Assembly: GCF_001982615.1 (NCBI RefSeq)
Contig: NZ_MLCO01000094.1
Span: 1-32,965, forward strand
Direction of reading: 5' to 3'
DNA: 32,965 nucleotides
From: Teichococcus deserti
GTDB taxonomy: Bacteria; Pseudomonadota; Alphaproteobacteria; Acetobacterales; Acetobacteraceae
The translations under genes and the position numbers were made by a program. Shown piece after piece: positions 1 to 32,965 of this stretch (its first letter is position 1; each line of letters begins with the position of its first letter). The notes beneath the pieces are model-generated. The model saw only the letters and a list, made by a program, of their open reading frames with translations. It was not told the origin of the DNA and did no database searches.

Positions 1-19
1 GGTGTCGACCCGCGGAAGT

Positions 20-52
20 TGGTCGGCAGCGTCAGACGTGTATAAGAGCCAG
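20..52 (+). other. Nextera read-1 adapter remnant (probable artefact)
   Basis: These 33 bases align without gaps to the Illumina Nextera read-1 transposase adapter, differing at only three positions (21, 37 and 49). They include most of the 19-bp mosaic end (GTGTATAAGAG is intact at 38-48). The sequence is far less GC-rich than what follows. I read bases 1-52 as library adapter and junk retained at a contig end, not as a Tn5 insertion, because no transposon sequence follows. The reading frame of the next gene becomes meaningful only after this block. Confidence 0.88.
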
Positions 53-627
53 CCCCCGGCCCGGGCGACTGGCCCGGGATCGACGCCGCCTCCGCCGAAT
101 ACCGCCATGTGTCGCTGACCGGGCGCTTCATCCCCGGCCCCGACCGGCTGGTGCAGGCGGCGACCAGCCGCGGCGCCGGCTTCTGGGTGCTCGCCCCCTT
201 CCGCACCGAGGCCGGCTTCCTGGTCCTGGTCAATCGCGGCTTCGTCGCCCCGGAGCAGCGCGACCCGGCCGCCCGCGCCCTGCCCGACGCGCCCCGGACG
301 ATCACCGGCCTGCTGCGCATCACCGAGCCCGGCGGCGGCTTCCTGCGCAGCAACGACCCCGGCGCCGGCCGCTGGTACTCGCGCGACGTCGCCGCCCTGG
401 CCGCCGATCTGGGGATCGGCCGCGACCCGGCGGGCGTCGCCCCCTATTTCGTCGATGCCGCGGCGGATCCCGACCCGGCCGCGCTGCCGGTCGGCGGGCT
501 GACGGTGATCCGCTTCAACAACAACCACCTGGTCTATGCGGTCACCTGGTACGCCCTGGCCCTGATGCTGGCGGGGGCGAGCACCTATCTGATCCGCGAG
601 GAGTGGCGCGCGCGCCGCCGTCCCTGA
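53..627 (+). CDS. SURF1 family cytochrome c oxidase assembly protein, 5' truncated
   Basis: SURF1 proteins are inner-membrane factors that help insert haem a into subunit I of aa3-type cytochrome c oxidase. The frame is open from the end of the adapter block (first full codon at 55) and reads into EYRHVSLTGRF, the usual SURF1 beta-strand entry. It continues with GFWVLAPFRTEAG, the LVNRGFVAPEQR motif and the conserved FNNNHLVYAVTWY segment that leads into the C-terminal membrane helix (ALALMLAGASTYLI) and a basic tail. The N-terminal membrane helix expected in this family is missing because the contig begins here; the GTG at 109 is not a credible start. The gene lies 16 bp before regB in the same direction, so the two are probably co-transcribed. 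In alphaproteobacteria SURF1 often ends the cta (oxidase) gene cluster, so oxidase genes may lie to the left. Family assignment is firm. Confidence 0.88.
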
Positions 628-643
628 GAAAAGTCCTGCCGCC

Positions 644-1939
644 ATGACCGCCACGACCAGCCGGCTCGCCGCCAGCAGCGCCAATATGCAGCAGCTGATC
701 CAGCTGCGCTGGATCGCGGTGATCGGCCAGGTGGTCACCATCGCCGTGGTCGAATGGGGCTTCGGCATCCGCCTGCCGCTCCGGGTCATGGCCTTCATGC
801 TGGCCGTGCTGGTGGCGCTGAACCTGGTCAGCCTGCTGCGCCTGCGGCTGAGGAGCCCGGTCACCCAGGCCGAGCTGTTCCTGGCCATTGCCTTCGACGT
901 GATGGTGCTGACGGTGCAGCTCTATCTGAGCGGCGGCGCCACCAACCCCTTCGTCGCCCTCTATCTGCTGCAGGTGGTGCTGGCCGCCATCCTGCTGGAG
1001 GTGCGCTGGACCTGGGCGATGGTGGCGCTGACCAGCCTCTGCTGCCTCGGCCTGACGCTGGCCTATCGCCCGCTGGTGCTGCCCGCGCATCTGGAGGACG
1101 ACCTGTTCCGCCTGCACCTGCAGGGGATTCTCGTCTGCTTCGTGCTCGATGCGGTGCTGCTGGCGGTCTTCGTCTCCCGCATCACCGCCAACCTCCGGAC
1201 CCATGACGCCAAGCTCGCGCATCTGCGGCAGCAGGCGGTGGAGGAGGACCATATCGTGCGCATGGGGCTGCTGGCCTCGGGCGCGGCGCATGAGCTTGGC
1301 ACGCCGCTGGCCACCGTCTCGGTGATCCTCGGCGACTGGAAGCGGCTGCCCGCCTTCCAGTCCAGCCCCGAGCTGATGCAGGAGATCGGCGAGGCCCAGG
1401 CCGCGCTCGCCCGCTGCAAGAGCATCGTCACCGGCATCCTGCTCTCCGCCGGCGAGGCGCGCGGCGAGGCGCCGGAGGTGACCACGCTGGACGAGTTCCT
1501 CGAGGACTGCATCGAGGCCTGGCGCACCGCGCGCTCGACCCAGGCGCTGCGCTACGACAACAACCTGACCGAGGAGATCGCCGTCGTCGCCGATCCCGCG
1601 CTGGAGCAGGTGATCGGCAATGTGCTGGACAATGCGCTGGAAGTCTCGCCGCAGCGCGTCCACCTGTCCGTCCGCCGCGTCGGCGAGGAGCTGGTGCTGG
1701 CGGTCAGCGACGACGGCCCGGGCTTCCTGCCCGAGATGCTGGCCGAGCTCGGCAAGCCCTATCGCTCCAGCAAGGGGCGGCAGGGCGGCGGTCTCGGCCT
1801 GTTCCTGGTGTTCAACGTGCTGCGCAAGCTCGGCGGCAGCCTCGCGGCCCGCAACCGGCCGGAGGGCGGCGCGACCGTCACCCTGACCCTGCCGATCGCG
1901 TCGCTCGCCATCGATCCGGAGCCCTCCCATGGAGCCTGA
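644..1939 (+). CDS. regB: RegB/PrrB-type redox sensor histidine kinase
   Basis: This is a membrane sensor kinase of 431 residues that phosphorylates RegA according to quinone-pool and thiol redox state. Six hydrophobic segments occupy about residues 20-180. Between them lies GGATNPF (97-103), the ubiquinone-binding heptapeptide of RegB. The dimerisation box contains AHELGTPLAT with the phosphoacceptor His216. Cys258 in ARCKSI matches the redox-active cysteine of the family. The ATPase domain has an N box (NVLDNALE, 326-333), a G1 box (DDGPGF, 356-361) and a G2 box (GGGLGLF, 381-387). All key residues are present. The stop overlaps the regA start by 11 bp, so the two are translationally coupled. 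No strong ribosome site precedes the ATG, which also fits coupling to the upstream SURF1 gene. The family name is secure; which genes it controls here is inferred. Confidence 0.93.
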   Translation: MTATTSRLAASSANMQQLIQLRWIAVIGQVVTIAVVEWGFGIRLPLRVMAFMLAVLVALNLVSLLRLRLRSPVTQAELFLAIAFDVMVLTVQLYLSGGATNPFVALYLLQVVLAAILLEVRWTWAMVALTSLCCLGLTLAYRPLVLPAHLEDDLFRLHLQGILVCFVLDAVLLAVFVSRITANLRTHDAKLAHLRQQAVEEDHIVRMGLLASGAAHELGTPLATVSVILGDWKRLPAFQSSPELMQEIGEAQAALARCKSIVTGILLSAGEARGEAPEVTTLDEFLEDCIEAWRTARSTQALRYDNNLTEEIAVVADPALEQVIGNVLDNALEVSPQRVHLSVRRVGEELVLAVSDDGPGFLPEMLAELGKPYRSSKGRQGGGLGLFLVFNVLRKLGGSLAARNRPEGGATVTLTLPIASLAIDPEPSHGA

Positions 1940-2483
1940 CCCCGCCAGCCATCCCCCAGGCAGGCTGCTGCTGATCGTCGAGGATGACGAAAGCTTCTCC
2001 CGCACCCTGCGCCGCTCCTTCGAGCGCCGCGGCTACGAGGTGCTGGTCGCCGCCAGCCTGGAGGAGACCCAGGCGCTGCTGGCGACGCGCAGCCCGGGCT
2101 ATGCCGTGGTCGACCTGAAGCTGGCCGGCGCCTCGGGCCTGTCCTGCGTGCAGGCGCTGCATGCGCATGACGCCGGGATGCTGATCGTGGTGCTGACCGG
2201 CTTCGCCAGCATCGCGACCGCCGTCGAGGCGATCAAGCTGGGCGCCTGCCACTACCTCGCCAAGCCGTCCAACACCGACGACATCGAGGCCGCCTTCTCC
2301 CGCGTCGAGGGCGAGGTGGAGACGCCGCTGAGCGCGCGGCCGACCTCGATCAAGACGCTGGAATGGGAGCGCATCCACCAGGTCCTGGCAGAGACCGGCT
2401 TCAACATCTCCGAGACGGCGCGCCGGCTCGGGCTGCACCGCCGGACGCTCGCCCGCAAGCTGGAGAAGCGCCAGGTCAGCTAG
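1929..2483 (+). CDS. regA: RegA/PrrA/ActR-type response regulator
   Basis: This 184-residue DNA-binding response regulator is the partner of RegB. The receiver domain (about 12-125) has the acidic pair Asp19/Asp20, phosphoacceptor Asp62 in VVDLKL, Thr90 and Lys112 in LAKPSNTDD. A proline-rich linker is followed by a Fis-type helix-turn-helix, NISETARRLGLHRRTLARKL, which is almost the signature of the RegA family. RegA homologues control respiration, CO2 and nitrogen fixation, and terminal oxidase genes when oxygen falls. The start codon lies inside the end of regB, a classic coupled pair. Placement next to SURF1 suggests that oxidase assembly or expression is one of its targets; that part is inference. 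Confidence 0.94.
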   Translation: MEPDPASHPPGRLLLIVEDDESFSRTLRRSFERRGYEVLVAASLEETQALLATRSPGYAVVDLKLAGASGLSCVQALHAHDAGMLIVVLTGFASIATAVEAIKLGACHYLAKPSNTDDIEAAFSRVEGEVETPLSARPTSIKTLEWERIHQVLAETGFNISETARRLGLHRRTLARKLEKRQVS

Positions 2484-2498
2484 GGCGGGTTGCCGCCC
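2483..2498. terminator. GC-rich hairpin after regA
   Basis: A perfect 6-bp stem (GGGCGG/CCGCCC) with a GTTG loop begins inside the regA stop codon and lies between two convergent genes. There is no T-run on either side, so it is at best a weak terminator or an mRNA-end stabiliser. Confidence 0.4.
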
Positions 2499-2509
2499 GG
2501 GCGCGGCGA

Positions 2510-2932
2510 TCAGGCCCGGGCGGGAATGGCGCAGACCGACAGGTCGGGCTCCGGCCCTTCGCGCGGCGTCTCGCCCAGCGCCGCGAGCTCGGCCGCCGAG
2601 AAGGCGCGGGAGCGGGTGAGGAAGCGCTGCTCCCGCCCGTTGTCGAGCGAGAACATGCCGCCGCGCCCGGGCACCACGTCGATGATCAGCTGGGTGTGGC
2701 GCCAGAGCTCGAATTGCGCGCCGCCGATATAGGCGGGGGCGCCGCCGATCTCGCCGAGCCTGACGTCGCCGTCGCCGATCAGGAAGTCGCCCTGCGGATA
2801 GCACATCGGCGAGGAGCCGTCGCAGCAGCCGCCGGACTGATGGAACAGCACCGGCCCATGATCGGCGACGATTTCTTTCAATAGCGCCAGCGCGGCCTCG
2901 GTCGCGAGAACCCGTTGCGGTGCCTCGGTCAT
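2510..2932 (-). CDS. DUF779 family protein, companion of aldehyde dehydrogenase
   Basis: A 140-residue protein of the DUF779 family. Characteristic features are HQSGGCCDGSSPMCYP (a cysteine-rich motif), a central FELWRHTQLIIDVVPGRGGMFSLD stretch given here only in part, and an FLTRSRAF tail. These proteins have no established biochemical role but are very often encoded next to ExaC/ThcA-type aldehyde dehydrogenases, exactly as here. The start at 2932 was chosen because AAGGAG lies 8 nt before it; a longer frame upstream (to 2965) lacks such a site. The gene sits 58 bp downstream of the dehydrogenase on the same strand, with a strong hairpin between them. The paired cysteines suggest metal binding or a thiol role; that is speculative. 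Confidence 0.85.
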   Translation of the reverse strand: MTEAPQRVLATEAALALLKEIVADHGPVLFHQSGGCCDGSSPMCYPQGDFLIGDGDVRLGEIGGAPAYIGGAQFELWRHTQLIIDVVPGRGGMFSLDNGREQRFLTRSRAFSAAELAALGETPREGPEPDLSVCAIPARA

Positions 2933-2953
2933 GGCGGTGGCTCCTTGCGCATC

Positions 2954-2977
2954 GGAGGGGGCCAACGAGCCCCCTCC
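2954..2977 (-). promoter_or_regulatory. Intercistronic hairpin between aldehyde dehydrogenase and DUF779 gene
   Basis: A perfect 9-bp inverted repeat, GGAGGGGGC / GCCCCCTCC, with a 6-nt loop lies in the short gap between the two minus-strand genes, just ahead of the ribosome site of the second. No U-run follows on the transcribed strand. It could attenuate transcription or stabilise the upstream message so that the two proteins are made in unequal amounts. Confidence 0.5.
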
Positions 2978-2990
2978 CCTGTCAGAAAAA

Positions 2991-4508
<1,518 letters not shown>

Positions 4509-4614
4509 GGCGGTCGCTCCCCTGCGTGGCGTCCCTGGACGGGCGCCTTTCTGTTGTTATCTGGCGTCGCGGCGGCGGGCCTGTCAGCGGGGCGCCCGGC
4601 GCCTTGGCGAAGGA

Positions 4615-4636
4615 CCTGTCGCAGGGCTGCGACAGG
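4615..4636. promoter_or_regulatory. Palindromic operator upstream of the aldehyde dehydrogenase
   Basis: The 10-bp arms CCTGTCGCAG and CTGCGACAGG are perfect inverted repeats separated by GG. The site lies in the 139-bp gap between the aldehyde dehydrogenase and the regulator gene, about 107 bp before the dehydrogenase start, a normal place for an upstream activator site. The adjacent Fis-type regulator is the obvious candidate to bind it. I looked for a sigma-54 promoter (GG-N10-GC) downstream of it on the minus strand and found none. Confidence 0.6.
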
Positions 4637-4647
4637 TGTGCGGCGCA

Positions 4648-5616
4648 TCATCCGCGGGGCGCGCGCGTCCCGAGCCCGAGCCGGGCCATCTTGCGGTGCA
4701 GCGTGGCGCGGCTGATGCCGAGCAGCCGCGCCGCCGCCGAGACATTGCCGCCCGAGCGCGCCAGCGCCCGGCTGAGCACGCCGCGCTCGGCCTGGTCGAG
4801 CTGCTCGGCCTCCTCCGGCGCCAGCAGGCTGGCGGCGGGCAGGCCGGCGGCGATGGCCTCGGCCGAGATGCCGAAGGCGCGGCGGGCGGCGCGGTTGGCG
4901 CCGATCACCAGGTCGTCGCGGTCCAGCGCCAGCAGGGCGCCGTCCTGCGCCGCCTCGCTGGCCAGCAGGATGCGGGCGCCGGCATAGGCCTGGCGGAACT
5001 CGGCGGCCTCGATGCGCCGGACCGCCTCGCCGACCGCATTGGCCAGCAGCGCCACCACGCCGCGATCGACGTCGCCGCGGCAGCTGGAGACGTCGAGGCA
5101 CCCCACCAGCCGCCCGGCATGGTCATGCAGCGGCGCCGTGCTGCAGGACAGCCCAGTGTTGCGCGTGTAGAAATGTTGGTCGCGATGGATGGTCAGCGCC
5201 CGGCCCTCGGCCAAGCAGGTGCCGATGCCGTTGGTGCCCTCGGCGCCCTCGCTCCAGACGCAGCCGGTCCAGAGGCCCCATTGGCGGAAGCTGGCATCGT
5301 CGCCGGCGCGGCCGCGGCGTTCCAGCGGCACGCCCTCGGCATCGGTCAGCAGGATGCAGCAGCCGCTTTCCCCCACCGTCTCCAGCAGCCGGTCCAGCAC
5401 GGGGGCGGCGGCGCGCAGCAGCGGCGCCATGCGCTCCCGCGCCTCGCGCAGCCGGGCTTCCTCCAGCCAGCGGGGCGGCCGCGAATCCTCGGGGTCCAGC
5501 CCATGGTCGCGGGCCGAGCGCAGCCAGGAGGCGGCGATGCTGGAACGGGCGGCGGCGGAATGGTCGCGCAGCATGGCCTGCACGCGCGCGGCATGATGGA
5601 CAGGGGTGGCCTGCAT
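4648..5616 (-). CDS. AcoR-like regulator: GAF, PAS-like and Fis-type HTH, no AAA+ domain
   Basis: This 322-residue protein has the N-terminal half of AcoR-type activators. It opens with an IAASWLRSARDHGLDP segment, then a GAF domain (about 75-200) with the typical WSEGAEGTNGIGTCLAE motif, and then a PAS-like part (about 215-265). It jumps directly to a C-terminal Fis-type helix-turn-helix, NVSAAARLLGISRATLHRKM. The sigma-54-contacting AAA+ ATPase that AcoR carries between these parts, with its Walker A and GAFTGA motifs, is absent without any break in frame. It therefore cannot activate sigma-54 promoters in the standard way and probably acts as an ordinary activator or repressor of the neighbouring aldehyde dehydrogenase. 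GGAGG stands 7 nt before the ATG. The function assignment rests on domain content and neighbourhood. Confidence 0.85.
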   Translation of the reverse strand: MQATPVHHAARVQAMLRDHSAAARSSIAASWLRSARDHGLDPEDSRPPRWLEEARLREARERMAPLLRAAAPVLDRLLETVGESGCCILLTDAEGVPLERRGRAGDDASFRQWGLWTGCVWSEGAEGTNGIGTCLAEGRALTIHRDQHFYTRNTGLSCSTAPLHDHAGRLVGCLDVSSCRGDVDRGVVALLANAVGEAVRRIEAAEFRQAYAGARILLASEAAQDGALLALDRDDLVIGANRAARRAFGISAEAIAAGLPAASLLAPEEAEQLDQAERGVLSRALARSGGNVSAAARLLGISRATLHRKMARLGLGTRAPRG

Positions 5617-5796
5617 CGCTTCCTCCGGACGGGTGGCGGGCGGCCCCTTGGGCAGGGCTCTGTCAGCCGCAGAGTGGCATGGCCGCAGGGGGGTGGCCCA
5701 GGATTTTTACCGTTTCGCGCGCGCCGGGGTAACGAGCCAAGGCCATGCCCGCTCTCGCCGGAAGAATCCCAATAATAGCGTATGGCGCAAAATAAT

Positions 5797-5818
5797 GGAT
5801 GGCTCTCCGATGCCATCC
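5797..5818. promoter_or_regulatory. Inverted repeat in the leader of the acidic repeat gene
   Basis: GGATGGC and GCCATCC are perfect 7-bp arms around an 8-nt spacer, just after an AT-rich run (AAAATAATGG). It could be an operator or an RNA hairpin about 290 bp ahead of the small gene. No protein can be assigned. Confidence 0.35.
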
Positions 5819-5932
5819 GTTGGGGTTCCGCCGCGATAATACCGAGGCCCTTCGCCGCGAAAGCGTCACGAAGGATGAATCCGATTGGAATCAGGTCGCT
5901 TCCGAAGTCGGTTCGATCGTCTTTTCAATTGA

Positions 5933-5944
5933 AACGCGGCGGAA
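5933..5944. promoter_or_regulatory. Palindrome TTTCAATTGAAA
   Basis: A perfect 12-bp palindrome in an AT-rich pocket about 165 bp before the acidic repeat gene. Such a site is unusual in DNA of this GC content and is a reasonable operator candidate, but nothing identifies the regulator. Confidence 0.35.
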
Positions 5945-6108
5945 AGCGCGGACCTGGCCTTTGCGATAACCTATCCTTTATTGGGCTTTCCATCGTTTCG
6001 GGGATGCAGCGCCGAACCGCCGTGCTTTCATCCGGTTTCCCCCGCGTGCAACCGCCGCGCGGTCCTGGCGCGCAACAGGCCGCCAGCCATCCAGAAAGGA
6101 GACCCGCC

Positions 6109-6363
6109 ATGACCAAGCCCCATGACGACGGCCCGATTGACCCTCCGGTGCAGGAGGTTCCGGACATCAACATCGATATCGACCTGGGGAACATCCTGGG
6201 CGTCTTCGCCGGCAACATCAGCATCGGCGACATCAACCTGGGTGACATCAATATCGGCGACATCGCGGTCGGCGACATCAAGGACAACCAGCTCGATCTC
6301 AGCGACCTGCTGGATATCGGCGGATCGATCTCCGGCAACTTCTCCGACTGGCTGTTCGGCTGA
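6109..6363 (+). CDS. Small acidic GDI pentapeptide-repeat protein, unknown function
   Basis: I do not recognise this 84-residue protein. The start is well supported: AAAGGAG ends 7-8 nt before the ATG. It has 15 Asp and 1 Glu against 2 Lys and no Arg, so it is strongly acidic. Isoleucine is the other dominant residue. After a proline-rich N-terminus (PIDPPVQEVP), residues 35-59 form five tandem pentapeptides: GNISI, GDINL, GDINI, GDIAV, GDIKD. A second Asp/Leu-rich stretch (QLDLSDLLDIGG) and the end FSDWLFG follow. There is no signal peptide and no membrane helix. The period of five, with inward-facing Ile/Leu and Gly-Asp turns, would suit a small beta-solenoid, possibly cation-binding; this is inference. 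The gene stands alone between a long leader and the terminator of purC. Confidence 0.78.
   Translation: MTKPHDDGPIDPPVQEVPDINIDIDLGNILGVFAGNISIGDINLGDINIGDIAVGDIKDNQLDLSDLLDIGGSISGNFSDWLFG
6211..6285 (+). repeat. Five tandem 15-bp coding repeats (G[ND]I-x-x)
   Basis: Five in-frame 15-bp units start at 6211, 6226, 6241, 6256 and 6271, each beginning GGC/GGT-[GA]AC-ATC. Units two to five all start GGYGACATC. They encode the pentapeptide repeats of the acidic protein. Third-position changes between units suggest an old duplication kept by selection at the protein level. Confidence 0.85.
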
Positions 6364-6373
6364 CGTCGGACAC

Positions 6374-6407
6374 AAAAAGGGCGCGGCGGGTCTCCCCGGC
6401 CGCGCCC
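6374..6407 (-). terminator. Rho-independent terminator of purC
   Basis: Read on the minus strand, a perfect 9-bp stem GGGCGCGGC/GCCGCGCCC with an 11-nt loop is followed directly by TTTTT. It lies 11 bp past the purC stop codon. On the plus strand it also follows the acidic-repeat gene by about 15 bp, but there it has no T-run. Confidence 0.88.
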
Positions 6408-6417
6408 TGTCGCCGCC

Positions 6418-7395
6418 TCAGCCGCGCATCAGGTGGGACAGGTTGCCGCGGATGCGCTCCAGCACGGTGCCGGGCAGCGGGGCGGGCTCGAAGCGCTGGC
6501 CGGTGATGGCCTCATAGGCCTGGATATAGACGGCGGCGGTGTCGAGCACGAGCTGCTCGGGGATCTCCGGGATCTCGTCGTGATAGGGGTCGCAGCGCGC
6601 CGCCACCCAGGAGCGGACGAAATCCTTGTCGAAGCTCTCCGGGCGCTGGCCGGCCTCGAAGCGCGCCTGGTAGCTGGCGGCCTGCCAGTAGCGGCTGCTG
6701 TCGGGGGTGTGGATCTCGTCGGCCAGCACGATGCGGCCGCTTTCGTCCGTGCCGAACTCGTATTTGGTGTCGGCCAGGATCAGCCCGCGCTCGGCCGCCA
6801 TCTCCTGCCCGCGGGCGAAGAGGGCCAAAGCGTATTCGCTCAGCTGCTGCCACTGCGCCGGCGTCAGCAGCTTGCGCTCGATGATCTCGGCCGGCGTCAG
6901 CGGCGCGTCATGCTCGCCGTCATAGGCCTTGCTGGTCGGCGTGATGATCGGCTGCGGCAGGCGCTCGTTGTCGCGCATGCCGTCCGGCAGGGTGATGCCG
7001 TACATCTCGCGCTGCCCGGCCTTGTAGAGCGTCAGGATCGAGGTGCCCGTGGTGCCGGCCAGATAGCCGCGCACCACGATCTCCACGGGGAGGATCTCCA
7101 GCCGCTTGCCGATGACCACGTTCGGGTCCGGATAGCTGATGACATGGTTCGGGCAGATGTCGCGCGTCTTGTCGAACCAGAAGCGGGCGATCTGGGTCAG
7201 CAGCTCGCCCTTGAAGGGCACGGCGCAGAGGATGCGGTCGAAGGCGCTCAGCCGGTCGGTGGCGATGATCACCCGGCTGCCGTCGGGCATGTCGTAATTG
7301 TCCCGCACCTTGCCGCTGTAGTGGTTCGGCAGCTCGGCGATGGTGGCGTCGCCGAGGATGCGCTGCGCCGAGGCGCGGAGGGTGGCGGGGTCCAT
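6418..7395 (-). CDS. purC: Phosphoribosylaminoimidazole-succinocarboxamide synthase (SAICAR synthetase)
   Basis: PurC joins CAIR and aspartate with ATP in step eight of purine synthesis. The 325-residue protein shows the family signature in order: GKVRDNYD near the N-terminus, [11 protein letters not shown], the VRGYLAGT motif, [10 protein letters not shown] and [14 protein letters not shown]. The length matches the longer form of the enzyme resembling yeast Ade1, rather than the ~250-residue bacterial form. GAAGGA lies about 9 nt before the ATG. It is monocistronic with its own terminator. Finding a purine-synthesis gene about 7 kb from a plasmid-type origin is notable; it could be the only copy or a second, long-form copy. 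Confidence 0.95.
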
Positions 7396-7514
7396 GCTCT
7401 TCGATCCTTCTGCGGCAACCGCGGCGGCCAGCCGGTGCTTCTAGCCGATCGCGGCCCGGCTGTCAGGCGGGGCGCCCATGCCGCCACCCCTGGCCAGGAC
7501 CGCGGCAAAGGCGC

Positions 7515-7535
7515 AGCCTTCCCGCCAGGGTCCTC
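7515..7535 (-). repeat. Dispersed iteron-like copy between purC and an SDR gene
   Basis: On the minus strand the core reads GAGGACCCTGGCGGGA (7520-7535). It matches the origin iteron consensus GAGGACTnTGGCGGGA at all but one defined position. Identity with the origin copy at 14341-14361 extends to 19 of 21 bases, including the flanking AAGGCT. It lies in the 172-bp intergenic gap upstream of the SDR, about 6.5 kb from the origin. Confidence 0.65.
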
Positions 7536-7567
7536 ACCTCGAAGGACCCGGCAGGGAGGGGATGCGC

Positions 7568-8293
7568 ATGGCCGCAGGGGCTTTTTCGCTGCAGGGGCGG
7601 CGCGTGCTGGTGACCGGCGCCGCCGGCGGCATCGGCCGCGCCACGGTGCGGCTGGCGGTGGAACAGGGCGCGCAGGTGATCGCCGTGGACCTGGCCGCGG
7701 CGGGCGAGATCGCCGCCCGCTGCGGCCTGGCGGAAGCCGATTGCCAGCGCCTCGACACCAGCGACCGCGCGGCGGTCGAGGGCTTCGTCGCCGGCGCCGG
7801 GCGGATCGACGGGCTGGTCGACACCGCGGCGATCTGCCCGGCCGACGACTGGATGGCGCCCGACTGGGACGAGGCGTTGCAGCGGGTGCTGGCGGTCAAT
7901 GTCGGCGGGCCGATCAACCTGGCCCGCGCGCTGCTGCCGGCCATGGCGGCGCAGGGCGGCGGGCGGATGGTCTTCTGCGGCTCGATCGCCGGCTGGATGG
8001 GCGGCATCGTCTCCGGCCCGCACTACGCCTTTTCCAAGGGCGGGCTGCATGCCTTCATCCGCTGGCTGGCGCGCCGCGCGGCGCCGCAGGGCGTGCTGGT
8101 CAATGCCGTCGCCCCCGGGCCGGTGGAAACCGCGATGACCGAAGGCCGCGGCTACCGGCCGGAGAACTATCCGCTCGGCCGCATGGCGCAGCCGGAGGAG
8201 ATCGCGGCCACCGCCGTCTTCCTGCTGGGCCCCGGCGCCGGGTATGCCGCCGGCGCCGTCTTCGACATCAACGGCGCCACCCACTTCCGCTAG
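7568..8293 (+). CDS. Short-chain dehydrogenase/reductase (SDR), NAD-type
   Basis: A classical SDR of 241 residues with a Rossmann fold. It has the cofactor motif TGAAGGIG (16-23), Asp41 at the end of beta-strand 2 (which favours NAD), Asn111, Ser139, and Tyr153/Lys157 in HYAFSKGG. The usual NNAG motif after beta-strand 4 is changed to DTAA, which is uncommon but seen in the family. The start at 7568 was chosen because GGGAGGGG ends at a proper distance from it; the ATG at 7562 is too close to that site. The last codon overlaps the convergent SDR gene by four bases (CTAG). Substrate unknown; oxidation of a secondary alcohol is likely given the adjacent Baeyer-Villiger cluster. Confidence 0.85.
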   Translation: MAAGAFSLQGRRVLVTGAAGGIGRATVRLAVEQGAQVIAVDLAAAGEIAARCGLAEADCQRLDTSDRAAVEGFVAGAGRIDGLVDTAAICPADDWMAPDWDEALQRVLAVNVGGPINLARALLPAMAAQGGGRMVFCGSIAGWMGGIVSGPHYAFSKGGLHAFIRWLARRAAPQGVLVNAVAPGPVETAMTEGRGYRPENYPLGRMAQPEEIAATAVFLLGPGAGYAAGAVFDINGATHFR

Positions 8294-9075
8294 CGGGGCG
8301 CGCGCGGCCCTCCGTAAGTCGCCCAGTGGCCGGTCGCCAGCCAGCCGGCATCGACCGGCAGATCGATGCCGGTGATGGCGGAAGCGTCGTCGGACAGAAG
8401 AAAACCGACGGCCTTGGCGATTTCCGAGGCCTCGACCATGCGGCCCATGGCGGCGCCATCGGCCAGCTTGGCCGCGTCGCGCAGCCCCTTGTCGATGGCG
8501 GCCTGCAGCGGCGGGGTGGCGACGAAGCCGGGCGAGACCGCGTTCACCCGCAGCCCCGAGCGGCCCCATTCGCCGGCCAGGCACGCCGCCATATGCACCA
8601 CGGCCGCCTTGGTCGGCGCATAGGCATGCAGCGGCACGGCGCGGCTGGCGGTGATCGAGCCGGTCAGCACCATCGCCCCCCGCCCGCGCGGCGCCATCCG
8701 CCGCCCGGCGGCCAGGCAGGTGACATAGACGCCGCGCAGATTGACCGCGACGATGCGGTCGAACTCGTCCAGCGGCAGCTCCTCCGGCCGCGCGCCCGGC
8801 TGGATCAGCCCGGCATTGGCCATCACCGCCTCGATCGGGCCGAGCTCTTGCTCGACCTTGTCGAACACAGCCTCGACGGCATCGGCATCGGTGACGTCCA
8901 GCGTCACGGCCCGGGCGCCGAGACGTGCTGCGGCGGCCTCGGCGCGCGGCGCGTCGCGGTCGGCGATGACCACCTGCCAGTTGCGCTCGGCCAGCAGCTC
9001 GGCGGTGGCCAGCCCGATGCCGCTGGCGGCGCCGGTGACCAGGGCCAGCCGGCCCCTCCCCTCATCCCTCGTCAT
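8290..9075 (-). CDS. Short-chain dehydrogenase/reductase in the Baeyer-Villiger operon
   Basis: This 261-residue SDR has TGAASGIG (14-21), Asp39 (NAD preference), NAG at 87-89, Asn112, Ser140 and Tyr152/Lys156 in HAYAPTKAA, so the catalytic tetrad is complete. The start lies in the ATGA overlap with the stop of the esterase gene upstream, a sign of translational coupling, so it is the third gene of a BVMO-esterase-SDR operon. It probably interconverts an alcohol and the ketone that feeds the monooxygenase, or oxidises the alcohol released by the esterase. The end overlaps the convergent SDR by four bases. Confidence 0.87.
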   Translation of the reverse strand: MTRDEGRGRLALVTGAASGIGLATAELLAERNWQVVIADRDAPRAEAAAARLGARAVTLDVTDADAVEAVFDKVEQELGPIEAVMANAGLIQPGARPEELPLDEFDRIVAVNLRGVYVTCLAAGRRMAPRGRGAMVLTGSITASRAVPLHAYAPTKAAVVHMAACLAGEWGRSGLRVNAVSPGFVATPPLQAAIDKGLRDAAKLADGAAMGRMVEASEIAKAVGFLLSDDASAITGIDLPVDAGWLATGHWATYGGPRAPR

Positions 9076-10037
9076 TGGTCTTCCTGTCGTTCCCAGGCGG
9101 CGCGCAGAGTTGCGGCCGCGAGATCCAGCACCGCCGGCACCGCGCCGATCGCCTTGTCCATGGTCAGGATGGCATGCGCCTCGCCGGACAGATGCAGCGC
9201 GGTGACCTGCACGCCCTCGGCCTGCAGCCGGTCGCCGTAATCCAGCCCCTCGTCGCAAAGCGGGTCCTGGCCGCAGGTCAGCAGGAAGGCCGGGGGGGCG
9301 CCGGCCAGGCTCGGCGTCAGCAGCGGCGAGGCGCGCCAATCGCTGCGCTGCGCGGCATCCGGCAGGTAGTGGCCGATGAACCAGCGCATGGTGGCGCCGG
9401 TCAGCACCATGGCCTCGCTGGGGCGCGGATAGCGGTCGGCCGTCAGCCGCAGGTCCACGGCCGGATAGAGCAGCATCTGGAACGAGGAAGGCGGCGCGCT
9501 GCCGTCGCGGCCCATCAGCGCCAGGATGGCGGCCAGGTTGCCGCCGGCGCTGTCGCCGCCGACCGCGATGCGGGCTGCATCGATGTTCAGCGACGATGCC
9601 TGCGCCGCCAGCCAGCGCAGCGCGGCCAGGGCGTCGTCGAGCGCCGCCGGATAGGGATGCTCCGGCGCCAGGCGGTAATCCACCGCCAGCACCGCCGCCC
9701 CCAGCCGCTGCGCCAGGGCCCGGCACAGCGCGTCATGCGTGGCCAGGCTGCCGAGCACCCAGCCGCCGCCATGCAGGAACAGCAGGCAGGGCTGCGGCGC
9801 CTCCGACCGCCCGCCGCGATAGAGCCGCAGCGGGATGCGCCGGTCGGGAAGCTCGACGTCCAGGTCACGCACTTCCGGCAGGTCGACGCCCGGATGCTGC
9901 ATCAGCCGGCCGCGGGCGGCATGGGCCTCGCGCGCCGCCTCGGGGGTCAGCGCCTCGAAAGGCGGCGCGCCGCCCAGGCGGATGGCGGCCAGCAGGCGCT
10001 TCAGATCGGGGCTGATCCCCGTTTGTGTCCTCGGCAT
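9072..10037 (-). CDS. Alpha/beta hydrolase, HSL (class IV) esterase
   Basis: A 321-residue esterase of the hormone-sensitive-lipase family. The oxyanion motif HGGG is at 89-92, the nucleophile is Ser163 in GDSAGG, and the acid and base are probably Asp258 in GQDPLCD and His288 in GEAHAI. It also carries the family's YRLAPEHPYP motif. These enzymes cleave short-chain esters and lactones. Its gene follows the Baeyer-Villiger monooxygenase by 12 bp and overlaps the SDR start by four bases, so it very likely opens the ester or lactone made by that enzyme. No good ribosome site precedes the ATG, consistent with reinitiation after the upstream gene. Cytoplasmic: no signal peptide. Confidence 0.9.
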   Translation of the reverse strand: MPRTQTGISPDLKRLLAAIRLGGAPPFEALTPEAAREAHAARGRLMQHPGVDLPEVRDLDVELPDRRIPLRLYRGGRSEAPQPCLLFLHGGGWVLGSLATHDALCRALAQRLGAAVLAVDYRLAPEHPYPAALDDALAALRWLAAQASSLNIDAARIAVGGDSAGGNLAAILALMGRDGSAPPSSFQMLLYPAVDLRLTADRYPRPSEAMVLTGATMRWFIGHYLPDAAQRSDWRASPLLTPSLAGAPPAFLLTCGQDPLCDEGLDYGDRLQAEGVQVTALHLSGEAHAILTMDKAIGAVPAVLDLAAATLRAAWERQEDQ

Positions 10038-10049
10038 CAGGGCGGGATC

Positions 10050-11693
10050 TCAGGGCGTCAGGCGGAAGCCGTCATAGCCGCGCGCGGCGACCTCGGCGCA
10101 GATGCCGGCATAGCGCGCCATGCCGCCGGCATAGGGCATGAAGACGCGCGGCTTGCCCGGGACATTGGCGCCCAGATACCAGGAGGAATTGGCCTGGGGC
10201 AGCAGGGTCGCCGCCGCCGCCTCGTTGACATGGGCGACCCATTTCTCCGCGGCCTCCGGCTCGGCCTCGATGGTGGCGAGGCCGTTGTCGCGCAGATGGG
10301 TGATGCAGGCAGAAATCCAGTCGACATGCTGCTCGATGGCGACGGGCATGTTGGTCAGCACCGAGGGGCTGCCCGGCCCGGTGATGGTGAAAAGGTTGGG
10401 GAAGCCCGCCACCTGCAGCCCGAGATAGGTCACCGGCCCCGCCGCCCAGGCGTCTTTCAATTTGATCCCGTCGCGGCCTTCGATGTCGATGGCCAGCAGC
10501 GCGCCGGTCATGGCGTCGAAGCCCGTGGCGAAGACGATGACGTCCAGCGGGATCTTTCTGTCCGTTGTCTGGATGCCGTCCGGGGTGATCGCCTCGATCG
10601 GCGTCGCCTTGATGTCGACGAGATCGACATTCTCGCGGTTGAAGGTCTCGAAATAGAAACTGTCGATCGGCGGGCGCTTGGTGGCGAAAGGATGGTCGCG
10701 CGGCGTCAGCTTCTCCGCCGTCGCCGGGTCCTTCACCACCTCGCGGATCTTGCCCCGGATGAAGTCCGAGGCGGTGTCGTTGGCGGCGCGGTTGACCAGC
10801 AGGTCGCGGAAGATCGAGCGGAAGCGCAGCCCCCCCTGCTCCCAGCCGGCCTCGTAGCGGGCGCGGCGCTCCTCCTCGTCGAGGTCGAGCGGCGATTGCT
10901 GGCCGAAGACGAAAGGATGGCCGTTGGGCGCGGCGCGCGCCTGTTCGCGGATGGCGGCGTAATTCGCCTTCACCTCCCGGCGGAATTCCAGCGAGACCGG
11001 GCCGTTGCGCGCCGGGATGCTGTAATTGGCGGTGCGCTGGAAGACGGTCAGATGCGCCGCCTGGGCCGCGATCACCGGCGTCGCCTGGATGCCGGTGGAG
11101 CCGGTGCCGATCAGCCCCACCCGCTTGCCGGTGAAGTCGACGCCCTCGGCCGGCCAGCGCCCGGTATGCACCCATTGGCCCGCGAAGCTGTCCAGCCCCG
11201 GGATCGCCGGCACATTGGCCGAAGACAGGCAGCCGATGGCGGTGATCAGGTAGCGCGTGGACAGGGTCTCGCCGGACTGCGTCGTGACGTGCCAGAGGTT
11301 CTGCGCCGCGTCATAGCGGGCGGCGGCGACGCGGGTGTCGAAGCGGAAGCTGCGGCGCAGGTCGAATTTCTCGGCGACATGGCCGAGATAGCGGCGGATC
11401 TCGTGATGCTCGGGATAGCGCTCGCTCCAGTCCCATTCCTGCTGCAGCTCGTCGGAAAAGGAGAAGCTGTAGTAGTAGCTTTCAGAATCGCAGCGCGCCC
11501 CGGGATAGCGGTTCCAGTACCAGGTGCCGCCGACATCGCTGCCGGCCTCCAGCCCCTGCACCGAAAGCCCGAGGCCGTCGCGCAGCTTGTGCATCTGGTA
11601 GAGCCCGGCGAAGCCGGCGCCGATGATGATGGCGTCGAAGGCGGCGCCCGGCAGCGTCGCCGGCGCAGCATCGGATTTCATGGCGGTGGACAT
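10050..11693 (-). CDS. FAD-dependent Baeyer-Villiger monooxygenase
   Basis: A class B flavin monooxygenase of 547 residues that inserts oxygen next to a carbonyl, turning ketones into esters or cyclic ketones into lactones using NADPH. FAD-binding GAGFAG is at 25-30, followed by the GGTWYWNRYPGARCD segment typical of cyclohexanone monooxygenases. The Baeyer-Villiger fingerprint FAGQWVHTGRWP occupies 170-181, and the NADPH Rossmann motif GTGSTG is at 196-201. VFATGFDAMTG follows in the C-terminal part. The start at 11693 has AGGGAG 8 nt upstream and gives the normal length. It heads an operon with an esterase and an SDR and is divergent from a LysR gene that probably controls it. The natural ketone is not predictable. 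Confidence 0.93.
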   Translation of the reverse strand: MSTAMKSDAAPATLPGAAFDAIIIGAGFAGLYQMHKLRDGLGLSVQGLEAGSDVGGTWYWNRYPGARCDSESYYYSFSFSDELQQEWDWSERYPEHHEIRRYLGHVAEKFDLRRSFRFDTRVAAARYDAAQNLWHVTTQSGETLSTRYLITAIGCLSSANVPAIPGLDSFAGQWVHTGRWPAEGVDFTGKRVGLIGTGSTGIQATPVIAAQAAHLTVFQRTANYSIPARNGPVSLEFRREVKANYAAIREQARAAPNGHPFVFGQQSPLDLDEEERRARYEAGWEQGGLRFRSIFRDLLVNRAANDTASDFIRGKIREVVKDPATAEKLTPRDHPFATKRPPIDSFYFETFNRENVDLVDIKATPIEAITPDGIQTTDRKIPLDVIVFATGFDAMTGALLAIDIEGRDGIKLKDAWAAGPVTYLGLQVAGFPNLFTITGPGSPSVLTNMPVAIEQHVDWISACITHLRDNGLATIEAEPEAAEKWVAHVNEAAAATLLPQANSSWYLGANVPGKPRVFMPYAGGMARYAGICAEVAARGYDGFRLTP

Positions 11694-11794
11694 GGCGGCG
11701 CTCCCTGGACGATGCGGCCGCTCTGGCGGGGCCACTTGGCTGGAAGGCTAGGAGCGGCGCCGCGAGCCGACAATTTCCAAAAGCGCCAAACTGG

Positions 11795-11811
11795 TGTGAA
11801 GATCCGTCACA
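11795..11811. promoter_or_regulatory. LysR-type operator between BVMO operon and lysR
   Basis: TGTGA-N7-TCACA is a perfect interrupted palindrome that contains the T-N11-A pattern of LysR binding sites (T11797 to A11809). It lies in the 135-bp divergent gap, 17 bp ahead of the LysR start and about 100 bp from the BVMO start. That is the standard position for autoregulation plus activation of the divergent operon. Confidence 0.65.
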
Positions 11812-11828
11812 ATCAGGGGGGCGGCGGG

Positions 11829-12725
11829 ATGGACCGGCTGGCGGAAATGCGCGTCTTCGTCCGCGCGGTGGAGGATGGCGGCTTCTCGGCCGCCGGAAGA
11901 GCGCTGTCGCTGACGCCGTCGGCCGTGTCGAAGCTGGTGGCGCGGCTGGAGAACCGGCTGGGCGTTGTCTTGTTCAATCGCTCGCTGCGGAGCCTGGCCC
12001 TGACGCCGGAGGGCGAGGCTTTCTATCCCGCTGCGCTGCAGGCCCTGGCCGCGGTGGAGGAAGCCGAGGCGCGCGCCCAGGGCGGACGACTGACCGGCGA
12101 GGTGCTGCGCATCCGCTCGGTGCCGACGTTTGCCATCCATCTGCTGGCGCCGCTGGTGCCGGAATTCCGCCGGCAGCATCCCGGGCTGCGGCTGGAATTC
12201 GTGCTCGGCAACGAGCCGGGCAATCTGCTGGAGGGCGGCGTGGATCTCGCCATCTCGATCGGCGAGCTGCCGGACAGTTCCCTGGTCGCGCGGCGGGTGA
12301 CGACGATGCGCTGGATCATCTGCGCATCCCCCCGCTATCTCGCCGAGCATGGGACGCCGAAAACCCCGGCCGAGCTCGCCGAGCATGAATGCCTGAACTT
12401 CAACAAGCGGATGCCCTGGAGCACCTGGAGCTTCCGCGGGGCCGACCACTCCGTCAGCCGCATCCCGGCACGCGGCGGCGTGACGGCCAATCAGGGGCAG
12501 ATGCTGATGGCGCTGGCGGTCGCCGGCGTCGGCATTGCGCGGCTGGCCGATTTCCAGATCCGCGAGGCTCTTTCAGAAGGGAAATTGGTGCGGCTGTTCC
12601 CGGAGCAGGAGCCGCGGATGGAGGAGGCGATCTATGCCGTCCACCAGGGCCGCCGCCACCCCAGCCCGCGCCTGCGCTTCTTCCTGGATTTCCTCGAAGA
12701 GGAATTCTCGCGAAGACCGGGGTGA
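11829..12725 (+). CDS. LysR family regulator of the Baeyer-Villiger operon
   Basis: A 298-residue LysR-type regulator. The N-terminal winged helix-turn-helix reads FSAAGRALSLTPSAVSKLVARLE followed by LGVVLFNRSLRSLALT (partial motifs given), and the rest is a periplasmic-binding-like effector domain. The sequence style (RMRVFVRAVEDGGFSAAG-like start, LNFNKR and WSF segments) fits the CrgA/DhcR branch. The ATG at 11829 follows a G-rich ribosome site. It is transcribed away from the monooxygenase operon across a gap with a LysR-type palindrome, so ketone-responsive control of that operon is the natural inference. The end overlaps a hairpin shared with ilvE. Confidence 0.9.
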   Translation: MDRLAEMRVFVRAVEDGGFSAAGRALSLTPSAVSKLVARLENRLGVVLFNRSLRSLALTPEGEAFYPAALQALAAVEEAEARAQGGRLTGEVLRIRSVPTFAIHLLAPLVPEFRRQHPGLRLEFVLGNEPGNLLEGGVDLAISIGELPDSSLVARRVTTMRWIICASPRYLAEHGTPKTPAELAEHECLNFNKRMPWSTWSFRGADHSVSRIPARGGVTANQGQMLMALAVAGVGIARLADFQIREALSEGKLVRLFPEQEPRMEEAIYAVHQGRRHPSPRLRFFLDFLEEEFSRRPG

Positions 12726-12756
12726 GGGGAATGGCGGGAACCGCCCTCCCCTCACC
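12721..12756. terminator. Bidirectional hairpin between lysR and ilvE
   Basis: An outer 10-bp perfect stem, GGTGAGGGGA/TCCCCTCACC, encloses an inner GGCGG-GAA-CCGCC hairpin. It begins in the last codons of lysR and ends 11 bp before the ilvE stop. Neither side has a T-run, but its size and place between convergent genes suggest transcription termination or RNA end protection. Confidence 0.65.
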
Positions 12757-12767
12757 CGGGGAAGAAA

Positions 12768-13865
12768 TCAGGCCTCGGTCAGGGCCGGGACGGTGCTGGT
12801 CCAGCCGTGGCGGTCCTCGGCGGCGCCATACTGGATGCCGACGATCGCGTCATAAAGCTTCTGCGTCAGCATGCCGGTATGGCCATTGCCGATGCTGATC
12901 TTCTCGCCCTTGTAGCCGAGCTCGCCCACCGGCGAGACCACCGCCGCGGTGCCCGTGCCCCACATCTCGCGCAAGCTTCCGTCGCGGCCGGCCTGCATCA
13001 CCTCGTCGATGCTGATGCGGCGCTCGGAGACCGTCAGGCCCCAGTCGCGCAGCAGCGTCAGGATCGAGTTGCGGGTGACGCCGTCCAGGATGGTGCCGGC
13101 CAGCGGCGGGGTGATCACCTCGTCGCCGATCTGCATCATGATGTTCATGGTGCCGACCTCGTCGATGTACTTGCGCTCGACGCCGTCCAGCCAGAGGACC
13201 TGGGTGTAGCCGGCGCGCTCGGCCTCCTGCTGGGCGGAGAGGGAGGCCGCGTAGTTGGCGGCGGTCTTCGCCTCGCCCAACCCGCCCTGCACCGCGCGGA
13301 CATGGTTGTCGGTCGCCAGGATGCGGACCGGCTTGACGCCTTCCTTGTAGTAGGCGCCGACCGGCGAGCAGATGACGAAATAGGTGTAGCTGTGCGCCGG
13401 ATGCACACCGAGCATGACGTCGGTCGCGATGACGGTCGGACGGATGTAGAGCGACGTGCCCTGGGTGGAGGGGACCCATTCATGGTCGACGCCGACGATC
13501 GCCTCGAAGGAGCGGCGCACCAGCCCGGGATCCATCTCGGGAATGCACAGCGCGCGGGCCGACTTGTTCAGCCGCTCGGCATGGCGCTGGGCGCGGAACA
13601 GGCGGATCTGGCCGTCCCGGCCGCGGAAGGCCTTCAACCCGTCGAAGATCGCCTGGCCGTAATGCAGCACGGAGGTCGCCGGATCCATCGACAGCGGCGC
13701 GTAGGGGACGACGCGCGGGTCATGCCAGCCCTTCCCCTCGACATAGTTCATGACGAACATGTGGTCGGTGAAGACCTTGCCGAAAGACAGCGAGGCATCC
13801 GCCGGGCGCGGCTGCGGCGTCCGGGTGCGGGTCACGCTGATCGGGGTCTGGCTGGTCGAGCTCAT
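12768..13865 (-). CDS. ilvE: Branched-chain amino acid aminotransferase
   Basis: IlvE transfers the amino group between glutamate and the keto acids of valine, leucine and isoleucine. The 365-residue protein is a class IV PLP enzyme of the longer (class II) type. Visible signatures are ATSVLHYGQAIFDGLKAFR, SLYIRPTVIATD, GGLGEAKTAANYAASL with the PLP lysine at 200, DEVGTMNIM and WGTGTAAVVSPVG. Length and motifs are complete. A weak TTGACG promoter element lies about 75 bp upstream; there is no clear ribosome site. It borders the replication origin directly, so a core metabolic gene is physically fixed to this replicon's origin. Confidence 0.93.
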   Translation of the reverse strand: MSSTSQTPISVTRTRTPQPRPADASLSFGKVFTDHMFVMNYVEGKGWHDPRVVPYAPLSMDPATSVLHYGQAIFDGLKAFRGRDGQIRLFRAQRHAERLNKSARALCIPEMDPGLVRRSFEAIVGVDHEWVPSTQGTSLYIRPTVIATDVMLGVHPAHSYTYFVICSPVGAYYKEGVKPVRILATDNHVRAVQGGLGEAKTAANYAASLSAQQEAERAGYTQVLWLDGVERKYIDEVGTMNIMMQIGDEVITPPLAGTILDGVTRNSILTLLRDWGLTVSERRISIDEVMQAGRDGSLREMWGTGTAAVVSPVGELGYKGEKISIGNGHTGMLTQKLYDAIVGIQYGAAEDRHGWTSTVPALTEA

Positions 13866-13915
13866 GGGGCCGGTGTCCGCAGTTTTGTTGCGCGTCGAGG
13901 CAGTCTATCGCAATG

Positions 13916-13944
13916 GCCGTACGATTCCGCTCCCCGTTCGTCAA
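13916..13944 (-). promoter_or_regulatory. Possible ilvE promoter
   Basis: On the minus strand TTGACG (13939-13944) is followed after 17 bp by TACGGC (13916-13921). The -35 box is good, the -10 box poor. The position, about 50 bp before the ilvE start, is plausible. Confidence 0.3.
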
Positions 13945-14195
13945 CATTCCACCTATGCGCCCTGGTTCTGATAGGTCAGCGCATCTGCCCGATCTTGGCG
14001 ACGTTGGGTCTGGGGACTCTGGCGGGGAGTCGCGTTGTTTCGAATCGATGACGAATCCACTCTCGTCTGCGAGTCGGCGCGCAAAGGGCTGATTCCAGGC
14101 GCCGCGCGCGACTCCGCAGGCTTCGCCATCGATGAGGACTCTGGCGGGAGAGGCGGCCAGCGAGTCGGACGATTCGTGCCAAGCCGCTGAAAACC

Positions 14196-14204
14196 TTGTC
14201 CACA
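14196..14204 (+). promoter_or_regulatory. DnaA box in the origin
   Basis: TTGTCCACA differs from the consensus TTATCCACA at one base and lies between the second and third iterons, where host DnaA would help RepA open the origin. Confidence 0.65.
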
Positions 14205-14308
14205 GCGCGTCCGAGGACTGTGGCGGTGGTTTCAGGGACTTTGGCGGGCCGGACGTCTCGGCTTTGCTGGGAGTCGCGGCGTCCGTCCCGAGGACTATTG
14301 CGGGACAG

Positions 14309-14340
14309 ACTAGTATTAGAATCACTACTAATCCTCTAGT
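14309..14340. other. AT-rich dyad, probable unwinding element
   Basis: This is one of the few AT-rich stretches of the window and has nested dyad symmetry. ACTAG (14309-14313) pairs with CTAGT (14336-14340), and ATTAG (14315-14319) pairs with CTAAT (14328-14332). It sits between the fifth iteron and the inverted sixth iteron, the expected position of a DNA unwinding element. Confidence 0.6.
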
Positions 14341-14441
14341 AGCCTTCCCGCCAAAGTCCTCGGCGACAAGCGTCTCAAAATGTTCCATTCTCCGGGACGC
14401 CTCGATGGTTGGTCGCCAGCGAGCCCTGAAGGAGAGATGCC

Positions 14442-15410
14442 GTGGCCGAAGTCCATGCGATGCTGGAAGCCCATGGCCGCCAAGGGGTCCTGAAACTCGA
14501 TTTCGACCGCCGTGTCGTCGATGCCGCCGCCGATTACCTGGGCGACGAAGATGGCGGCATCGGCTTCATCTATTCCGGCTGGGCCCAGGCTGCCCTGCCC
14601 CACAAGCGCCTGGCCGACGATGCACCCTGGCAGGTGCGCACCGACCGCGTCAGCCTGCTGGTGGAGCCCGGCCGCAAGACCCGCGCCGATGGCAGCCTGG
14701 AATGGATCGGCGTGCCCTATGGCAGCCGGGCGCGGCTGATCATGCTGTACCTGCAGTCGGAAGCGATCCGCACCAATTCGCGCGAAATCGAGCTTGGCCG
14801 CAGCCTGCGGGCCTGGCTGGGGCGGATGGGCATCTCGCCGGGTGGCAAGTCGATCAAGGATGTGCGCGAGCAGGCCGAGCGCATCACCCGCTGCCGCCTG
14901 ACCTTCGAAGTGCAGCAGGCCGGCCGATCGGCCCTGGTGCAGCAGCTGATCGTCGACAAGGCGCTGTTCACCGAGGATGGGGACTCTGGCGGGAGCCAGT
15001 TCCTGGAGCGGACCAAGCTGTCGGAGACCTTCTTCGACCAGCTGCGCCGCCACCCCGTCCCCATCGAGGAATCGGCAATCCGCGCGATCAACCGGCATTC
15101 CATGGCGCTGGATATCTATTGCTGGCTCGCCTACCGGCTGCATGTGCTGCCCAGCCCGCTGCAGGTCTCCTGGAAGGCGCTGCACGCCCAGTTCGGCACC
15201 GGCATCCGCCGCCTGGACCATTTCCGCGAGACCTTCACCGAGCAGCTGGCACTGGCGACCGCGGTCTACCCGGCAGCGCAGATCGAGATCAAGCCGATGG
15301 GGCTGGTGCTCTCCCCTTCCGCGCCCCCGGTCGCCGCACGCAAGACGGTGGTGGCCTTCCCCGGTGAGCTGATGGCTTCCCGCCGGAGTCCCCAGAAGCA
15401 GGCTGGCTGA
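14442..15410 (+). CDS. repA: Plasmid replication initiator RepA (RepA_C-like)
   Basis: A 322-residue initiator resembling RepA_C-type plasmid proteins. Segments such as FIYSGWAQAALPHKR, WQVRTDRVSLLVEPG, the conserved IGVPYGSRARLIMLYLQSEA region and SRAIRINRHSMALDIYCWLAYRL-like helices (here INRHSMALDIYCWLAYRL) are typical of these winged-helix initiators. The start is GTG at 14442, supported by AAGGAGA 6 nt upstream; the nearby ATG at 14437 is in another frame. The gene follows six iterons directly and carries two more iteron copies within its own coding sequence (14979 and 15378). It is convergent with the partition operon. Family assignment is good; I cannot name the incompatibility group. 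Confidence 0.88.
   Translation: MAEVHAMLEAHGRQGVLKLDFDRRVVDAAADYLGDEDGGIGFIYSGWAQAALPHKRLADDAPWQVRTDRVSLLVEPGRKTRADGSLEWIGVPYGSRARLIMLYLQSEAIRTNSREIELGRSLRAWLGRMGISPGGKSIKDVREQAERITRCRLTFEVQQAGRSALVQQLIVDKALFTEDGDSGGSQFLERTKLSETFFDQLRRHPVPIEESAIRAINRHSMALDIYCWLAYRLHVLPSPLQVSWKALHAQFGTGIRRLDHFRETFTEQLALATAVYPAAQIEIKPMGLVLSPSAPPVAARKTVVAFPGELMASRRSPQKQAG
14979..14994 (+). repeat. Iteron copy inside repA
   Basis: GGGGACTCTGGCGGGA is identical over its 16 bases to the iteron consensus and almost identical to the origin copy at 14012. In repA it encodes the DGDSGGS segment, a probable surface loop, so the protein appears to tolerate an embedded DNA site. Confidence 0.75.
15378..15393 (-). repeat. 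Iteron copy at the 3' end of repA
   Basis: On the minus strand it reads GGGGACTCCGGCGGGA, one base from the consensus. It is inside the last codons of repA (SRRSPQKQAG). Confidence 0.72.
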
Positions 15411-15428
15411 CCGCAGGGGAGCCCCCTC

Positions 15429-15444
15429 CCCCGCCAGAGTCCTC
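15429..15444 (-). repeat. Iteron copy between repA and the partition operon
   Basis: On the minus strand it reads GAGGACTCTGGCGGGG, matching the consensus, in the 47-bp gap between the convergent repA and partition-partner genes. It could bind RepA or serve as a centromere-like site. Confidence 0.75.
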
Positions 15445-15457
15445 AAGGCGTCCTTCG

Positions 15458-16090
15458 TCAGGCTTCTTCCGCCTTGGCGTCGATGATCTGGCGCTCCAGC
15501 CCGGCCAGCTCGGCGGACCAGCGCTCCATCTCCTTGCGGGCGCGCTCGATCTTGCCCTGCAACTCCTCACGTTTCGCGGCCAGCAGCGCATCCTCACCAT
15601 GGGCGGCCAGACGCTGGGTCCTCAGCTCCTGGCGGAAGCGCTCGATGGCCGAGCGCGGTGTGCCAGGCGCCACCAAGCCGCGCTGCCGCGCCTGCTCCAG
15701 CGCATCGGGCTCCAGCGTCACCAGGCGGAAGGCGGCGGCATAGCTGCGCGGCAGCTCGGCTTCGGGGACATAGCCCTGGTCCACCTTCTCCGCCACGGTG
15801 CGCAGCATATGCGCGACTGAGCGGTTGAACGGCAGCTTGGCGACGATGTCGCGCTCGAAGCTGCCGCGGAACTGCCGCTCGGCATGGGACAGCAAACGGC
15901 CGATGGACAGAAAGGTGCGCTGGGCGGTGTCCCAGAGCTTGCCGATCTCCTGGACGACGTCGTCCTCGCTGGCCAAGGCGAAGATCTCGCTGCGCGGCGT
16001 CGCGACATCCTCGTGTGCGATGGTCAGGATCGAGGCGCGCTTTGGCGCTGCCTTGCGCGCGCCCCACTTCTCCTTGGCGTCGATGGCCAT
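15458..16090 (-). CDS. ParA-partner protein of the partition operon, not a canonical ParB
   Basis: A 210-residue protein encoded two bases after the ParA stop, so it is the second gene of the partition operon. It lacks the ParB motifs (no GERR box, no ParB/Srx fold signature). The centre (about 40-110) reads VVQEIGKLWDTAQRTFLSIGRLL followed by a helix-rich part with FNRSVAHMLRTVAEKV (partial quotes), which looks like a small DNA-binding helical domain with some resemblance to DUF3102-type proteins. The C-terminal 50 residues are a charged heptad-like coiled coil (REELQGKIERARKEMERW). By position it should be the centromere-binding adaptor for the ATPase, as non-ParB adaptors are in other plasmid systems. 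Both the name and the role are inferred. Confidence 0.7.
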   Translation of the reverse strand: MAIDAKEKWGARKAAPKRASILTIAHEDVATPRSEIFALASEDDVVQEIGKLWDTAQRTFLSIGRLLSHAERQFRGSFERDIVAKLPFNRSVAHMLRTVAEKVDQGYVPEAELPRSYAAAFRLVTLEPDALEQARQRGLVAPGTPRSAIERFRQELRTQRLAAHGEDALLAAKREELQGKIERARKEMERWSAELAGLERQIIDAKAEEA

Positions 16091-16092
16091 GC

Positions 16093-16812
16093 TCAGCTCT
16101 CCAGTCCAAGTTCAAAGCGCACGAAGTTCCAGACCGCCTCATAATCCTCGGCGGCCTTGCGGCCGAGCTTGCCGGTCAGGTCGGCGACACCCTTGCCTTC
16201 GAAATAGGTCCGCATCACCGCCTGCAAGGTGCGCACATCATGCGGGCAGAGCTTGCCCATCGAGGACAGGTAGTGGCGCGCCTCGCCCAGGCTGCTGACG
16301 TCACGCTCGGTCTTGCACAGCAGGAAGAAGGCCGGGCGGTTCTGCTGGCGCACCAGCTTCATCCATTCGGCCACGGACTCCAGATCCTCGCCGCCCTGGC
16401 CGGTCGGGATCAGCACCAGCTCGGCCCGGCGCAACACATGGCGCAGCTGCTCCGAGTCATGCTCGATGCCCGGGGGGGTGTCGACGAAGATCAGGTCGAA
16501 CTCGCCGAGCTCCGTGATCTCCTTCAAGGCCTCTGCCGCCTCAGCCATGGTGACCTTGTCGAAATGGCTGATCGCGGGCAGCTCTTCCGGGCGGCGGTTC
16601 CACCAGCGCGTCAGAGTGCGCTGCAGGTCCAGGTCGATGGTGGCGACACGATAACCGTCGCGGGCCGCCAGAGCAGCCAGGTTGCGGGTGGTTGTGGTCT
16701 TGGCGCTGCCGCCCTTGGCGCTGGACAGCAGCACCACCTTGGTGGGCGAGATCTCGCTGGGCTTGGCCGGGGCTGCCGCTGCGGTTTTGCTGGAACTCGG
16801 CTTCCGGGCCAT
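16093..16812 (-). CDS. parA: ParA-type partition ATPase with variant Walker A
   Basis: ParA ATPases move plasmid copies apart. This 239-residue protein has a lysine- and alanine-rich N-terminus and then VVLLSSAKGGSAKTTTTRNLA. The deviant Walker A motif is KGGSAKTT (33-40), keeping both signature lysines (Lys33, Lys38) but with Ala37 where Gly is normal. TIDLDLQRTLTRW gives the switch I region and FVDTPPG (Asp111) the Walker B motif. I chose the start at 16812 because AAGGAAG stands just before it; the longer reading frame begins in leader sequence. The gene shares an operon with the next partition gene and lies behind a 17-bp palindrome and a perfect DnaA box. It is not a MinD: no membrane-binding C-terminal helix is visible. 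Confidence 0.87.
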   Translation of the reverse strand: MARKPSSSKTAAAAPAKPSEISPTKVVLLSSAKGGSAKTTTTRNLAALAARDGYRVATIDLDLQRTLTRWWNRRPEELPAISHFDKVTMAEAAEALKEITELGEFDLIFVDTPPGIEHDSEQLRHVLRRAELVLIPTGQGGEDLESVAEWMKLVRQQNRPAFFLLCKTERDVSSLGEARHYLSSMGKLCPHDVRTLQAVMRTYFEGKGVADLTGKLGRKAAEDYEAVWNFVRFELGLES

Positions 16813-16859
16813 GCTGCTTCCTTGCCGTGCGCGTCGGAACCCGCGCAACCTAGGGTGAT

Positions 16860-16876
16860 GTTTGACGGCGTCAAAC
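16860..16876. promoter_or_regulatory. Palindromic operator at the parA promoter
   Basis: GTTTGACGGCGTCAAAC is a 17-bp palindrome with 8-bp arms and a single central base. On the minus strand it supplies a TTGACG -35 element followed after 16 bp by TAGGTT, 48 bp upstream of the parA start. A bound repressor would block this promoter, so autoregulation by ParA or its partner is likely. Confidence 0.65.
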
Positions 16877-16882
16877 CCGACC

Positions 16883-16891
16883 TGTGGATAA
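16883..16891 (-). promoter_or_regulatory. Perfect DnaA box upstream of parA
   Basis: TGTGGATAA is the exact complement of the consensus TTATCCACA, six bases beyond the parA palindrome. It may tie partition-gene expression to DnaA, or be part of the wider origin. Confidence 0.65.
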
Positions 16892-17035
16892 GTCCGGACA
16901 CCCGGCCCGATCCTTCGGGGCTGCGGCCCCTATACCAAGGTTGGGCCCCGGCGTCCCAGGCGGATGATCGCCAGGGGCAATTTGCCCCGCCATGCTGGCC
17001 AGAACGCCACATCATTGTTCAAGCCAGGAGGCTCC

Positions 17036-18040
17036 ATGTCCCCCATGATCCCCGTGTCGCAGCCCATGCCCGGCCGGCGCGAGCTGGTGATCGGCGGCGT
17101 CTCGGCCGTGGCAGCGCTCGCGCTGCCCATGTCTGCCGGGGCGCAGCCGCATCCCCAGCCCGGCCACCACCCGGCCGTGGCAGCGCAACCGCACCATGAA
17201 GGACGTGAGTCGATGGACAGCATCACCACCCAGGACGGCACCCGGATCTTCTACAAGGATTGGGGCACCGGCCAGCCGATCGTCTTCCATCACGGCTGGC
17301 CGCTGAGCGCCGATGACTGGGACGCCCAGATGATCTTCTTCCTGAACCAGGGCTACCGGGTCATCGCCCATGACCGGCGGGGCCATGGGCGATCCACGCA
17401 GACTGCAACCGGCAACGAGATGAACACCTACGCCGCCGATGTCGCGGCGCTGGCGAAGCACCTGGACCTCAAGGGCGCGGTGCATATCGGGCACTCGACC
17501 GGCGGCGGCGAGGTGGCGCGTTACGTCGCCCAGTATGGCGGCGAGGGCCGGGTGTCCAAGGCTGTGCTGGTCGGCGCCGTGCCGCCGATCATGCTGAAGA
17601 CCGCGGCCAATCCGGGCGGCCTGCCGCTCGAGGTCTTCGACGGCTTCCGCAAGGCGCTGGCGGACAACCGCGCGCAGTTCTTCCGCGACGTGCCGGCCGG
17701 GCCCTTCTACGGCTTCAACCGGCCGGGCGTCGCCACCATCCAGGGTGTGGTGGACAACTGGTGGCGGCAGGGCATGATGGGCGGCGCCAAGGCGCATTAC
17801 GACTGCATCAAGGCCTTTTCCGAGACGGACTTCACCGAGGACCTGAAGAAGATCGACGTCCCCGTGCTGGTGATGCATGGAGAGGACGACCAGATCGTCC
17901 CGATCGACGATTCGGCGCATCTGGCGATCAAGCTGCTGAAGCACGGCACGCTGAAGACCTATCCAGGCCTGCCGCATGGCATGGCCACCACCCATGCGGA
18001 TGTCATCAACGCGGATCTGCTGGCCTTCATCCGCGGCTGA
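17036..18040 (+). CDS. Exported alpha/beta hydrolase, non-haem chloroperoxidase type
   Basis: A 334-residue protein with a Tat-like signal: GRRELVIGG at 13-21, then a hydrophobic stretch ending SAGAQP near residue 37. A His/Pro-rich linker leads to the core, which starts at about residue 60 with [18 protein letters not shown], as cytoplasmic family members do. The core holds [12 protein letters not shown], the nucleophile Ser154 in GHSTGGGEV, acid Asp285 in HGEDDQIVP, and His314 in [12 protein letters not shown]. Such enzymes act as esterases or perhydrolases; the halogenating activity is a side reaction. AGGAGG precedes the ATG. A second start at 17213 has AAGGA 9 nt before it, so a cytoplasmic form may also be made. 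A strong terminator follows. Confidence 0.88.
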
Positions 18041-18049
18041 CGCCTTATC

Positions 18050-18081
18050 GCCCGGCGCCAGCACCAAGCGCCGGGCTTTAT
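18050..18081 (+). terminator. Rho-independent terminator of the hydrolase gene
   Basis: A perfect 9-bp stem, GCCCGGCGC/GCGCCGGGC, with a 9-nt loop is followed by TTTAT. It begins 9 bp after the stop codon. Confidence 0.87.
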
Positions 18082-18085
18082 CCAT

Positions 18086-18125
18086 TTAGGATAGGTAGAA
18101 AATCCTAATCCGGCGGAATTCCGCC
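18086..18125. promoter_or_regulatory. AT-richer inverted repeats upstream of the HtrA-like gene
   Basis: Two symmetric elements lie side by side in the gap before the HtrA-like gene. TTAGGAT and ATCCTAA (18086-18108) are spaced by 9 bp, and GGCGGAATTCCGCC is a perfect palindrome at 18112-18125. They are about 105-145 bp from the start codon and may be operators. Confidence 0.4.
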
Positions 18126-18230
18126 ATGGTCCTCGGCCTGCGATTTCAGCCTGTCCACCCCGGCGAAGCGGGCTAGACTTCGCGCAAGGCGCCCCAATCT
18201 CCGGGGAACCTGCAGCAACGGAGGGCCAGG

Positions 18231-19202
18231 ATGGGCGAGGACAGGATCGTGCCGGCCGCCTTGCAGCCGCAACCCGGCGATTATGACTATGACCTCGACC
18301 GCGCGCTCAGCGCCGTCGTCACCTTGCGCGCCCGCATCCCCGAGGACGCTTTCACCGCCGAGACGCTGGGCACCGAGCGCATCGGCAATGCGGTGCAGTT
18401 CCGCGAGGACGGGCTGTTGCTGACCATCGGCTATCTGATCACCGAGGCCGAGGAGGTCTGGCTGACCGCCGGCGACGGCCGCGTGGTGCCCGGCCATGTG
18501 GTGGGCTTCGACCAGGTGACCGGCTTCGGCCTCGTGCAGGCGCTGGGGCGGCTGGGGGTGCCGGCGCTGCCGCTCGGCAACTCCCGCGAGGTGCAGGCCG
18601 GGGACGACATCGTCTTTGCCGGCGCCGGCGGTCGGCAGGGGGCGCTGGCCGGCCGGGTGGTCGCGCGCCAGGCCTTCGCCGGCTATTGGGAGTACCTTCT
18701 GGACGACGCGATCTACACGGCGCCGGCGCATCCGCTCTGGGGGGGCGGGGCGATCATCGGACCGCGCGGCGAGCTTGTCGGCATCGGCTCGATCCAGCTC
18801 GGCCATGATCCGGGCGACGGCAAGGTGCGGGTGCTGAACATGAGCGTGCCCACCGACCTCCTGAAGCCGATCCTGCCGGAGATGCTGGCCCAGGGGCAGC
18901 CCAGCCGCCCGCCGCGGCCCTGGCTCGGCGTCTCGGCGGCCTCCGAGGAGGGGCAGCTGGTGCTGATCGGCGTCAGCAAGAAGGGGCCCGCGGCGCGGGC
19001 CGGGCTGAAGCGCGGCGACATCGTGCTGGCGGTGGACAGCCAGCCGGTGACCGACGAGGCCAGCTTCTTCCGTGCGCTGTGGTCGCTGGGCGATGCCGGG
19101 GTGGGGGTGCCGCTGGTGCTGGACCGCGACGGCGACCGCTTCGAGGTCAATGTCACCTCGGGCGACCGCAATTCCTTCCTGAGGTCTCGCCGGCTGCACT
19201 GA
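18231..19202 (+). CDS. HtrA/DegP-like trypsin-fold plus PDZ protein, catalytically dead
   Basis: This 323-residue protein follows the HtrA plan of trypsin-like domain (about 25-215) and PDZ domain (about 228-315, PWLGVSA...GPAARAGLKRGDIVLAVDSQPV). The triad is lost. The TNxHV histidine position reads TIGYLI (residues 65-70), the DLAVL aspartate position reads FGLVQ, and GNSGGPL is replaced by WGGGAII (170-176). The folds around these sites, such as GNAVQFREDGLLLTIGYLIT and RGELVGIGSIQLG (partial quotes), are well kept, so this is a selected inactive relative, not a decayed gene. No signal peptide is visible, so it is probably cytoplasmic. GGAGG lies 6 nt before the ATG. A scaffold or peptide-binding role through the PDZ domain is inferred. 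Confidence 0.82.
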   Translation: MGEDRIVPAALQPQPGDYDYDLDRALSAVVTLRARIPEDAFTAETLGTERIGNAVQFREDGLLLTIGYLITEAEEVWLTAGDGRVVPGHVVGFDQVTGFGLVQALGRLGVPALPLGNSREVQAGDDIVFAGAGGRQGALAGRVVARQAFAGYWEYLLDDAIYTAPAHPLWGGGAIIGPRGELVGIGSIQLGHDPGDGKVRVLNMSVPTDLLKPILPEMLAQGQPSRPPRPWLGVSAASEEGQLVLIGVSKKGPAARAGLKRGDIVLAVDSQPVTDEASFFRALWSLGDAGVGVPLVLDRDGDRFEVNVTSGDRNSFLRSRRLH

Positions 19203-19209
19203 AACCGGG

Positions 19210-19233
19210 GGCGGGCGAAGAACCCTGCCCGCC
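19210..19233 (+). terminator. Hairpin after the HtrA-like gene
   Basis: A 7-bp perfect stem GGCGGGC/GCCCGCC with a 10-nt loop lies 7 bp after the stop codon. It has no T-run, so termination is only probable. Confidence 0.45.
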
Positions 19234-19234
19234 A

Positions 19235-19655
19235 TCAGGCGTCCTCGGCCCGGCCTTCCAGGAGCCGGGGATTATAGAAGAAGCGCCCGCGCAGGATGCG
19301 GTCACCGCGCCGGAGCGGCAGCGCGACCTCCTTCACATGGCGGACGCTGCCTCCGGGCCGGCGCCACGCGGCATGCCATGCGATAGCGATGCATCGCCGA
19401 CCAGCAGGCTGGCAGCGCGCCGATGCGCTCGGCGTGGGCGATGCTGGCGGTGCGGTCAAGCAGCGGCGGCAGCAGGTTCTCCTGCAGGGTGAACTCCGGA
19501 TGGTGGAATTCCCCCAGCGCCTCGACGACGCGGCCGGCTTCCACGGCCGTGGCCAGGGCTGCGACGTGGTCAGCGCCGGGCGTGCGAGCCCGCCCCTGGG
19601 CGGCGGGGGAGGGGGCGCGGGGCGCCATCGCCGCGCCCACCATGGCCATGATCAT
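19235..19655 (-). pseudogene. NTF2/SnoaL-like protein remnant with frameshift and internal loss
   Basis: Two pieces of one NTF2-like fold lie in different minus-strand frames. The first (about 19580-19420) reads AVEAGRVVEALGEFHHPEF and ENLLPPLLDRTASIAHAERIGA, the helix-strand start of the fold. The second reads CIAIAWHAAWRRPGG and VKEVALPLRRGDRILRGRFF, its last beta-strands, and ends at 19235. The join near 19400-19430 shifts frame and appears to lack about 20 residues. No single frame reads through. It is either a true pseudogene or an assembly error; the missing residues favour a real deletion. The 140 bp from here to the LysR stop show nothing I can assign. Confidence 0.6.
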
Positions 19656-19795
19656 GGCCAGGCCACCCGCCTCGGGTAAAGTGCTGGTAGGTCCGGCCGA
19701 TGCGGAAGGCAGCGGCGTTCGTCGCCAGGCAGCGGTCGAGACAGGTGCTGCGGAAGCCGGCCTTATCCGCCGCCATTTGAGAATAAGTCGCAACA

Positions 19796-20698
19796 TCAGC
19801 CGAATGTGGCTGCGGCCTCCTGCAGCAGCCAGTCGCGCAGCGCCGTGACGGGCGCTTCCCGCCCGCGCGCCGGGGCGTGCAGCAGGTGCCAGCCGGTGCC
19901 GCGCTTCAGCGGCGCCAAGCCGGGCAGCGGATTGACCAGCCGCCCGGCGTAAAGCTCCGGCCCGATCAGCGAGAGATCGGCCAGCGCCACGCCCAGCCCG
20001 TGCATCGCCGCCTGCGGCGGCAGCAGCGAGGAGGCGAAGCGCAGTGGCCGCTCGGGCCGCTGGCCGCGCTGGCCGGCATGGGACAGCCAGTCCTCCCAGT
20101 CGGTCGGCGCGGTGTCGGAGGCCAGAAGCGTTTCGCCGGCGATGGTCTTCGGGTCCAGCGCGCCGCGGGCGGCCAGCCAGGCGGGGGCGCAAACGGGGAC
20201 CAGCCGGTCGGGAAAGAGCAGGTGGGCGGAAATTTCCGGCCACGGGCCGCGGCCATGCACCACGGCGGCGTCCAGCCCGCTGTCGCCGCGCAGCGCCGGC
20301 GTCTCGATGGCGGTGGACAGCCGCAGCTCGATTTCCGGATGGCGGCGGTGGAAGCGCGGCAGGCGCGGCAGCAGCCAGCCGATGGCGAAGGAAGTCTGGG
20401 CATTGACCGTCAGCACCGCCCGCGGCCGCTGCGCCAGGGCGCGGCCGATGCCGGCCTCCAGCGTGTCGAAGGCGTCCACCAGCACCGGTAGCAGCGCCTG
20501 GCCATCGGCGGTCAGGCTCAGCGACCGCGGGCCGCGGTCGAAGAGACGGCGTTCCAGCCGGGCCTCGAGCAGCTGCACATGGCGGCTGACCGCGGCGGCG
20601 GTGACGCCGAGCTCCTGCGCGGCCGCCGCGAAGCCGCCGCGGCGGGCGGCGGCCTCGAAGGCGCGCAGCGCGTTCAGCGGCGGCAGGCGACGCCGCAT
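19796..20698 (-). CDS. LysR family regulator (GcvA-like)
   Basis: A 300-residue LysR-type regulator starting MRRRLPPLNALRAFEAAARR, the pattern of the GcvA/AmpR branch. The helix-turn-helix covers AAAAQELGVTAAAVSRHVQ and is followed by LFDRGPRSLSLTADG and an effector-binding domain. Its ATG lies 6 bp after the stop of the flavin monooxygenase on the same strand, so it is the last gene of the binding-protein/monooxygenase/regulator operon, an arrangement that gives feedback control. LysR genes are more often divergent from their targets, so this placement is mildly unusual. Confidence 0.88.
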   Translation of the reverse strand: MRRRLPPLNALRAFEAAARRGGFAAAAQELGVTAAAVSRHVQLLEARLERRLFDRGPRSLSLTADGQALLPVLVDAFDTLEAGIGRALAQRPRAVLTVNAQTSFAIGWLLPRLPRFHRRHPEIELRLSTAIETPALRGDSGLDAAVVHGRGPWPEISAHLLFPDRLVPVCAPAWLAARGALDPKTIAGETLLASDTAPTDWEDWLSHAGQRGQRPERPLRFASSLLPPQAAMHGLGVALADLSLIGPELYAGRLVNPLPGLAPLKRGTGWHLLHAPARGREAPVTALRDWLLQEAAATFG

Positions 20699-20704
20699 GG
20701 TCCG

Positions 20705-22042
20705 TCAGTTCGCCATCGCGGGTTGGGCGGTGAAGCGGTTGACGGGACGGTCCAGGCCGAAATGGTCGCGCAGCGTGCTCCCGCCATAGTCCTCACGGAA
20801 CAGGCCGCGGCGGCGCAGCTCCGGCAGCACGGTCGCGGCGAAGACGCCCATGTCGCCGGGCAGGTTGGGCGGCAGCAGGTTGAAGCCGTCGCAGGCGCCG
20901 CCCTCGAACCACTCCTGCATGTGGTCGGCGATATCGATCGCCGTGCCGGCGAAGGTGTCGTGGCCGCGGCCGAAGGCGATGGCGTGGATCAGCTGGCGGA
21001 TGGTCAGGTTGTCGCGCCGTGCGAGGTCGACGAAGACCTGATAGCGGCTCTTGCCGCCGTTGATCGCCTCGATCGGCGGCAGCTCGGGCAGGGGGCCGTC
21101 CAGCGGATAGGTGAAGAGGTCCAGCCCAAGATTGTTCGACAGCTGGTGCAGCCCGTATTGCGGCACGATGTATTCGTTGAGCTCGGCCGCCTTGTCGCGC
21201 GCCTCCTGCCGGGTGGCGCCGACCACGGCGGCCAGGCCCGGCAGGATGCAGAGCTGGTCGGGGCGGCGACCATGGGCCCGCATCCGCGCCTTCACGTCGC
21301 CATAGAAGTCCTGCGCGTCGGCCAGGTTGTTCTGCGCGGTGTAGATGGCCTCGGCGAAGCGGGCGGCGAATTCCCGCCCGTCGGTGGAGGAGCCGGCCTG
21401 CACCAGCACCGGATGCCCCTGCGGCGGCCGCGGGAAATCCAGCGGGCCGCGCACCTTGAAGAAGGTTCCCTCGTGGTGGATCGGGTGCAGCTTGCGGCCG
21501 TCGACGAAGCGGCCGCCGGCGCGGTCGGCGAGCAGGGCGTCATCCTCCCAGCTGTCCCAGAGGGCGCGGGTGACCTCGACGAACTCGGTCGCCCGGGCAT
21601 AGCGCTGGGCGTGCTGCATGTGCTGGTCGTGGCCGAAATTCTGCGCCGCCATCTCGTTGCCCGAGGTGACGATGTTCCACCCGGCGCGGCCGCGGCTGAC
21701 GCGGTCCAGCGAGGCGAACTTCCGCGCCAGGTCATAGGGCTCGTGATAGGTGGTCGAGGCCGTGCCGATCACGCCGATCTTCGTCGTGACGGCCGCGACG
21801 GCGGCGAGCAGCGTGAAGGGCTCGAAGAAGTTGTTGAAGGGCCCGTGCTCGACATGGTGGTTGATGGCCAGGGCATCGGCGATGAAGATGGCGTCGAGCT
21901 TCGCCGCCTCCGCCTGCTGCGCCAGCCGCTGGTAGTAGCCGATATCCATCATGTCGGCCGGGTCGGTGCCGGGATGGCGCCAGGCGGCCTCGTGATGCCC
22001 GATGCCCTGGATGAACAGGTTCAGGTGCATTTTTCTGGTCAT
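20705..22042 (-). CDS. Flavin-dependent monooxygenase, NtaA/SnaA/DszA family (LLM class)
   Basis: A 445-residue FMNH2-dependent monooxygenase of the luciferase superfamily. Members split C-N or C-S bonds in nitrilotriacetate, sulfones or similar compounds with FMN reduced by a separate reductase. Typical segments are LDAIFIADALAIN, the substrate loop FFEPFTLLAAVAAVTTKIG, TTYHEPYDLARKFASLDRVS, AGWNIVTSGNE, HPVLVQAGSSTDGREFAA and the C-terminal CDGFNLLPP. The start at 22042 has GAAGGA about 9 nt before it. It lies 14 bp behind a peptide-type binding protein gene and 6 bp before a LysR gene. No flavin reductase is in the window. Substrate unknown; an imported organosulfur or amine compound is a fair guess. 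Confidence 0.9.
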   Translation of the reverse strand: MTRKMHLNLFIQGIGHHEAAWRHPGTDPADMMDIGYYQRLAQQAEAAKLDAIFIADALAINHHVEHGPFNNFFEPFTLLAAVAAVTTKIGVIGTASTTYHEPYDLARKFASLDRVSRGRAGWNIVTSGNEMAAQNFGHDQHMQHAQRYARATEFVEVTRALWDSWEDDALLADRAGGRFVDGRKLHPIHHEGTFFKVRGPLDFPRPPQGHPVLVQAGSSTDGREFAARFAEAIYTAQNNLADAQDFYGDVKARMRAHGRRPDQLCILPGLAAVVGATRQEARDKAAELNEYIVPQYGLHQLSNNLGLDLFTYPLDGPLPELPPIEAINGGKSRYQVFVDLARRDNLTIRQLIHAIAFGRGHDTFAGTAIDIADHMQEWFEGGACDGFNLLPPNLPGDMGVFAATVLPELRRRGLFREDYGGSTLRDHFGLDRPVNRFTAQPAMAN

Positions 22043-22056
22043 GCGAGCGGGATCCT

Positions 22057-23643
22057 TCAGGCCGATTTGGAGACGTCCCAGAAGACCGGGATGGGGGCGG
22101 TGACGACGCCGGCGACATTGCTGCGCCAGGCCTGCTTGGCCAGGAAGAAGCCGGTGGGCAGGAAGATCACATCCGCCAGCGCCGCGGCGTTGATCTTCTC
22201 GGCGATCTTCTTTTCCTGCTCGAGCGAGGCGCTGTCGTACCATTCGGCGATGCCGGCCTCGACCGCCGGGCTGTCGGGCCAGCCGAACCAGCCCTTCTCG
22301 CCATTGGCGCGCAGGCCGAGATAGGCGGCCGGGTTGATGCAGTCGGTGCCGGCATGGCTGACCTGGAAGCTGTGCCAGCCGCCCTGCTCCGGCGGCGCGC
22401 GGCGGTTCAGCCGGCGGCTCTGGATGGTGGCGAAATCGGTCGAGACGTAGTCGATGGTCATGCCGATGCGGCGGAACATGTCGGCGGCGACATCGCCCAC
22501 CGCCTTGGCGGCGAAGGAATCCTGCGCCGTCAGCATGACGATCTTCTCGCCGGCATAGCCGGACTCGCGCAGCAGCCGTTTTGCCAGTTCCAGGTCGCCG
22601 CCGCGCGCCAGCGTCGTGTCGCCGGCCTCGGTGTAGAGCGGCGTGCCGGGCGTGAAATAGCCGTTCATCGGGCGGCGGAGCGAGGAATCTTCACCCACCA
22701 GCGCGCTGAGATAGTCGTCCTGGCGGATGCCGGCCAGCATGGCGCGGCGGATGCCGATCTTGTCGAAGGGCGGCTGCAGGTGGTTCAGCCGCACGCCGGA
22801 GACGACGCCCAGGTCGTTGGCGATGCCGGTGCGGATGTCGCGATGCCGCTCGAGCTGCGGCACCAGGTCGGGGAGCGGAGACTCCAGCCAGTCGACCTCG
22901 CCGGTCTGCAGCGCGCCGGCGGCGGTCGCGCCGTCGGGGATGATCAGCCATTCGATGCGGTCGACCAGCATGCGCTTGCCGCCGGCCATCCAGGAGGCCG
23001 GCTCCGGCCGCGGCTGGTAGCCGGCAAAGCGCTCGAAGACGACGCGGGCGCCGACCTGCCATTCGGCGGTGACCATCTTCATCGGGCCGCTGCCGATATA
23101 TTCGGTGATGACCTTGCCGGGGTCGGTGCGCGCGATGCGCTCCGGCATGACGAAGGTGCAGGGCGTGTTCGACTTGGCCAGGGCGTAGAGCATCTTCGGG
23201 AAGGGCCGCTTCAGCACCCAGCGGAAGCTGCGCTCGTCGAGGGCGGTCAGGCTGTCCTCGATGGCGGCGATGTTCTGGCCCATTACGTCGCGCGCGGCCC
23301 AGCGGCGCAGGCTGGCCACGGCGTCGCGCGCGGTGACCGGTGTGCCGTCGTGGAAGACCAGGCCCGGGCGCAGGCGGAAATGCCAGGTCAGCCCGTCGGC
23401 CGAGACCTCCTCCTGCTCGACCATCTGTCGCTGCGGCTGCATCCGCGCGTCGATGCCGTAGAGCGTGTCCCAGACCAGCAGCGCGGCATTGCGCACGCTG
23501 TAGGAGGTGCCCCAGATCGGGTCGAGATTGGCGATGTCGCCCTGCGGGACGAAGCGCAGCAGGCGTGTCGCGGCCTGCGCCGCGGCCGGGCGGGCGATGA
23601 AGGGGGCAATCAAAGAAGCGGCGAGCAGGGTACGGCGGCGCAT
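22057..23643 (-). CDS. ABC transporter substrate-binding protein, peptide/nickel (SBP_bac_5) family
   Basis: A 528-residue solute-binding protein with a signal peptide: MRRRTLLAASLIAPFIARPA then AAAQA, with an RRRT start that could use the Tat route. The mature part follows family 5: LDPIWGTSYSVRNAALLVWDTL, FRLRPGLVFHDGTPVTARDAV, GSGPMKMV, and the C-terminal FATIQSRRL region (partial quotes). GAAGG precedes the ATG. It is the first gene of an operon with a flavin monooxygenase and LysR. No permease or ATPase genes are nearby, so it either serves a transporter encoded elsewhere or has been separated from its own. The operon context suggests that the ligand becomes the monooxygenase substrate. 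Confidence 0.92.
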   Translation of the reverse strand: MRRRTLLAASLIAPFIARPAAAQAATRLLRFVPQGDIANLDPIWGTSYSVRNAALLVWDTLYGIDARMQPQRQMVEQEEVSADGLTWHFRLRPGLVFHDGTPVTARDAVASLRRWAARDVMGQNIAAIEDSLTALDERSFRWVLKRPFPKMLYALAKSNTPCTFVMPERIARTDPGKVITEYIGSGPMKMVTAEWQVGARVVFERFAGYQPRPEPASWMAGGKRMLVDRIEWLIIPDGATAAGALQTGEVDWLESPLPDLVPQLERHRDIRTGIANDLGVVSGVRLNHLQPPFDKIGIRRAMLAGIRQDDYLSALVGEDSSLRRPMNGYFTPGTPLYTEAGDTTLARGGDLELAKRLLRESGYAGEKIVMLTAQDSFAAKAVGDVAADMFRRIGMTIDYVSTDFATIQSRRLNRRAPPEQGGWHSFQVSHAGTDCINPAAYLGLRANGEKGWFGWPDSPAVEAGIAEWYDSASLEQEKKIAEKINAAALADVIFLPTGFFLAKQAWRSNVAGVVTAPIPVFWDVSKSA

Positions 23644-23763
23644 GGCGACCTTCGCTTCTGGGCGTGAAGGCCGTGCTGTCGCTTCCCTGCCGCGCAGGCT
23701 CAGCCGCCGCGCTTGGCGCCAGAGTGAGACCTCCTCCGGGCGAGGGCAACACAGTAAAGCTCG

Positions 23764-23794
23764 GGCTGAGGCACAGCTTTGCTGAGGCTCAGCC
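23764..23794. promoter_or_regulatory. Inverted repeat in the divergent SBP/HAD gap
   Basis: GGCTGAG (23764-23770) and CTCAGCC (23788-23794) are perfect 7-bp arms with GCTGAGG repeated between them. It lies 20-50 bp before the HAD gene and about 120-150 bp from the binding-protein gene. Operator candidate; regulator unknown. Confidence 0.35.
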
Positions 23795-23813
23795 GCGCAT
23801 GCTAGAAGCCGGC

Positions 23814-24509
23814 ATGCCCATCGATCTCATCTGCCTCGATGCCGACGACACGCTCTGGCACAACATGCGTCACTTCCAGGCGACCGAGGAGGCGCTGCTG
23901 GCGGTCCTGCAGCCCTTCGCCGAGGCGCGGATCGCGCGCGAGACACTGGAAGCCTGCGAGATCCGCAACCTTGCCTTGTATGGCTACGGCGCCAAGGGCT
24001 TCACCCTGTCGATGATCGAGACGGCACTGGAGCTGGGGGGCGACAGCCTGCCGCCGGCGGCCCTGAAGAAAATCCTGGAGGCGGGGCGGGTGCTGCTGCG
24101 GCATCCGGTGCAGCTCTTCGACGGGATCGAGGACACGCTGACGCGGCTTGCCGAGCGCGGAAGGCTGGTGCTGGTGACCAAGGGCGACCTGCTGCACCAG
24201 GAGACCAAGCTGGCGGCCTCCGGCCTCGGCGACCGCTTCTCCGGCATCGAGATCGTCAGCGACAAGAATGCCGAGACCTTCCGGAAGCTCTTCGCGCGCT
24301 ACGGCGTGGTGCCGGGGCAGGCGGTGATGGCCGGCGATTCCATGCGCTCCGACATCCTGCCGGCGCTGGAGGCGGGCGCCTGGGCCGCCTTCGTGCCGCA
24401 GCAGCAGGTCTGGAGCCACGAGGCCGCCGCGGCGCCCGAGGCCCATCCCCGCTTCCGGCAGCTCGCCCGCCTGGCGGAGCTGCCGGATTGGATCGACAGC
24501 CTGGGCTAA
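23814..24509 (+). CDS. HAD superfamily phosphatase
   Basis: A 231-residue haloacid-dehalogenase-type hydrolase. Motif I is DADDTLW with nucleophile Asp9 and Asp11, motif II is VLVTKGD, and motif IV is AGDSMRSD with the metal-binding acids. A helical cap lies between motifs I and II (about 20-90). The DADDT form and size fit the YjjG-like nucleotidase/phosphoglycolate-phosphatase group. The start is uncertain: 23814 is the usual family start just before the first strand, but an in-frame ATG at 23799 is possible and neither has a clear ribosome site. The stop overlaps the convergent monooxygenase gene (CTAA). Confidence 0.87.
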   Translation: MPIDLICLDADDTLWHNMRHFQATEEALLAVLQPFAEARIARETLEACEIRNLALYGYGAKGFTLSMIETALELGGDSLPPAALKKILEAGRVLLRHPVQLFDGIEDTLTRLAERGRLVLVTKGDLLHQETKLAASGLGDRFSGIEIVSDKNAETFRKLFARYGVVPGQAVMAGDSMRSDILPALEAGAWAAFVPQQQVWSHEAAAAPEAHPRFRQLARLAELPDWIDSLG

Positions 24510-25855
24510 TCCGCCGCCAGGGTGGGGTTGGAAAAAATCCGGCGCTGCGGGGTGGCCAGGCCCATGGTCTGGCGCAGCGTGCCGCCGGCGTATTCGCGGC
24601 GGAACAGCCCGCGCTTCTGCAGTTCCGGCACCACCAGATCGACGAAGTCGGTCAGCGAGCGCGGCACCACCGGCATGTCGACATTGAAGCCGTCGCAGGC
24701 CTGGCCGCGGAACCAGTCTTCCATCTGGTCGGCGATCTGCACCGGATTGCCCTTGAACAGCACATGGCCGAGCGAGGGCACGATCCGCTCATAGGTCTGG
24801 CGGATGGAGAGCTTCTCGGCATGCGCCATGGCGGCGATGGATTCGCGGTAGCTGGCGACGCCGGCGACCTCGCCTTCCATCTTCGGCAGCGGCCCGTCGA
24901 TCGGGTAGCCGGAAAGATCCATCTGGCATTGCCGCGACAGATAGGCGAGGCCGAGCTCCGGCAGGATCAGCGACTGCAGCTCCTGGAACTGCTCCTCCGC
25001 CTCGGCCTCGGTGCGGCCGATGTAAAGAGTAACGCCGGGCAGGATGCGCAAGGCGTCCGGCGCGCGGCCAAACTTTGCCATGCGCGACTTCACGTCAGCG
25101 TAAAATGCCTGGGCCTCGGCCTTGGTCTGGGCGACGGAGAACATCAGCTCGGCATGCTCGGCGGCGAGCTCCCGCCCGTCTTCCGACTGGCCGGCGGTGC
25201 AGAGCACCGGATAGCCCTGCGGCATGCGCGCGACATTCAGCGGGCCCTGCACGGCGAAATGTTTGCCGACGTGGTTCAGCCGCTGGACGCGGCTGGGGTC
25301 GAGGAAGCGGCCGCTGGCTTTGTCCTCGATGAAAGCGTCCTCGGCCCAGGAATCCCAAAGCCCCTTGCAGACCTCGACGAACTCGCGGGCGCGGTTGTAG
25401 CGCTCGGCGCGGGGCACATGCGCGCTCCGGCCGAAATTCACCGCGTCGCCGGCATAGGAGCCGGTGACGACGTTCCAACAGGAACGCCCCTGGCTCAGAT
25501 GGTCGAGGGATGCGAAGCGGCGGGCCAGGAGGTAGGGCTCGTCATAGGTGGTCGTCGCGGTCGCGAAGAGGCCGATCTTCGTCGTGTGCTGCGACAGCGC
25601 TGCCAGCAGCGTCAGCGGCTCGAAGGCGGCCGGCCGGTCGGAGCGGCTGGTGGCCGAGAACAGGATCGGGTCGTCCATCTGCCGCACGGCATTGCCATCG
25701 GCCAGGAACAGCATGTCGAGCTTGCCGCGTTCGGCCAGCTTCGCCAGGTGGATGGCATTGTCCAGGCTCATGGTGGTGGGCGACCAAGCGTCGCGGTGCC
25801 GCCAGCCGGCCAGGTGGCTGCCCAGCCCGATCAGGCTGGTCATCAGGTTCATCAT
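24506..25855 (-). CDS. Second flavin-dependent monooxygenase, NtaA/SnaA/DszA family (LLM class)
   Basis: A 449-residue paralogue of the monooxygenase at 20705-22042. It shares the same blocks: LDMLFLADGNAVRQ, FEPLTLLAALSQHTTKIGLF, TTYDEPYLLARRFASLDHLS, CWNVVTGSYAGDAVNFG, YPVLCTAGQSEDGRELAA and CDGFNVDMP. Catalysis would again need FMNH2 from a reductase encoded elsewhere. GGAGG lies 5 nt before the ATG at 25855 and 8 nt before a second ATG at 25852, so either may be used. It is 116 bp behind an alpha/beta hydrolase on the same strand. Together with the other copy and RutA, three such enzymes fall within about 11 kb. Substrate unknown. Confidence 0.9.
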   Translation of the reverse strand: MMNLMTSLIGLGSHLAGWRHRDAWSPTTMSLDNAIHLAKLAERGKLDMLFLADGNAVRQMDDPILFSATSRSDRPAAFEPLTLLAALSQHTTKIGLFATATTTYDEPYLLARRFASLDHLSQGRSCWNVVTGSYAGDAVNFGRSAHVPRAERYNRAREFVEVCKGLWDSWAEDAFIEDKASGRFLDPSRVQRLNHVGKHFAVQGPLNVARMPQGYPVLCTAGQSEDGRELAAEHAELMFSVAQTKAEAQAFYADVKSRMAKFGRAPDALRILPGVTLYIGRTEAEAEEQFQELQSLILPELGLAYLSRQCQMDLSGYPIDGPLPKMEGEVAGVASYRESIAAMAHAEKLSIRQTYERIVPSLGHVLFKGNPVQIADQMEDWFRGQACDGFNVDMPVVPRSLTDFVDLVVPELQKRGLFRREYAGGTLRQTMGLATPQRRIFSNPTLAAD

Positions 25856-25971
25856 CAGCGCCTCCGCCCGCGCCGATCTGCGGCGCCTTCTCGGGGGCCG
25901 CGACCGGCGTTCCTGCTTCCCTGCGGCACCGATGCTGGGCCAGCCGGGCAGGCGGGGCAAGAGGCGTCGCG

Positions 25972-26787
25972 TCAAGCCGTGGCGAAGGCCAGCAGCTCGG
26001 CGTTCAGCCGGGCGCGGTGGCTGAGCGGCAGGCCATGCGGGGCGCCCTGGTAAAGGCTGAGCCGGGCGCCGGGGATCAGCGCGGCGCTGGCCTGCCCGGT
26101 CAGCGGCAGCGGGCAGGTGGCGTCCTGGTCGCCCTGCAGGATCAGCGTGGGCAGGCGCAGCAGCGGCAGCTCGGCGCGGAAGTCGGTGGTGGTCAGCGCG
26201 CCATGGAAGGCCTCCAGCGCGCGCGGGCTGGCCTGTAAGGCGAGGCCGATCAGCCAGTCCAGCTCCGCCTGCGGCACCTCCGGGCCGGCGAAGGGGCGGG
26301 CGTTGCGCTGCAGCCAGCCGGGCCAGTCGGGGCGCAGCTCCTCCTCGATGAAGGCGCGGAAGACCGCCGGGTCGATGCCCTCTGGATGGTCGTCGCGGCG
26401 GGCCAGCAGCGGCGTGGTCGGCGCGATCATCGCCAGCCGGGCGATGCGATGGCCGCCGCCATGCCGCGTCAGGTGCCGCACCGCCTCGCCGCTGCCGGCG
26501 GAGAAGGTGACGGCGGTCGCGCCCTCGATGCCATGCGCGTCCAGCACGGCTTCCAGGTCGTCGGCCAGGGTCGAGAAATCCATCGGGCCGCCCGGGTCGG
26601 GGGAAGCGCCATGGCCGCGGCGGTCATAGGTGAGGCAGCGCAGCCCGGCAGCGAGCAGCGCCTCGGTCTGGTAGCGCCAGGAGGCGCCGGGCAGGCTCCA
26701 GCTGGCCAGCAGCACGACGGGCGGGCCGGAGCCCTGGTCCTGGCAATGCAGCGCGACGCCGTCGCGGGTGACGATGGTATGGGGCAT
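25972..26787 (-). CDS. Alpha/beta hydrolase
   Basis: A 271-residue cytoplasmic hydrolase related to the chloroperoxidase/haloperoxidase-like group. Motifs are HCQDQGSGPPVVLLASWSLP, YDRRGHGASP, the nucleophile elbow VTFSAGSGEAVRH (the usual Gly before the elbow is Thr), the acid in LQGDQDATCPL, and the base in GAPHGLPLSHRARLN. GGAGG lies 8 nt before the ATG. A 19-bp perfect palindrome stands 54 bp upstream, so the gene is probably repressible. It precedes the second flavin monooxygenase on the same strand and may act on that enzyme's product or substrate; this link is inferred. Confidence 0.87.
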   Translation of the reverse strand: MPHTIVTRDGVALHCQDQGSGPPVVLLASWSLPGASWRYQTEALLAAGLRCLTYDRRGHGASPDPGGPMDFSTLADDLEAVLDAHGIEGATAVTFSAGSGEAVRHLTRHGGGHRIARLAMIAPTTPLLARRDDHPEGIDPAVFRAFIEEELRPDWPGWLQRNARPFAGPEVPQAELDWLIGLALQASPRALEAFHGALTTTDFRAELPLLRLPTLILQGDQDATCPLPLTGQASAALIPGARLSLYQGAPHGLPLSHRARLNAELLAFATA

Positions 26788-26840
26788 GGCGGATCCTCCG
26801 GATGACGCGGCCATGCTGCGGCAGGGGAGGGCAGGGCGGC

Positions 26841-26859
26841 GATGACCTGGCAGGTCATC
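26841..26859. promoter_or_regulatory. Perfect palindromic operator upstream of the hydrolase
   Basis: GATGACCTG and CAGGTCATC are perfect 9-bp arms around one central G, 54 bp before the hydrolase start. The size and symmetry suit a dimeric repressor such as a GntR, TetR or MarR protein. No gene for such a repressor lies in the window. Confidence 0.6.
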
Positions 26860-26870
26860 GAATGCGCCGC

Positions 26871-26886
26871 CTGACGTTTGCGTCAG
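26871..26886. promoter_or_regulatory. Short hairpin in the divergent region
   Basis: CTGACG-TTTG-CGTCAG is a perfect 6-bp stem with a 4-nt loop, flanked by GC-rich sequence that extends it imperfectly. It is 12 bp from the larger palindrome and could be a second operator. Confidence 0.35.
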
Positions 26887-27098
26887 CGGCGGCGTCGCAA
26901 TCCGAGCGGCGCCTCTCCCTGAATGATACGATTTCGGCACGAATCCCGGAGCGCGAGGCGGCTTTGCGTGGCGTGTCAGGCGGCCGCTGCGCGCCGCGAA
27001 AACCCTGTTCCCGGCTGATCGGGATCGGAAAGCGACCTTGGCTTGACGGGGCGAAAACCGCGTCGCCAGGATGGAGGCATCCCTTGGGAGCGCCGCGC

Positions 27099-27755
27099 AT
27101 GACGCCGCGCCGATCCGCCCCGCTGCGCATCCTGCTGGCCGACGACCATGCCGTGCTGCGCCGCGGGTTGCGCGGGCTGCTGGAGGAGCGCGCCGGCTGG
27201 CAGGTCTGCGCCGAGGCCGAGAGCGGCCGCGCCGCCATCGAGCTCGCCGCGCGGCTGCGGCCGGAGGTCGCCATCCTGGACCTGGCGCTGCCCGGCCCCG
27301 ACGGGCTGGCGGCGACGCGGGCGATCCGCGGCCGCTCGCCGGGGACCGAGGTGCTGATCTTCGCGCGCCAGCACAGCGCGGCGCAGGTGCGGGCGGTGCT
27401 GGCCGCCGGCGCCCGCGGCTATCTGCTGACAAGCGATGCCGAGGCCGCGGTGATCGCCGCCGTCGAGGCCCTGGCCGCGCGCCGCCCGTATTTTTCCGAC
27501 GCCGTCGGCGACACCGCGCTGGCCGGCTTCCTGCGCGCCGGCGAGAATACCCAAGACATCCGACTGACCCTGCGCGAGACCGAGATCGTGCAGCTGCTGG
27601 CGGAAGGGATGAGCAACAAGGCGGTCGCCGCGCGGCTGGCGATCAGCGTCAAGACGGTGGAGACGCACCGGACCGCCGCCATGCGCAAGCTGGACGCCCA
27701 TTCGGTGGTCGACCTGGTGCGCTATGCCTTGCGCGCCCAGCTCACCTCCATCTGA
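27099..27755 (+). CDS. NarL/FixJ-type response regulator with atypical receiver
   Basis: A 218-residue two-domain regulator. The receiver (about 9-125) has Asp15/Asp16 and phosphoacceptor Asp61 in AILDLALPGPDG. The conserved switch Thr/Ser is replaced by Ala89 (VLIFARQ), and the conserved Lys is Thr111 (GYLLTSDAEA instead of GYLLKSD). The LuxR-type DNA-binding domain is normal: LTLRETEIVQLLAEGMSNKAVA and ISVKTVETHRTAAMRKL, given here in part. GGGAG precedes the ATG. No sensor kinase gene is adjacent, so it is an orphan. The altered switch residues suggest weak or phosphorylation-independent activation; this is inferred. Confidence 0.88.
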   Translation: MTPRRSAPLRILLADDHAVLRRGLRGLLEERAGWQVCAEAESGRAAIELAARLRPEVAILDLALPGPDGLAATRAIRGRSPGTEVLIFARQHSAAQVRAVLAAGARGYLLTSDAEAAVIAAVEALAARRPYFSDAVGDTALAGFLRAGENTQDIRLTLRETEIVQLLAEGMSNKAVAARLAISVKTVETHRTAAMRKLDAHSVVDLVRYALRAQLTSI

Positions 27756-27773
27756 GCCCGCGCGCATCGGCGG

Positions 27774-28520
27774 TCAGGCGACGCGGCCGCGGCGTTCCTC
27801 GATGACCAGCGTGTCCTCGAGCGAATTCGGCTCGTAGAGCATGCGGGCGACGAAGCCGGCGACCAGCGCGCCCAGCAGCGGCGCCACCCAGAACAGCCAG
27901 AGCTGGCTGACGTATTCGCCGCCGGCGAAGAAGGCGGGGGCGGTGCTGCGCGCCGGATTGACCGAGGTGTTGGTCACCGGGATCGAGATCAGGTGGATCA
28001 GCGTCAGCGCCAGCCCGATCGGGATGCCCGCAAACCCCGTCGCCGCCCCCTTGGCCGTGGTGCCGATGATGATCAGCAGGAAGAAGAAGGTGAGCAGAAG
28101 CTCGGTCAGGAAGCAGGCGGCCAGGCTGTACTTGCCCGGGCTGAGCGCGCCATAGCCGTTCGAGGCGAAGCCGGCCGGCACCCAGCCGGAGACGCCGCTG
28201 GCGATCACCCAGAGCGCCCCGGCGCCCAGGAAGGCGCCCAGCAGCTGCGCGGCCATATACGGAAAAACATGGCGCGGGGCGCAGCGGCCGGCGGCCCAGA
28301 GGCCCAGCGTCACCGCCGGGTTGAAATGCCCGCCCGAGACATGGCCGACCGCATAGGCCATGCTGAGCACCGACAGGCCGAAAGCCAGCGCCACCCCGGT
28401 GAAGCCGATGCCGAGCCCCGGATAGGCGGCGGCCAGCACCGCGGCGCCGCAGCCGCCCAGCACCAGCCAGAAGGTGCCGAGGGTTTCGGCCAGCAGCCGT
28501 CGCGACAGGTCGTTCTGCAT
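27774..28520 (-). CDS. aqpZ: Aquaporin Z, water channel
   Basis: A 248-residue six-helix water channel of the inner membrane. Both half-helix NPA motifs are present, GGHFNPAVT (67-69) and SVNPARST (188-190). The narrow-filter residues match E. coli AqpZ: Phe47, His176 in [11 protein letters not shown], Thr185 and Arg191. The near identity of [19 protein letters not shown] to AqpZ makes a glycerol facilitator unlikely. GGAG lies before the ATG at 28520. It is convergent with the response regulator, 18 bp away, and monocistronic. AqpZ handles rapid osmotic water flow. Confidence 0.95.
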
Positions 28521-28609
28521 CGAAGCGCTCCGCGGGTGAGGGGGCGCCAGTCTCGGACCTGGCAGGCCACGCCGCCCATCGGGTGAAGGCCCGAGGCGGT
28601 GCCTGCGCC

Positions 28610-29569
28610 TTACCCGACCCGCGCCTCGGGCCGCCGCGAAGCCCCGGGCGGCTGGCCGGTGACCCGCTTGAAGGCGCGGCTGAAGGCGGCCTGGGAGGCA
28701 TAGCCCAGCTGCGCCGCCGCCTGCTCGATCGGCATGCGCTCGCGGCCGATCCATTGCTGGGCCAGGCGCATGCGCAGCTCGGTGACGTAGCGCAGCGGGC
28801 TGACGCCGGTCACCGCCTGGAAGCGCTCGGCGAAGATCGAGCGCGAGCTGCCCATTTCGGCGGCGAGCTCGGCGACCGTCCAGGCGCGGCCGGGATCGCG
28901 GTGCAGGGCGGCGAGCGCGCGGGCCAGGCGGGGGTCGCGCATCGCCTCGGCGATGCCGGAGGCGCGGCCGCAGCCGCTTTCCACCCAGCCGCGCAGGATG
29001 GTCGCCGCCACCACATCCGCCAGCCGCGCCAGGATGGCGGCATGGCCCAGGCGCTGGGCGCGGGCCTCGGCCTCCATGGCGGTCAGGATCGGCAGCAGCT
29101 CGGGCTGCTGGTCCAGCAGGGTGGTCACCAGCATCGCCGGCGGCATCAGCCGCACCAGCCCCTGCATGGCGCCGAGCTCCAGCTCCATGCAGCTGCTGAA
29201 GATCAGCGCGCCGCAGGCCCCGCCGGCGCAGGAATCGATGGCGGCGACATCCTCGCAAAGCGGCGCCGCGATCAGGTCGCGGATGTCGTGGCAGGCGAGG
29301 CCGGCGGGATGCTTGCCCGGCGAGACCAGCCGGTGGCCGCGGCCATGCGGCAGCAGCACGGCCGCGCCGGGGGACAGATGGTGGGTGGCGCCGTCGGCGG
29401 TCTGCAGCGCGACCTCGCCGCCGGCGATGAAATGGAACTGGGCGCGGCCGGGATCGCCCGGGAAATCCAGGCAGAAGGGCGCGGCCAGGCGGATGCGGCG
29501 GTGCTGGATGCCGCGCAGCCGCATGCCCTGCAGCAGCTCGCTCATCAGGTCGGGGGCGGGGGAGTCCAT
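28610..29569 (-). CDS. AraC family regulator (cupin_6 plus HTH_18)
   Basis: A 319-residue AraC-type regulator. The N-terminal half is the cupin-like sensor found in this subgroup ([32 protein letters not shown]), and the C-terminal half has two helix-turn-helix units, [20 protein letters not shown] and [20 protein letters not shown]. The start at 29569 gives the normal family N-terminus ([13 protein letters not shown]); a longer frame exists without support. It is divergent from the exporter gene across 116 bp that contains an imperfect palindrome, so it most likely controls that gene. This subgroup is commonly found next to MFS exporters and oxidoreductases. Effector unknown. Confidence 0.9.
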
Positions 29570-29605
29570 GGCGGCGGCGGTCCCGGCGTTTCGGTCAAAA
29601 GACAC

Positions 29606-29628
29606 GGATGATCTGGCATGGATCGTCC
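29606..29628. promoter_or_regulatory. Imperfect palindrome between AraC and exporter genes
   Basis: GGATGATC and GATCGTCC match as inverted repeats at 7 of 8 positions with a 7-bp spacer, in the middle of the 116-bp divergent gap. It is a candidate binding site for the AraC regulator. Confidence 0.4.
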
Positions 29629-29685
29629 GGGATTTCCACCCTAGCTTCCGGCCCAACCTGTTTTAAAGACGAAAAGGATTGGTGA

Positions 29686-30873
29686 ATGAGCGAAGCCGTC
29701 TCGGCGGCCCTGCCCGCCGCCCGGCCCGCGGCACCGGCCTGGGCTGCGGTCTTCTCCCTGACGCTCGGCGTCTTCGGCCTGGTCACGGCGGAATTCCTGC
29801 CGGCCAGCCTGCTGACGCCGATGGCGCAAAGCCTGGGCATCGCCGAGGGCATCGCCGGCCAGGCGGTGACGGTGACCGCCGCCGTCGCCCTGGCCTCCGG
29901 CCTGCTGACGGCGGTGGCCACCCGCGGCATCGACCGCCGGCTGGTACTACTGTTCTTCTCGGTGCTGCTGATCGCCTCCAACCTGCTGGTGGCGACCGCG
30001 CCGGACCTGACCGTGCTGCTGCTGGCCCGGGTGCTGCTGGGCATCGCGCTGGGCGGCTTCTGGAGCATGGCGGCGGCCACCGCCATGCGGCTGGTCCCGC
30101 CCGAGCAGGTGCCGCGAGCGCTGTCCATGGTGTTCAGCGGCGTCTCGGTCGCCACCATCGCCGCGGCACCGCTGGGCAGCTTCCTGGGCGGGCTCTATGG
30201 CTGGCGGACCGTCTTCCACCTGGCCACGGCGCTGGCGGTGGTCGGGCTGGCGGCGCAGCTGGCCACCCTGCCGCGGCTGCCGCCGCAGGGGGTGGCGCGG
30301 CTGTCGACGCTGGTGGCGGTGCTGCGCCGGCCGAATATCGGCCTGGGCATCGCCTGCACCGTGCTGGTCTTCGGCGGCCACTTCGCCCTGTTCACCTATA
30401 TCCGGCCCTTCCTGGAGCAGGTCAGCGGCGTCGATGTCGGCGGCATGGCGCTGCTGCTGCTGGCCTTCGGCCTGGCCAATTTCGGCGGCACGCTGCTGGC
30501 CGGCTTCCTGCTGCAGCGGAGCATCAAGCTGACCCTGACGCTGATGCCGCTGGTGATCGGCGCCTCGGCCCTGGCCCTGCTGCTGCTGCCGAACGGGCTG
30601 GCGCTGCATGCCGTGCTGGTGGCGCTCTGGGGCATGGCCTTCGGCGGCGTGCCGGTGGGCTGGTCGACCTGGCTGGCCCGCGCCGTGCCGGACGAGGCCG
30701 AAAGCGGCGGCGGGCTGATCGTCGCCGCCGTGCAGCTGGCCATCGCCGGCGGCGCGGCGCTGGGCGGCCTGGCCTATCAGCTGGGCGGCATCGGCAGCGT
30801 CTTCGCCGGCGGCGGCACGCTTCTGCTGGCCGCCACCCTGATCGTCGCGGCGGGGGTGCGCGCGCCGCGCTGA
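29686..30873 (+). CDS. nepI: MFS exporter, NepI-like purine ribonucleoside efflux pump
   Basis: A 395-residue, 12-helix drug:proton antiporter of the MFS. It aligns closely by eye with E. coli NepI (YicM), which exports inosine and guanosine. Shared blocks include AEFLPASLLTPMAQSLGI, EGIAGQAVTVTA, ALGGFWSMAAATAMRLVPP, AAPLGSFLGGLYGWR, FTYIRPFLEQ, PVGWSTWLAR and AVQLAIAGGAALGG. AAGGA precedes the ATG. It is divergent from an AraC regulator and convergent with rutA, with an iteron-like site 3 bp after its stop. Nucleoside export next to a pyrimidine-degrading enzyme hints at nucleobase handling, but the true substrate could be another small molecule. Confidence 0.85.
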   Translation: MSEAVSAALPAARPAAPAWAAVFSLTLGVFGLVTAEFLPASLLTPMAQSLGIAEGIAGQAVTVTAAVALASGLLTAVATRGIDRRLVLLFFSVLLIASNLLVATAPDLTVLLLARVLLGIALGGFWSMAAATAMRLVPPEQVPRALSMVFSGVSVATIAAAPLGSFLGGLYGWRTVFHLATALAVVGLAAQLATLPRLPPQGVARLSTLVAVLRRPNIGLGIACTVLVFGGHFALFTYIRPFLEQVSGVDVGGMALLLLAFGLANFGGTLLAGFLLQRSIKLTLTLMPLVIGASALALLLLPNGLALHAVLVALWGMAFGGVPVGWSTWLARAVPDEAESGGGLIVAAVQLAIAGGAALGGLAYQLGGIGSVFAGGGTLLLAATLIVAAGVRAPR

Positions 30874-30876
30874 TCC

Positions 30877-30892
30877 CCCCGCCGGAGTCCTC
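30877..30892 (-). repeat. Dispersed iteron-like copy between nepI and rutA
   Basis: On the minus strand it reads GAGGACTCCGGCGGGG, one base different from the iteron at 15429-15444. It begins 3 bp after the nepI stop codon in a 45-bp intergenic gap, about 16 kb from the origin. Confidence 0.65.
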
Positions 30893-30918
30893 AGGAAACA
30901 TCCCGCCGGCGCCGCGGC

Positions 30919-32010
<1,092 letters not shown>

Positions 32011-32129
32011 GGCGAGGTCCTTGGGCGTGAGTGTCGCCGCGGGCCCCGTTCGGCGCCGGGTCCTTCTGAAGCGGGACCGGCTGGCCGTCGGCGCCGCGCA
32101 GGGTGACTGGCGCGACCTCGGCCGGCAGC

Positions 32130-32666
32130 CTAGCCGGGTGCGGCGGCTTCGCCAACCGTTCGTCGGGGCCGCGATGCCAGGATTTCCGGCAGCATCACCG
32201 GGCGGAAATCCCAGGCATCCACCCCGACATCGGCCTGGCGCGGCAGCGGCTTCAGCCGGCCATGGCTGTGGCCATGCAGGTTCCAGGCGCCGCGGCCCAT
32301 GTCGCGCCAGCTGCGGAAGGCATAGTGGCAGAGAACCAGCAGCAGTCCGTCGAGGCGGAGCTCGGCATAGGGCTGCACGCTGGCCCAGCCGGGCAGGCGC
32401 TGCACGGCGTCCGGGTCGTTGTTGCCGGTGACCAGGTGCTTCTGGCCGGCCAGCCGGTCCAGCAGGGTGGCCGCCGCCTCGGGCTTGGCCGCGCGGCCCA
32501 GGGCGAAGTCGCCCAGATGCCAGACGGCGTCGCCCGGCTGCACCACGGCGTTCCAGCGCGCCACCAGGGCCGCGTCCATCGCCGCCAGGTCGGCGAAGGG
32601 GCGGCGGTAGAGGCCGCGCGCGCCGCCATGGCCGAAATGCGTGTCGGCGGTGAAGAAGACGGTCAT
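32130..32666 (-). CDS. Metallophosphoesterase
   Basis: A 178-residue calcineurin-like phosphoesterase with a two-metal site. Motifs are ADTHFGH (Asp8, His10), [16 protein letters not shown] (Asn/Asp pair), CHYAFRSW and HGHSHGR. The short size and the DTHFGH form fit a small cytoplasmic family widespread in alphaproteobacteria and phages, of unknown substrate. The start at 32666 matches the family N-terminus ([13 protein letters not shown]), although its ribosome site is weak; the frame is open upstream through the repeat at 32694-32723. It follows, on the same strand, a gene that runs off the right edge, 47 bp away. Confidence 0.88.
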
Positions 32667-32693
32667 GCCGCCATCTTCGCCGCCGGAGCTGAC

Positions 32694-32723
32694 GCCGTCT
32701 ATGTGCGCGCCGTCTATGCGCGC
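32694..32723. repeat. Tandem 15-bp duplication
   Basis: GCCGTCTATGTGCGC (32694-32708) is followed directly by GCCGTCTATGCGCGC, differing at one base. It covers the stop codon of the right-edge gene (32714-32716) and duplicates it, giving a second in-frame TAG at 32699-32701. Confidence 0.75.
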
Positions 32724-32965
32724 CCCGGCAGCAGCCCGTTGGCCTGCAGCCGCGCGCCGATCGCCGCCATCTGGCCTTCCAGCCCGTGCTCGGCGGCCTC
32801 GCCGGCGGCGACGGCCTCGAAGAAGCAGCGCTTCAGATAGTGGCGCCAGTCGATCGGCTGCGTCGCCAGGAAGGCGGTCAGCAGCGCATAGCGTTCCCGC
32901 GACCAGATGCGCTCGAACTGCCATCGGGCGCGGCCAATGTCGAAATGGTCCTGGTTGGGCGGGGC
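32714..32965 (-). CDS. 3' part of an unrecognised gene, cut by the window edge
   Basis: The minus-strand frame is open from the right edge to a TAG at 32714-32716 and gives the last 83 residues of a protein. It begins [20 protein letters not shown] and includes [35 protein letters not shown] and the end [11 protein letters not shown]. Codon use is typical of the neighbouring genes, with strong GC preference at third positions. The sequence looks helical and soluble, with no membrane segment. I do not recognise the family. It is upstream of the metallophosphoesterase and may be co-transcribed with it. Confidence 0.65.

Follow-up and report, generated by a model that had tools for sequence, protein, structure and literature searches.

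A probable small acidic pentad-repeat gene, apparently restricted to one Roseomonas lineage, and the possible export of its product by a type I route

The window analyzed here, a 32,965-nucleotide stretch of Teichococcus deserti DNA (assembly GCF_001982615.1, contig NZ_MLCO01000094.1, positions 1 to 32,965), contains a short open reading frame (ORF) that is very probably a real gene. As far as sampled it appears to be restricted to one small lineage, and the make-up and C-terminus of its predicted 84-residue product resemble, at the level of sequence comparison, those of the RTX (type I secreted) proteins encoded in the same genome. We see about an even chance that the product is a substrate of type I (ABC exporter) secretion that lacks RTX nonapeptides and is confined to this lineage. 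Within the terms and library searched, and judging by title or abstract start, no paper on this protein was found.

The gene and its predicted product

6109..6363 (including stop), plus strand: acidic pentad-repeat ORF, 84 aa; ortholog at L002:3956-4210
6095..6101, plus strand: ribosome site AAAGGAG, 7 nt 5' of the ATG and the same in the sister species
6112..6159, plus strand: N-terminal stretch, Pro-rich and fast-changing, residues 2-17
6211..6285, plus strand: five pentads, GNISI GDINL GDINI GDIAV GDIKD, residues 35-59
6340..6360, plus strand: C-terminal end FSDWLFG, last seven residues

The ORF extends from an ATG at 6109 to a TGA at 6361-6363, and its assignment as a gene follows from a GC3 of 0.88 together with host-like codon use in the sense frame only. 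The synonymous-codon score of the sense frame is 0.491, using a codon table built from ten neighboring genes that themselves score 0.40 to 0.75, and the other five frames score from -0.41 to -1.59. A codon-use gene caller (594,702 bases of the 6.25-Mb genome) called exactly the 6109-6363 ORF, and the ribosome site, called excellent in a preliminary description of this DNA, is the AAAGGAG listed above, a good one. The gene is presumably transcribed and translated.

The predicted protein (8.8 kDa) contains 15 Asp, one Glu, two Lys and one His, with no Arg or Cys, which agrees with the earlier count of 16 acidic residues against two lysines among 84. A pI of 4.05 is printed for it, likely a program floor given that seven of 12 RTX proteins print the same value. 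The five tandem five-residue repeats described previously are also present, one GNI pentad starting at residue 35 being followed by four exact GDI pentads starting at residues 40, 45, 50 and 55. The period-5 self-match of the protein is 19, a value reached by 16 of 100,000 shuffles, and codons vary silently among the repeats (GGC/GGT, AAC/AAT), so that the pentad repeat is kept at the protein level and is not a fresh DNA duplication.

Relationship to known repeat families

The preliminary description recognized no family, and this holds: no family passes the cut-off in a Pfam scan, NCBIfam gives no match, the best PHROGs match has 13 bits (E 0.08), and a search of solved structures returns nothing better than E 2.7. 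The nearest Pfam family is Pentapeptide_2 (PF01469), at 16.7 bits for the protein and 18.2 for its ortholog against a curated cut-off of 26.4, and the protein thus lies outside it. With this family of mycobacterial PPE-MPTR XNXGX repeats it shares the period of five and the N-x-G spacing (residues 35-55), but it has five pentads where the model has eight, described in PMC4858275 as eight XNXGX units, and it has no PPE domain.

PF00805 does not match the protein at E values up to 10. As in PF00805 proteins such as MfpA and Qnr, the period is five and a D precedes the central hydrophobic residue (GDI versus A(D/N)L); unlike in these proteins, G replaces A and I replaces L or F. Pentapeptide-repeat proteins are described as recognized by eight or more contiguous repeats with four per coil (PMC8145042), a number that the five pentads do not reach, which places the protein outside this family too. 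The preliminary description suggested a mini beta-solenoid, which may or may not be the fold: with four pentads to a coil, five would barely exceed a single turn of the helix, and for such a repeat even a confident AlphaFold2 solenoid would be weak evidence according to PMC11795689. PF00353 likewise has no match at E values up to 10 and no GGxGxDxUx nonapeptides are seen by eye, so that in the absence of these tandem repeats the protein is not a member of the RTX family.

Alternatively, the product could be an acidic mini-protein that stays in the cytosol and, as a DNA mimic or inhibitor, binds a partner that is basic or itself binds nucleic acid, in the manner of the larger pentapeptide-repeat proteins MfpA and Qnr with gyrase; a gyrase role of pentapeptide-repeat proteins is described in PMC12997753. 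The 16 Asp and Glu versus two Lys, the weak Pentapeptide_2 resemblance and the lack, by eye, of an N-terminal signal peptide are all consistent with this, but the number of pentads is below the eight that define the family, no partner gene adjoins the ORF, and the RTX-like tail and composition described below would be superfluous. We regard a partner-binding role as unlikely, and find nothing specific in favor of the nucleic-acid mimicry proposed previously.

Resemblance to RTX proteins of the same genome

A PF00353 search of the T. deserti genome gives at least 149 matches (150 of 317 candidates scored), and the G015 genome is similarly rich in RTX sequences (at least 148 matches, 150 candidates scored). 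Composition was compared within 474 genes called in the window and in 40 fetched stretches, several of which had been picked for RTX matches; the 12 genes with three or more RTX motifs constitute the RTX set, and the 461 others, excluding the ORF, the background. Lys and Arg account for 2.4% of the ORF product, compared with means of 10.1% in the background, where none of the 461 is as low, and 5.2% in the RTX set (range 2.8 to 8.6%). Its net acidity of 0.167 is equaled or exceeded by a single background gene, with the RTX set ranging from 0.072 to 0.181. The absence of Cys is common to 91 of the 461 and is not distinctive. Like the RTX proteins of its own genome, the predicted protein is acidic, very low in Lys and Arg, and has Gly/Asp repeats; unlike them, it has pentads and no GGxGxDxUx nonapeptides, and it has only 84 residues versus 197 to 1,379 for the 12 RTX genes, some of which are cut by stretch ends.

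A second point of similarity is the C-terminus. Among the 11 distinct RTX C-termini that are readable, DHFLFS, GDILFAA, DHVIFG and GDFLFA resemble the SDWLFG of the ORF in having an Asp ahead of hydrophobic residues and F-[AGS], and others are unlike it. This comparison is post hoc, having been prompted by viewing the tails, and was guarded by a profile, shuffles and a background. The profile has seven positions and eight residue classes and was trained, without the ORF, on 24 tails (31 distinct before collapsing), 16 from the T. deserti genome and eight from G015. The ORF tail scores 6.2, which none of the 461 non-RTX genes reaches, the nearest (5.5) itself coming from a fragment of an RTX gene. 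Of the 24 RTX tails, each scored with a profile that excludes it, 15 are above the background 95th percentile and one attains the ORF's score. Composition alone does not explain the score, since it is reached by 3 of 20,000 shuffles of the ORF and by none of 64 internal cut points. With a profile from own-genome tails only, two of 20,000 shuffles and one of 461 genes reach the ORF, and the result is weaker with the eight G015 tails only (90 of 20,000 shuffles, one of 461 genes and one of 64 cut points).

The last 20 residues of RTX proteins are described as enriched in D and F and depleted in R, K, E and P, with Dxx[FI] frequent (PMC8861453). The corresponding segment of the ORF lacks all four depleted residues and contains DWLF. 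It ends in FG and so does not have the terminal pair [FLI][VAI] given in the same source, a pair present in two of the 12 RTX genes and 12 of the 461 others. Tail resemblance is in itself no proof of secretion.

Flanking sequences and gene neighborhood

5955..6108, plus strand: leader block adjoining the ORF, 83% identity to the sister species
6378..6408, plus strand: G+C-rich hairpin between the ORF and the convergent purC
6418-7395, convergent with the small ORF: purC, 325 residues
4648-5616, minus strand: GAF + Fis-type HTH regulator
2991-4508, minus strand: aldehyde dehydrogenase
2510-2965, minus strand: DUF779 protein

The intergenic stretch 5' of the ORF is 492 bp in length (5617-6108), close to the leader of about 490 bp with inverted repeats reported previously. 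Its alignment with the sister species is good at ~5617-5735 and 5955-6108 and the middle between these is unalignable; some of the inverted repeats (e.g. 5794-5821) fall within this middle part. A search of six genomes gave no further strong copy of the leader block at 5955-6108. In both species it contains GATA-N3-TATC (5965-5975) and AACCG...CGGTT (6015-6037), which may be regulator sites. A sigma-70-like promoter was sought in 5600-6500 and none was found. In both species the ribosome site is paired in the predicted fold of the 5' leader (z -2.4 and -2.6), but a regulatory leader was dropped from consideration because z is only -0.7 for a longer part of the leader in the window and because, among 18 control gene starts in the window, 11 are equally paired. 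On the other side of the ORF, the G+C-rich hairpin was not scored as a terminator, as it is not followed by a T run.

Divergent from the small ORF is a minus-strand row (2510-5616) of the regulator, aldehyde dehydrogenase and DUF779 genes. The ped cluster of Pseudomonas is described as including a pentapeptide protein, PedD (PMC12997753); a tie of the small ORF to the aldehyde dehydrogenase cluster through this analogy has no sequence evidence and was rejected. Also rejected, by eye only, was a role as a peptide natural-product precursor or a double-glycine leader: the neighbors scanned are metabolic or regulatory, and the DIGG at residues 69-72 does not fall in the register of the leader motif.

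Distribution

Homologs of the ORF are present in two of 17 genus genomes, those of T. deserti and Roseomonas sp. 18066, and none was found in the other 15. Complete absence from close relatives, which would have spoken against the preliminary description, is thus not seen, because Roseomonas sp. 18066 has an ortholog, albeit the only one. Wider genome samples, which overlap one another, give matches at E 0.01 in five of 397 genomes for the family and five of 385 for the class, in each case the species' own and four judged to arise by chance; two of 395 genomes match in the order sample, and in the phylum sample one of 398, its own. The eight weak candidates (four family-level and four class-level) were dismissed as homologs by eye, not by a family search. 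Among these chance matches are a coiled coil resembling SMC, an N-terminus resembling that of RpoN, a repeat of NPNVT, an open frame that is probably no gene, and frames of low complexity, of which some run antisense to other repeat genes. A plus-strand frame from 1264 in L032, a distant genome within the class, has a signal-peptide-like start and many RDVPE-like pentads, and the weak profile match sat on the strand antisense to it.

A scan of a species-genome collection with short exact peptides confirmed one locus among 223 seeded stretches, and plasmid and phage records searched with the ORF gave no match. A viral contig (L008:5001-5084) has an open frame of ~1,800 residues in which PDINIDIDLG matches the ORF at all ten residues, probably by chance since eight of the ten were the search seed.

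A check anchored on purC covered the 12 of 17 genus genomes with this form of the gene (E 1e-20), in which the ORF and the regulator were compared with ~1,500 bp 3' of purC (555 bp in one). Strong matches lie downstream of purC in the two species only, and the next regulator match has an E of 0.002 and 27% identity. The 325-residue purC is absent at E 1e-20 from five of the 17 genomes, one of which is only 71% complete, and these five may have another form of the enzyme.

Conservation and selection

The syntenic ortholog in Roseomonas sp. 18066 (L002) has 74% identity over 84 columns with no gap. The loci L002 and G015:C1 very probably come from one genome and hence represent one independent ortholog, not two. 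Differences to the ortholog affect 11 of 17 residues at positions 1-17 and 11 of 67 at positions 18-84. NG86 dN/dS is 0.148/0.267 for the whole ORF and 0.086/0.129 for its core; the neighbors purC and the regulator give 0.038/0.217 and 0.041/0.216, respectively, and the 84-residue protein evolves faster than they do. When the core substitutions are placed at random in the sense frame, equally few differences result in 12% of placements and equally conservative ones in 0.28%. Together these comparisons moderately support purifying selection on the predicted protein.

The rate of change also bears on a second alternative, that this is a young orphan gene that is translated but has acquired no settled role, and that owes its acidic repeats and hydrophobic tail to its recent origin. 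Such a gene would fit the occurrence in only two species, the dN of 0.148 versus ~0.04 in the neighbors, and the nearly unconstrained N-terminal 17 codons. It accounts poorly for core changes that are more conservative than chance, for the absence of indels in the 252 nt of the ORF when there are several in the flanks, and for pentads that are nearly unchanged and a last seven residues that are identical, and we doubt that this is the explanation. It is highly improbable that an RNA or an antisense gene, and not the 84-residue protein, is what has been conserved: the two species share one open antisense frame, which is conservative over the whole ORF (0.8% of placements, sense 0.09%), and silent divergence in the core is low (dS 0.129 versus 0.217 in the neighbors), but this frame is unconstrained in the core (12% of placements), its codon score is -0.41 versus 0.49 for sense, an Rfam search finds nothing near gathering score, and both the ATG and the ribosome site that are conserved are those of the sense frame.

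A model for type I export

We favor the reading in which the ORF product is a type I secretion substrate. RTX proteins are described as using an uncleaved C-terminal signal and an ABC exporter and as nearly always acidic, and predicted members can be shorter than 100 residues (PMC3034196). RTX segments are reported to lack order when calcium is absent, chiefly because of charge repulsion, and to fold on meeting calcium outside (PMC4642704). A PrtD-type exporter above the family cut-off is encoded at one locus in the T. deserti genome (G000:C201:287-1909) and two in G015, and 14 control genomes have no such locus; an exporter of this kind is therefore present in the organism, at a locus unlinked to the ORF. 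The window's contig has no exporter and no RTX match among the matches listed (150 of 317 RTX candidates scored).

The lack of nonapeptides and of the terminal pair counts against the model, as do further comparisons. The RTX signal is described as ~60 residues long (PMC3034196), versus seven in the tail match of the ORF, and an association with cargoes larger than 50 kDa is described for exporters that have a C39-like domain (PMC8277102), versus 8.8 kDa here. Substrates of the HasA type lack RTX repeats, as does the ORF, a likeness at the level of description. HasA is a larger, heme-binding protein. As an RTX-free substrate it uses the same kind of type I route (PMC8277102).

In the proposed mechanism, negative charge would keep the protein unfolded in the cytosol, and an ABC exporter would recognize it by the C-terminal region ending in FSDWLFG, such that it leaves the cell in a single step. 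On the outside, the Asp residues that recur at regular intervals in the GDI pentads could be neutralized by divalent cations, and the chain could then collapse to a short beta-rich unit, either free or surface-bound. Export, cation binding, fold and an external role are all presumed, and we offer only tentatively the more specific proposal of a minimal type I cargo, composed of a cation-dependent GDI pentad unit and an export tail, that is recent in one Roseomonas lineage. The preliminary description had envisaged binding of Ca2+ or other cations and coating of a surface; both of these putative properties fit the evidence for type I secretion, and overall its interpretation is partly supported, with the RTX-like make-up and C-terminus as an addition to it.

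If the product is exported, it would be a natural minimal type I substrate with neither nonapeptides nor a passenger domain, and what an ABC exporter needs for recognition could be tested on a very small gene. The minimal-cargo proposal, if true, would give a measure of how small a module of repeat plus tail can be and still be accepted by an RTX-type exporter, and would mean that pentads are able to stand in for RTX nonapeptides. Export would also mean that a new secreted protein can arise in one small lineage by way of an existing export route.
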